Origin: Tomocerus qinae
Lineage: Eukaryota; Arthropoda; Collembola; Entomobryomorpha; Tomoceridae
Reading direction: 5' to 3'
Assembly: GCA_020055645.1 (NCBI GenBank)
Contig: CM034549.1
Span: forward strand, 3,720,001 to 3,784,000
Length of the DNA: 64,000 bases
Shown: positions 1-64,000 of the stretch, piece by piece
Layout of the letters: every line of letters begins with the position of its first letter
Position numbering within the stretch: position 1 is the first letter of the stretch
Notes under the pieces: generated by a model
The model's input: only the letters and a program-made list of their open reading frames with translations
Database searches by the model: none
What the model was told of the DNA's origin: nothing
Position numbers and translations under genes: made by a program

Positions 1-2581
1 GAAAGGAGAGAGAGATATTAGAGTTCTTTGCTTCGTTTACCTCATGCCTTGTCTATCCATCTCTCTCCCTTGTCACTTGCTACACTTAACTTGCACTTGA
101 ACTAACTACACTATCGCCGCTGCATAAACTACAACAAACTGAAATCTAACTCCGTTCCTTTGCTCTCCTCCTCCTCCTGTGGTCCTTCTCATAGTTAAGT
201 AGTGAAAATTTAATAACTAAAGATTTATGTCTCTCCCTCTCATTCACTTTCCTTCTCTCCGCCAATAAAAGAATCTGTGAAACTTTTCGTAATAAAGTCA
301 GTCTCAGTAAATGGATACGATAGCATCGCTATCACATCACAATGTGCCATGCTATGTGTTTACATTATAAAAGTAATAGTATACCATAGAGTTCAGTACT
401 CTCGCTACGTACACTTGAACTCCAAGACCGCAGATCTTCTATACTCTAGTTCAGCGCCAACATCATCATCGTGAAAAGGGAATTTACGAGCTGATTAACA
501 TTTACAGTATTAGAGTGTACACAGTCCTCGAGACAGACTATACAGAACTGGCAATATCTTCACAAGCCACAATATTCATTTGTCTCTCTCTCGACTCATT
601 TTCTGTGCATAGTCGACTTTAGCTCAATTGCACACAAACCAATCCTGCACTTGCAATTTATTCCACTCACTCGGACACAATCTGCATCTGTGTATCTATA
701 ATTTCTGTCGTATTATGTTCATACTTTACATGCACATGTCACAAGTGTGAGAACTTTGTACATTTCACATGCATTATCATACCAAATATCTCGTTCAGAA
801 AAATTCACAATATTATTTTACATGCAAACCGAGTCAAGAAAGAGACACGATCTAATTGAATACGATTCTGCAGAAGAGAAAGATGATGGGTTGGCTCTCT
901 CCGTCCGCATAACGGACATAAGTTTCGAAATGAATATTATTCTTCATAGTACTGCAAGTACAAGGGCGTAAATTCTTCCCTTCTGTTCTCCCTCAGTTTA
1001 ATCTTGTGTTATTATGTGCACAGAACGGGATACTGCATTTACATACACATGTCTTGTGGTGTAGGTACTACACTCTTGATTGTCTACATCCTTCCAATGA
1101 AATTGGCTGGTCTCTAATTTAACTTATGCACAATACGTTTAACTGCCTACCTTCATCAAAAAGCAGGTGCCAATCGGCCTATTGACCTCCAAAAGAGAGT
1201 TTATCATATTGCATTTGCTTAGACTACCGAACAGCTTAATACTTTTCACAAGATTATTGCATGCAATAGTAACACAAAACGTTTATCCGTTTCACTTGTC
1301 TTTTCATTTGGGCAATATACACGAACCAGACCCTATAGTTTACTCTACCGACTGTAGGAGTGTAGAACTAGCTAGACAGAACAGAGGAACTCATGCTACT
1401 TCCAAAACTTGATTTTGGGTTATTTGTTGAAAAATTGAAGCCCCTTTTCTACATTCCTTCAGCATTTTCCATTTCGCAATTTTAATTAATAGCTATACGA
1501 GATTCTATAAAATTGGTTTAAAAAGTGGCCACTTTCGTTTTGTGCTTGTTAATTTAATATTGTTATTAGTGATATTCATTTTAATGGTTAAAAAATTTCT
1601 ATTAGTTAAAAAAGAAGGCATTTTTAGTTGTTTCTCACGTAATCTACGTCAATCCAAGTATAATATCCTGTCAAATAGCTACAGAGTACAACACCTTCAA
1701 TCAAATCGGAAATTTCCATGCAGCATTACTGTACAGACAACTACTAACGTCATAACCATAACATGCTATTGTAGCTGCTATGTGTACATGCATAGAAAAT
1801 TGTATTGGCACGTTTCCTGATCGAGATATTATTACCTAATTGTGATTTATTGGTACAATAATATTTGATCAGCTATGTAGCAAGTCCTCTTAGTACTACG
1901 CAAGTACAGTAGTTAGCAGACAGTGTAACTAGTAAGCGAAAGTAGTAAGTAGCGTTAATTGGTGTTCGAAACGAATAGTTTTGACCAGATAACTGTTTTT
2001 TACTGAGAATATTAAATAAAACAAATAAATTAGAAGTCTAGTGAATAACTGCGTTATTTGTAATTACTTCTAGTGAAGGCTCGGTTAAAAAATCACAATT
2101 AGCTTTTGGCTCTCTAGAGAGTGGTAATTATTTAGTTACATTGTTATTAAATAAAATTCTTCTATTGAGAGTTAGTAAAACTAACAAACTAAAATAGATA
2201 TAAAACATAACTACAACTGTATTTGTCAATGTGTTTAACAGTTTTTACAATGGTAAGGCTTTATGTATGTTGGGGCGACAGTTAAGTACTGTCTAAACAC
2301 ATATGTAAACAACAGAGAGACAAAAGGTTAAAAAGTAGCATTAAAAGGTAGTAAACTGTTGTGATTTAAAATTGTACATAAGTGGTTGCCTGAAGACATG
2401 TACAGAAGAGATTGTAAGTCTACATAGAAATCTGCATGAATCAAATAGGAGAGCAAACAAAAGATAAAACAAGGATTTCGCATTTGCATTTGGCATCTTA
2501 TTTGGTCAGCTCTCGGCTATTGGAGATTGCAATTAGAGGAAAGTAGCCTGTCTGTTGTGTTTATCTGCTAACAGCGCTCGT
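1..2581. other. non-coding tract, no gene seen
   Basis: No reading frame here looks like a conserved protein or an exon with good splice signals. The first 300 bases are rich in CT tracts, including a short CTC run near 166-178. The rest is AT-rich single-copy-looking DNA with many TGCATG-like and TACCTAC-like words. It may be intergenic, or intron of the minus-strand candidate gene whose first exon lies at 2,647-2,935. Confidence 0.5.
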
Positions 2582-2646
2582 TTAGACAGAGAGCAGGGAA
2601 GCCAAGTAGAATGGTGCGTGATAAACAAATAAAGATAAAAACTTAC

Positions 2647-2935
2647 GGTGCATCAAAGAAGGTTGTCTGTGATAGTGTGGGAGGTGATGTTGTTGCCTTC
2701 TCGAGTGGAAGGAGAATTTTCTGGAATTTCTGTTGATGATCCACGGACTCCTTTGCCTTCTAAAGAAAAGCGATGTCCATGGTCGATGTCGGGCGGCGGA
2801 GCGGGCAATGGGAGGACCGATTCGAGCATTGGACGACGGCCTCAGCCGAGGTCTGCGGGAATATCTTCTGAAAATACCTCCTTGGGCAAGATGTGCCAAG
2901 ATGACGAAGAGAGTGAACCAGAGAAGCAGCCTCAT
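2647..2935 (-). CDS. candidate first coding exon of a secreted basic peptide
   Basis: The minus-strand ATG at 2,935 opens with a textbook signal peptide (MRLLLWFTLFVILAHLAQG), with cleavage probably near residue 19. About 77 residues follow that are extremely rich in Arg, His, Ser and Pro, with several dibasic pairs (RR at about 23-24, 27-28 and 59-60) like those used by prohormone convertases. The frame reaches a good donor (C|GTAAGT) after His96, leaving one base over, so the gene should continue at lower coordinates; I did not find the next exon. I recognise no family. The base composition is more GC-rich than its surroundings. A plus-strand frame also runs open here (2,648-2,956), and another minus frame is open downstream of the signal peptide, so a frame error or a non-coding transcript cannot be excluded. 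The signal peptide plus splice donor make the minus strand the better choice. Confidence 0.4.
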
Positions 2936-5900
2936 CCTTCCTTCCTAGGTCACTAGAACAACCAGGCCAAAAACTCGTTATTCTCTAGGTCAATGTCACA
3001 CACACACTTTCCCCTTCCCACCTCTTCGTGTCACTCAGTACAGCACTCTTTAAGCCACTCTACTCACCTTAAACTCAATTCGACTCTGCACAATTTATTA
3101 CTCGCCAAAATTACTACTATTCTCATGTTAATTCAAAAGTCTTGCTCATACATGAGCTCTACATACTCTGATAATTTTAACTGTATCACTCAATTTATGC
3201 ATCATGTGGTTATCTACTAGCAGTGCTTAATGGTATGATAATTTATAGCACCAAATTATAGCATAGCAGCTAGAATATTTTTTCTGCTTCTAAAGCACTC
3301 CTCCGTACCTATCTGGCTGCAAATAACGTCAACATTCGCAATTAAAAGTCTACAGTAATTAAAGTCACTCTGGCTCAACTATTATACGACTGTGTGCCAA
3401 GTAATATCTTTGATCTACATAATGCACAACAAAAATAGTGCACTTAGTAGTAATTTACATCAAAGTCACTCTAGCGTGTAGGCGAAAGTGAAATACAAAT
3501 TAAATGAATACCATTTGCATTTATAGCATAAGATACTATTGTGGTTCGCAATAAGTACTTACGAAATGAACAGAGATGCTCAACTAGAAGTAAATTATAG
3601 CCCATAAAGTTTGTTTATGTACAGTAAAGTAGTAAAAATGGTATTTGATTTCACTATCCCATTGATAAACACATTGGTTTGCATAAATATGCTCTGCGAT
3701 GAGTCAAATGAAAACAACTGAAGATCACTTCCTAAATGAAGATGGTATGTAAATCGTAAATAAGCACAATTAAACAGCAAAAATGTGATACCCTTTATCT
3801 TAATGTGAGTTTCGTTGTTAATTTCTTGGAAAAATATTTGTTTTCAGCGTGAAATCCCATTAAGATAAATCATGCTTTACCTACTAACTAGAGAGAATAA
3901 CATCTACAATAAATGCCAGTGGGTTTGTCTTCTGATGGCTTATTAGACTGTAGACTTGTCAGTTGAGTTATTGCATTGCATTTCGATCTATACAGATCAG
4001 ACCCATTTGCTAGAAACTTAGTTGTGTCGGTCTTTCGTGGGCTCGTCTACAATTGAGACTTTGCTATTACTATAGCCCTATAGGTAACTGTTTGTTGTAA
4101 TGCTTAGTATACCTCTAGTAAATAAATGGTCATGAGAATAGAGGAAAGGAAGGTAAGAGTTTTACGAAAGAAGAAAAACAAGTAAAGCATCTCTTCTTTT
4201 AACTGCAGGTAAAAATTTGTAATGAGGAGATAGTGGCTCATTCATGCCATAAGGCTAAGCGAAATGTTCAAGTAAATACTCGGAAAGGTAAAACAACTCA
4301 GCTAAGGAGAGTTGAATTCAAGTTTATCTCTCGTGAATGTGCGCTATCGTGCTCAAACTCTTTGTTTGTGGCATCCTCCGCGTGTTCTGCTTTGTTGTGC
4401 TCGCTCTTCAGTTTAGGCAAAATGAAGGCAATCGAAAGCGGAGCATTGCAGAAGCATATAATTCATTTGAGATTTTTCCAGTTTTGCTAGTCACAACTCT
4501 AAGCGAGTTTAAGTTGCTTCTTTTCAGCTGTACTCTTCTGCAGCGCTTTCTTCTTTTCCTCTGCTCTGCCGTTATGTCTTTAGAAACTTGTTATCCCTAC
4601 TATAATACTTGTCTCAACCTAAATGAATGGAACTGTGGCGTACTTAAATCTTATTGCTTCACAGCACATTTTTATGGAGTTTTATCAGGATTTTTAGCCC
4701 GATTTTGTTAATATACAATTTTCTACTAGAATCAAATACATAGCATTACGTATCTGTCTATCTGGACTACTGCCCTCTTAAAGTTAACAAAAGTCATAAA
4801 ATTTACGGAATATAACATACCAAATAAGCTAGTTTTCGAAAGAAACTTCCAATTGTAATGTACAAATTAATTTTTACTAAGAACTCAATTCATGGGTTCA
4901 AAATCCATCAAAATGTAGTTACTACACAATATGGTCTGGTACCTGCAACCTGCAATTGTATACCTGACAATTCCAAGCTTTAATTTGGAAGTATATCGTG
5001 CTTGAAACATAGACACAAAATATAATACTAATGTTTTACATCCGATCACCAGAAAGCCTGAGAAAATATATTAAAATAGTATGAGGTTAAATAAACATTT
5101 TAACAGTTTCAATGTATTCGTTTTTCATTTGAACAGGAAAGGTCTCTAACTCGAAAGTATATTTTACCACCTCCCATTGGGTCACCTACTGAAATTCTAA
5201 GACGTTTTTTAGAACAATGAACTTTAACGTTATCCATACACATGGAATAGTATCATGGTATGAATGAACTGCAACTAAAATTATGAAACTACAAGAAAAA
5301 AAGGAAGAAAAGTACCTAGTCGCTTAATATTAGTTCACTCTGCAATTGAATACAAAGATAAAGAAAGCCATGATAAATAAACTATTCATTGCTGCAAAAA
5401 AATTGCAAATATTATGCAAAAAACCATTACAAAAATAGCAATTTCCTTTACACATGTTTTCACTTCAATGTTTCTTTAATCGTCCTGCATAGCTAAAAGG
5501 TTTCCCTATTTTGTGTGCAGAGGAAATATTCAAGTGATACATTCAACCACTAACTTATACATAGCGTTGGCCACCTGGTTCACGAGATAAAAGACTAATG
5601 ATTGTGTGTACCGGCAAATAATTGCAATCAGAGCAAATGCATTTAACTGTAAGCTATATTGCAGTGGCAGAGATTTTAATTAAGCTATTTCCTGTTTGTA
5701 GTAAACCAGAAAATGGGCGAGCAAGAAACTACGGCTGGTGCACAAAAATAAAATATTATCTACCTACTCCAGGGTAGCAATCGAATAATGTTTCACCTTG
5801 TTGTTTGCATATTTTCGTTTCATCTATATAGGTTATGTACATACTTATGTTTCTGTAGTTAAATTAAAGTCCTGTGGACATGTGAATAGAATATCAATAT

Positions 5901-8841
5901 GCCTAAGCAATAATAATATACGTCTAGGAGCAAAATATGTTGCCTTAATAATAGAATACAAACAAAGGGGCAACATCCTGCTCTGTTTCTCTCAAGTTAA
6001 AACCAAACAAAGTGAGCATGGAAAAGTTTTGCATACAGACCCCACTTCACTTGTCTTTAATATAAACGTATGCAAGACAACTCGTGTGACTTGACAGACT
6101 CTCGCTCTCTCTGGCGTGCACTCAACTGGAACACACAGATACTTGTATGCACATATTAATAATATTATAACATTAGATACTAGAAAAACTTTGCATTCCA
6201 TTACATTACGTTTAGGATACATTATTGTTATATTCAAGACTTTGGTTAGCATATCTGCAGTCTGCAGACAGACAGATGCTTATGCCAGGCTCCAGTCAAC
6301 ATCTTCCCCCACTCCAGTCTGATCATCTCAAGTAGCGCCTTGTAGCTGTTTTCTCAAGCTTTTATCCCGATACAGATCTTAAATGCAAAACTGTAGTGCA
6401 CTGCAGCACAAACACAACTCTGCACTGCACAGACTTCGCTCCTGGGCAAGGCAGAATGTGAATAATTTCCAGAAAAATATGAGATGAGACTTGTGCACAC
6501 TACATTGCACACCGCAGCCAGTCCACCAACCCACTACTTAGATTATCCTATTCAGACTCTACCTTTCATTATTAACTTTTCTTAGTTCCTCTTCTCTGCA
6601 AACTTTTGCCAGTGGCATTTGCATTTTATTAAAACAACATCATATCCCTTTTCAATTTAAACCACCTTACAACTTCTATTTACTGCCTTTAATGCATTCA
6701 TTAATTATTACTTCACTAATGACCTACCTTACTATTATACAAACATACAGTGGGCGTTAGCCGAGCAATTATGCGTATATCTCTAAAAGTTTCCCTCATT
6801 ATGCTTCTTTTAAAACATTGATCAACTATTACTTTCAAATCAGTAAACTTTGTTTTTCTCAACACTAATTACAAAGTCCTGTGAAGCGAAACTGCTTTTA
6901 CTGGTAACTACACTTAGATTAATTCTCTTCGCTTCAAGTACAATTTAACTACAATAACAGTTACTGTCATGTACAATATTTTTGTATCTTCATTTGCATT
7001 GCTAAATTACATCATCAATGCACGCAAAAATAAATCTACTGAAATGATTCAAGGAACAGAACAAAAGTAAACAAACTATAAAATACAAATTACTGTACAA
7101 CAAAATATTAATCTATCAAAATATCTATATTAATTCATGAATTAATTTTCCAGTAAGTTCGTTATCAAATTGTTTGGATTTCGAATTAGTACACCTAATT
7201 AGTAATATTATTATGTATCTGTGGTTGAGCAATAAGCCCATTTCCTTAATTTCTGCAATCTAAAAAATATCCTTTCAATATTGTACACTCAGATCAGCCT
7301 TGGTAAATATAATTTAGACTCCGAGAGACGTGTACCAAAAAGGACAAATAATGTTTAGTATTATTTGAATATTAGTGAATTGTATTGCTGCACCATTTAT
7401 TCTTCGTGTTTTCAGTGATTATATCGTGGCTAGAACAAATAATGTGAGAAAGACTGGGCTGGTAGTTGTCACAAACTGCAAAGTCATCATAATACACTTT
7501 GCAGTTATATAAATATAGATAGAGTAATGAGGCTGCAAAAAGGGAGGTATCCGTGAGGTATGTGAGAGAGGTTGACATACTTGATGTTAGCATAGGAGAG
7601 GAAGTGAGTGCAGGTCCACTTATGAGCGAAGATCTCAAAACCCGAATTGTGTGGAGCGAGGGTTTGTATTAAGGTGAAGAGAGTGCTACTTACGTATTGG
7701 GTAGACAATGCTGAAAGAAGAGATAAATAGATACCCACCTAGGTGGACGAAAGTAACTACAACAGATACGTATTAACTAACTACGTAATACAGACACAGT
7801 CGAACTCTTTCATTTCCTTCCCAACGAAGTTTATGTCACAAAAGTAGTGGTAATATAAAATAAAGGAAATCTTATTTTGCCATGCCCTGTCAGCCTATAT
7901 CCCGAATTCTAGAACAGCCTGCCGGCTCATTCCAACTGAGATGTGACTACACATTCAAAGATATTCTTTAGGTCTCGCAGTCTTAGTCTCCCAGTACCTA
8001 TTCTCCTTTTTAACAAAGTCAATGCATTTCATTTCTGTCTCTCCTCTATGTATGTACATACAATATATTGTGCGGGTTCCGTACGTTGACAAGATTTGCG
8101 AACCGTTGCACTCGCTTTGGATTCAACTGTGGCTTCCAAGTTCCTACTACCTATATCACTTGATTCCATTCTGCGACGAATTCTTCTGTTCATTTTAGGA
8201 CAGAGTATAGAATAGCGGATGTGAAGAGATCTTTTATTGCTTCTTATTTCCTCTGTAGATCAGGTCACAGGGAGACGGGGCATAGCAAGACCAGCCAAAT
8301 GGTTCAATGGAATTGGAAATAAAATAGTCTCCTTCTTACACCTACCTACCACATACATACAGACATGGCATTCGGATTGAACGTAACAAATGTTCTTCTA
8401 GTATTTGATATATTATGTGTTTGCGGACAACGCAGAAGTATAATATTACATAGGGACAACAAGTACTAAGAGGATGAGTTACTTGAGTTGATCCTGAAAA
8501 TAAATCTTCGTTGTTTCCGTCAACAAGACAAGATATAAAATGAACGTAGACAGATCAGGAAGAAAAATAGTAAGAAAACGCAAAGTAAAAGAGAACATCG
8601 CATCACATGAACTATTGCCTTCAATTCGATATTTATGAGGAAAAATTTTGGCGGAACAAACAAGAGACGCGACAGGACAAGACAAGTCACCTCAACTTTT
8701 CTGAAATAAAGAGATTCTTTATCTTCCCGTCTTTTAGGAAATAGTAATCGATTCTATTGGGATTCTTCCGCTACAACTACTGCTATTAGTATTACTTATG
8801 TCTCAAAAAGTTTCCTTTACTATCCTTTACTTTCGTTTCAG
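2936..8841. other. non-coding tract
   Basis: AT-rich DNA without a convincing gene. The longest open frame (4,337-4,711, plus) has a hydrophobic, cysteine-rich translation that matches no family I know and lacks exon-like borders. No long inverted repeats or transposon coding remnants were seen. Confidence 0.4.
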
Positions 8842-8943
8842 TCTGTCATAGGAATCCACGGAGCATTTGCGATTGGAGACATAAAGAGTCCCGACCCAGC
8901 TTTACTCAGAAAACTAACTGGAGCTCATCACTTCCTTTCTTAA
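8842..8943 (+). CDS. weak candidate terminal exon (33 codons)
   Basis: A long pyrimidine-rich stretch ending TTTCAG at 8,841 is followed by an open frame in phase 0, SVIGIHGAFAIGDIKSPDPA then LLRKLTGAHHFLS and TAA. The residue mix looks like soluble protein rather than translated intron, and the acceptor is strong. There is no recognised family and no partner exon was found, so this is a hint only. Chance open frames of this length are common. Confidence 0.18.
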   Translation, partial: SVIGIHGAFAIGDIKSPDPALLRKLTGAHHFLS

Positions 8944-11900
8944 TGACTATTAGTTACATCGTTCTTAAGGGAATCTACTATTTAATATAAAATAGAGACA
9001 AGGGGAAATCCGAAAAGAAAACAATTTCCTGGATATTGCTTTGTTCTAAGTATATACGTACATACATAAGTTTCCAAAGTATTCCTTTGATTGGTTTGGC
9101 TTTCGTTGTTCGTTCGTTCGTTAGTCTAACTCTCCTCTGCTCCTTTGTTCACGTAATTATAAAAAGACCAAAGCTGGTTAATCTAATTCTGCTGTAATGC
9201 GATGTGATGTATTTAGCATAAACAAAGCAGACATAAACTTTGTTTAGCTCAATGTATCAGCATATAATAGGAAGAAAGTTTACATTTCAAAGTATCAGTC
9301 TTTTTAAGTAAGCCGCAGTGCACTGCCAATAAAGATTCACTCACCCACCCAACTGCGTACAACTCTGTTTATATTATATTAGCAGTGATGATGAGATTGT
9401 AATTCAATGTAATGAAAGTATCTGATCCGAACACTTGGTTTGCTTTTGCCTCTTTCGGTTAGTTCTCTTAGTATTATAAAATACAATGCACCCTCCCCCA
9501 TCCTCATTTGAGACTTAAGTACGTATCTGTGTAATTGTGAATGAGCTCTAAGCTATAAATGCACTCGCTGCTTGGGATGACAATCGAAAGTTTTCCATTT
9601 TCAACATCAACTGGCTTATAAAAGATTGAAGGGATTAAATGAGAGAATCCTCGTGGGATCTTTTATCGCATAACCCCAGCAAAGCAAAAGCTTTTTACTT
9701 AACTTTAGTGTACATAGCACTATGCCTACATAATAATAATATGCGTATAAACTACTACCCAACCCACCAACCGCTACCTCCCTACAAGGAATACATTTAA
9801 ACGAAAATAGCAAAGAAGAAGCCAGACACACAAAACCAAGTCAAGCCAGAAATATATTTTACTAGGATCTTTTGTATGTAATGAACTGGTATGTAGGAAG
9901 TTAGTGTTCGTTTTTAGCCGAGTCTCCCAACTCAATTCTTCTCCCATCCCATGTAAGTACTCTCACATATTTAGTATATATATTCCTAGCTCTACTTTAA
10001 TGCCTAGAAAAAATAAGAGCCAGAAAAAGAGGTTTCACCGTTACTTTAAGTTACATTACATTATATTGCATTACATTGCTCTTACAACATTTCCGTATTT
10101 CCTGATTCGGCTTTTTTCGCTGTGAGAAAGTGAATGGCAGAGTATTAGGAGGTACTCCTAATGCTGAAGGTATTTCTTTGCGGAGACTACGGCTAGAGTG
10201 GTATGACTGGACTGGATTATATGCACGTAGCGTTGCGTAATGCTCACGGAAGAGTCGACGAGGCAAGACTAAGTAAGACTATTATTGGACTGAGAGCAAG
10301 ACTGCACTACAAACTGTATGATAATGTAATATGTGTAATGTAGTTTCTCAAATCTTGTTTTGCTGACCTATCAATTGATTCCCGCACATTCTGCAAGACT
10401 CAGGAGGAAAAGCAGGCCACATCCTCCTGAATATTAGATAGAACAGCAGAACACCGAAAGGAATAGGGTCGGACGTTTGATGGGAAGAGAAAACCAACCA
10501 TCAAATCAACTCAGCTAAAGTACATTAAAGTATACTGTGAGGAAAGTGAATTTAATAGTTTGGGCTATGGGGAAGTGGAGCCTAAAAAGAAAAAGTTGTG
10601 AAATGCGAAGGAGTCAATGGAGGAAATAGTGAGTTGAAAGGATTTTACATCTTGGAAATTGATGGTATTGACTTGACTTAAAGTAAACTGAACTGTACAG
10701 AAAACTGGATCAATACTAATGTAATGCCTTCATAAAAAAGTCATACAGATAGGGAGTAGGGAGAGTGGAAAAGAATAGAAAATAGCACGAGACTGGATTT
10801 TCTTTTTCCTGGATTTGGTTTTGATAGAAAATGTTGTGAAATACTTAGCAAAGAGGCTATCAGTTTCTAGATAAAGAAACTTGGATTGCAACTTGCAGGG
10901 CTAACTAAATGCACACACACTACACTACTATTACTAGTACATCCCAATTCACCTTCCGATTCTTTCCTATAATATATCATGGAAGTCAGGTTACCACAGT
11001 TAAAGTCGAGTCAGCACAAGATAGGATCACACTGGATTAGTATTTGATATGCATGCAGATTGCATTGAATCCTTAATACCCAACTAGTGAGATTTTACGG
11101 TTATCATAAGCCAAGTTCTATCAAGACACGTACTGGTAAGCTTATTTGATTTCAGGAGAGATTACTTTACGACAACCCCACATTTTTCTACGTGGATACA
11201 TTACATTTCAGACAGAGAAAGAATGCATACCTATAGCCAAAAGAGAAACACGGAAGAAAGGAAATCTCTCAAGTAGAGAAAATCCGCTAGAAAAGAATAG
11301 AATGAGAATTGAAAGAAAAGCCTCACTGCTGGTAAATAGATAGCTTGCAAACCAAATGGGACCAAAAACGAAATGGCAAAACAAAGGAAAGTAATACGAC
11401 TTTCTAATTTTCCCGCATATTTGTCCCTGCTGCAGAGAAAACGGAGAAAAGATTTGGCTAAATCCCATTCAATCAAAGTTTACTGAAGAAAACCATTACT
11501 CAGTTGTGTGCTAATTCGCTATTGTTAGTTAAATGAAACCGTAACAAAACGACGGTGGTTTGTAACTCAATTAAATTGTCAACGAAAAAAGTGCTGTTCT
11601 ATACATTGTAAGTGAAATGTAACGAGAGTCTCAGAAAAGTTTTATAGGAAATAAAGTTGAACAATAGTTGGCTAATGGAAATACAATGTGCTGGAATACA
11701 ATAGTAGTAGTTGTTGGAAAAGTGACCCATGTAGTGCTTTCTAGATGTAGGAAATGGATTACTTACCTTAAATCTGTGATAAATCCAACAAAATAGTTTT
11801 TCTATCTGCTTTACTTCTGGAAAGCAGTTTGCTGTGTTGTGTTTTGAAATCTCAAGTGAAGCAGTAAAGCCAAGTCAAGTAAAAAGTCAAGTCAGCGAAG

Positions 11901-14900
11901 GGAGAAACGTTGAACATAGAATGTATAAATAAATATAGCCGCGTCTCTTCAGTTCTATCGTTGTCATTCGGGAACGAGGACAGCCAGCCAGCACAGACAG
12001 AAGAACAGAGAACTGTTTATACGGAGCTATTATTATTCTTTTCTCTGGTACAATTCAACGTTCTAAAATATAATATAACAACAGGAGGAAAACTAAGAGC
12101 TGTAGAACTTGAGAAATTCTTTTGAAAAGAGTTTTTGTCCAAATGTTGGAGAGTGTGCTTTGTTTTGTGAGAATCTTTCACTCTCTCCTTTCTCTTGTGT
12201 TTAAAGTTTGTTTGTGTGAATGTTGAAGTGAGGAGACAAAAGTAAGTGAAGAAGACGATACGATACGAGTCGTAGTACAGGGAACTTAACTCAAGTAGTA
12301 AAGTCAGTCAAGTCAAGAGACAAAGTTGAAGAGCAGAGGCGAGAACAAAAACAACGTGCGACTCACTCCAGCCAGAGATGAATGGCTAATGTCACAAGAG
12401 GAAGAGAAGAGACATTTCGCCTCCGTGCGTGCGAAAACCAGACTTGACAGTGCAAGTTGACTGGCAAAAGTAATCGAAGACGTCGGCCTAAATGTTTCGA
12501 CGAACGAGGGTGAGGGTTTTGCCCCTCCTAACCCACATCACATCTCTGAATCTCGTCTTGCCTTATGCTCTCTTCTTCGCCTTCCCTCCAATGTACATGC
12601 TCCTGCCCTGAGTCTCACCAGTTATTTAGTTTCTGTCTTACACTCGTGATCATATCATACTTATCATACCCTCCTAGTACTAGTAGGAGCAGTCGAGTAG
12701 GTACTTACCTGTTAATATTATTATTCTCTCTTTCAATTCAGTAGGTACCAAACACTTATCCTACTACTTAACATTTACTATACCATGGACAAAGACAATG
12801 TTATGTGTACTTATTACTCGTGCTAGCTATATGCTACTACACAAAATCAAAACAATGCCAGCATTATGCGCAGTGTTTGTATAGGGATAATATACATAAA
12901 ATACAATGGAGTTTACAAAGGCATTGATAGGAGAACAGATTGCAGTAGCTTCTAAATAGCTAGCAGAACCTACTAAGATTCGGAAGAATGGATTGAAACG
13001 AGATTGAATTGAATTGAATGGGATTCATAACTAACTCAGTGAATATGCGGATGAAATGAAATCGCTTTTGCTCACTACTAGTACTACGCAACATAGAACT
13101 TCTGTACAGCCTTCTAAATGAATAGATTCACTTATTATGGACCTTATATGAATGAATATGTTTTGTATACGTATGTGTACAGGCACTACCTAATAAAGGG
13201 CTGGAATATGCCTTGGAATATGTCAGCCCGATATATATTAAGTACATAAAGTCAAACTTACGTTACAACTCTCATCTTTGGGAGTTAAGCTCACTTTAGT
13301 CTGCAGGGTTGACTGGGTCTTTTTGTGTTGTGCTTCAGTACAGGTACCTACGTGTATGCAAATAGTAGTCGTAGTAGTCTTAAATTCTCTTTCCACAAAG
13401 TAAAGTCGCATGCATACGGAAACTTTAGTTGGTCATGTAGATAGAGAGTATAAAGGGATTTAACAAGTAATGTACCATCATCATCATCATAAAGAGACAT
13501 TCATAGAGTACGATGTGACTTTGGAACTTTAACTCATCTAGGTAAATGCGAATTCATATGGGGGAACTTCCTCTTTCGGTCAGAACAAGCCAGACAGAGC
13601 AAGCCAGACTTAATTCAACTTCGCCTTCAATTCACTAAAGTTGAATCTTGAATGTGCAATTTAGTCAAAGTTGAACTGTGCTTATGGCTTAAACTCAACT
13701 TAAGTCAAGTCAACCGAAGAAGACCTCAACCGGGTCAAACAACTTTCCTCAACCTTGCAATCATACCAATAATCCAAAGTATTCATAAACATGTACATAC
13801 ATACATGTAGGTACACAGCTAGTCATAAAACCACACAGCAGTATAATACAGGCACCCATCCACATACTATGTGTACAACTACTCCTAGTAATATACGTAT
13901 ACATAAAATAGCTCTGCCTAACTAAATATAACGTATACTTGGATTAATCATAAGCATAGGTAATAATGTATACCTAATAGAAAATCTCGTCTCAATATGA
14001 TGTATTTCTTGATAATTATTAAAATCTTTGTATACACAAGGGAGATATGTTCAAATGCACGTACCTACTACAATTGCCTATATTGAAGTGATGGTACGTA
14101 AAGTTGTGTGTTGTATTTTATTGTTGCTGTATGTAATGGTAGCTGTATTGTACATTGTAATGTGTGTACCTACCATACAAGTACGATATAGCCAATATTC
14201 CAAGTACAATAAGGTTTACGGGTTTACCTGAATGTGACTCTGGCCTTACTAGTGAATCAAATCTTGGTTTTCAACCTGCCCTGTTACTTACAAGTTACTT
14301 GTTAGTATTACCTGCCAGTGAATTGGCACGTACTACTCGTGTATTGCATGTATTGCAAATTGCAAAGCTACATTAGTATAACGTGGCTTACATTATTCTT
14401 ATTACTACACGTAACAAGATACACTTATATTTTCACCTATTACTATAAGGGTATAATATTACCGTAATACGTACTATAACATTAACAAGACATGTTATAT
14501 CTGTTAGATTCTACATTTGTTAGTTATACCTTTACACAAAGAGTTATACGAGTAACATTTATATTGCTATGAAAGTGCAATTTTATATCGAATACCCGTT
14601 CCTGCAACTTTTGACATTGTACCCTACATACATATTATTTCTTAAGCAGAGATTTTTCAGCATAATCTTTATTGTAGCGTGTCTTTACTTATGTCTTCTC
14701 ATTTGATCACATCATGAACCTTCACTAGTAATATGATAATACATTTACATGTAGGTATATACTAGTCTTGATATGTCATGCACTTTTGTGTTCTATCTTA
14801 TCTTTACTCATTAAATTTCTACTATCTTAATTGCTATGCATATCTATTATTTCTACATTCCCTTATAGTGAATCAATTGTAGACTCTCATAGAGGAGTAC

Positions 14901-15596
14901 AATGATTGCGTGTAGGTACCAGTACCAAGTCTACTTGCTACTTCATACTGAGAAGGCACAATATTTATAAGTCCATATTCTAGAATCTGTCTTATTAAAT
15001 TGAAGCATTGATTGCATGCATTTTTCTGCCAATTTTCTGAGCAAGTCTTGGACTTGACACTTGTTTTTAAGTTGCTTGGACGTCTGTTTGCAGATTCACT
15101 TGCACTAGTAGAGCAGTAATGTATACTTGAGAAGGATATCTAGTAGAAAGGGAAGGATATAGATACACTTACCTAAGTTTAAATTAAATCGTTGCATGCA
15201 TTCTTGGAGTAGGAAGAGAGTAGATCTCGGCTACCACACTGTTTTTTGCATTGGCAAAGTGTCAATGTCAATATCAAGAGTATAATATAAACATCTATGC
15301 GTGAAAGAAAGCGAATCACAAAAGCGAGTTCCTTCTCAGTACACGAAGGTAGAATTTAATACAAAGGTGTTGGGTTCAATTCAGCTAAATAGATTCTTTC
15401 TTTAGTTACGTCCTGCCACGTCTGATGTCTATTCATCATTGTAAATGCTGGCTGCTGCTATCCTAAATCAATCGAGACCCTTACATCGACCTTAACCTTC
15501 CATCCTAATTCATCCTTCATTAGCCGCATCAGTCAGGTACATATTTTGAATGCCTTATTCTCTTGTTAATTATTTTTCATTGGTATTTCAATACAG
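8944..15596. other. non-coding tract with CAAGTC-rich patches
   Basis: No gene is supported. There is a short (CGTT)n run near 9,106-9,121. From about 11,850 to 12,330, and again at 13,600-13,740, the words AAGTC, TCAAGT and CAAGTC recur many times on the plus strand (for example around 11,865-11,895 and 12,295-12,320). The words GTAGGTA and TACCTAC recur between 12,690 and 14,920. These patches look more like regulatory or low-complexity intron than coding sequence. Confidence 0.35.
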
Positions 15597-15684
15597 GTTT
15601 ATTATTTTCATTGCGCCGAATTGGCAAATTAAGGTGGAGTGGGAGCGTCCATGCATCTGCCTCCTCTTCTGTCCGTCCACATGG
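15597..15684 (+). other. weak candidate internal exon or UTR exon (88 nt)
   Basis: A stretch clearly richer in G and C than its flanks is bounded by a good acceptor (TTTCAATACAG, ending 15,596) and a good donor (ATGG|GTAAAC). Two of its three plus-strand frames are open, so it could be coding, but nothing in either translation is recognisable. It could equally be an untranslated exon or a conserved regulatory block. Confidence 0.18.
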
Positions 15685-18600
15685 GTAAACATTAAATTAA
15701 TGAGATTTCTTTCCTTTAGCATACTTTAATCTTGTGCATTCCACATACCATTGAAGGCAGTCATACGACATCGAATTATCTGTGTAGTACCTTTCTCCTC
15801 TGCATTAGTATTCTTTTACTTCCAAAGCTGTCATTTCAACTACATTTAAATTATTCACCCTTAAATTAAATGCTATTCACTCCTTCTTCCACGGTTTGGT
15901 TTCATGTTGATGACATCGTTCTGCAGACAAGTCCAAGATCAAGCCAAGTTTAACTAGCTGATTTACAGTTCCTGTAGAGTCACACATAAAGCACATCAAG
16001 TGTTCAAATGATTGAGATGAATGTATAGTAAGGTGAGATAAAAATTAATTGATTATGTGCACAGGATGTTTTTAAGCTCAACTATGCATCTTGCATACCT
16101 AATTAATTATTTCGCTTTGAAACATACTCTAGTGCTCAAAACATTAATAGCAGTAACAATTACATTAACAACCATGTATTAACACCTTATCATTTGTAAA
16201 TATATAATTGCCTATCGAACCACGTTGAAATATGTGGCTTGGTTGAAAAGGAATTTTCTTGAATGATTCTGAGTCGATTGTTATTTTCTCAAATGCGTAG
16301 TGAAGCTGTTAGGTATATTAGCACATGTAAATGTAGACGTCTTTGATGATCTTTATAAGTGATAAAGTCCTTATTGGTTTTCAGGCTAAATGTAATCAAA
16401 AGGCAGCACACATATAACTCTCCAGGAGACCTGTTTCATCTTCCTTCTGTTTACAAAGGGTAAAACTTTGTGAGCTGTGTATAGTGCACCTATGTGTGAA
16501 AAGACAACTAACCACAGTATATGAATACTAAATCGTAAAATGTTTTATGAATAGTAAATAAATTGCTTGTGTTTGTATGTGTGGCGATGCGTGTGATATG
16601 GAATGCCGTGCCGGGCTAGTAGAAATACTTTGGAGGGTCTATAAAACATCCAGTATATTCTTAAAGCATGCAAAGAGAGGTTGGAACTCGCAAGTGTGCA
16701 AACATTTTGTATAAATTATGAGATTTTAAATGAAGTTGTCTTTTAGCTTAACTTATGTTTTGTTTATGAAGTAAGAGGATGATGAGGATTAGAGCGTGTT
16801 TAGTTTAAACAAGTACGTTAGTCAAAGACATAAAGTATGGGCTTTGTGTTCAAAGGGAAAGGCAGGCACTTTGTATTCCTTTCTCCCTGTCATGTCAACT
16901 CACTCGCTCGGTGCTAACTCCTATATACATATATACGGATTTGTAAGAATTCGTGCACGCGGATGTTTAAATACGTGCACCACAGAAATAAATGAGCATT
17001 CAACACCGTTTTCCTAAGATTGGCATGTCATGGAGTGACAAACCATTCAAATTACACACTGCAGATAGAATATTGAGCAGTTAGAAGGCACTCCAATATA
17101 TCTATATAGACAGTGCTGTTAGAGTCTTTCAATTATAATTTTAAATTGGAAATCTTTCCATGTCTGCCCCGTTTTGTCCCGAATAAGTACCTTCTGTGTG
17201 TAAGTGTAAAAGCATGTAGGGATAATTGATTCAAAGGGAGCAATGCATTGATACTCGCTAAACAACGCTTTGAATTAAAATTGGAATTGAATGACAGGCC
17301 TTGACAGCCCAAATTAATTCTCCTTACTAAATCCGATAGCATTCTAACTTGAATCAAATTAAAATAATATCTTCATACTCTCAGAGCCCACACACATGAA
17401 TATCTCCTTTTGCCTTTCGCCTTCATCTACATCTATAAAATGAACCAAATAAGCATCGCAATATTTATATGAATAGAGTTCTACCATTTTACCGTAAAAA
17501 ATGAAATACGTCCCTTTCTTTATTATTTGTGTTTTCATAATTCTATGCATTAAGTGACAAACAAACCGTATTAGATGAAGGACCCACTATTCCCTGAAGT
17601 TCTCACTCACTCTCCTACTATAGGACTTTAAGAGTGGGTATCCCAATATTATAACGAATATTTAGAAGGAAAACTAAGTACAACTCCCTTGGTATTGCAT
17701 TTGGTTTTTATTGCATATTCCCTTTGCAACGAGCAGAATTTCCCAGAACTTTGCCTTTTATATTCACGAAACATCAAAATGGTTTATCTATAGTAAGAGA
17801 GATGTTCATCGGCTTATATTTAATGCATTCGATGTTTGGCAAGTAAGAACTCTGAGCGGGTATCATCGTGGAAATGCCTGGTAATTCACTTAAGTTAGAG
17901 GATACGCATGTACGATATTGCATTAAGTTGACGTGAGGCATTACAGTTCATCTTTAAAGGCAAATGAGGATGTACGATCTTGCAGATTCAGCAAATTAAG
18001 CCCAGCCGCAGAGTGTCTTCCCGAGAAGGGAATAATTAAATAAAGGCTATCTCTACTCTCGTCTCTCCCCATACTCCATTTTCTTTTACGTGATATGACT
18101 CAAGGAACTTCATGATTCCATGAGTTAATGAATACACATTTCATCATCCGCATTTACATGCATCCAGGCTTCTTCTTAATGATGTAAAGTTATTAATTAT
18201 GACTCTATATGCTTTACAAAGAAAGTCTTTCCAATTATTTTCCAGAATAATTGTTTTTCTGCGCAATGACTCAGTTTGGTCACTGCGTTAAAGGCCGCTG
18301 TTCAAATTAATCTTATAATTTACGCGACTAGGCGAGGATTACAAGGTGTAGAATTGTGGATGTAAACTATAAAGTACAATTTTGAGTTATTTATAAGATA
18401 TACATAAATAATACATTAATGTAGAATGTGCAATACAAAATGCTAAATAACCTAATATACCTATGCTATTCTAAGGTATCAATAAAATCAAAATGGTTTA
18501 ATTATTGAAGTCTGGAGCGAAAGTTGGAAACTTTAATCATTGTGTGTGAGCTTGTATAAATTAAAATGTAATGCTACTGTTTCAGAAATAACTTGCTTTA

Positions 18601-21600
18601 TGGATTGACCAAATTCTTAGGTTGGTTGATGAAGAAAATGAACGGTGCATCTAGTAAACTATAATTGGTTTACGAATTTATTTAATTGGTAAGTTTAATT
18701 ACAAATGAAACAAGTTGGCCACAATATTTATTATGAGCCACCTGCAATGCAACTGCAACCTTATGCATGCTAATTGTGAGGAAAATGTTAACATAGGTAG
18801 ATGCATGTAGTAAGAGACACCTCTTAACTATAAATACTAGCTACTTGATACTGTTAATTAAATGAATAAATTATTGAGAAGATTAAAAGGAGTGTAGTAA
18901 GTAGTAATGTCCACCTAAATTGGTTTACAAGATGGTTAGAAATTGAGAGCAGGAATGGAATTGAAACTGCATTGGTCGTGGTTACTTGATAACATGATAT
19001 GATAATGTTAAAGTTTAATAAAGCAAAAGACTCGATTTGTTTCATGTAATAAAAAATGAACATAAACAAAACAAAAGCAACAGTTATTCTTTATCTCGAG
19101 GCTTAAGGTGTGTTCTGCCCTCCTGTTTGCCTTTCTTTTATTCTTTCTGGCAAATAAGGGAAGAGCTAGTTAAACAGTGAGACGAAGAGTGCAGTATATA
19201 GGATGTGCACAGTAGTAGTTGTGCAGTAGAATGTATGTACAGTACCAGTTTCGTCCAAATACCAACACCCTTCTCAATAAATTGTTCAAGTTGAAGAGAA
19301 CTGTCTACCTGTAATAGTTCTCTTCTTGGTATTGTCATCTGAATTACTGTTTTGTTATCGTGGAAGTTATCCTATCCATCTATCGTGCAACTGTAACATC
19401 CCTTCTGTGCACATAATTTGCAGATGTGAAAAATCAACCTTGTTAAATCCTAGTCTAGTCCAGTCAACTTATAAGGGAAAGTATTAAAATCATTCTAGAT
19501 TTGCCAACACGAAAGGATATCTTCTGCTGGTTGTATTTGTGTACGTATTAGGCATCTCTGTATGTAACGAGTAATTCAATGCAGCAAAGAGTTGCAACAA
19601 ATGGAAGACGAAGAAAATCCGTTCCAAATTCCTCAGCCGAGTTTATGGCCTAAAAGTGAAATATCGAACAGGTTTAATATGTAAATAAATAAACAGATCC
19701 TGATTCTAATATGATTTGGCATCTTCCTTCAGTCTCTCTTCCACCATTCATCTTCTTCTCTTTCTCTCTCATTCACTCACTCACTTGTTGTCTTTATGTC
19801 AGACGCTCTACCTCTCCACCAAAAATTAAACATGTCTACTAGTTCATAACTAGTTGTGCACATATTTACATACAGGTACCTACACAACATCCTTGCAACG
19901 AATATAACACCACACTGCACTCTCTGCGATAAAATATCCACCTAAACTCACTAAACTGCAATTCAGATCTAAACTGTTATTTTGTTGTGGTCTGTTATGA
20001 TGTGATAGCTGTAATGTATGAGATGAACTGAGGTCATTTTCTTGATGCATAAGCTTCTTCATTTCATTCAATACGTACCTTACCTTTCTCATCAAAACAT
20101 CTAAGTGTAACATACAACTGATAACAGGCAACGCATTTAAAGTAAAAGTAAGTCAACAACTTTGATTCTTCTATCTTACATTATTGCCAACTCTGCCAAT
20201 ATCGTTGTCTGTCTTTTCCTTTTTTATACTCTCTATCTGTTTGTTTTACCTTACGAAAGGTAATAGTAATAGCCAACTTGATTAGATTAGTAGATTCTCT
20301 AATCTCATGTAATGTCCATCTATCCTTGTTAATAGAATTCCCATCTCACTACTCTTGTGGTTGCAATTGAGTCCAAAAAATAAACTCATCTAAAATACAA
20401 ACCAAATGCATTGAAATAAGTTTCACCATTTACTCAAGAATAATACTAAGCACCTAAAGCACTATCTGCATTGGCATTATTATTATTTCTAGGTATATCC
20501 TATACATAATACTGCTGTTAGTAAGTAGCTATGATATAACTTGTAATAATTAGGTACAAAGGAGAAAAATGTGTAAAGAAGTGTACAAAGAAATTTTAAA
20601 ATAAGAGAATAAAGTGTAATTTTTTAGTATTAGATTTATTCTAAGCGTAATATTATGTGGGTTAAGAAATTTATGGATTTGGGTAAGCCATAAAAATGTA
20701 AACTGTTTCCATTTCTGATGTGGTTGCTTAATTGACTTACAAATGGGTCTCGTTTGCATTTAGTGGACAGAGAAGTTGAAGGAAGGGAATAATAATGAAT
20801 GTAAGACTGAAGTATTGATGGATGTCAATAAAATCTCAATCGCTTCTATACGATCTGACAGTTATGCATCAAATTGTCAGGTAATAAGTGGTAGCTATAG
20901 GTATTCATTTAAGTATCCCAGAAACTAGAGAGTAAGAGAAAATACAGACAAAAAACTCAGTTGAATCAAGCAAGGCAATCACTTTGCTGTGCTGACTAGT
21001 CGCGGTAATGTTTAGTGGCCGGGTGTATACGTAAGTACATGTGAGGGATAAAAAAACTGTTAGAAAATGAAAACGCTAATGAGAGAAGCCAAAGTTGAGA
21101 AAGCAAACCAAATGTAACCAAAGAAAGATATAAAAACCAGCGCGAGGAAATCATTGTCGTGAATATGTTCGGCACATGCTATTTAATGTACCTACAAAGT
21201 TCAAAGAATCTACGACAAAGGTACATCACATCCATAAATTATTAGAAATACTATGCATATGCTACGTACACTACTGATTTTGATCAAGTAATATAACTTT
21301 TTGTCGTTAATATACCTACTTACATGCTGTAAGTATATCATTAAGGAAGTTTTTCTCATTACTGGCAAATTTGCATATGCAGACGGGTTACTTAGTAGCT
21401 AATCTCTAATTTAGCTGACTACCTTAATCTTGCTTCTACCACTTGTTAACTACATGCCCACATACAACGGCTATATAAATTAAGCATTTGTCTTACTTGT
21501 CACAGGTTTTTTTGAATATTCAATTTCTAGTACAAACCAAATCTACAACAAAGACACTATCCGTATATACTATTTAATACATCCTACAGCGCCAATTACA

Positions 21601-24600
21601 TTTAATCTTATCATTTCACTAAAATTAGACGCGTTTCTGGTATAGTGCTTTGCTTAGTGATGTATAATGGAATCAAGATATGGTTTAGAATCTGAGACAT
21701 CAAATCTGTTCCAATTTCTTTCCGCTAAAGATTGACAAACCAAAAATGTGCATGTGCTGCAGAAAATATTTTGCAATGTTGTTGAAGAACAGAAAGGGAC
21801 TTGTTTTCGCAGTTTTAATACTGTGAGCTGTATATTAAATTAGTAGGGAATAATTTTCTCTTTGTGGGGATTACTGTGATCTGAAATAGCGGCTTTTTAT
21901 ATAAAGAAAAAGTCCATAGGGACATTTAATTGTTTGGCAAAGGTTTTGACTGCAATGAAGAAAGTGTATATAGAGCCAAACGTGAATTATGCTTCCTTTT
22001 ATGATTTTTGCACCGCAGAAGTTATGACGCCAAGCTGAGGTAAACACGAGTAGGATTGGGAAACCTCATTCACCTGAGCATAACGATTCCTCATTCATTT
22101 AGATTCTCTCGTATTGCTCAGAGTCATATTTTGACATTACGTTTATATTCATTACAACAAAGTTAATGCACATAATATTGCAAATTATTACCTTTCATTT
22201 CTTTATGTGTAGCAGAAAAAACAAATAAAAGTTTCCATTCATACAAGTTAGCTGAGATGACGTTAGCAGGTTGGTTAGTTGTGTCGTTTAGTCGTGAGTT
22301 AGCAATTTAAATGGCTGTACATACATTATAGACCTAAAAAATTGAAATTATTGGAAAGATAAACCATGCATAGTGTATTTCATATTTAAAAACGTTATAT
22401 TTATTAGGAGATGAAAGAGGGACTACTTACTACGTATAAGCGCTAAGGAAGTAACTGAAAGTAATAACATTATAGTAGGAGTAGCAACTAGAGGGAATAA
22501 TTGCAGTAGAACAGATCCTGACAGTATTGAACTGAATGTTTGAAGCAGGTGAGTATACTAGCACTTACATTCACGTAAACCACAAAAGAGAAAATAAAAG
22601 CCAAGATCGCAATTAAAGTTTTTAATGAGTTCAACAGAGCCGGTTTGTCTCCCATACATAACTTAGCGTGGCTTGTCTCCCTTCTTGCTTCGACTGACCA
22701 AATACTTTCAATCAAACACTAAGCTCTAGCTCAAGCCGAATCCAAATTCAAACCTTACCTATCATTACTCCCCCCAAATCCATCCACCTCGCTATAATAC
22801 ATTGAGTTGTGAGATGAGATCAGAGGAGACAAGTGGAAAAACTACATGCAAGAATTAGTCAGAAGGTCTCTCGTGTGGGTCGCGTCTCAACTCAGCCACT
22901 TCTCTTCACTATTAGCCTCACTTGGCAGGATGAGTGGCTTATTTTCTGTTCTATTCAGACGAAACAAGACTCAACTCGCAGGAATCCATGTTCACATCAA
23001 AATCCATTACATACACTCCTCTGCACACACAACTCTGCACAAAATACAAACAAAACATTTCCATTATTTACATGCAAAATATTGCTAAAAACTTCAAATT
23101 AAATGCATTGTAAAAACTATCTTCAGCAACTTCACTTTCTGCATGCTAATTTTCTACTTTGTATCAAAATATGTTGACATAATCACTAAATTCTTCTTCT
23201 GTTTTGTTCATGGTAGATTTACTAGATTTCATATGCAAAGAGTATGTAGGACTACTTTTTGCTCCATATTTAAACTATACCGGTTTAAAGCATATTTTCT
23301 TCTGTTAAGGCAGCATTTGACTGTATAATATCCATAATTCAGTCAATGAGACAGAAGAGAATAGCTATAAATTCCAGAGGCATAGTAAATTTTGTGCTCT
23401 ATCATTTTAGATTACAATATTGACAATAAACAGAGGCAGTGTGATGTCAAGGGATATCTCCGGGCATAAGTAATTCTGTATTAACATATAACATAGAGAT
23501 GACACATCTCCTACAGTTTACATATGAATGAATGTGATAACAAAACATGATCTCCCTCGTCGAAATTGGAACTGGATGGAAAGTGGAAAGGGACGTCTTT
23601 CTTATCTGCAACCAACACAAAACATTATCCCAGGACATTCACATGAAATGATATGAGCGGAGGTAGCACATTATTGTTTTATTAAACTTAATATCGATGG
23701 TAAAATGATATGGATACGAGATGATTGTGATAGCCTACATTATTATGAGTCTACGACAGGAAATGCTACCCCGTTGGAGTCGTTTTCTGCAAGAATGCGT
23801 ATTCCTGTAAAGAGTACGACTCAATTCCGACGTATTTTCCGGTTTCCGTACGTAGAAAGTTTAAATCCAAAGTTTCCCTTCTCCTCTGCTTATTTCTCGT
23901 CTGTTTTGTCTCGTTTTCTTATGCTGGAAGGGACAGAAAACTCTGATTTGAGTCTCCACTCAAGTTGAGACTCAAAGCTATCTCTCCCTTTCCTAGTTCC
24001 GTTTCCTTTTGAGTGCGCTGAGTTGAATAGCCCAGCGAGTGTCTCTGCCTCAAGAATATACAATAGAATCTCCTAAAGATATCTCTACTGTAAAGACACT
24101 ATCATATTTTCTCCTTGAATATCTCTACACAAGTATATCTGTATAGGTAGGTTTAAAATTGATTACCAGCCTCATACTCACATACCTAATGTTTCTAATG
24201 TTCTTGCACGTATGTACATCGACAATTCCACAGAATCCGTTGTATTCTGAATACTTCCATCCTATGTATAATTTATCACTACATCTAACTCTACAACACT
24301 TTAGGTTGTGGTGATGTGTATTTCTGTACACGTTTTGTCTGATGCTATTACCTACATAATGCTGCGGCTAGAGGATGGAATGCATCATCTTTTGCTATGA
24401 AGAAAGTCTGGACGACCTAGTTTGTGTATTGGTATAAGAATCTATAATATATCGTCGAAAGAATTATAGTATACGGCTGTAGAGTATAGTCAGAAGCAGA
24501 ACATTATTGCACTACTGTGTCGTCAACATTTAAGGAAACGGGAAACACATTCATTCATAAATTCAATTCCAGTCTGTGCTTTTACAGAGAGGAAAATACA

Positions 24601-25161
24601 AAGTGCGGACAGCTACAAACACAGAGCTCTGTAAATTGAGAATGCAAAAAGCTCTATTCCCAGACTCTCAGATCTGAAAAAGTAGAGTGGCTTTCTTTTC
24701 CTTTATAAGTTTCTGTGTACATTTAGTGGTTCTCAGAGAACGTAACGTATCTGTAGTTCCTGTAGGGTGGGGAGAAGCGATGAAGATTTTTTCCTAGCTC
24801 TGAGCGGAGCACTTTCCCTCTAAAATAACAACAACATTTGCTCAGAATGCAGAAAAAAGCTATTACATTCTCGTTCCGAAATTCACTTTGTATCCGGACG
24901 ACGACAAGGAACGTTAAGTAGCCTTTATCGTTCACTTTACAGGGCTTTACTCTAGATGTTCCTACTATTATGGATTAGAGAGTCATGCATGAACCTACAT
25001 TTTACAACCAGTCCTAGCTAATAGAAAAGTAACAATATACATTTGTGCTGGACGCACTGACATGAATGAGTGGACTGGACTGACTGATTGTTCGTCCTGA
25101 TAAAAGAGCGGCCACTTCTACATATATCCCACCGATCTGATATCAACGCTCGCTCACTCAC
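15685..25161. other. non-coding tract
   Basis: AT-rich DNA with scattered GTAGGTA/TACCTAC and AAGTC-type words. No frame longer than about 90 codons looks like protein, and no clear mobile element was recognised. The tract is consistent with a very long intron or a regulatory desert. Confidence 0.4.
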
Positions 25162-25230
25162 CGTTTGTTTGTACAGCGCGGCGGGTTTCCAGCCTCTATC
25201 CGGCACTTCGGACACATCACACATTCTCAT
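25162..25230 (-). CDS. weak candidate first coding exon (23 codons)
   Basis: On the minus strand an ATG at 25,230 (a second at 25,224) starts MRMCDVSEVPDRGWKPAALY KQT and runs into a consensus donor (ACG|GTGAGT). The segment is GC-rich compared with its flanks, which is what makes it stand out. The frame is also open upstream of the ATG, so it could be internal. No family is recognised, no downstream exon was located, and the plus strand is open too. Confidence 0.2.
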
Positions 25231-27616
25231 AGCCAATAACAGAAACCGTCCTCTAATGCAATTCAGCACTGATACGAACTTGCATGAACGACTCAAGACT
25301 AACCATTACTATACCCATTCTGGACCAACTCAACTTGAAAATATATTCCTCTTCTATTCTCTCTACAAAATCTTTTCAGTCCCCCTTAACTGACAACCAG
25401 AATGTGATGGATAAAATACTAATGTCGATTTAGGTGCAAATAAATGTTTCCCCCTTTCAAGCTCTTCTCTTCTGGAATATCTTATCACGCCTATTTTCAT
25501 TTGACACTAAAAACGAATTGATCATTCATCACATGTATAGATTCCAATAGAAAAATGATTCCTTGTAAATTACAAATACCAAAATCGAATTACAGGTCAC
25601 AATCACAATTAGTTTACACTTTGCTCATTAATTCGTTAGTAGTAAGTATTAATTATTATTGCATAGATTTTTTGATGGTTGGCAATGTTTATGGATTAAT
25701 GATGGAGGTAAACCATTAAATGTCACCGAGTAAATCAATTAAACTATTTAGCATTGAATCATCTATTGATGAAAATTGCCATTTGTGCTCAATTAGTAAA
25801 GATTTGTGTTGGATTGTTGTAAACTGATAATGAGGCTGCTATGCAATTAGTTAGTTTGTAGATTAACGGTGTCAATATATCAGCTAACCCTTTGCACACA
25901 CCTTTCAGGTAATGATCAGGTGTTTTAAACATTAGAGTACATACTATTTGTTTAGATATTTCGTTATTATTTGTCTGCGCATAAATATTTGTATGGTTTG
26001 AATACACAAATGCCATAGTCAGACAGAAAAGTGTGGAAGAATGTATTAAGGCTATGCAAACAAAACGGTCAAGTTGAGTGCTCGATGGAAAGCAATATAA
26101 AAGGCATTTGTGAGATAGGAGGACAGAGGAAGCGACTGAGTCTGCGAGAAGAGAGGAATCGTGGAATTAGAGAGACATGATAGAATCTCGTTCTCAAAGG
26201 AATAGTGCATTTTTCAAATAGTTTCTAGGCACATACAAATTATAATTGTTTGTTTCTTGCAACATAGCGTAAGTATGTCAAGTCAAGAGTCAAGACGAGT
26301 CGCTACATAAACACGTCTTATATCTTAGCTGCTCCTTAGCCACACAATAGCCTTTTCTCTGATTCTGTCATGTGACTTTGCTTTGGCTGCGAATTTAATA
26401 ATTCACCATGCTAAATATCCTTCTGTCCTTCACCTTCACTCGAGCCTTTTATTTTCTATTTACGAACTATCGATTCTGTCTTTGAACAAATGGCCTTATG
26501 CTAGATAGATTACACCTTACTGTAAACGATGTTTAATTAGACGCAGACTCTTTTGTTCGGAATTAACTACTTGAGATAATACACAGAGTGTAAGGTACAA
26601 TGAAATATAAATACTGACTGTAGCAAACTGTTGAATTTGTAAGAGGAGAGAAATGGACAGAATTGGATAAGGAAGAGTTGGAGTTCATAAAATTAATGAG
26701 ATCAGTCGTCTTGCTGTTGTTGGAATGCGCCATTCACTCGCATTGAGTAGGCAGTAAATCTGTACCTACACGGATTTACATGATCAAGTTGACCGTGTAG
26801 AGTGCAGTTTATAATAATGTCGTATAGCTAACCTTTGCATGTGTGTAGATAGGGATGTTGTAAATTTGAACACAATGGCGAGAGCAACTTGTCATAAAAT
26901 AAACTCGTAATGCAAATGAAATGGACACAACCCAAATTCGATGAGCTTTGCTTTGATTCTACCCGAATTGTTCTTTTGGCCGTCCGTAACAAATAAGCAC
27001 AGCTCGTCTCGCAGCTTCATTTGATATCCTCTACTTTATTGGCTCACTATTGAATTCCTATTGTGAGATGTGAGTTGGCTTGTGCTTTGGCTTGTTTACC
27101 ATTCTCCTCTCAACTTTGTTTATACTTATTTGTAATCTGTGTCTTTAGTGGCATTAACATCGATATCGTGTTGCAGGGAAGGAAGCCAGTTTCTAAATTC
27201 ATTTAATTGCCACAGTCAAGTCCAGTCCAACTTCTAGTCCAGCTCTACCTTAAGCCAAGTTATCTCAGCTACTTCTGCTTAAATTATACTACTTATTAGC
27301 AGAGAGGTTGTTTAACTACGCATATTTACAAATTCAAGTTGGCCAACAACGCTCTTTTATGGCTATAAATATTATTTCTCCCTTATTGGTAAAATGTACT
27401 AGTCATATCTTTGCTTTTACTTGCTTCTATCAATATACACGCTCATTCCCATTATTCAGATGTTCGTAGAGCAAGACGCAAACCTTTGTCAATTTCTTCT
27501 GCAGTATAAAAACGTCTAGTCTAAGTTATGCACCTACACAATCTCTATATAATAAACACAGAAGGAAAAAAACTTACCAATCTATCTATGTAACTATGTA
27601 TGTCTGGTAGGACAGC
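25231..27616. other. non-coding tract
   Basis: No gene is supported. A TATA-box-like word (AATATAAAAGG) sits near 26,095-26,105, followed by purine-rich sequence, but no transcript start or open frame follows that would justify calling a promoter. AAGTC-type clusters recur near 26,276-26,300 and 27,210-27,260. Confidence 0.3.
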
Positions 27617-27745
27617 CTAGGGAACCTGCATATATTGCGTAACGCAAAACCCCCTCCCACATGTGTAACGCAAATGCTGACTCCAACACTTTTGAGTACC
27701 TCCTCCTCCCATCAACTGCACACGTAATATATGCATGTACCTTAG
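27617..27745. mobile_element. 129-bp MITE with imperfect terminal inverted repeats
   Basis: The left end starts CTAGGGAACCTGCATATATT and the right end is its imperfect inverse; the arms match over about 25 bases with a handful of mismatches. Inside, a GCGTAACGCAAA-like word occurs twice. There is no coding potential. It is the clearest mobile element found in the first 28 kb. Superfamily cannot be assigned and no target duplication was identified. Confidence 0.5.
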
Positions 27746-28863
27746 AAGCAAAAAAAGCAAAATGCGCAAGACCAATTCCTCTAAACAACCGAAATGAGTC
27801 GTTTCACATTATTGTAACATCAAAACAATAATTGAAATTAACATAAGAAGGTTGAATGGTGGTGAGTCGTGATTGGATGGAAATGATTAGTGAAAGGGGA
27901 CATTTCGTAATGATCGTAATGTGGCTTATTAAATAGCATTTGAAAACGTCTAATACAAATTGGTTATGCTATATCAACAAATCTAATACATATTCACGTT
28001 TCATTTCATTTTTTTAAATAAATAACTACACTAAATAACATCCATTTCTAAAGAAAATGGATACAAATTTTGACAGGGACCTAAATTTTTTAACTTTAAT
28101 CTGTATCTGCTAAATTGTTTTTAAAAATCAAATTCAATTCTCTAAATTTATTAAATTGCAGCCGCGAACAACTTAGTTGATTTCGCCAAACTCAAATAGT
28201 TTTACTATTCGAATTTTTACAACATTTTCGAGAAATAGAACTCACGAAAATGAAAATTACATACAATTTAAACCCTCAATAGTTGAACTTGTTTTCTCAT
28301 GTTATATGTTAAGTCTTTGCAATATTTTTTAGTAGAGCTGGGTTTACTTTTTTACTACCCTCTTGACTCTTGATTCTTTTGGCAGTTGGCTCACCTTTTT
28401 GTAGAATTAAATAATAGTGCTGGGTAACTAACTTTTCTTAAAAAATATTTATTCATAAGTAGTACTCATAGAATTTGTACGTTTTTCCAAAATCCCAGGG
28501 AGAATCTTATTTTTCTGATTTAAAAGGGAGCTTTTTGGTGACTTTGTGGGATTTTGTTTCAAAAATGGAGTCTTTCATTTTTCCCTGCATTTGAAGCTAC
28601 GATGTACAGTTAATATTTTGGTTTAGCAAATTCCTTTTTATCAGGAAGTTGGGGCTGCAGCTGATTTATCCACCACTATAGAGGTTAAAGTATTTTAATT
28701 TAAATATACTTTGTATTTACAAAGTTAACAAAATAACCTATTGGTATGTTTTCGAAATTGTTTTTATTACTGTGAAGAAGGGTAGCCTGCTAGCTGTTGA
28801 ATTTCTCTTGAGTGCTAGATTTGCCCTTTAGCTGGGTTCACTAGTAATATATATAATTCAATG
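27746..28863. other. non-coding AT-rich tract
   Basis: No gene, repeat array or transposon remnant was recognised here. Confidence 0.4.
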
Positions 28864-28920
28864 CAAGATTTATAAACCGTAGTTTCCATGAACACTGGAA
28901 ACTACGGTTTATAAATCTTG
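28864..28920. repeat. perfect 25-bp hairpin flanked by short direct repeats
   Basis: Positions 28,864-28,888 and 28,896-28,920 are exact reverse complements, separated by a 7-base loop (TGAACAC). The word AATTCAATGCA occurs directly on both sides, overlapping the stem base, like a target-site duplication. It could be a tiny fold-back insertion or, less likely because the stem has no mismatches, a small-RNA precursor. Confidence 0.7.
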
Positions 28921-29160
28921 AATTCAATGCATAGAGCATGATAACACAAGTACTTAACGTTAGCTAATATGTTAAGCAGAGATGCAGGTTAATTTCATTT
29001 TTATCTTTTGAGGTAGGGCAGGGTAGTTCAAATGACTTCACATTTCACATCGCACCCTTTTCTTCTATAAAGATTCGTCATTCCTATCCCTTAGCACTAG
29101 AATAGCAGAACAAACATCCTAACATCTACAATGCAAGGTTTCTATAGAGACCCCCTTAAG

Positions 29161-29353
29161 AGGTTAGACGAAGCGGGAGTTGGCAAGTTAAAAATTCACT
29201 TTTTTCACCTCTGGAGGACAAATCCTATAATTTGTCCTCCACTGCTTGGATAGGATAATAGGACCTGACTTATTACCATGGTGTTCCAGGCAGGGGAATT
29301 TAGATATGATAAAAGTGAATTTTTAACTTGCCAACTACCGCTTCGACTAACCT
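29161..29353. mobile_element. 193-bp MITE with long terminal inverted repeats
   Basis: The termini AGGTTAGACGAAGCGGGAGT and the inverse at 29,311-29,353 form arms of about 43 bases with few mismatches. An inner hairpin (GGAGGACAAAT... ATTTGTCCTCC) sits near 29,213-29,240. A related left half occurs at 46,563, so this is a dispersed family. It carries no protein, and no clean target duplication was identified. It lies about 220 bp upstream of the LITAF-like exon that starts at 29,572. Confidence 0.7.
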
Positions 29354-29585
29354 GTTACCATTAGAGGAATCTTGTCTACAATATTAGAGGAATCTTATTA
29401 TTACATTTGCATGCGTTATTATTTTGCTTGGATTTTAACTGAAATCTCCTTGGTGTAAACGTGGTTTAGTTTATTTTAATTTTATTTTGATGTTTGTAAA
29501 ACCATTCTAACTTTTAAACTTTGATAGTATAGATTTAAGTTGCCTGTCTTGTCTTCCCTATTTCCGTACAGCTAAAAAACTCAAG

Positions 29586-30216
29586 ATGTCTTCAAAAAGT
29601 AGCTTACGAAGTACAAGGGGAAATGTTTCTCCAAATGGAGCAATTCAATCTTACGGAGCGGATACCAATGAACCCGCTGGAGGTACGTCACAATTGTTTG
29701 TGTCTAGATTTTCGGCTGCCATTCCTATGCATTGATTTATTAAATTACTTACTTGCCACTTTTCCAGTTGCTGTAACGAATGCAATATCCGTTGTCACGA
29801 AGAAGGTTATCCAGTACTTCTGCCCCAATTGTCAAATGGATGTGCCGGGCGTGCCAGACAGATATCCTTCCTTGATCACACACCTGATTGCTGCGATCAT
29901 TATGCTTGTTGGCATTGTCGGGTAAATATGATCTAATCCGAGAATTCTTGTTAACCAAATTAGAAGTTGATAAATTACGGATCAATCATTGTCAATGATA
30001 ATTTATTTATTTATTTATAACATAGTAACTGCTAAACAGAGAAATGTATTTTATGTAAAATCAATGAATTTAATTTTGTATATTTTATGTTACAAACAAA
30101 CGTGAAGTTTTCCACCTGTCATGTTCCTTCCTTACGTTCTGCAATGGTTTGCTCGCAAAATTAATCGCTGTCCTAAATGCAATATGGAGTTTTGTTCAAA
30201 ACATAGGAAACACTGA
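29586..30216 (+). CDS. LITAF-domain protein, three coding exons, 119 aa
   Basis: The exons read 29,586-29,682, 29,768-29,921 and 30,108-30,216, all with GT-AG borders and matching phases, giving one open frame of 120 codons including the stop. A pyrimidine-rich acceptor ending at 29,571 suggests an upstream untranslated exon. The domain spans residues 45-112. CPNC (51-54) and CPKC (105-108) are the two zinc-binding halves, and the hydrophobic stretch between them (about 67-99) is the membrane-inserted segment typical of LITAF/CDIP proteins. These are monotopic proteins on the cytosolic face of late endosomes and lysosomes that help ESCRT-linked sorting. The 32-residue N-terminal region is Ser-rich and shows no PPxY or PTAP motif, unlike vertebrate LITAF, so NEDD4- or TSG101-type recruitment is not evident. 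The tail ends in basic/His residues. An AATAAA at 30,320-30,325 lies in the following repeat array and may serve polyadenylation. Confidence 0.85.
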
Positions 30217-30270
30217 TTAAAATATCTAGTCCTGTAATATTACACTGAATTAGTACAAACTTCGACTACA

Positions 30271-30849
30271 ATCAAGTCTTGATGAGGTTTGCTTCAAATC
30301 AAAATTGAATGTTCAAATTAATAAAACCTATGAAGTATGACATTATATTATTATTCACGATAATAATATGACAAAATGATTGTATGTGTGATCATTTTGC
30401 TCAGAACGATAATAACTGTTCATTATTTGCAAGAAAAATGCTGAACATTTACTTTGGACAAATATCAAGTCTTGATGAGGTTTGATTCAAATCAAAATTG
30501 AATGTTCAAATTAATAAAACTTATGAAGTATGACACTATAATATTATTCACGATAATAATATGACAAAATGATTGTATGTGTGATCATTTTGCTCAGAAC
30601 GATAATAACTGTTCATTATTTGCAAGAAAAATGCTGAACATTTACTTTGGACAAATATCAAGTCTTGATGAGGTTTGATTCAAATCAAAATTGAATGTTC
30701 AAATTAATAAAACTTATGAAGTATGACACTATAATATTATTCACGATAATAATATGACAAAATGATTGTATTTGTGATCATGTTACTTAGAACGATAATA
30801 ATTGTTCCTTATTTGCAAGAAAAATGCTAAACATTTACTTTGGACAAAT
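30271..30849. repeat. three tandem copies of a 193-bp repeat
   Basis: Copies start at 30,271, 30,464 and 30,657 with a strict 193-base step and very high identity; the last copy is the most diverged. Each unit starts ATCAAGTCTTGATGAGGTTT. Each contains two potential hairpins: a TTATTATTC/GATAATAAT stem and a CAAAATGAT/ATCATTTTG stem. The array lies just past the LITAF-like stop codon and supplies AATAAA words that could act in its 3' end. Its function is unknown. Confidence 0.9.
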
Positions 30850-32019
30850 AAATTGGTAATTTCAAAATTGCAAAGTATGGAGAATGAAAGAAACTGGACG
30901 ACAAAGCAAGCCATTTATTTATAATGTGAGACGGAGAGCAATGCTCTTCAGCATTCTTCTATAGATGACAATCGAACTACTTCCAATGCAGAATTGTAAT
31001 GACAATATGTTGGTATATGGTGGTATATATTATGCTTTTCTCGATCGGCTATCCTGCGATCTCCATCATTCGGTTTCTCTTCTGCCTTTTTCAGTGTAAG
31101 TAATGTTACATAACATTGTGGATGGCATCTCTAGTGTTTGTTCCTCTGTCCACAGACTTTTTGGCAGAAATGCTATAAATCCTGTGGAAAACATTGAATT
31201 CCCGACATATTCTTGGGAACAGATCGTTGTTCCAGAGCATCGAGCAGTGTGTTAGATACATAACATACAATACATACATGCATGGCCACTGCATTACTTA
31301 TATTATTAAAGCTTTTCGTTTTCATGTTTTGTTCCACTCGAACTGCCGACAAGACACTTTCCTGGTTCTCAAGTCAAAACCGAACTGAGCTGCACAAATC
31401 TGATCTATCCGAATCCAAAGTGAATGTAACCAAGCGAGTCTAACCCTCTATAACCACCATCCACCGGCAGCCAGGCCGCACTCATACTAATACTTACCAT
31501 AAACCAAAACCATAAACTACATCATAGCATCGACAAACTGTGAACATTATAACGCAGAAACACATGAAGAAATCGTCACAAAGAGTTTAAGAAAAAAATT
31601 CCATTCGAAGTCACAACGGGATAAACTTTGTATAGCGATGTCCTTATATTCCGGATATAAAATGTCTTTTGTGTATTTTGGCAATGTTAAGGCTGAACTA
31701 TTAGATATAGGCACTCGAGTCAAAATATGCTACCCATTGACAGACCTTTAGGTTATTAACGGATTTCTGAAAAACTGAAAATATCTAGTGAATAAATACC
31801 GCATTTCAATCTATCCTCCTTGAATTACAATACATATGCAAATATTTGTGCTCTCCTTTCTTGGCTTGACATCGAAGTTATGTTTTGACAGTTAAAATTT
31901 ATTGCTCTCTATTCTTACAAAATTCATTTTTTGGTATATAAGCATAAATAGAAGTTGAAATGGAAAAATTATGTGAAAATTAGATTAAAGTACTAGTAGG
32001 CTTGAATTCTAAAGTGAAT
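30850..32019. other. intergenic: convergent 3' flanks
   Basis: This lies between the plus-strand LITAF-like gene and the minus-strand SLC13 gene A, so both 3' ends point into it. A minus-strand AATAAA at 31,898-31,903 lies about 120 bases past the gene A stop and is a plausible polyadenylation signal. No open frame or repeat deserves a call. Confidence 0.4.
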
Positions 32020-34566
32020 TCAATGATGTGGTGACTGTGCACCAAGTAATGACATGTTTCTGCATTCGTCATTATACCCTGCGAAATTAAATATCCACGA
32101 GCTGGTTGTGTGTGTGGTCAAAAATAGAACACCGATGCAAATTATGTTAATCAATAACCCTGGTTTCATCATTTCTGACAGTTTTAGGTCAGATGAGCTG
32201 TAGACAATGGCGTTCGGTGGAGTGGAGACAGGGAGGACGAAAGCGTAAGAACAAACAGTCGATGCTGCATACACCATGTACAAAGGATGCATCTTCTTCA
32301 CGTAAGACTAAACATTACAGAAATCTAATTAACTTATTGAACTATGTATACTCTACATCTACACCTTACACTACACATTCATAGAATGAGGTTAGGGCTA
32401 ATACCTTTCAGTTAGATCGACACTTGAACTTTAGTTATAGTAAACATAAATATCTTTACTGAAATTGTAATTACCATTCCCAACAGCACAGGAGTAACAA
32501 TGGCTGCACATGCCGTATTTGACGCTACTGATGTGATGATAGCTATGAGGAACAATACTACTAAAAGAATCAACGGTCCTGGCAAGCTTTGCAAAGTTTC
32601 ATTGTTCTCGAGAAATTCTTCGACCCACTTGTTTAATCCCGATTCCTAAAATTAACCAAAGTCATAAACACAATGACTTAATTCTTAGTTAGTAAACACA
32701 TTTATAAATAACAGTGAATGTGTATCATGAATATGAATGACTTATTAGACACCTTTGCTCCCAATGCCATAGCACTGCCACCACCTAATAACAAGAAAAT
32801 GCCATATGGAAACTTTTCTTCGATGAACTTGTAAGAGAGTAATGGGTCTTTCATTCCTTCGCCTAGTCCTAAATTAGCAAAATTTGAATAGGTAGTAAAA
32901 ATATATTAAATATTATGAACAATGTAACTGCTCTTCTATTAGTCTTCGAAATACAAACCTCCCTGTCGGAAATTTTTATAATATTCCCATTTCCCTGGGA
33001 TGATGAACATCAAAGTACAAATGAGCAATGTTGGGGTGCATTCTTTGATAAAACTTTTACCAGACTCCGTTTTCCCAAAAATTGGAATAGAGTCCCAGCC
33101 AGGAATGAATTTTGGGTCTTTAAAAACCCACAAGAAAACCATTATTATGAACAGAGTCAGAAGACCGATTTCGTCAAAACGGATGTTCCCTAGTTCTTCA
33201 TATTTCTCCCGAATAGCTTTCTTCACACTGTTTTCCAATGTTCTGTTAAAATTTTCCTCTTCACTTCCAGATGATTTCTTCCAAAATTTTAAAAAATTTG
33301 GGACTCCAAGAAAATGTATTTGAAGGTAGATCCATGATAGAATTGTGTTGATGACCATTGGGGGTACATTGAACTTTCACAAAGTATTAGTAGTAATTAA
33401 TGTATTAATGTATAGTATTTTAATTCCTTTGAAATCAATCTTTTGGATCGGCAGATATTGTTAAACACTTACATACATCCAATCTAGAAACGTGATTTGC
33501 ATTAGCGCTCGGCATTCTTCGGATGCCAATTCTTCCTCACTGAAAAAAGAAGTTGTATGTAGTTACCACTTACTTATATATTACCTGTCCTAAGTTAATC
33601 CTTTTTTATGGTAAACTGATTTAGGTACTTACGCGTCTTTCCGCACTATATCCAATACAATTACGTTAGTGCCACTTCCAGTTATCACCTATTAAATTCA
33701 TGTTTTCATTAGTAATTTTATAAAGGAAAAAACGTTGGATATAAATAATGTGGTGAAGTAGTGTCCAAAAAAGCAGCAATTGTTTCAGAAAAAAGTACCC
33801 CGGTTCCTCCAATATTTGAAGAATAGCATGTCGCAAGCAAAAACATAGTTTTTAAATTCCGAATTCTTTTGTTCAATTTATCTTCTCGCTTTTTCTGTGC
33901 CTCAGTTTTGGGATATTCTGTTGGAGTTTCGCTTTCGTCTGCGGATAATGTGACATCACTACTTGAACCTTGAACCAATTGTAAATTAGAGCTCATTTGA
34001 GCGTGAACTCCATCCATCTCTTCAGGGATAGACATTTTAGAATTTTCTAATTTCTCTATTGGCTCTTTTGAGGTGTCTATCATTTTCTGCAACATCACGA
34101 TGTTAAAATACAGACAGTAAAAATTTAAAGATTCTTTCTGTGATGGCTATGATCTAATCTTAAACGACTTTAAGTAATCTATTATATTTACTATATGGGA
34201 TAATGTAATTGAAATTAGTTATCAACTCACACTTCGCAATTCTTCCATTATGGCATGAACAATAGGTACCATCATAGCCGTTGTACTGGTATCATTAAAA
34301 GTATTGTTGTTATAATATTATGGTCACAAATTAGCTCACTTAAAGAATATTACCTTGTGTTATTCATCCACATGCTAAAGTACAAAATATACACAGTCAG
34401 AATACTTATTTTTAGAATTGTTTTGAAAACTGGTTATAACTGGCCTCCCAACATTCATTACTCATTTAAACATACTTAATCGTATAATCTTAATATTTAA
34501 TCGTATGTATCTGTTTGATATCATTACCTCAAAAACATAGTCGTGAACATGATTCCCAACATCAGC
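32020..34566 (-). CDS. SLC13 sodium-carboxylate/sulfate transporter, gene A, exons 4-13
   Basis: Exons (minus order) are 34,566-34,528, 34,374-34,354, 34,285-34,231, 34,086-33,799, 33,688-33,633, 33,539-33,473, 33,373-32,959, 32,868-32,753, 32,645-32,475 and 32,307-32,020. With exons 1-3 they join in phase to 654 aa without a stop. They encode the family core: MWMNNTSTTAMM (164-175, the first sodium-binding SNT site with Ser replaced by Asn), a hydrophilic loop from about 189 to 270, IGGTGVITGSGTN, a second loop, LLLGGGSAMALG, the second SNT site (Ser544-Asn545-Thr546), and the C-terminal signature SYAFVLPVSTPPNAIV (579-594). Family members (INDY, NaDC, NaS) are multi-pass plasma-membrane symporters that take up succinate, citrate or sulfate with Na+. 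Substrate cannot be told from sequence alone. The length is slightly above the usual 550-620 aa because of the loop in exon 7. Confidence 0.88.
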
Positions 34567-34785
34567 CTACAATGGATAGATAAAGATAAAATTGTAAGAG
34601 TCACAAATAAAATTATATCTTTACAATTAATTCTTAGGAACCGATCAAGTCCTGAATATTGATTTAAAAAAACACTATTGACTATATTAAGGAGGGGTGG
34701 TAACTTTCAGAGCAAGAAGGATAAATACTGTGACACTTTGCGAGGTGTGCATAAATTGCGATACAATATTATTAGCTCAATATCG

Positions 34786-37700
34786 TCGAGGCTAGCGTAA
34801 TAGGAAGGCTCACTCATATGTCTCAAATGGAAGCGGACAAAATATAGTTACCGCCTTTACCGTGAGCGCTTATAGACTCCCCTTTCAAATGTGAAATAGT
34901 ATTACTTTTATTAGCATTTCAGAGACAAAAAAAATTAATTTTGCTGATATTTTCAGTTTTATGTAATAAAAATACAATTACATCAAGTTAGAGACCTAAT
35001 AATATGGGTAGACAATGTGCTGTGCCTTTTTGTACATCAAGAATAGGACCAAATACCAATGAAAAAACCAGTTTTCACGAGTTTCCGTCAGATCTGAATA
35101 TTCGAGGACTGTGGATTAAAAATATTTCTAGAGGAGAAATTGGAAATAAATCAAAACTTTGGTCTCCTTCAGAGGATAGGTAAACAAATAATTGGTTGTT
35201 ATTTATGATTTTTAAAATGTCACAAAATATAACATCGAATTAGTGATGTATATATATATTACCTAATTATCTAACTTATTATTATCTTTCATGCAAGGTC
35301 ATGCGTTTGCAGCAAGCATTTTAACGAACAGGATTATAAGGAAGGTCTAAAAATACGAAAGCTAAAAACCGGTGCTGTTCCTACAATATTTCCACAGTAC
35401 CCCCAATATAAAAGACCAGGGTCGCTTAAAAAAAGACCAAGCCCTAAAAAAAGAAAAATCTCAGAAACAGATCAACTTTATTTAGCTCCAGAACCACTAA
35501 ATTGGGAAAACGATGTTTTACAGCTCACACCATCAAATTCAGAAGCTCAACAAAAATGTGAAAACGATGCTGTCGAAAAATGTGAAAATCCCGACAATGT
35601 CAAGTTATTTTTATTGGCCAAGAAGAGAGAAGAAAGGCTACGAAATAAATGGAGAATTAGGCAGAAAGAATACTGTGGTCGATTGAGGAAGTTAAATGCA
35701 AAATTAGCAGCCAAAGACAAAGAGTTAGAAATACTCAGAAAACATATGAAGAACTGCCAAGATTTTAGAATTAAGGAGATAGAAAAAGACAGCAGAAGAG
35801 GATTGTACACAATCAAAAATGTTATCCGAGCAAATAAATTCCTACGGAAGAAAAAAGTTTCATTGGTCCGAGTTTTGTCTTCGAATGTGCGTTTTATGGC
35901 ATTCCAAATCACCGAAAGGGTACCGGATGGCAAGGCGTTTAAATTTATTTCATTTACCATCAGTCAGTACATTAAGGCGTTACATTGGACCTTCAAAACT
36001 AAATCAGGGATTTACTCCATTAATTGAAGAACGACTTAGAGCAGAAAGAAGTAAGCTAAATGACACGGAATTATATGCTTCCCTAATATTTGATGAGATG
36101 TCGATAAAACCGTGTTTAAAGTACGTCAAACAGGCTTCAAAAGTTGTTGGTGGTGCCATTATAGGAAAGAAATGCAGCGAAAATACAGAAAACCTAGCAA
36201 ATAAACTGCTTTGTTTCTTATTGAAAGGACTTTCAACGGACTACAAAATTCCAGTTTCATATTATCTTTGCAAGCAAGTTCAAGGGGACGATTTAGTTGA
36301 ATTGTTGGGAGTTATTATCCAAAAAGTGGAAGACATCGGATATAAAATACTTAGAATTGTTTCGGATGATGCCACTACTAATGTAAAAGCTATGAAATTG
36401 CTTTGTGGCGGAGTATTGAAAAGTGAAATTCAAAACCCATTTTGCCCAGATAGGCCATTATTTCTTTCTTTTGACCCCTGCCACATTCTCAAAAATCTTC
36501 GAACTCAACTGCTTGACGAAAAACGTACAATGGTATTCAGAAAAAGCGTTAAAACTGGAAAGAAGGTGAAAGTTGAGGAGGAAAGAATTTCCGGGAATCC
36601 TATCCGGAAACTTTACAATCTTCAAAAGGATCAAACTGTAAAGCCTGTAAGATTCTTGTCTCGGAAAGTGGTTTACCCCAATTACCTCTTGAAAAAATGC
36701 ACGTAGGACGGCATTAAGAATATTTTCTCCCGAAATTATAGCTACCTTGAAGCTGTTTAGCGAACAAAGGAAGGAAGGATTTATTAATATTCAGGGTACC
36801 ATTCTCTTTATGGAAAATGTCAAGAAATGGTTTGAAGTTAGAATTTTTAAACTGAATTAAAAATATAATACCTGTGAGTTTCAATTTTTAAATTTCTGAA
36901 TAAATTTTGTTGACATTTTTAGGTCCATAATGTTGCAGATGGACGAGCAGATATTAAAAGTAGAAACCCAAACAAATCACCATTTTGGAGATTAGAAGAC
37001 GATAGATTGAAATGGCTGGAAGGAGAATTTTTGGACTATTTATCATTGTGGAAGGAGGGTAGCAAAAACAAAAAGGAATTCATAACAGCAGAGACTTACG
37101 AAGCCTTGAAAACTACATCAGTAGCGACAACAAAATGTGTCAAGTAATGAACTAAAATTATTTAAATTGTAATACGTTTCTCTTCTGTACTATTTTTTGG
37201 ATATTTAATCTCACAGGTATTTATTGCAACACGGGTTTTTATTTGTTCTGACAAGAAAGCTTTCCTCCGATGACATTGAAAGTCTTTTTTCAGGACTAAG
37301 AAGTTGGCAAGGATCAAATGATCAAACAAATGCAGTTGGAGTCCTATATGGAATTGAAAGAATTCTTAAGCTTGGCTTGATATCTCCATCTGAAAACAGT
37401 AATGTAGATGCTGACGGAACGAATACTCTATTTTCTGATTTCGCAAAAAGTAAACCGGAGGCTACTGAAAAAGATCTACAGATTACTCCTATGGTGATTC
37501 AATGGGCTGAAAGAATTCGTGTTGCAAAAGGTTCGGTGATTGCTTATAATGCCTGAGATATTTATATTTCTGAAGCTAAAATTAATGGTTACTATTTATA
37601 TGCACAGATTTGGTCTCAATAGACTATCAAAGCGCAGGGATAACTATGATTGCTGGATTTTGCGCAAGAATTGTTAAAGAAAAAGTACCTTGCTCTACAT

Positions 37701-38232
37701 CAGCGCAAAACATTTTGGTAGAAGATAAATCTTTAGAATGCAATCGCTTTATAGCGCTTCAAGACAGAGGTGGCTTGTGCTACCCCTCGCCTCGTTTCAG
37801 TGGTATTATAAAATGCATCGTTGATACGCTTTCAGCGTTTGGACCTCAAGTACTAACCGTAGATAATGTGGATAAAAAACTCATTCGTTTTTTAGAAAAT
37901 TATGTACTGGCAAGTCAAATCATATGTGGATGCTGTGACGCTTCTCATTCATTACAAATAATAAATGTTATTCTTAGATATGTAGTTAAGATATATCTTG
38001 TAAACTACACAACAAATGTGACGGATAAAATTGATAAAGTGAAGTTTCATAACAAGTCTTTGTCCAAAAAAGTTAAAAAACTGTAATAAAGCTATGTAAA
38101 GGGTTATGAAAAGTAAGTAATTTTTGGGAGTCTATGTGCGCCCTCTAACAGTAACTCGCAAGGAACTTTTGCCGTCAAAATTTACATGTGTAAGATACAG
38201 AATGAGTGAGCCTTCCTATTACGCTAGCCTCG
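34786..38232 (+). mobile_element. P-superfamily (THAP) DNA transposon, 3,447 bp
   Basis: It has exact 31-bp terminal inverted repeats at 34,786-34,816 and 38,202-38,232, beginning CGAGGCTAGCGTAATAGGAA. It is flanked directly by ATATCGT (34,779-34,785 and 38,233-38,239), a 7-base duplication, close to the 8 bases usual for P elements. It encodes one spliced THAP transposase on the plus strand, now frameshifted. The perfect termini suggest fairly recent insertion or mobilisation in trans. It is nested in the TTAA element, hence younger than that element. Confidence 0.9.
35004..38086 (+). pseudogene. THAP-domain P-type transposase, frameshifted
   Basis: The first exon (35,004-35,179) starts MGRQCAVPFCTS and joins an exon after the acceptor at 35,299; together they form a complete C2CH THAP finger (Cys-x4-Cys, Trp, Cys-x2-His in CSKHF) ending in the AVPTIF box. 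A Lys-rich coiled coil follows. The frame shifts near 35,820, into the catalytic region LPSVSTLRRYIGP, IFDEMSIKP, VSDDATTN and FDPCHILKNL (35,9xx-36,500), then shifts again near 36,690. Later exons (about 36,924-37,146, 37,217-37,555 and 37,611-38,086) carry the C-terminal parts SSDDIESLFSGLRSWQGSND and RFIALQDRGGLCYPS, as in THAP9 and P transposases. The acidic catalytic residues appear present, but two frameshifts make the gene unlikely to give full-length protein. A THAP-only product from the 5' exons remains conceivable. Confidence 0.85.
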
Positions 38233-38632
38233 ATATCGTAAACAAACGCATTGAGGGTATTGCTTATTATTAGTTTGCTTTTCAAACAAGCCAAAAACTG
38301 TCCTCACTTCAATTTTGTTTGGTGATAATCTGACCTGAATCATAAATATCTGGGTAAGTACATTACTACCGTACTAACGACTTGTATCAGATAACGTTTT
38401 TTATATCTTAAAAATATTGCGATACTGTACCTAATATACCATTTAATTTGCAGTACAACAATGAGTCACAAAACATGTGCATCTTTGCCTCCACAAAAAA
38501 GGCAATATATTATATTCCAAAAGAGGTGGTAAGTACTTCATTTCTCTCCGCCTCATTTATTACTTTTAGGCATCAATCATCACTTAAAGTTAATTCAGTA
38601 AGAATAGTATACTTATTATTTTAAATTAACAG

Positions 38633-39782
38633 GAAGACATTTTGGAAATGTCAAAACATTTGACACCAGATGCTTACCACTGCCTGACTTCTAAAATTAT
38701 CAAGCGTAGTCCGTGCAGCCGCATCCAAATGAACTCTGCTAAAAATCTTATCGTGGAGATTAACAAGAAGCCAAAAGCTGCTATGCCTCCTAATGAGGGT
38801 CAGGAGACGTCTGTGAGTAGGCCCTCTAACCCGATTGACCTCGGTGCAGCACCAGTTCCTGGCCCCAAAATTTTAAATCGTGGTTTACCTCATTTCCCTA
38901 CCGTAAGTCAGTTTTAATTGAGGATGTTTAAAAATATTAAATGAGTTGGCAAGATTTTAATTACACTATTATAATTGGAAATAGGTGCCGTTTATTTACA
39001 GAGGTAATTTGGTCGCTGAAGCTAAGGAGGTTTCTTTTGACGTAGAGAAATTAGAACTCCAGGGAAGTCATAAGTAAGCAGCGTCATCAATTGCCGTGGT
39101 CAATAAAAAAGCCAAACTTTTACTGTGGGCAATTATAAATTATCCGAAAATATGCAAATATTTTACTAACCTAACAGTGATAACCAAGGAAATGGTAGCT
39201 AATGGAAAAAAATTAGAGGAGGTTTGTGATTATCTTTTTTAATTAATGATCTACTGGGATTACAATTACTTATTTTATGCTACTACTCACTCATGAAATT
39301 TCCACGAAATTAAATACAAATTAATTTTAACAGACATTGCCTTATATAAAGTCGTGTCTAAAAGGAAAAGTGGTCGTTGCAACTGAAATACAAAAATATT
39401 TGGAGTCATTGGATTTGAATGCTAACACCGTTGAAGCTAGTCAACTAATCGACATTCAAGATTTTTACGTTAATATGAAAAAACAGAAAGTTGAATGTCG
39501 TATTTAAGCAAGCATTTCTTTGGGGTCGACCGGCAAAACATAAATGGTCATCATTCGGCAATTATTGATGCCCGACTGACTATGCTGTGCTATCACCGGA
39601 TGAAAAGATTTTTGAAAATCCACCCAAGTCTACAAAGTTTTCGCTGTCCTGAATTTGACGAAGAGCGATCTGCCGATAAAAAGAAAAAGGATCATCTAAA
39701 ATGGGGAAAAATGTACCTGTGGGTATGTAAAGCCGAAAAAATATCGTTCTCATCTGCAAGACCATTAGGGTATTTTTGGTAA
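38633..39782 (+). pseudogene. REXO4/ISG20-like DEDDh 3'-5' exonuclease relic inside the TTAA element
   Basis: Three exons in phase 0 with good borders are visible: 38,633-38,902, 38,985-39,221 and from 39,334. The low-complexity N-terminal exon resembles REXO4 leaders (Pro/Lys-rich). Exon 2 has the ExoI pair in VSFDVEKLEL, then a stop at 39,075-39,077, then SSIAVVNKKAKLLLW and KEMVANGKKLEEV, which track the REXO4 core. Exon 3 has LKGKVVVATEIQKYLESLDL, where the usual GHD/ND residues of ExoII are lost, and IDIQDFY. After a frameshift near 39,490 come YLSKHFFGVD and GHHSAIIDARLTMLCY, the ExoIII His and Asp. REXO4-type enzymes trim RNA ends in nucleoli. This copy is broken by a stop, a frameshift and a missing catalytic Asp. 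It may be a captured host gene or a genuine second gene of the transposon. Confidence 0.65.
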
Positions 39783-40239
39783 CGCAAATTCAAAACTTTT
39801 TGATGATGATAAGTGGGACTTTGGGGGATCAGCGACTCAAAGTAATGTAAATGATGACGAGTGGGAGTAAGTATTTTTATGATAACATTGGCTATTGGAT
39901 GACACATGATCAAACAATAAAATATTATATTATAATTAAAATGAATTTATTATTTACACCATATTAGGATTGCTACCCAATAACATTACATATTATTATC
40001 ATGCACTTTGAAATAATGTAAAAATGTAGTAATTATAAATTTTGAATGAATTAAATTGTCACTCCGGGGTAATTACCATTACAAATCCCATTCCGTGAGG
40101 TGTAAAATTTTTGAATTTCTATCCTACACTCAAAAAATTATAGTCTATAAAGTAATTGCATTCATTTCTACATCCAAATAACATTACACATTATTGCAAT
40201 TTACCATAAAATTTTTCCATTAATTAAATTGTCATTCAG

Positions 40240-41154
40240 TCATTCATTTAATCCAAATTTAGTTTTCATGGATTCTTGTACATTAACAAAAACACTCGAA
40301 TCTTGGTAAGCTATCATTTGTGAGTAATACATCCCATGCATTTCTTCACTTTTGAGAAATCCTTCGACAATTACATCTGTTTCCATAGAAGTGCTTGTTC
40401 CGTTATTATAGTTTTTAAAACATTTGTGCGGAGAATCAGGATGAACTAAACAAGTGTAGCAGCATTTATTTCGAATGTCGATGTGCAACAGTTTACCAGT
40501 TCGTATTCGATGATAACCGCACAAACAGAAAGAGATTTGTATGAGTGTCCGTACGATAGCTTTCCCCAACTACCGTCACAACTTATTGCTATACATGGAA
40601 TACCATTATAGTAAACAGTTTTTTCATCTTCTAGGGCTAATCGTAGTTCTTCCTTGCCATTTTCTTTTAAATTTTGAATCAAAGATAGTTCTTGGTATTC
40701 ATGTATTTTATATTCATTTGATTTGTATAATTTAAAATTAATTGGAGGGATATCCATTATTTTTAGTAAATCGAAAAGGGAAACATAGTCCCCACCAGAT
40801 TCCATTGTTCCCCAAACTGCGGCAGTATTGATTGGTAAGGAATTGTTTTGAGAGTCCATCAAGACTGTAAACTGCCGACCGCAGTGGCCACATGCAATGT
40901 GAAATCTGCGACGCAGTCCAATCCATGTCTCTTTAAAAAATTTTAAATCACTTTTGAGGCAAACTTTCGCATGCTTTTGTGTTTCTTGGATTAGTATTTG
41001 TAATGATTCGACTGAAACAATTCTTCTTCCATTAATGTCCCGAATTTCGTTCTCTTTCTTCCTTTGATTTTCTAGCACAACAGGAATAAGCTTTTTTGGC
41101 TTAAAGTTTTTAACTCTAGTCTTGATTGGTCTATGTCCGTATTTTTCACCCATC
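40240..41154 (-). pseudogene. Mutator/Kolobok-like transposase, frameshifted
   Basis: The start is taken as the ATG at 41,154 (MGEKYGHRPIKTR), the usual opening of this animal family; the frame is also open upstream. A linker GRRIVSVESLQ follows, then a zinc-binding-like region with CGHCGRQF, then WGTMESGGDYVSLFDLLKIM DIPPIN, and the first catalytic block ISCDGSWGKLSYGHSY. The frame then shifts near 40,500-40,540 into GKLLHIDIRNKCCYTC, HKCFKNYNNGTSTSMETDVI VEGF and MIAYQDSSVF, matching the later catalytic blocks (D in DGSW, E/D in ME-D, D in xDSS). One frameshift inactivates it, and the C-terminus seems short. It is convergent with the exonuclease-like relic and within the same TTAA borders. 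Confidence 0.75.
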
Positions 41155-41204
41155 GTGCAAAAAAATCGTCTACCGGGGTGTAGCCGTTTGGATATCCCAC
41201 TCAA

Positions 41205-42451
41205 ACGTTTGTACGAGTATCACAATACTTCTTGTCTGACTGGCTTGTATACAATAATGTTGCCAATTAAATGAGGATTGTATATTTTGATCTATACGTT
41301 GATGTCTTGTCGAGTCTGGCTTCTTACTCTAGTTGACCACGGTTACGTAAATATGAATAATGAGTTACACTATTCATGCTTCACGTTTTAAAAATAGGAA
41401 TATCGTATCTTAATATGCAATAATAAACTATTCTGTTTACCCCGAATTGCTATGTATGCTCTTGCTCTACGACGTTTTGAGGATTGCAAACAATGATCTT
41501 ATTGGATTCCCAGTCAATTCACGCAACTAAACACAGTCGGTGACAATTACTGTTGAAATACAAAAAAACTAGTTATAATACTCCAAGATGTAGTTTATAA
41601 AAATGATGATTTCGAAACTACTAATTTGCAGTAAGAAATCAATCTTAATTCGCAATTTTTTACCCGTATCAGCTGACGAGGATTTCAAGATCAAACAGAA
41701 TGATATTTTCGAAGGTTTGGACTCCTAGTCGAGTCTGGCTTCTAAATCTGGTTGACCACGGTGATAGTTACTGCTGAAACATGAAAATATAATTGCAAAA
41801 TTTGATGCTGCTAGTAATTTATATAATTAATATGTCACCTCGAATTAGTTCTCTTATACTTACCACCTCAACTTATCCTTTTCAGATGTAGAGTTTGATG
41901 AGGGGCGAGGTCAAGAATTTTAGGGTTAAATGATTAAAAAATTAAAACTGATAGGAAAATGTCAGAAATAACATTTCGTAATTCTAAAGGAATGCACAAT
42001 CAACAATTGTACAATTGTGTTTGTTGGTTGTATTTCCACCATTATTTATGAATACTCCGTGCTGTCCTCCCGCAATTTTTATCGCAGTTCTTAGGCAAAA
42101 TTTTGCATGTAAAATCTTTAAAAAATGATTTCAAGATTTTGGAAAAACGTAAAAATATAACAAAAATGCCATAAAAAAGAGGGGAAAAAATGAGGGAGAG
42201 CATGAGGCGCCTTTTTTTGAATTTGTGTCTGCAAATGTGAACAAAAATTCAAAATATATTTCTTACGTGTATTTCCCCACTCAAAATCAAAATTTTCAAA
42301 TTGAATTTTCGATGACTTAAAAAATGATTTTTGAAAATTGGGCTTTCATGCTCGTTTTAAAAATCTTTGTAAATTCTGAAATAGAAAACCGCATGCCTGT
42401 ACGTTTAGTCCATTGCTCTGAGTAATATACGCTGAAAGTCCCCACCCCTCC
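41205..42451. other. non-coding right part of the TTAA element
   Basis: No gene is seen. A word starting GTCGAGTCTGGCTTCT and followed by GTTGACCACGG occurs twice in direct orientation (about 41,311-41,343 and 41,731-41,763), probably subterminal repeats bound by the transposase or old duplications. The far end is the inverted terminus. Confidence 0.45.
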
Positions 42452-42507
42452 TTAATAAATACGGTAATAAAAAATATGGTGTAGGTGAAGGTAATTAAAA
42501 ATGTTAC

Positions 42508-43234
42508 TGTGAAATTTGAGCTCCTACGACCATTATAACCTTTAGGGCGATTCGTGTGTGTAGATTACAGTATTCAAACGACAAAGCTATCATGCACCCT
42601 CCAAACATGAATAAAATAGAATCTTGAAGATATGCAGATGTTACTTTGTCTAAAATACATTTAAATAATATTAAATTTGTGAATAATTGTTTTTGTATAC
42701 AGATACATGCAATTTTTAAATTGTAGTTGAGCCATGAAGAATCTGTAATTTGTTTCGTTCCATAGATTCTTGAGATAGCTGAGGCCTAATTAGAATTTTA
42801 GACCTGGTATGCCGAATTACAGATTCTTCATGAAACTGCTGTTATGATACCCGTAGATAAAATCCCAAAAATTGGAAACAAAACAACAGGAAGAAATGCA
42901 GTGACGGGCAATGGAACACACTCTGTCATCCAGTACGTGGCCATTAACATAATTGTAAAAGCTGCATAGGATTCCTTTGAAAAATTAGAGAGTGAATTAG
43001 AGAAATTTTGAAACTAGTGTATTCAATAAATAATGTTTAAAACCCTTGCACCTTTCCGCCATGAGTTTCCCAATAAATTGGGATGAGAGAGTAGATTGCT
43101 GGAGCCAAGATAGTTATTATCAAATCCCAATTGTTAGCTATGGTTTTCAAGGAATTTGTAACCGGATTCCCAGTTACTTCTCCAGAAAGACTCCATCGGG
43201 ATTTTCTCCCAAAAAAACCATTTGCTAAGCGCAT
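42508..43234 (-). CDS. SLC13 transporter, gene A, exons 1-3 (N-terminus)
   Basis: Exon 1 is 43,234-43,052 (start ATG at 43,234, MRLANGFFGRKSRW), exon 2 is 42,974-42,851 and exon 3 is 42,649-42,508. Exon 2 carries the family N-terminal membrane segment (YWMTECVPLPVTAFLPVVLF) and exon 3 continues YLQDSILFMFGG and CNLHTRIALK, as in INDY/NaDC proteins. The exon 2 donor (CTACGG|GTATCA) was chosen because only it gives STDKVTSAYLQD in frame with exon 3; reading on meets a stop. Exon 3 ends in CA|GTAACA and joins exon 4 across a 7.9-kb intron filled by nested transposons. The start is the first ATG of the open exon; a short upstream non-coding exon is possible. Confidence 0.85.
42733..42832. mobile_element. 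100-bp MITE in gene A intron 2
   Basis: CATGAAGAATCTGTAATT at the left and its inverse at the right make about 18-bp terminal inverted repeats around 60 bases of filler. It abuts the 3' side of exon 2, ending about 19 bases from it. The same element occurs, with a longer middle, at 43,895-44,012, as part of a local duplication. Confidence 0.65.
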
Positions 43235-43841
43235 TAAAATAATTTATCGAAAATGTACTTCTGCTCAATTATATTATTGCTACAGTTGTGTCTTTGAAAA
43301 GGCTCGTTAGGAATCTAATGTAAAATAAGTAGGTGTTCTCAAGTACGCCCAGAGACTCGAAATAAGCTCGTTTTGACCGTAAAATATACAACTCTTCAAA
43401 CAATTCGTTGTAGAGAGAAGAATAATATTATTTAGATTTTGGCCACATAATATCATTGCTTATGCCGACTTCTGTGTAGGGTTTCAGCTTAGCTGTCAAA
43501 AACGACGTGACATGACAGGTTACATAATTTTCAATAGTTACGTTTATTGCGAAAAAAATGCCTATACCTCAATAAATTATTGCCTTGTGTCTGGCTCTGG
43601 CGGTGTGTGGGCATTCTCACTGCAGAATTCTCTCATTCATTGTATATATAAGAAGTTTTTTGTTATACTGTAAGTACTTAAGTCATGTGGGGTTTATTGT
43701 TTATTTATTTATATACTATTTTGTTCCAAAAAGGATATTATTTAATTATTTATTACACATTTTTATTACTATTCACATTCATCTCATTCTTAGGACTACA
43801 TAATTAGAACTATATTGTTATTAAGTGGTGCTGTATTAAAT
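43235..43841. promoter_or_regulatory. 5' flank of SLC13 gene A
   Basis: This is the unduplicated DNA immediately upstream of the gene A start codon (minus strand). A promoter must lie here or further up, but I see no decisive TATA/Inr arrangement. No open frame was assigned. Confidence 0.25.
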
Positions 43842-43894
43842 ATGTGAATTGTTTTTGTATACAATTAAATGCAATTTTTAAATTGTAGTTGAGC

Positions 43895-44012
43895 CATGAA
43901 GAATCTGTAATTCGCTTCGTTCCATAGATTCTTGAGATAGCTGGGGCCTAAATAAAATTTTCTCAAACCAAACTTAGACCTAGCTGGTATGCTGAATTAC
44001 AGATTCTTCATG
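43895..44012. mobile_element. second copy of the exon-2-linked MITE
   Basis: It has the same CATGAAGAATCTGTAATT termini as 42,733-42,832, with about 18 extra internal bases. It was carried along in the duplication that also copied exon 2, so it is not an independent insertion. Confidence 0.6.
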
Positions 44013-44030
44013 AAACTGCTGTTATCATAC

Positions 44031-44141
44031 CCGTAGATAAAATCCCAAAAATTGGAAAGAAGAAATGCAGTCGGGCAATGGAACACACTCTGTCATCCAG
44101 TACCTGGCCATTAACATAATTGTAAAAGCTGCATAGGATTC
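44031..44141 (-). pseudogene. broken duplicate of SLC13 gene A exon 2
   Basis: This is a near copy of exon 2 (42,851-42,974), beginning ESYAAFTIMLMARYWMTECV and ending FPIFGILSTG in a shifted frame. Two deletions (11 and 2 bases) remove 13 bases, so it is 111 nt instead of 124 and out of frame. The duplicated block runs from about 43,842 to 44,220 and matches 42,677-43,052, stopping at the exon 1 splice donor. It lies between gene B's stop and gene A's start. It cannot serve as an alternative exon in frame. Confidence 0.8.
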
Positions 44142-44220
44142 CTTTGAAAACTTTATGTGAATTAAGAAATTTTGAAACTAATGTATTCAATAATAAATAA
44201 TGTTTAAGCCCTTGCACCTG

Positions 44221-44700
44221 ACACTACTTTATAGGAATGCCTGATCTATCTGTCTGTCCGTCGGTCTGTTAGCATGATAACTCAAAACGGTTTGAGATAA
44301 TCAACTCAAACTTTCTGAATGAATGATGAATGAATCAGATGAAAAGAGAAGTCCAGTTCGAAAATGGACAAAATCGGACACACCCCTTGCCTGTGGGCGT
44401 GGTCCAAAAATTAAAAATTGGTGAACTTTAGTTACCGAAATTGTAGAATGTCATGAGATAGCTCGTTCGGAATGGTTATTCGTTAGGCCATGTCAAGGTA
44501 AAGTCACATGTGTCAAAAGTTCAAATGTCATTTAAAAAATTCTCTAAACACATCATGTAACGTCAGATAATCAGTTCAAACTTTCTATGCGATTTCCCAC
44601 CACTTTTTTACTCCCATTTTTACATGTTTATTATTATTTGGACCACAAGAGGAACATATTGGAAAAGATACAGATATAATTATAACTTATGTCATTTCTA
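44221..44700. repeat. candidate dispersed repeat
   Basis: It starts with CTATCTGTCTGTCCGTCGGT, followed by GATAACTCAAAACGG and later a partial second copy of AGATAATC(A/C)(A/G)TTCAAACTTTC at about 44,574. Sequences of this style are common multi-copy DNA in arthropod genomes. No coding content is seen. The identity of the family is not established. Confidence 0.3.
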
Positions 44701-44738
44701 TAAAATTATGACGATATTTAAATCCATGTTTTATTTAA

Positions 44739-45358
44739 TCAGATATCCCAATTGGCGTTGCCGTCATTCAGGATCATTGCCAACACAGAGACAGAACTTC
44801 TTCCCAGAAACCGTGCACCAGATGAACGACCCGTAATGTTCATCTTCTTCTCACAGTAGTTATCATAATCCTTGAAACCATAGAGGGGATCCAAGAAAAG
44901 CACCACGCAACCATAAAGAACAGCATTGGTTATAAGTGTAATGGGGAGACCAGGTTTGAATATGTCCAGTTGAGAAAGACCACCAGCGTCATAGACGATC
45001 GTATTTGGAGGAGTTGACACAGGAAACATGAATGCGTAAGAAGCTGAAATTGTAGGAGCAAGTATGAGGAACCCCGGATGAATGTTTTTCCTCTCAGACT
45101 GTAATATTAAAAATCCTTTATATTTATAATTTACTGAGAGCTGGCAACGACTGTTAGACATTAGAAAATTGATTCGTACCAAACTTAAGAGAACTGGAAC
45201 TAAAATGAGAGCAGTTGCGGTATTGGAAGCAACACTGGTCACAACGCCAACGATGATCATGGACATCAATAATATCATATGTCTATTCAACCCTGCTATG
45301 AATTTATTTTCGTCCAGAAATTCTCCAAGGAATGCATTTAGTCCCGAGTTTTTCGCAC
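44739..45358 (-). CDS. SLC13 transporter, gene B, last two exons
   Basis: Exon 45,358-45,180 begins GAKNSGLNAFLGEFL and holds the second sodium-binding motif in TSVASNTATALILVPV. Exon 45,098-44,739 begins SERKNIHPGFLIL, carries the signature SASYAFMFPVSTPPNTIVYD and ends at the TGA at 44,739. The tail, rich in Ser and Gly (about the last 35 residues), is longer and different from gene A. An AATAAA follows within a few bases of the stop (44,730-44,735), unusually close if it is the polyadenylation signal. Gene B is a paralogue of gene A in the same orientation and lies upstream of it; sequence between them shows only the broken exon copy. Frames and phases are all consistent, so the gene may be functional. 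Confidence 0.85.
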
Positions 45359-45710
45359 CTACAGTCAAAGATATATTAATCAAGTTTCAACAAATATTTT
45401 GTCCCCTACTTCATATTCCAGTACAGGGGGCAGGTTTCTACTTTGTCCGGCTAAGAAGCTTTTGACCAGCAGACTGGCCATTTTAGCCGACCGGCTGGTT
45501 AAAATCGCCGGTCATTGAACGATTGGTGCAGGTCAACTTCTATACGTCAATGGTTAGGTACAAGGTTGCTATAGAGAGTTAGGGCAGTATTATTATTATT
45601 AATCATCGCATAGTCGCATTTATTATCAGAAATCAGTTTGAACAAATTAAGTCATGCCAATTTCCCTCGGGCGAGGGCTATTAGATTGTCAAGAGTATGC
45701 ATAATGGCAG

Positions 45711-45832
45711 GTAACGTAACCCTTCACCCCGAGTGCAAAATGTGACCCCGGTGGACGACCATGGTCAGTTGCCAATAGTTACTTTGCTATTGCAATGCAA
45801 AAAAGTTAGCCCTAGGTTGTACTAAGGTCAAG
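45711..45832. repeat. direct repeat, copy 1 (with 46,365-46,485)
   Basis: It begins GTAACGTAACCCTTCACCCC and contains GTGACCCCGGTGGACGAC, GTTGCCAATAGTTAC and CCTAGGTTGTACTAAGGTCA. The second copy at 46,365-46,485 has the same order with scattered changes. The word TATGCATAATG flanks the cluster in both orientations (about 45,695, 45,840 and 46,530), suggesting remains of a larger mobile element now split by the MITE between the copies. Confidence 0.7.
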
Positions 45833-46164
45833 TTTAGTATGCATAATGATAATCAAGACTTCCTGTATTCTATTCTTATTATTTCATAATAAGAGAATCA
45901 AGAGTCGGAGTCAAATTTTTGAAAATCACCTTAGCTACTAGCTAATTTTAATTTAAAATCCCTCTCCTTCCTCTTAGCATAAAACTGTACACTGTAGGCA
46001 TCAAAGGCATCAATTCTGTGTATCATACTTTGGTGTGCCAATTTATGCGAAGAGGTTGTTGAGGGAAAAATGGAGTGAGGTGCTGGAGTGAGGTGCTAAA
46101 TTCCGACTCCGACCCCAAACTAGCATAATGATAGGTTATAGCAAGGAGTGTCAACAGCTTTAAC

Positions 46165-46300
46165 AGGAGGGTTCAGTTAGGCACTTTGCGTGAATATCTA
46201 TATGGGACAAATCCTACCAGTGGTCATTGGCAACAATCGGATAAGGGACAAAAAACGTCCCTTATAGATATTCACACAAAGTGCCTAACTGAACCCTCCT
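46165..46300. mobile_element. 136-bp MITE with near-perfect 38-bp inverted repeats
   Basis: The arms run 46,165-46,202 and 46,263-46,300, starting AGGAGGGTTCAGTTAGGCAC, with one mismatch. It is inserted between the two direct repeats at 45,711 and 46,365. It carries no protein, and no clear target duplication was identified. Confidence 0.8.
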
Positions 46301-46364
46301 TATGAAAAAACAGCCGAAGAGAAACCAAGGGATACCCCAACCAGTTAAAGCTCCTTGGGTTATA

Positions 46365-46485
46365 GTAACGTAACCCTATACCCCGAGTCCAAAATGTGAC
46401 CCCGGTGGACGACATGGTAAGTTGCCAATAGTTACAGTGCTATTTCAATACAAAAAAGTTGACCCTAGGTTGTACTAAGGTCAAG
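46365..46485. repeat. direct repeat, copy 2
   Basis: This is the partner of 45,711-45,832, starting GTAACGTAACCCTATACCCC, about 121 bases with high identity. Downstream is an extra GTGACTCCGGGTTAGGAG stretch and an inverted TATGCATAATGGC end not seen in copy 1. Confidence 0.7.
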
Positions 46486-46562
46486 ACTATTTTGTGACTC
46501 CGGGTTAGGAGTAACCTCTGACTCGCCATTATGCATACTGCCATTAGAGTGGTTTGGGGAAG

Positions 46563-46610
46563 AGGTTTGACGAAGCGGGAGTTGGCAAGCTAAAAATGAA
46601 CTTTTTTCTT
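46563..46610. mobile_element. left-end fragment of the 193-bp MITE family
   Basis: It starts AGGTTTGACGAAGCGGGAGT and continues TTGGCAAGCTAAAAATGAAC, matching the left arm of the complete element at 29,161. The right half is missing; the fold-back cluster starts 21 bases further on. Confidence 0.65.
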
Positions 46611-46630
46611 TCTGGAAGACAATTCCTAAT

Positions 46631-49279
46631 GTATACGACCCATTCTCGTCATGTTAACAGCTAAAAGTACTGACTTTAGTCGCCGAGGTCAGAGCGTAAG
46701 GCCTATGTTAAAAGTGAAAATAACGCGGAGTGACCTGTTTATATCTACACATGAGTAAATCATTTGTTAGTGAGTGTAAAAAATAAAAAAAACAGATCAA
46801 ATTGGTCAATCTCTTACCAATTTTATCTGTTTTTCACACCCCTATGGAAGCAGTCTAGAGATTTTCTCATATAAACAAGTAACTCCACGTTATTTTCACT
46901 TTTAACACAACCACAAGCCTTATGGTTACGGGCGACAACTCTGACCTCGACTACTGTCTCAATTATCCAAGGGAGATAATTTTTTAAATTCAAGCGAAAA
47001 TGAATATAGCTTTTCATTAGTGGATGCATTTTTAAAGTTGACCAATCAGAACACAGAATTCCACGGCAAAATTTTACATGGTTTTCATAAAGCATTCCCA
47101 GGGGAAATATTTTAATGCTGAGCCTTGAATTACACACTTGGGATCAAGGGCGTATCCAGGAATCAAATTAAGGGGGTGCTTAAACATACGAGCTGATTTT
47201 TCTTATGTATAAAACTACTTTTTATCAATTTTTGAGAATTATCTAGTGGGTTTTTGGGAAATTTAGGGGGTGCTTAAGCACCCCCCCCCTAAATACGTCC
47301 TTGCTTGGGATAATAAGGAAATGCGGACTAACTTTTTTATACCATCATCGTAGATTGTAAACTGATACACAGTATTCAACTGACTCAACTCTATGATGTA
47401 ATTAATACACGCTATTGTACGAACTTAAAACGTAAACTTTAAACAGTAAAAAGGTTACAATAGACTAGACTATAGATAAATTATTGTTACAAATTGGTTA
47501 CAAAGGATGCCTTGGGAAATCCTATTTGTGGTAGGCTACCCGTTATACCCAGTTCGCATGAAAAGTAGACAGTGAAACTTTTGTACCACTAAAAGTCCAT
47601 AGTCTTATGTACCCATAACTGAAGTATTGCATGCGGGCTCAGCTTAATTGCCGAAAAAATTGTGGTGATGGTGAAGTACACATTTTCCCATAAGAATAAC
47701 ATTGAAAAATCATTTTATTAATTTCAAAATCGTATAAAACTGTTCGCACAAAATTTTTTCCGTGGTACTTTTTTTTGTCCGAAAGCCCCTAATAATGTGC
47801 ACTATACATCAGCCAAAAATTACGTATATATACGTATATATAAGCAGACTGAAATTATTATAACATTTTGCATACATTTGACCAACACTTGGGTAATCAT
47901 AAAATTTTGGAGTTTAGTTGCCATCAAACAAACAAATTATGAAAAAATTACAATAGAATAGACTAGCTAAATTATTTGATGTAATAATAATATTATGCTA
48001 TAATTCAAAGTTCATGTTGCATTGCAAATAAATAGTTTTGATGATTTTGTAGTTTTGATGCAATAAATATTTCCCCTGGCAATGCTTTATGAAAATCATA
48101 TAAATTTTTGCCATGGAATTCTGTGGTCTGATTGGTCAACTTTAAAAATGCATCCACCAATGAAAACGATATTCATTTCCGTTTGGTTAGATTAAAAAAT
48201 TATCACCTTTGGAAGTTGAGACAGTAAAGTCAACATTTTTAGCTGTTATTGTCCCCCCAAACTACTAATCCCTTCTATAACTTAACATAGGGTTAGATTT
48301 GTCGCCCGTTCGGTGTGTGTTAAAATTGATTTTAACGTGTGAAAGCTATGTCACGCCCAACTGCCCTGTACGAAAGTCATTTTGGATATGATCGCTAGGC
48401 TGTTTCCAGTTTCGGGGCAGGAATATCAAAAATATATAAAATTGGGCAATGGTTATTTTCAGTCTGCACTCTGTACATGTTCAAACAAATTAACTTTATA
48501 TTAACCTTAATTGTAATTATCAATTATTGAAACGTAACTCCTTACAAATTAATGATACAAAAAATAAATAAATTTTGCTAAATTTTTGATTCGAACTTAT
48601 TATGATGACATAGTCCGGCAAATGTTGACATTTGATGACAGAGGGAAAATGTGGTTCTAAAAACCGATAAATTTTTTGATTACGTAATAAATGTGGATCA
48701 ACTCTAAATATGTGGGTACCGTATTGCAATTTAACTCGGCCTTCTCACCGCTTTCGTCCCCTGTCTTTGCTATTTATTTCTTGGACTTACTGGCTACAAC
48801 ATCCAATGAGACGCAACAATGACCTCCACAACTATATTTCAAAGTGCAGTGCTATATCTGTATTCTCATTTAAATACGTAAAATGTAAATATTTCATTCA
48901 TTTCTTCTAACAACAACTATCCATCATCCGTAGCTTTACTTTTATATCATTAAGGTTAATAAAAAGGTAATTTGTTTGAACATGTACAGAGTGCAGATTG
49001 AAAATAACCATTGCCCAATTTTATATGTTTTCACATTCCTGCCCCGAAACTGGAAACAGCCTAGCGATCATATCCAAAATGACTTTCGTGCAGGGCAGTA
49101 GGGCGTGACATAGATTTCACACTTTAAAATCAACTTTAACACACACCGGACGGCCGACAAATCTAACCCTATGTTAAGTTTAGTTTGTTGCTATAGAAGG
49201 GATAGGCTTCGTATCTTTTCTGTACAAACGATGTTAGTTTGGGGGGGGGACAATAACATGGCGAGAATGGGTCGTATAC
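46631..49279. repeat. nested fold-back (long inverted repeat) cluster, 2.65 kb
   Basis: The outer ends are inverted: GTATACGACCCATTCTCGTC at 46,631 and the inverse of GTATACGACCCATTCTCGCC ending at 49,279. Inside are two large stem pairs, 46,960-47,118 with 48,066-48,230, and 48,254-48,510 with 48,951-49,250, plus a smaller one (about 46,709-46,740 with 46,877-46,910). There is no recognisable protein. It looks like two fold-back elements combined in one composite with shared ends. A C-rich palindrome (TTAGGGGGTGCTTAAGCACC core) sits at about 47,262-47,296. Confidence 0.65.
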
Positions 49280-49409
49280 TGCCTTTACGGGCAGGTTGTC
49301 GTGTGATTGCAATTTGCAATGGCAAATGGCAATAACCTTATCACTTATACAACAAATATCCCTATAGTAAGTAACCTTGGGTTAGGAATGCTAAACGAAA
49401 ACAACTTAC

Positions 49410-49433
49410 CAAAAGCCATGGCAGATCCTCCAC
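49410..49433 (-). CDS. SLC13 gene B, 24-nt microexon
   Basis: After the acceptor TTCTTCGTAG come 24 bases and then GTAAGT. With one base from each neighbour it encodes GGGSAMAFG, exactly the Gly-rich motif that follows PWGxxLLLG in this family and that gene A keeps inside a single exon (32,868-32,753). Phases match the exon at 60,662-60,619 (upstream) and the one at 45,358 (downstream). It is flanked by introns of 11.2 kb and 4.05 kb. Confidence 0.75.
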
Positions 49434-49479
49434 CTACGAAGAAAAAACAGTTGCATAAAAAAGGAGATGCCCAGTTTTT

Positions 49480-49599
49480 GTCTAGAATCTATACCCTATT
49501 TGCCTAGCAAATGGGTCTAGCACTTTTCGCTTTAAAAAATTCCACAAGTTTTGTAATGATATTCATTACAAATTAGTTGATGGCCGATGCGGAAATGAG
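49480..49599. repeat. inverted repeat partner of 60,415-60,535
   Basis: About 120 bases, including CACTTTTCGCTTTAAAAAAT and the palindrome TTTGTAATGATATTCATTAC AAA-like core, occur inverted at 60,415-60,535 with few changes. The two copies sit just inside the two ends of the 11.2-kb gene B intron. Confidence 0.75.
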
Positions 49600-49851
49600 A
49601 GGAGGCGGCCAAAATATCCATGGTTATTATAATAAATAATAAATCAGAACACAGAATATCCAGATTACATGGAACCAAGGAAAATAGAATAAACTAGCTG
49701 GCTAGCTGGTTAGCCCGTCCTACGACAGGGCTCTGTTTCACATATAGCAAAATTAAAGATTCAAATATGACTACAATACCAAGCTCAAGAGCCTTGATAT
49801 TTCATACCAGTTTCCTATACAACCTCGGCCAATCAGTACCCATTCAGTAGT

Positions 49852-50035
49852 CTCACCTCCCCGCCCCTTCAAAAAAAACATAATTGTTTCATCGACATGA
49901 AATCTCTAGCCCCCCGCCCCCTCCCAAATAACACCTTTTTCACCGACATGTAACCTCCACCTCCCCGCCCCTTCCCAAATAATAATTGTATCAGCGAAAT
50001 GAAGTTTCTACTTCCCCGCCCCTTCCCAAATAACA
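49852..50035. repeat. GC-rich minisatellite, about four units
   Basis: The core CCCCGCCCCTTCCCAAATAA recurs at spacing of about 55-60 bases, joined by CAxCGACATGxAxxCTC-type spacers; the first unit is more diverged. It is strongly strand-asymmetric (C on the plus strand) and stands out from the AT-rich intron. Confidence 0.7.
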
Positions 50036-50040
50036 ATTAT

Positions 50041-50250
50041 TATTATTATTTATTTACTAGATATCGCCCTCGTCTCGTGAGAGGTCGTTAGGACATCAGG
50101 AGTACAAAAATTTGGTAGAAACAATGTTATAGATATGGATTTTTTAGGTAGCATAAGAATGTACTTATGTGTGTGTGTGTGTTAGTGGGAGAGTACAACA
50201 TATGACGGGCTCAGTAGGATAAGGGTCTTAGATATTAGCAAACAAATAAT
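50041..50250 (+). mobile_element. 3' fragment of a non-LTR retrotransposon
   Basis: The end, GGCTCAGTAGGATAAGGGTC followed by TTAGATATT, is shared with the 3' untranslated end of the minus-strand element at 51,640-55,085 (its copy is at about 51,648-51,685, inverted). A GT microsatellite (50,169-50,184) lies within. It carries no coding sequence. It is read as an opposite-orientation, severely 5'-truncated relative. Confidence 0.45.
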
Positions 50251-51639
50251 AAATTTTTAGCCTGTCTGAAGGATGAGCTTATGGAATTGCAATGTCTGTT
50301 AGGCAACAGGATAACTCCGGAATATTGATTGTTAAAAGAGTAACATGCCTCGAATTTGCCACTCTATAGTAACGCATTTATTTAATATCAAGCCATTACA
50401 AGGTAGAGACATAGGGGAGGGGTGTCCCTAATTTTTGCACCCAATTCGTATTATACTTACTACCACAAAGTAGGCACCCAAACCAAATTACCATGATTAC
50501 TTTCGGCTTGGACGCTTACTTCTCTGTGGCAGTATAGGCAGGGTAGAATTCGAATTGGGTCCAAAATCGGGAAATATCCCTCTGTGCCTTCACCTTGTAA
50601 AAGAGGTTACTGTAAGTGATGGGCTAGTCACTAGTTTGGCCAAAAAAACTTAATATAGTCCATTTTATAACTTCATGTATAATTCCAAACAAAATATTCT
50701 TCTTAAATTCCGCCTACAAAACTATTTTCCAAGCCCAAAATTTACAATTACACAAGCTATGATTTACTTACTCTTAATTGATTCAGAAGACTGGAGTTAG
50801 TGGTGAGCGATTATTAATTTAGCGAAGTTTATCATAATAATTTATCTTCCTTTAGAAGATTTCCAAGAGAGTTACATTTGGAAAAATCTTTTACTGATAA
50901 GCAGCTGGTGACCACATGATATTTTGGGATAATTTGCCTCTCACTGCTACAGCTTTCAATATTTCCTCGAATTAAATGACATCAAAGCTGTGGAAACAAC
51001 TTCAACTATCAAACATTACCATCCAACAATCGGTTGAAAACTAAACCAAAACATTTTCCAAAAATGATGTCAAAAATTCCCTTCCAGCCAAACTGTCCTA
51101 AACCTTCTGGTTTAGGTTCTTCTGGTTTAAAGTTTAATTCTAGACGTTCTAAAATGATCTGAGGAATCGGCCTTCTTTGAAATTCAAAAATGCATTCCTA
51201 TTTGCAGTTTCCTAGACTTAATTTTATGATTTATCTTGATTTTTTTGCTCACTTACATTTTTGTACATACGACCGAAAAATTTTGCATGCCCATTTCTGA
51301 ATAATATCTTAATACATTTGCCAGTCTAGAAAAATAATAGTATCTGTTTTTTCAAAATGAATGTAGTCTTTTTTGCTATCCAACCGCATCCCAGCATTGC
51401 AGATTCAATCCCATTTTGATGCCATGAGATTAAAAGGGTCGAAAAAACAGCTAGCCACAAATAAGTTGCAAAATCATAAGCTGTGGAGAGCTATGATTAG
51501 GGACCTGTCGTTATCTAACTACAGCGCTCGCAAAAATAGGCAGTGGTAACTTTTAATCACAATTGCTTGGTGTTGTAATGATTTTCACATATAGGGCGGG
51601 CTTCAGGTACTGTCAAAATTAGGGTTACTATGGTATTTT
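50251..51639. other. gene B intron, nothing recognised
   Basis: AT-rich filler between two opposed retrotransposon 3' ends. No open frame, array or inverted-repeat pair was recognised. Confidence 0.4.
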
Positions 51640-54600
51640 TTTCTGCAAATATCTAAGACCCTTATCCTACTGAGCCAGTCATATACTATTGATGAGTATA
51701 GATATACTACTGCTCAAGCCGCGAGGACTTACTTGCAGTGACTCCCTGAACAGCTTTACTGTTCGGAGAAGCCACTCATTCGTCCTGCAGACATACAAAA
51801 TGAAAGCAGAGACGACAAGGGAAACCCCGGTAACTCATCAACATTAATGATGAAATTGCTCAGGTGTTTGAATCTCAACTCGCTCAAAGCTGGGCATTCA
51901 GTTGCATGGTGGACCGACGTCTCGACGCTTAGTGCGCACAGAGGGCATAGCGGAGACGAATGATTCCCCAATTGATTCTGATGCTTGGCCAAGGAGGAGA
52001 AACCAGTGATTAACTGAGTGAAGACCCTGAGCGTTCTTCTACCCAAACTTGTGAAGTATTTGCTTTTAATGTGTGAGGGTGATGGTAGGAATAATTTGGT
52101 GTTTTTACAGTCTGTACGCTTTTTCCAATTACGTATGTTAAGTTTGTTAAAATATTTATTGATAGCGGTTTTAGCACACTGTGAGGAATAAGGCAGTATT
52201 GGTTCAGGACCAAAAACAGCCATTTTTGTTGATTCTTTGGCCATAATGTCAGCCTCTTCATTTCCTATTATACCAGTATGGCTAGGCACCCACTGCAGTG
52301 TGACAGTTGCTTTTTCAGAAAGCTTAAGCAGAGCGCTAAAGCATTCAAGGATCAATGCCGAATCCGTGTAATTAGCCTCAAGGGCTTTTATTGAGCTGAG
52401 AGAGTCGCTGCAAATAACTACTTCATCTCTCCAGTCCAAATCAGTTATTCTACATATGACCATAAGAATAGCTACCAGTTCCGCTTGGAACACAGTAGAA
52501 TATTTTCCTAGAGGTTGTTGAATGATGATATGTCCATCAGTGCTAGCAATGAATGAAGCACATCCCGTTAGATTATCTATTTTAAACCCGTCCGTATAAC
52601 AGACCAGTCTTTGATTTGAAGGTTGAAGGATATCAGGGTTTTCTGTTTCAACTACAGTGAAGTTTTTACCCACAAGCGGTGTTTGAGGAATTTCATCCAT
52701 TGGGAATTCCAACTCAGGTATATGCTTTAAAACATTTGTAACAAGATCAACGTGAGTTAATCTTTTAAGGCTGCCTCGTCCCTGCCAAGGCAGCCATTTG
52801 CCAGTGCGACGCAGTCGATGCGCCGTTGTAATTGCTGTTTTGGTAAGAAACAAATCTATAGGCTCAATGCCTACTATCCATTCTAATGCAGCAGTTGGTG
52901 TACTATGCATTGCACTAGTGATCATGAGACAAGCTAGACGTTGGACTCTAGTTAAAGTTGTCATTCTTGATTTGTTATGCACAGCTGTTAGCCAAGAGCA
53001 AGCTGCATAAGATAAAGCAGGTCTGACTACTGCTGTATAAAGCCACAACATAACTTTTGGGGATAAACCCCAGCACTTACCAACAGCTCTTTTACATTGT
53101 ATGAGAGCTGCTTTTGCTTTAGTACTTTTGATATTACAATGGTGATTCCAGGTCAGACCATTGTCTAGGTGCACACCTAGGTACCGGATGTTACTAACAA
53201 ATGCAATATTTTTACCTCTTAATCTAAGAGGTTTCATGTTTGGTTTTTTATGCCTTGTATGAAATATTATGATTTCTATTTTGTCAGGGTGAATAGATAA
53301 ATCCCGCTGACTGCACCAGTTTTCAATGATATTAAGGGCTCTTTGTCCCAATGCCCTCATGGTTGCTTCATCAATGCCAACCTGAAGAAGGCGTAGATCA
53401 TCTGCATAAGCTTGTCTATAAATTGAACTAACACTGGAGAGTTTCTCCAGTAGTTCATGAATGACAAGGTTCCATAATAGTGGCGAAAGTACTCCACCCT
53501 GGGGACAACCACGTAGCATTTACGGTTCGATCCATTAGCATTCGTTCGATCCAACGTATGATCGTGGGATCGATTCCCTCTCTTTCAAGAGCCAGATGTA
53601 TGGTTTTAAAAGTGGCGTGACTAAAAGCCCCTTCGATGTCTAAGAAAATGCCTAAAGCCATTTGATTGCTTTTAAGAGCACATTCGGTGCGAGCAATATA
53701 TTGATGAAGAGCAGCGTCCGTGGAAGAACCACTTAAGTATGCAAACTGCCCAGCATCTTTTAGTTTATTTTCAAGTACCGGAGTCTTGATGCTCCAGTCA
53801 ATGATACGTTCAAGTATTTTCATACAAGTAGAGATGAGGGATATTGGTCGCCACGAGTTAGCTTTTTGATAGCTACTTTTGGCAGGTTTAGGTATGAAGA
53901 TTACTTTGGTCTGTCGCCAAGCTTGGGGTATATACCCAAAAGCTAGGCTAGCTTGTAGAATATTAAGTAGATGTGGGGCTAGCTCTCTTCTGGCCATTTG
54001 AAGCATGACTGGCTGAATGCCATCGCAGCTGGCAGCTTTAAACGGTCCAAATGAGCTTATGGCCCTTTGGACTTTTTCCAACGTGAGTAACTCGGCAATA
54101 GAGTTGTCAACACAGATGCTATAGTCTGGCGTGGAATGTACTATTTGATGATCATTGCTAAGTACTATTAAAAAGTACTCGAATGTCTCGTAATGCTGTT
54201 TTAGTTCCTTCAGTTCTCTTAGATTTGTATTTCCTAAGAGCGACCTGTAATTCCTTTCGAAGTCTAGTAAGATCCTGATTCCACCAAGAAGAAAGTTTAC
54301 CACCATTTCTGATGGTCTTCAGTGGACAGGCTTTGTGAAATGCATTAATGATAATGTCATTGAGATTATGCACCTGTGCATCAAGTTGATCGACTGTATC
54401 AATTGGAGTGCAGGAAATTTTTGCAATTTTGTTTGTTGACTGTCCTGTTATATAGGGACCAGTCAGCTTTCTTGGGGTTTCTAAATTGAATTGGCATTGG
54501 AAGCTTTATTTCTAATTCATATGTAATGTACATATGATCGGAGAGTGTAATGTCGTCTTCCACTCTCCAGTTATAAATGTGATGATGGAGACTTTCGGAG

Positions 54601-55085
54601 CAAAGAGTGATATCAAAAACCTCCTCTCTGCCCATACCATCACGAAAAGTTGGTTTATGTCCTCGATTCAGTATTTCAAGGTTGGAGCATGCTATGAAGT
54701 CAAGTGGATCTTCCCCACGCTCATTGGTATTAGTGCTACCCCACACTGTATTGTGGGCATTAGCGTCGCTTGCAAACAATATAGGTAATGATTTTTGGTG
54801 GCAGTAGTAGATTAAATTCCCAACTTCTTTAGAGGGTGGATGCTTTTCCTTATCTGGTAAATATGCAGATGCAAGTACAATATCCCTATCATTAATTCTA
54901 ATTTTTAGGGCAACCAAATCTCTACTCCAGAAGGAGCAGAGAGGCCAGACTTTCAAATTATTTGATGAAACAATACATGATCTAGGGTTTTCAGGACCTT
55001 CGATGGCATGAAGTTTCCCCATTCTTGATAGGCCACAAACCTTTCCCTTATATGCATAAGGTTCTTGTATAAATATTATGTATGT
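51640..55085 (-). mobile_element. I/LOA-like non-LTR retrotransposon, 5'-truncated
   Basis: The copy runs from within the endonuclease domain (about 55,085) to an A-run near 51,632-51,643, in minus orientation. It has endonuclease, reverse transcriptase, RNase H and a C-terminal Cys/His knuckle in that order. The RNase H domain places it in the I-group (I, LOA, R1 relatives) rather than CR1 or RTE. No first ORF is present. It sits directly against the 3' part of a second element of the same orientation. Confidence 0.85.
51756..55085 (-). pseudogene. ORF2 of the I-like element: endonuclease-RT-RNase H, frameshifted
   Basis: The APE-type endonuclease part starts IFIQEPYAYKGKVCGLSRMG (about 55,065) and includes FASDANAHNTVWGS and the catalytic LSDHMYI. 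A frame change near 54,400, another near 54,200, and one near 53,520 break the frame. Reverse transcriptase blocks follow: FKAASCDGIQPVML, IFIPKP, SWRPISLIS, FLDIEGAFSH, GCPQGGVLSPLLW and the YADD catalytic motif (AYADDLRLL). The last open stretch (51,756-53,519) has RNase H with all acids in place: CYTDG, QAELVAIL, CSDSLSSIKAL and GNEEADIMAK. A zinc knuckle CPLC-x9-HHATEC then precedes the stop. At least three frameshifts make it inactive. Confidence 0.9.
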
Positions 55086-55089
55086 GTTG

Positions 55090-57618
55090 CCTTAAGAATG
55101 TACTTATAGTTAGATGATACAATTTACTTATATATAGTGAACTTATTACAGAATCAATACATGATAGATCGCAAAAATGTGTATACAGAGGTGGATTACA
55201 GTCAATTAATTGTTTACTTAGCAGGAAGCATTTCAACTTAGTCTTAAATTTGTAAATATTATTAGCAGTTTTCACATCATTAGGAATAGAATACCGAAGA
55301 ATAGGGGCTCGGTGGGTAACTGATCTGCGCCCATAAGAGTTAATTACATTTAGGTCTTTAGCATACAGATTATTTCTAGTGCATATTGCATTACAGTTAT
55401 TTAAGTCTATATAGTTGATAAAATAATCAGGACATGTATTATTTTGTATTGAATACATTAGTTTTAGGATTTGGAATTTATATTGTTCACTCGGAAACAG
55501 CCACTTCAGTTTTTCCGTAGCTTCTTCCTTCACACTTTTGAATTTACTTTCATCTAATACGTATCGAGCTGAACGTCTTAATAGTGCCTCTAATTTATTC
55601 AAATTATATTGTGAGGCCGTACCCCAAATACATGCAGTGGCATTCAACACTGATAGCACATATGCATTCATTATTATCGTTTTTGATGTTTCATCCAGCA
55701 AAGTACGAATAGCACAAAGTGAGCGTAACAATAAATTACATTTAGACTGAATGTTTGTAATGTGATCACACCTATTCAACTACTATATAATAACTATTAA
55801 CGAATCTATTATTAGACCCAGGATTTTTATAGATTTTGCTTGCTTTACAATTTTACCATTAACATTAACGTCCGGTAGACTATTAATAACATTAGGGGTA
55901 CCCACTACTAACAATTCCGTTTTTTCTACATTCAATTCCATTCTATTTTCTTCTAACCAAATAAGTATATCTCTGACATCCTCATTAAGCTTATACAATA
56001 TAGATTTAATTTCATTCGGTTTGCCATGAATTATTAAACTATTATCATCTGCAAAGAGAAACATTAGGGAGTTGTTGACTACAAGAGGAAGATCATTAAT
56101 CATAAGAGCAAAGAGAAGGGGCGAAATGATACCACCTTGGGGCACTGAGAGATTAATGTCAAGCGGGCAAGAATAGTTATTTTCCTTAACATATGTGACA
56201 TTTCTTTCAGATACGATTCAAACCAGTGATTGTCTATACCATACCAAAGTAATTTGCTTAGTAATATATCTACATTTAGCTTGTAAAACGCCTTAGAAAT
56301 ATCTAGTGTGAGGAGTATACAAATGTTACCGTTGTTAATTTGATTGTACATAAAATCTGTAATACCTATATATACATGATTAATAGATTGTCCCTCACGG
56401 AAACCAAATTGTCTTGGACTTAACACTTTACTTATAATAACATGTTTTATAAGTTGTCTAAAGACACATTTTTCTGACCGCTTTGATACGAAACACTGAA
56501 TTGATGTAGGTCTTAAGTCTATAGGAAGCTTGGCATCAGGAAATTTAGGTATCGGAATAATTTTTGCCAATTTTAAAGGCTTGCACATTGTTCCTGTACT
56601 TAGGCTATGATTAATAATATTGTAAACTGCTGTGTTTACATTAGGTACAGTTAAGAATAGATTAAATATCATCGGAGATAAATTTAGTGCATCTACCGAG
56701 GTAGATGTCTTCTTTTTGAGGCTATCATAAGCTTTCAACATTTCTGTATATGACACAGGAGATACTTTAAAATTATCTATTACCTCTGGCAAAGAGTAAG
56801 GCTTTGTGGGTACAAATTGCACTGGATTTAAGCACGTACTTACAGCACTATAATGTGAATTAATTTCATATGCACTAATTGTTATTTCGTTATTATTATT
56901 ACTGAAACTTATTAAATTATCCACCGTCCTAAAAACACCTTGTTTCTCAATGTTGAGATTCAACGTATTCCGTGCTTCCTTCTTAAAACTAGTTTTACAT
57001 TTTTTGCTTAGAGATTTTAACAGTTCAGTATCAGAGTCAGTCTTATTTTTAATTTTTATATACTGGGCGTATCTTTGCTTTCTAAGGTCAATAGTTTCAC
57101 TAGACAAGATCACATTGACATTTTTATCCTTTACTTTAATAGGAGCATACTTATCAGCAACAGTTATTAGATTAGTAACTAAAAAGTTTACCATTTCGAA
57201 TTGGTCATTTATATCACCTACAGCGAAGTCAATTTTACTCAATTGATCAGAACTTGCCATTATATCTAATCTTTTATAGTTTCTAAACTTTATAGTTTTT
57301 TTGCACCCTTTGATTTTTCTAATTTTAATGTGGCTTCAACTGCCATGTGGTCAAATAAAAACGGGTCATATATATTAATATCACTTATACTGCTTTGCAA
57401 TTAGTAAAAAGTAAATCTAATTTAGAATCATTTCTTGAGGGTTGGTTAACTAGTTGATTAAAATTATTAGATTTAGTAATACTTTCTAAGGACTTAATAT
57501 GATGTTTAGTCATATCATTATAATTTAGATTGAAATCCCTAAACAAGTCATTGAGTGTATCTAAGTCCTTATCCATGCAAGCGCTATTATAGTCTGGAAC
57601 TCCACGAGAGCTGTGCAT
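55090..57618 (-). pseudogene. ORF2 (endonuclease remnant and RT) of the CR1/Jockey-like element
   Basis: An endonuclease tail (NQPSRNDSKLDLLFTN) is followed after a gap by an RT N-terminal region, IIPIPKFPDAKLPIDLRPTS, RQFGFREGQSINHVY and LLTLDISKAFYKLN. After a frameshift near 56,120 come MPQGGIISPLLFALMINDLP and the catalytic LFADDNSL; after a second near 55,780 comes the thumb and tail region with YVLSVLNATACIWGTASQYN. Frames break at least three times. In the active-site motif the two Asp residues are present. Confidence 0.85.
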
Positions 57619-57639
57619 TCTATCATGCGAGTGTTAATT

Positions 57640-58497
57640 TGACTAGGCAGGGTTAAGTGTTTGTCAGCTCCCATTTCGTCATCATGTGAGATGTTAGTTG
57701 GGTTGAATTCAGTTATTGAGGTTGGTAAAGTGAGTCATTGTGAATCAGCTGTTTGTGCATCAATATCCATTGAATGGGAAGCCGACGAAGATCCATACTT
57801 TTTCTTTTTCGAATCCAACTTTGGTTTGTTTTCATCGGCAAGGAGTTTTCGTTTTACGTTTAACCTCGATCTAATAGCAATTGGGGATGACCTGAACTCC
57901 TTTTGTTGAAGTGAAGTGAGATCTCTTCGTACTGATACCCCTTTTAGTTCCGCAACATCCTTCAGCAGCTTACAGTTTTGAAAGGCAGTTCGGTTGATAG
58001 TAGGAGAATCAAGTCTAAAGTCGGATTGGCCTCGGTGCCCTTGCATCAGTTCGTATATGACGTATATAATTCTTTCACGGAAGTTAATGAGATTATGACC
58101 AGGTAATATGATTATTAGTAGCTTTTGAAGGAGTTCGGCATTGTTATGGTCGTCGCTTTCGGGTATTCCAAAAAAATACTACATTATGTTTTCGTAATAT
58201 CCTGTTCGAAATTTCATTTAATTTGTCTGATGTGATGCCACTCGAATTAATAGCACTGATTTGACCATCGAGCTGATTGACTTTAATTTCAATATTTTCT
58301 ATCTTGTTATTTGGTAGTTCATTGTCTTTCGTGAGATTGGTGACGGTTTTTTTGATTATATCGAATTCAGATTTGAGGTCTCTCTGTTCTTGAATTATGG
58401 TGTCGAGTTTTTCGAGTTGTAATAGAATTAGCTTGTCGGTTGGTGTTGGTATAGTAGAGCTGTTTTTCTCTGTTGTAGATTTGCCAATTGGTGACAT
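57640..58497 (-). pseudogene. ORF1 of the CR1/Jockey-like element
   Basis: It starts MSPIGKSTTEKNSSTIPTPT, followed by a long heptad-like coiled coil (about residues 20-100) and KHNVVFF, the start of an RRM-like fold typical of non-LTR ORF1 proteins. The frame changes near 58,170 and continues ESDDHNNAELLQKLL. The C-terminal part (57,735-58,046) is Lys/Arg-rich (NVKRKLLADE, KKKKYG), consistent with nucleic-acid binding. ORF1 proteins package the element's RNA. One frameshift makes it a pseudogene. Confidence 0.65.
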
Positions 58498-58877
58498 GGA
58501 ATATTGTTGAGGAACGAATCAGATTCAGCAATATAAAACAAAAAGCAGTTGTGGTGAATGTGAGGGTGGTAGAGATTATCACAGCAGAAAAATTAACTAC
58601 TCAAAATAGCCAAATTACGAATATTTAAAAGTAAATTTTTGAGAGAGGAAAATTTGGACCTCCAACATTCAAGCCGCCCGCCATTCCATTTCACCATTGT
58701 TTCAACACACACACCTTGGCCGCTTCCCGTCTTGATAATGTGATTATCTGCATTTGTACAGCTAAACCATACGATTTAGTACTGTACATTCAGATTCAGA
58801 TAATATCCACTCTGTGCTTTGAAATTTCAGCTCGTTGCTCGTTTGAGTAGTTGGGACTTGTTGGCACACCACACAGT

Positions 58878-59443
58878 GTGCGGAATCAAAAGACAGGCGG
58901 CCCTGGGGCAAACTGAGACTGATTTAAATAGCGGTGTAATTTTTAAGTTATTTTTAGTATAATTATTTAATTTGGACCTTTTTCTCAGGTATCAATACAA
59001 CTTTGATTATAAACTGCTTTTGCCCACCCGAGAGGGTGTCACAATAGCATAATATTATAAAAACAATTGACTTATTAATGTCATACGTTATTTATGATCC
59101 TCTCTCGGGCGGGTCCACCACTTTTGAAGTAGCCGCTAGTGGCAGCTGGAGTTTTTTTCAAAAAATTCTACCAAAAATTAGAATTTTTTCAAGCCTAGTC
59201 AAAATGGTGGGTAGTGGTGGGGTTTTAAGTTATGTTAATTTTTAAAATTTGTACTGAACTACATTGGGTTAAATGTTTTCTCAACGTATTTAAAAATTGC
59301 AATATGAGGGTGGATTTTTTTGGAGTAATCTATTATTTAGTTTAGGGTATTTTCAAATATTTCAAAGTGAAAAATTCAAGATCTGTGAGATAAAGTTTTA
59401 TTACAAGATTTGGCAAAGGGCCGCCTGTCTATTGATTCCGCAC
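58878..59443. mobile_element. 566-bp non-autonomous transposon with nested inverted repeat
   Basis: The termini GTGCGGAATCAAAAGACAGG (left) and its inverse (right) match over about 40 bases with few changes, including AGGCGGCCC. Inside, CCCACCCGAGAGG at 59,016 and CCTCTCTCGGGCGGG at 59,099 form a second inverted pair. There is no transposase. An open frame at 59,297-59,503 runs out through the right end and is not considered a gene. Confidence 0.7.
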
Positions 59444-59592
59444 CAGACTTCACACACCTCACATCATACCTCACTAACTTACCTCATGGATGGATACTTA
59501 TAATATGTTATCCGCAATAAAATTTGATAACCAGCTGATACCAATAGATCATTTTCGTTTTAAAAGTTTTATTTCGAAGCCATATTACTTGT

Positions 59593-60200
59593 TCGGGTAA
59601 ATCCGAACCTTTTTGAGTAAATTCAAACCTTTTAGACTAAATTCAAACCTTTTCGAGTAAATTCGTAACTTTTCGAGTAAATTCGTAGCTTTTCGAGTAT
59701 ATACGAATATTTTCGAGTAAATTAGAATATTTTCGAGTAAATTCGAATATTTTCGAGTAAATTCGAATATTTTCGAGTAAATTCGAATATTTTCGAGTAA
59801 ATTAGAATATTTTCGAGTAAATTAGAATATTTTCGAGTAAATTCGAATATTTTCGAGTAAATTCGAATATTTTCGAGTAAATTAGAATATTTTCGAGTAA
59901 ATTAGAATATTTTCGAGTAAATTAGAATATTTTCGAGTAAATTCGAATATTTTTGAGTAAATTCGAACTATTTCGAGTTAATTCTTTCGAATTCCAATTC
60001 AACAATCTTATTTATCCGAAAACATTCGAATTTATCCGAAAACATTCGAATTTATCCGAAAACATTCGAATTTATCCGGAAACATTCGAATTTATCCGAA
60101 AACATTCGAATTTACCCGAAAATAATCGAATTTATCCGAATATGTTGGTATTTATTCGAAATCATCGAATTTATTCTAAAACATTCGAATTTTTTCGAAA
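59593..60200. repeat. two head-to-head arrays of a 20-bp repeat (Foldback-like)
   Basis: From 59,593 to about 59,995 a 20-base unit (TTTTCGAGTAAATTCGAATA) repeats about 20 times. From about 60,012 to 60,200 the unit TTTATCCGAAAACATTCGAA repeats about nine times. The second unit is the reverse complement of the first with about three differences, so the locus is a large palindrome built of tandem 20-mers with a short spacer. Internal units are most alike; the outer left ones are diverged. This architecture is known for Drosophila FB (Foldback) elements. No coding part is present. Confidence 0.85.
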
Positions 60201-60414
60201 ATGTAATAATCGAAACACTTTGATTGATGAGAGGGACGTGGATGTGATGTAAGTATATGAGGTGATGTGTCAAACAAGGTGGCCCATCGCTATATGGCAA
60301 ATTTGCCATCTAGCAATACAGTCAACAGAAAGAGTTTTTTTCAGATTAAGTGTACCCCGATCGCCCTGAGCTAGCTAAGATAGCTGGGATCCGATTGGTA
60401 CTCGATAACCTCCC

Positions 60415-60535
60415 CTCATTTCCGCATCGGCCATCAGCTAATTTGTAATGAATATCATTACAAAACTTGTGGAATTTTTTAAAGCGAAAAGTACCAGACC
60501 CACTTGCTAGGCAAATAAGGGTATAGATTTTAGAC
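60415..60535. repeat. inverted repeat partner of 49,480-49,599
   Basis: This is the reverse complement of the 49,480 copy, about 120 bases with a few substitutions. It ends 83 bases before the gene B exon at 60,619. Confidence 0.75.
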
Positions 60536-60618
60536 AAGCCCAGTTTAGGCAGTATAAAAATAGTAAGTGTAAAAGTGTGCCTTGATATTTTTATAAGGAT
60601 ATCTACCAATAAACTTAC

Positions 60619-63600
60619 CCAAGAGAACAATTGGTCCCCACGGAAGTTCTTTTTCACATTTCCTGTTGGGAAAAAATTTTGAAAAGTAAGGTTAAGCTGG
60701 GACCAGAAATGTTTGAGACTAAAATCCATTTCTGGTCCAGGTCTGGTTTGAGTTTTGCTGTCATGTCATTGATTAACTTAATTCAAAATAGACAGCCATT
60801 GACATGACAGATTTCCATGAGACGAGTTTCAACCAACCACTGGGTTGTATAGAACCTACCCCTTGTGCTGGCTTGGTTGGGAGCATATACTAAGATTAAG
60901 CCTGAAGCCTTGTTCTGCTATGAATACTTAGTCTATGGGTTGGGAGCCGCACTACAGTCTAAAACCATTCCATTTATGCATCCAACTTTGTAATGATTTT
61001 CATTACAAACGGAGATGATGCCTTGCCAAAGTGGGATGATGAATCTTAGATGGAACGTGCTTTGGATTTGAAGTATATTTGTTACTAATAAACTTCATAA
61101 TACGCATATTTATAAAATTCATAATAAATATCTTAGTGTATAACGACCATTGAATAAACGGTATCCGGAGATTTCGTCAATAAAATTTCGACAATTGACA
61201 ATGGTGATTCCGACAATAGGTAAAAGGTGATTCCGATAATGTTAAAGGATATATCGATAATGTCAATGGGGAATTCGACAATGAATAGGAATATACTAAT
61301 ATTGTACTCTGTAATTCTGTGATGTCTGTAGTGTATTATTTGCTACTTGATAAGCCGTAAATCAGTACTCCTCATTTGGTTTCTTCGCTCGTAATCTCCC
61401 TTAGTCCAAGTTAATAAAATTAGTCATTTGTGTAAGTTGAAGTCAACATTGCTCAACTAATGTAATACTTAAAATACACTTCAGTTGCACCGTAGAAGTT
61501 GAACTGGAATCTTCAAAATGAGTGGTGTTACTTTTGTTGAATCTCAAAGAGGTGGTCAAAAGTTGGCCTACGGAGGTTTCGTTTATATTAGATCCAAGGT
61601 GGGCTTAATTTCTATAGCAATACATATATCGTAAATACACTATAGAAATTTAGCCCGCCTTGATTAGATCAAATAATACAAGAGTTAGGTCTGCAAAAAC
61701 AATAACCCAAACACAAGCACAAGTATTAGCTTGAATGTCAGGTCCATGATAGCATTAATATTTGTACCACAGAACGAAATAAGGATTCGTTTTTTAGAAC
61801 TCAGTACTACTTTCCTATCAATTCCTACTCCATTCACACAATATGTTGAAAAGAATTGGATAGGCACCAGGACAAGTCAACTAACTTTCCCTCCAGATAT
61901 GTGGAATTGCTACCAGCGTAGTTTATCAGGGATTCCGCGTACTACTAATAGCCAGGAGGGTTTTCATAACTCGATTTTAAACTAAGGTTTAGAACGTATC
62001 ATCCTTGATTTTGGTGTTTCATTGAAAAATTTCATTTAGAAATTTTTGATTTGTCGATATCCCCATTGTCATTGTCGAATAATCCTTTACCATTGTCGAT
62101 ATTAAACTCTTAATCTTAATCTTTCATCAGACCCTTAATCGAGTACGCGTCGCCAATATGGGGCCCGACTCTTTCTAAATTGCAAATCAATAAATTAGAT
62201 TCCTTCCAAAAGAAATGCTTGTCGTTTATATTGAAATCCTCTGTCAACCGTTTCAATTATGATAAAACATTAACTAACCTTAATTTAGAAAAATTGTCCA
62301 CCAGGAGAGATAATGCTCTTTTCGCATTCGGCAATAATATTTTAAAAAACGAAACCCGCCTACGTCACTTGTTACCTAATTTTAATATTAATCTATTTAA
62401 CAATACTCGTAGACTTAGAAATGATAGTGTATTATTTAAAAAAACAATTTGTAAATACACTAGATATCAAAATTCTTCTGTCCCGAAGGTAATTGGACTT
62501 CTAAATAATGAGTTTGACAAGCCATACCATGGCAGACTACTATATCTTAACCACCTGTATTTCAAAAATTCTCTTCCTAATACTGTAACTTAATTTCGGA
62601 TATTAGTAGTTCGGCACTCAGTCCAAAAGCTTATATCTGTCGTTATATGTATACCTTGATTTTCATTGAATAAAAAACTTACATTACATTACATTGTCAA
62701 TTGTCGAAACTGTGTATTGACGAATTCTCCTACAACCGAATAAACTAAAGCACAGCACAGCTAACATTACTGCATGGAACATTTTCTTTTCCTTCACGTC
62801 AGAGTCACACATTAGAAAACGACAAATTATGTGAATTTATCTAAAAGTCACTTACTCCCAAGTTATGATAGGGTCACGAATTCCTTCCAGTATTCCTGTA
62901 AATCAACAATAGCTGTAGTGCCAAATAAATGTTTTTTATATCTAACATTATGAACTTTTTGCAAAGTGCCCCGCCCCTATAGGGTGTCATTTCCGAACTT
63001 AACATTCGCAAAGTGACAGCCGATAAACAGTATGTCCATTATTATTATGTTTCCTCTTTTTGCAATTTGTACCTACCTCCGGACATGAAACGTTTGAAGT
63101 ATTCTGCCTTTCTTGGAAACACAAACAGAAAAAGGCAAAACAAGGCTGCGGATGTACAATCCTCAATGTAGTTATCTTTAGGATAAAAAATTTTGTCGCC
63201 CCAACCTGTAATTAAACGTTACTAAATATTATTGTACTTCAATTTTATTCTTGTAATAAGGGTAATTTAATTCCTACCGATCACAAGAACTTGCGTCAGA
63301 AACGTGTCGAAAAATACAAGACTCATACCGACATTGTTGTTGTGCATTTATCTTATGTTAATGATTATTTGACTTTTATCTATTACGCAGTAGATCGATC
63401 AATCAATCAATAAAATTATTTGAATCGTACTTAATCACATTTTCCATGTAACTTTACAAGTACAACGTGGAAAGTCACAGTCAACAGTAGCTGTGTCACA
63501 CGGCTACTTGTGGTGAGGTGAAATAAGTGCATGTATGTCGCTTAGCTAGAGCTATTCTATTTTTCGCTAGTATAATTAAGTAGAGATTAATTAATATATC

Positions 63601-64000
63601 GAGAATAGCACAGAGTACAGAACGCTTTATACATATCTATGTGTCTACTAATCATAGTATAGATCATTTCTACTGATTTCCAAGTGGAAAAAATGGAAAA
63701 AAATGTTTCTTTTACTTTGAAAAAAAATTTTGTATATACCCTGAAAACTTACCTTGCGTGAATATAGGATGTCGAGACAGCCATGAAAAAATGGCAAAAA
63801 CAAACAGAATTAGCACGAACTTTTCATGAAAAGTTGCAGGACCCAACTCTTTATATTTCCTTTTCATGGTATCATTCACATTAGCGGCAGCTACAGCCTC
63901 TTGATCCCGCAATGCTATTTCTTCGGCAGTTCGTTTTTTCCAGAACTTCAAGCATTTCGGAAGGCCGAGAAAGTGAACTTGTAAATACCCCCAAATTACA
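60619..64000 (-). CDS. SLC13 gene B, upstream exons (N-terminus beyond window)
   Basis: Exons are 64,000-63,753 (cut by the window edge), 63,205-63,077, 62,895-62,856 and 60,662-60,619. They read VIWGYLQVHFLGLPKCLKFW, a charged loop, KFVLILFVFAIFSWLSRHP, GWGDKIFYPKDNYIEDCTSA, then FCLFLFVFPRKAEYF, GILEGIRDPIITWE and KCEKELPWGPIVLLG. These follow the order of the family's middle part (compare gene A exons 10-11). The two small exons (40 and 44 nt) are short but fit phase perfectly, and their translations match DPLLSYKFIEEKFPYG of gene A. A MULE relic and a retrotransposon fragment lie in the intron between 60,662 and 62,856. Substrate is unknown. Confidence 0.85.
61518..61985 (+). pseudogene. 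MULE transposase remnants: FLYWCH finger start and DDE C-terminal end
   Basis: The ATG at 61,518 starts MSGVTFVESQRGGQKLAYGG FVYIRSK, the first half of a FLYWCH zinc finger; the rest of the finger and the catalytic core are deleted. From about 61,760 the frame reads ALIFVPQNEIRIRF and then EKNWIGTRTSQLTFPPDMWN, RSLSGIPRTTNSQEGFHN, the well-known end of animal MULE transposases. Only two edges of the gene remain, so the copy is an internal-deletion derivative and cannot move itself. Confidence 0.75.
62129..62695 (+). mobile_element. 3' fragment of a non-LTR retrotransposon with ACATT tail
   Basis: An open frame from about 62,130 to 62,592 reads LIEYASPIWGPTLSKLQINK, KCLSFILK and onward: the C-terminal region after the RT of CR1/Jockey-type elements. 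It ends with a TAATTT stop region, an AATAAA-like stretch and a (ACATT)n tail at 62,680-62,695. It is severely 5'-truncated and inserted in the MULE relic, so it is younger than that element. It is on the opposite strand from the host gene. Confidence 0.75.

Follow-up and report, generated by a model that had tools for sequence, protein, structure and literature searches.

The window analysed here, 64,000 nt of the forward strand of Tomocerus qinae contig CM034549.1 (assembly GCA_020055645.1, positions 3,720,001-3,784,000), contains a TTAA-flanked Kolobok element at positions 34691-42451, in which a relic of a DEDDh exonuclease gene and a relic of a Kolobok-type transposase gene are convergent. 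The element ends in terminal inverted repeats at 34691..34710 (forward strand, beginning GG) and 42432..42451 (reverse strand, ending CC), which are part of a 26-nt inverted repeat (34685-34710 / 42432-42457, 92% complementary), and the TTAA target-site copies lie at 34687..34690 and 42452..42455. TTAA is found on both sides of 15 of the 16 sister copies fetched from the genome, the exception being L011 with CGAA at its left flank. The TTAA duplication also occurs in the relatives F43, F32 and F31; the right-hand TTAA is absent from the longer relative F84. The GG...CC termini, an instance of the 5'-RR...YY-3' ends of the Kolobok superfamily, are shared by the window, the 16 sister copies, F43, F32 and F31. 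Our results confirm the inverted termini, exonuclease motifs and intron borders of the original prediction, and its assignment of the transposase to the Kolobok type is borne out by PF20700 matches, by the TTAA and GG...CC termini, and by the DDD/E and CxxH residues of longer relatives. Searches of the window for tRNAs and Rfam families gave no matches.

Within the left part of the element lies a second transposon, of P type, that accounts for 44% of the element span and was absent from the earlier reader's account. It occupies 34787..38232 (forward strand) and is recognised by its 32-nt inverted ends (100% identical), its THAP and TNP-like RNase H domains, a target duplication and empty sites. 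The two ATATCGT copies that border it are at 34780..34786 and 38233..38239; all 16 sister copies have the motif once and the insertion site empty, which rules out the THAP/P transposase as a component of the Kolobok element. The P-type transposon is a later arrival that entered the window copy after the Kolobok element had formed. It resembles the P transposon in its THAP domain, P-type RNase H-like transposase domain and short inverted ends, but its duplication is read as 7 bp, whereas that of P is 8 bp.

The exonuclease gene, on the forward strand, consists of four exons (38475..38528, 38633..38902, 38985..39221 and 39334..39867) with GT..AG borders and every intron in phase 0. Exon 3 encodes the ExoI motif FDVE and, in the window copy, contains one in-frame stop; exon 4, the frame of which is broken in that copy, encodes the ExoIII motif H....D. 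In all 17 aligned copies, the window included, the ExoII Asp codon is replaced by one for Tyr. Sister copy L016 yields a spliced protein that just misses the Pfam RNase_T cut-off of 24 (E=3.8e-4, 21.5 bits), and the exon 3 and 4 protein of F84 matches the same model at 9.3e-8 (33.2 bits). The intron between exons 3 and 4 is also seen in the relatives read and must therefore predate the window family; this age is compatible with capture as DNA, for which the phase-0 introns had been taken to argue, but does not prove it.

The proposal that the two genes are parts of a single TTAA element is supported: a check set beforehand, for the exonuclease in other copies of the element, found it in 16 of 16, at the same position and without the P element. 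The first 96 bases of the left end recur with 100% identity at no fewer than 16 further places in the genome, and the 4.3 kb unit minus the P element is present at the 16 other places fetched, which is more than chance; the sister copies were picked by this identical left end and are biased toward young copies. One further place, L025, matches the right end only (78%), and a search there for exonuclease and transposase matches found none. A protein search of the 334 Mb genome, in which only the best candidates were scored so that all counts are lower bounds, placed the exonuclease at 100 loci or more, with identity down to 31%. Among the 100 listed loci, 79 lie near a transposase or YqaJ nuclease match, every one convergent; within 7 kb there is a transposase at 76, a YqaJ match at 37 and both at 34, the partner always downstream on the opposite strand, where a YqaJ match near an exonuclease is expected by chance at about 0.003 per locus. 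The count used 114 of the 121 PF20700 rows, the seven omitted being second pieces of frames already in the list, none of which, by eye, is close to any exonuclease locus. Family searches gave neither partner at 21 of the 100 listed loci, at least five of which show partner remnants by direct comparison. Of 82 listed YqaJ matches, 30 have a transposase and no exonuclease match nearby, meaning that the second exonuclease is dispensable for some such elements. A host gene or a separate insertion enclosed by chance between TTAA-flanked ends might look alike at a single locus, and the P-type transposon within these same ends shows that nesting occurs, but the 16 of 16 sister copies and the 79 of 100 loci with a partner in one fixed orientation refute a chance neighbour and make such an enclosure vanishingly improbable. 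We are nearly certain that the gene encodes a DEDDh exonuclease and is a member of the Kolobok element.

The transposase relic (40243..41219, reverse strand) was found by Pfam search in two pieces (E=9e-26 and 1.7e-17) that cover positions 1-264 of the 357 of the PF20700 profile. F84 and the window family are 94% alike on either side of a stretch of about 1.8 kb that encodes a YqaJ nuclease and the C-terminal part of the transposase; this stretch is missing in the window, where the deletion point falls at approximately 40235..40245 (a converted coordinate) and no YqaJ nuclease is present. The longer relatives encode a full transposase of DDE type followed by a YqaJ PD-(D/E)XK nuclease resembling lambda exonuclease (E=2.6e-16 and 1.5e-17), with the DEDDh exonuclease convergent on the other strand. 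The DDD/E residues, with C/DxxH between the second D and E, are complete in the transposases of F43, F35, F84 (one frame break) and L051; F32 misses only the first D, at a frame break, and L013, of the window family, keeps the first two D and has lost CxxH and E by deletion. An autonomous window family is ruled out, since the relic stops short of both CxxH and the third catalytic residue and the deletion is visible against F84. Copies inside one subfamily are nevertheless 99.6-100% alike despite their broken genes, as expected under recent spread in trans. The window family is very probably a deletion derivative moved in trans, for which the transposase of the longer relatives would act on the intact ends.

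The original prediction knew of no such transposon, which is contradicted by the naming in 2022 of Kolobok elements with a DEDDh (DnaQ) exonuclease as KolobokD (Kojima & Bao, PMC9587614). In the accessible text of that paper the mark of KolobokE is a lambda-exonuclease-like PD-(D/E)XK nuclease, the two nucleases are given as marks of separate lineages, D and E, and a CCHC zinc finger following the first catalytic Asp is common to KolobokD, KolobokP, E and 5. The longer relatives share with KolobokD the DEDDh exonuclease and this zinc finger, the pattern of which occurs in F43, F35, F84, L051, F32 and L013 and also in L047-L050, but they add a YqaJ/lambda-type nuclease that the accessible text does not mention for KolobokD. 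As in KolobokE, the transposase and a PD-(D/E)XK nuclease downstream of it share a strand; KolobokE is defined there by this nuclease alone, whereas the relatives here also have the convergent DEDDh exonuclease. Elements L047-L050 have no DEDDh exonuclease, three of them have a fused frame of 887-1025 aa, and they look like plain KolobokE. DEDDh-bearing elements fall on one side of the transposase tree in 98% of bootstrap trees; in the YqaJ tree, where F32 is a long branch, they are split (two changes) and fall on one side in 39%. An element uniting DEDDh exonuclease, YqaJ nuclease and full transposase was not found in the accessible parts of the literature searched, and the pairing of both nucleases may be new. 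An unknown transposon with a captured gene has thereby become, as far as that text goes, a named lineage with one feature that may be new: the nucleases of D and E combined within a single element, in a constant convergent arrangement, among families whose exonucleases share as little as 31% identity.

A seven-row profile of the exonucleases, searched against PDB with hmmsearch, ranked ISG20L2 (2.1e-11), ISG20 (1.2e-10) and Small RNA degrading nuclease 1 (SDN1, 1.8e-7) first, with PAN2 near 1e-3 and PolC, DnaQ and Cas2-DEDDh also matched, while TREX, ERI1 and exuperantia gave nothing up to E=10. ISG20, ISG20L2 and SDN1 (PDB 1wlj, 7yw5, 5z9x) are the closest solved relatives by profile; they are cellular proteins, whereas those of the transposons carry an extra C-terminal segment, in which CxC and FGG motifs are each present in 6 of 7 rows. 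REXO4 belongs to the ISG20L2/ISG20 branch, and the label "REXO4-like" is fair at this level, the placement of REXO4 being general background and the profile itself putting ISG20L2 and ISG20 first. A genome search with PF00929 listed three places among its matches, two of which are one oligoribonuclease-looking locus that we take to be REXO2-like, and no candidate host donor gene was identified; the transposon exonucleases are absent from the matches listed (E up to 0.01), which places them far from the Pfam model. The nearness to ISG20/SDN1 differs from the accessible account of KolobokD, which reports similarity to exuperantia, TREX and ERI1 by BLASTP and HHpred with other sequences (PMC9587614).

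The lambda type of nuclease acts 5'-to-3' and the DEDDh type 3'-to-5'. Given these opposite expected polarities, the likeliest task of the two would be the processing of DNA ends during transposition, by resecting or trimming the broken donor site or the 3' ends of intermediates, and such trimming could let repair copy the element back or rejoin the TTAA cleanly; we offer this role for the accessory nucleases tentatively. Counted against it is the nearness of the DEDDh profile to ISG20L2, ISG20, SDN1 and PAN2, several of which act on RNA. The same ranking, with TREX, ERI1 and exuperantia unmatched, would suit an ISG20/SDN-like RNase that shortens piRNA/siRNA of the host or antisense RNA in the 3'-to-5' direction and shields the transposon from silencing. 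Similarity does not fix the substrate, however, the exonuclease accompanies a lambda-type DNA nuclease, and the accessible text of Kojima & Bao proposes a role on DNA intermediates (PMC9587614); we consider such anti-silencing unlikely, and DNA ends seem to us a likelier substrate than host RNA. An undescribed Kolobok lineage, in which a lambda-type 5'-to-3' nuclease was joined by a separately acquired ISG20/SDN-type 3'-to-5' exonuclease trimming host small RNAs, seems improbable; if true, it would mean that a DNA transposon brings its own suppressor of piRNA/siRNA silencing.

The exonuclease might also be a passenger that came along after capture and does nothing for transposition. Exons of the window family diverge much as its introns do, non-synonymous changes make up 14 of the 20 codon differences, and the family spread although the ExoII Asp is lost in all 17 copies. 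This family is, however, a deletion derivative that has lost the transposase end as well, and between families the gene is constrained (dN 0.17-0.35 with dS saturated, three pairs of families), and its catalytic residues are intact in 6 of the 7 aligned rows, the exception being the window family; a passenger is therefore very improbable. Taken as a whole, a deleted Kolobok copy that spread in trans, from a lineage whose nucleases would process DNA ends, is in our judgement a rather probable reading. Counted against it are the 30 YqaJ matches without exonuclease, the 21 exonuclease loci at which the family searches gave no partner, and the frame break and missing right TTAA of F84. What accessory nucleases contribute to cut-and-paste transposition, be it repair of the donor site, processing of ends or a way past silencing, becomes testable in one host. 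A further relative, F36, has perfect 14-bp inverted repeats adjoining TTAA (270/3610 and others), which do not start with GG, and its YqaJ match falls outside them.

The DEDDh exonuclease is part of the Kolobok element. In the window (C4:3720001-3784000 of a 334 Mb genome in 115 contigs), the inverted ends of the element, which start GGAGGGGTGG, lie at 34691 and 42451, and TTAA flanks both. They enclose a P-type transposon (34787-38232), which has the first 96 bases of the Kolobok end on its left, a DEDDh exonuclease gene of four exons (38475-39867, plus strand) and a relic of a Mutator/Kolobok-type transposase (40243-41219, minus strand). Upstream of this relic is a 38-nt direct repeat (89%; 41306-41343 and 41725-41762), possibly a transposase binding site. 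The original prediction placed both genes in one TTAA element and called for a test of whether several independent copies carry the exonuclease, and they do: segment 38229-42455 directly follows the Kolobok end in all 16 sister copies, at 94.3-99.6% identity and with flanking DNA that varies among them. TTAA stands at both ends in 15 of the 16 (the left end of L011 reads CGAA). The window and its copies form three groups, with 99.6-100% identity within and 97.2-98.5% between, and a DNA search with exon 4 found 40 places at 97-100% (best 40 of 66 candidates). A further copy, L026, adjoins L009 (C2:36.48M), and one terminal TTAA is common to both 4.3 kb copies, as if one had inserted into the target site of the other. 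At C2:14.18M (L025:504-711), 222 bases match the element's right end at 78% and contain neither gene; this is perhaps a short non-autonomous relative.

The P element nested in the window copy is a second transposon, as indicated by a 32-nt perfect inverted repeat at its ends together with THAP (E=5.3e-8) and TNP-like RNase H (E=2.9e-27) domains. A DNA search with the left part of the element returned 42 rows (best 40 of 114 candidates): the window itself, 16 places with the Kolobok end only (query 1-96, 100%) and 25 that match the first part of the P element, two of these at 100% and most others, among the matches listed, at 92-94%. We read all 16 Kolobok-only places, and the empty site is uninterrupted and single in each; in the window, ATATCGT flanks the P element left and right, which reads as a 7-bp duplication at this site. 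Copies of this P-type THAP family occur at C2:9894561, C2:9888050, C3:50016633 and elsewhere.

A genome search with the protein of exon 4 returned 150 matches (best 150 of 207 candidates), which fall into 100 exonuclease loci: 66 share at least 60% identity with the query and 34 share less. Eight relatives were read, each named by its identity to this query. F84 (C2:6.47M) is a longer form of the window family, 94% identical to it on either side of a segment of about 1.8 kb; this segment, absent from the window family, codes for the transposase C-terminus and a YqaJ-type nuclease (PF09588, E=2.6e-16). F84 itself has a frame break in the transposase and a right end without TTAA. In F43, the transposase frame has 541 aa (PF20700 positions 9-357, E=9.3e-71) and the YqaJ frame 340 aa (E=1.5e-17), and all three genes are also present in F35 and F32. 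The exonuclease is accompanied by YqaJ and the transposase end in F36, by fragments of both in F51, and by a transposase fragment with no YqaJ match in F31; in F39 it is alone within the stretch read, and YqaJ and transposase lie 4.6 kb and 6.1 kb from it. F43, F32 and F31 are bounded by TTAA-GG...CC-TTAA ends and measure 6242, 5928 and 4105 bp respectively, both TTAA included; the stretches read for F35, F36, F39 and F51 showed no such pair.

Genome searches gave 82 YqaJ and 121 PF20700 matches (the latter from the best 114 of 245 candidates). Among the matches listed, 76 of the 100 exonuclease loci have a transposase within 7 kb, 37 YqaJ, 34 both and 21 neither, and every partner found is downstream of the exonuclease on the opposite strand. 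The figure of 21 is an upper bound, since F51 and F31 hold fragments and L011, L019 and L024 hold the transposase relic by DNA. Counting against universal linkage, for 30 of the 82 YqaJ matches the matches listed include a transposase within 4 kb and no exonuclease. Five of these were read. Four, L047-L050 (C5:13.30M, C1:87.33M, C1:34.70M, C4:18.49M), gave no DEDDh match beyond one at E=0.21 (L049), and in three of them a single open frame (887-1025 aa) spans both transposase and YqaJ. With transposase and YqaJ but no DEDDh match, these four resemble KolobokE (Kojima & Bao 2022). The fifth, L051, retains a fragment of the exonuclease C-terminus (tblastn E=5e-6). The transposase tree (9 rows, root unplaced, F32 a very long branch) separates the DEDDh-bearers, L051 included, from the other rows (branch support 96/94; 98% of bootstrap trees); this split is not seen in the YqaJ tree (10 rows, 39%).

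Judging from its catalytic residues, dN/dS and the exon 3/4 intron present in the relatives read, the exonuclease gene appears to be under constraint from family to family and to be dead in that of the window. Across seven aligned rows, ExoI D and E and ExoIII H and D do not vary; six rows keep ExoII D, and the seventh, the window family, has TAT (Tyr) at this codon in 17/17 copies (GAT, Asp, in F84). Comparisons between families (3 pairs) give dN of 0.17-0.35 and saturated dS; for F84 and L016, dN/dS is 0.33 and 0.49 by two methods. Within the window family, exons have diverged to about the same degree as introns; L016 and L021 differ at 20 codons, 14 of them non-synonymous. GT..AG intron borders are present in all 17 aligned copies, window included; only L016 reads through the four exons, with an in-frame departure from its relatives near the C-terminus, and the other 16 rows have stops or frame breaks.

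The anatomy of the element, its copies, the nested insertion, the deletion, the lost catalytic residues and the linkage are shown. By inference, the window family probably moves in trans, and in the longer elements DNA ends would be processed by two nucleases, classes that act with opposite polarity. An RNA-directed, anti-silencing role is a possible alternative for the DEDDh exonuclease, given its similarity to ISG20 and SDN1: the best profile matches are ISG20L2 (2.1e-11), ISG20 (1.2e-10) and Small RNA degrading nuclease 1 (1.8e-7), followed by PolC and PAN2 near 1e-3, then DnaQ and Cas2-DEDDh. TREX, ERI1 and exuperantia gave no match by name up to E=10 in the profile search, RNase_T at E 0.01 was reached by only two of the seven rows, and for F84, NCBIfam gave PolC-type models as best matches, with scores far under their cut-offs.

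The kind of transposon is already known, and the pairing of accessory nucleases is probably new. For Kolobok with an exonuclease, the sole match in the open-licence literature searched was Kojima & Bao (2022; PMC9587614), who name Kolobok elements with a DEDDh exonuclease KolobokD and those with a lambda-exonuclease-like nuclease KolobokE. Within these searches, no description of both nucleases in one Kolobok element came up, and nothing on YqaJ with a Kolobok transposon, on YqaJ and DnaQ with a eukaryotic transposon, or on Kolobok with alkaline exonuclease.

The element sits between or within SLC13-type genes: pieces of sodium:sulfate symporter (SLC13-type) gene flank it on the minus strand (32939-33376 and 44739-45386), one matching the middle of the profile and the other its end. 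Further along the window, 51756-58518 (minus strand) contains frames for reverse transcriptase and RNase H, which we read as belonging to non-LTR-type retrotransposons.
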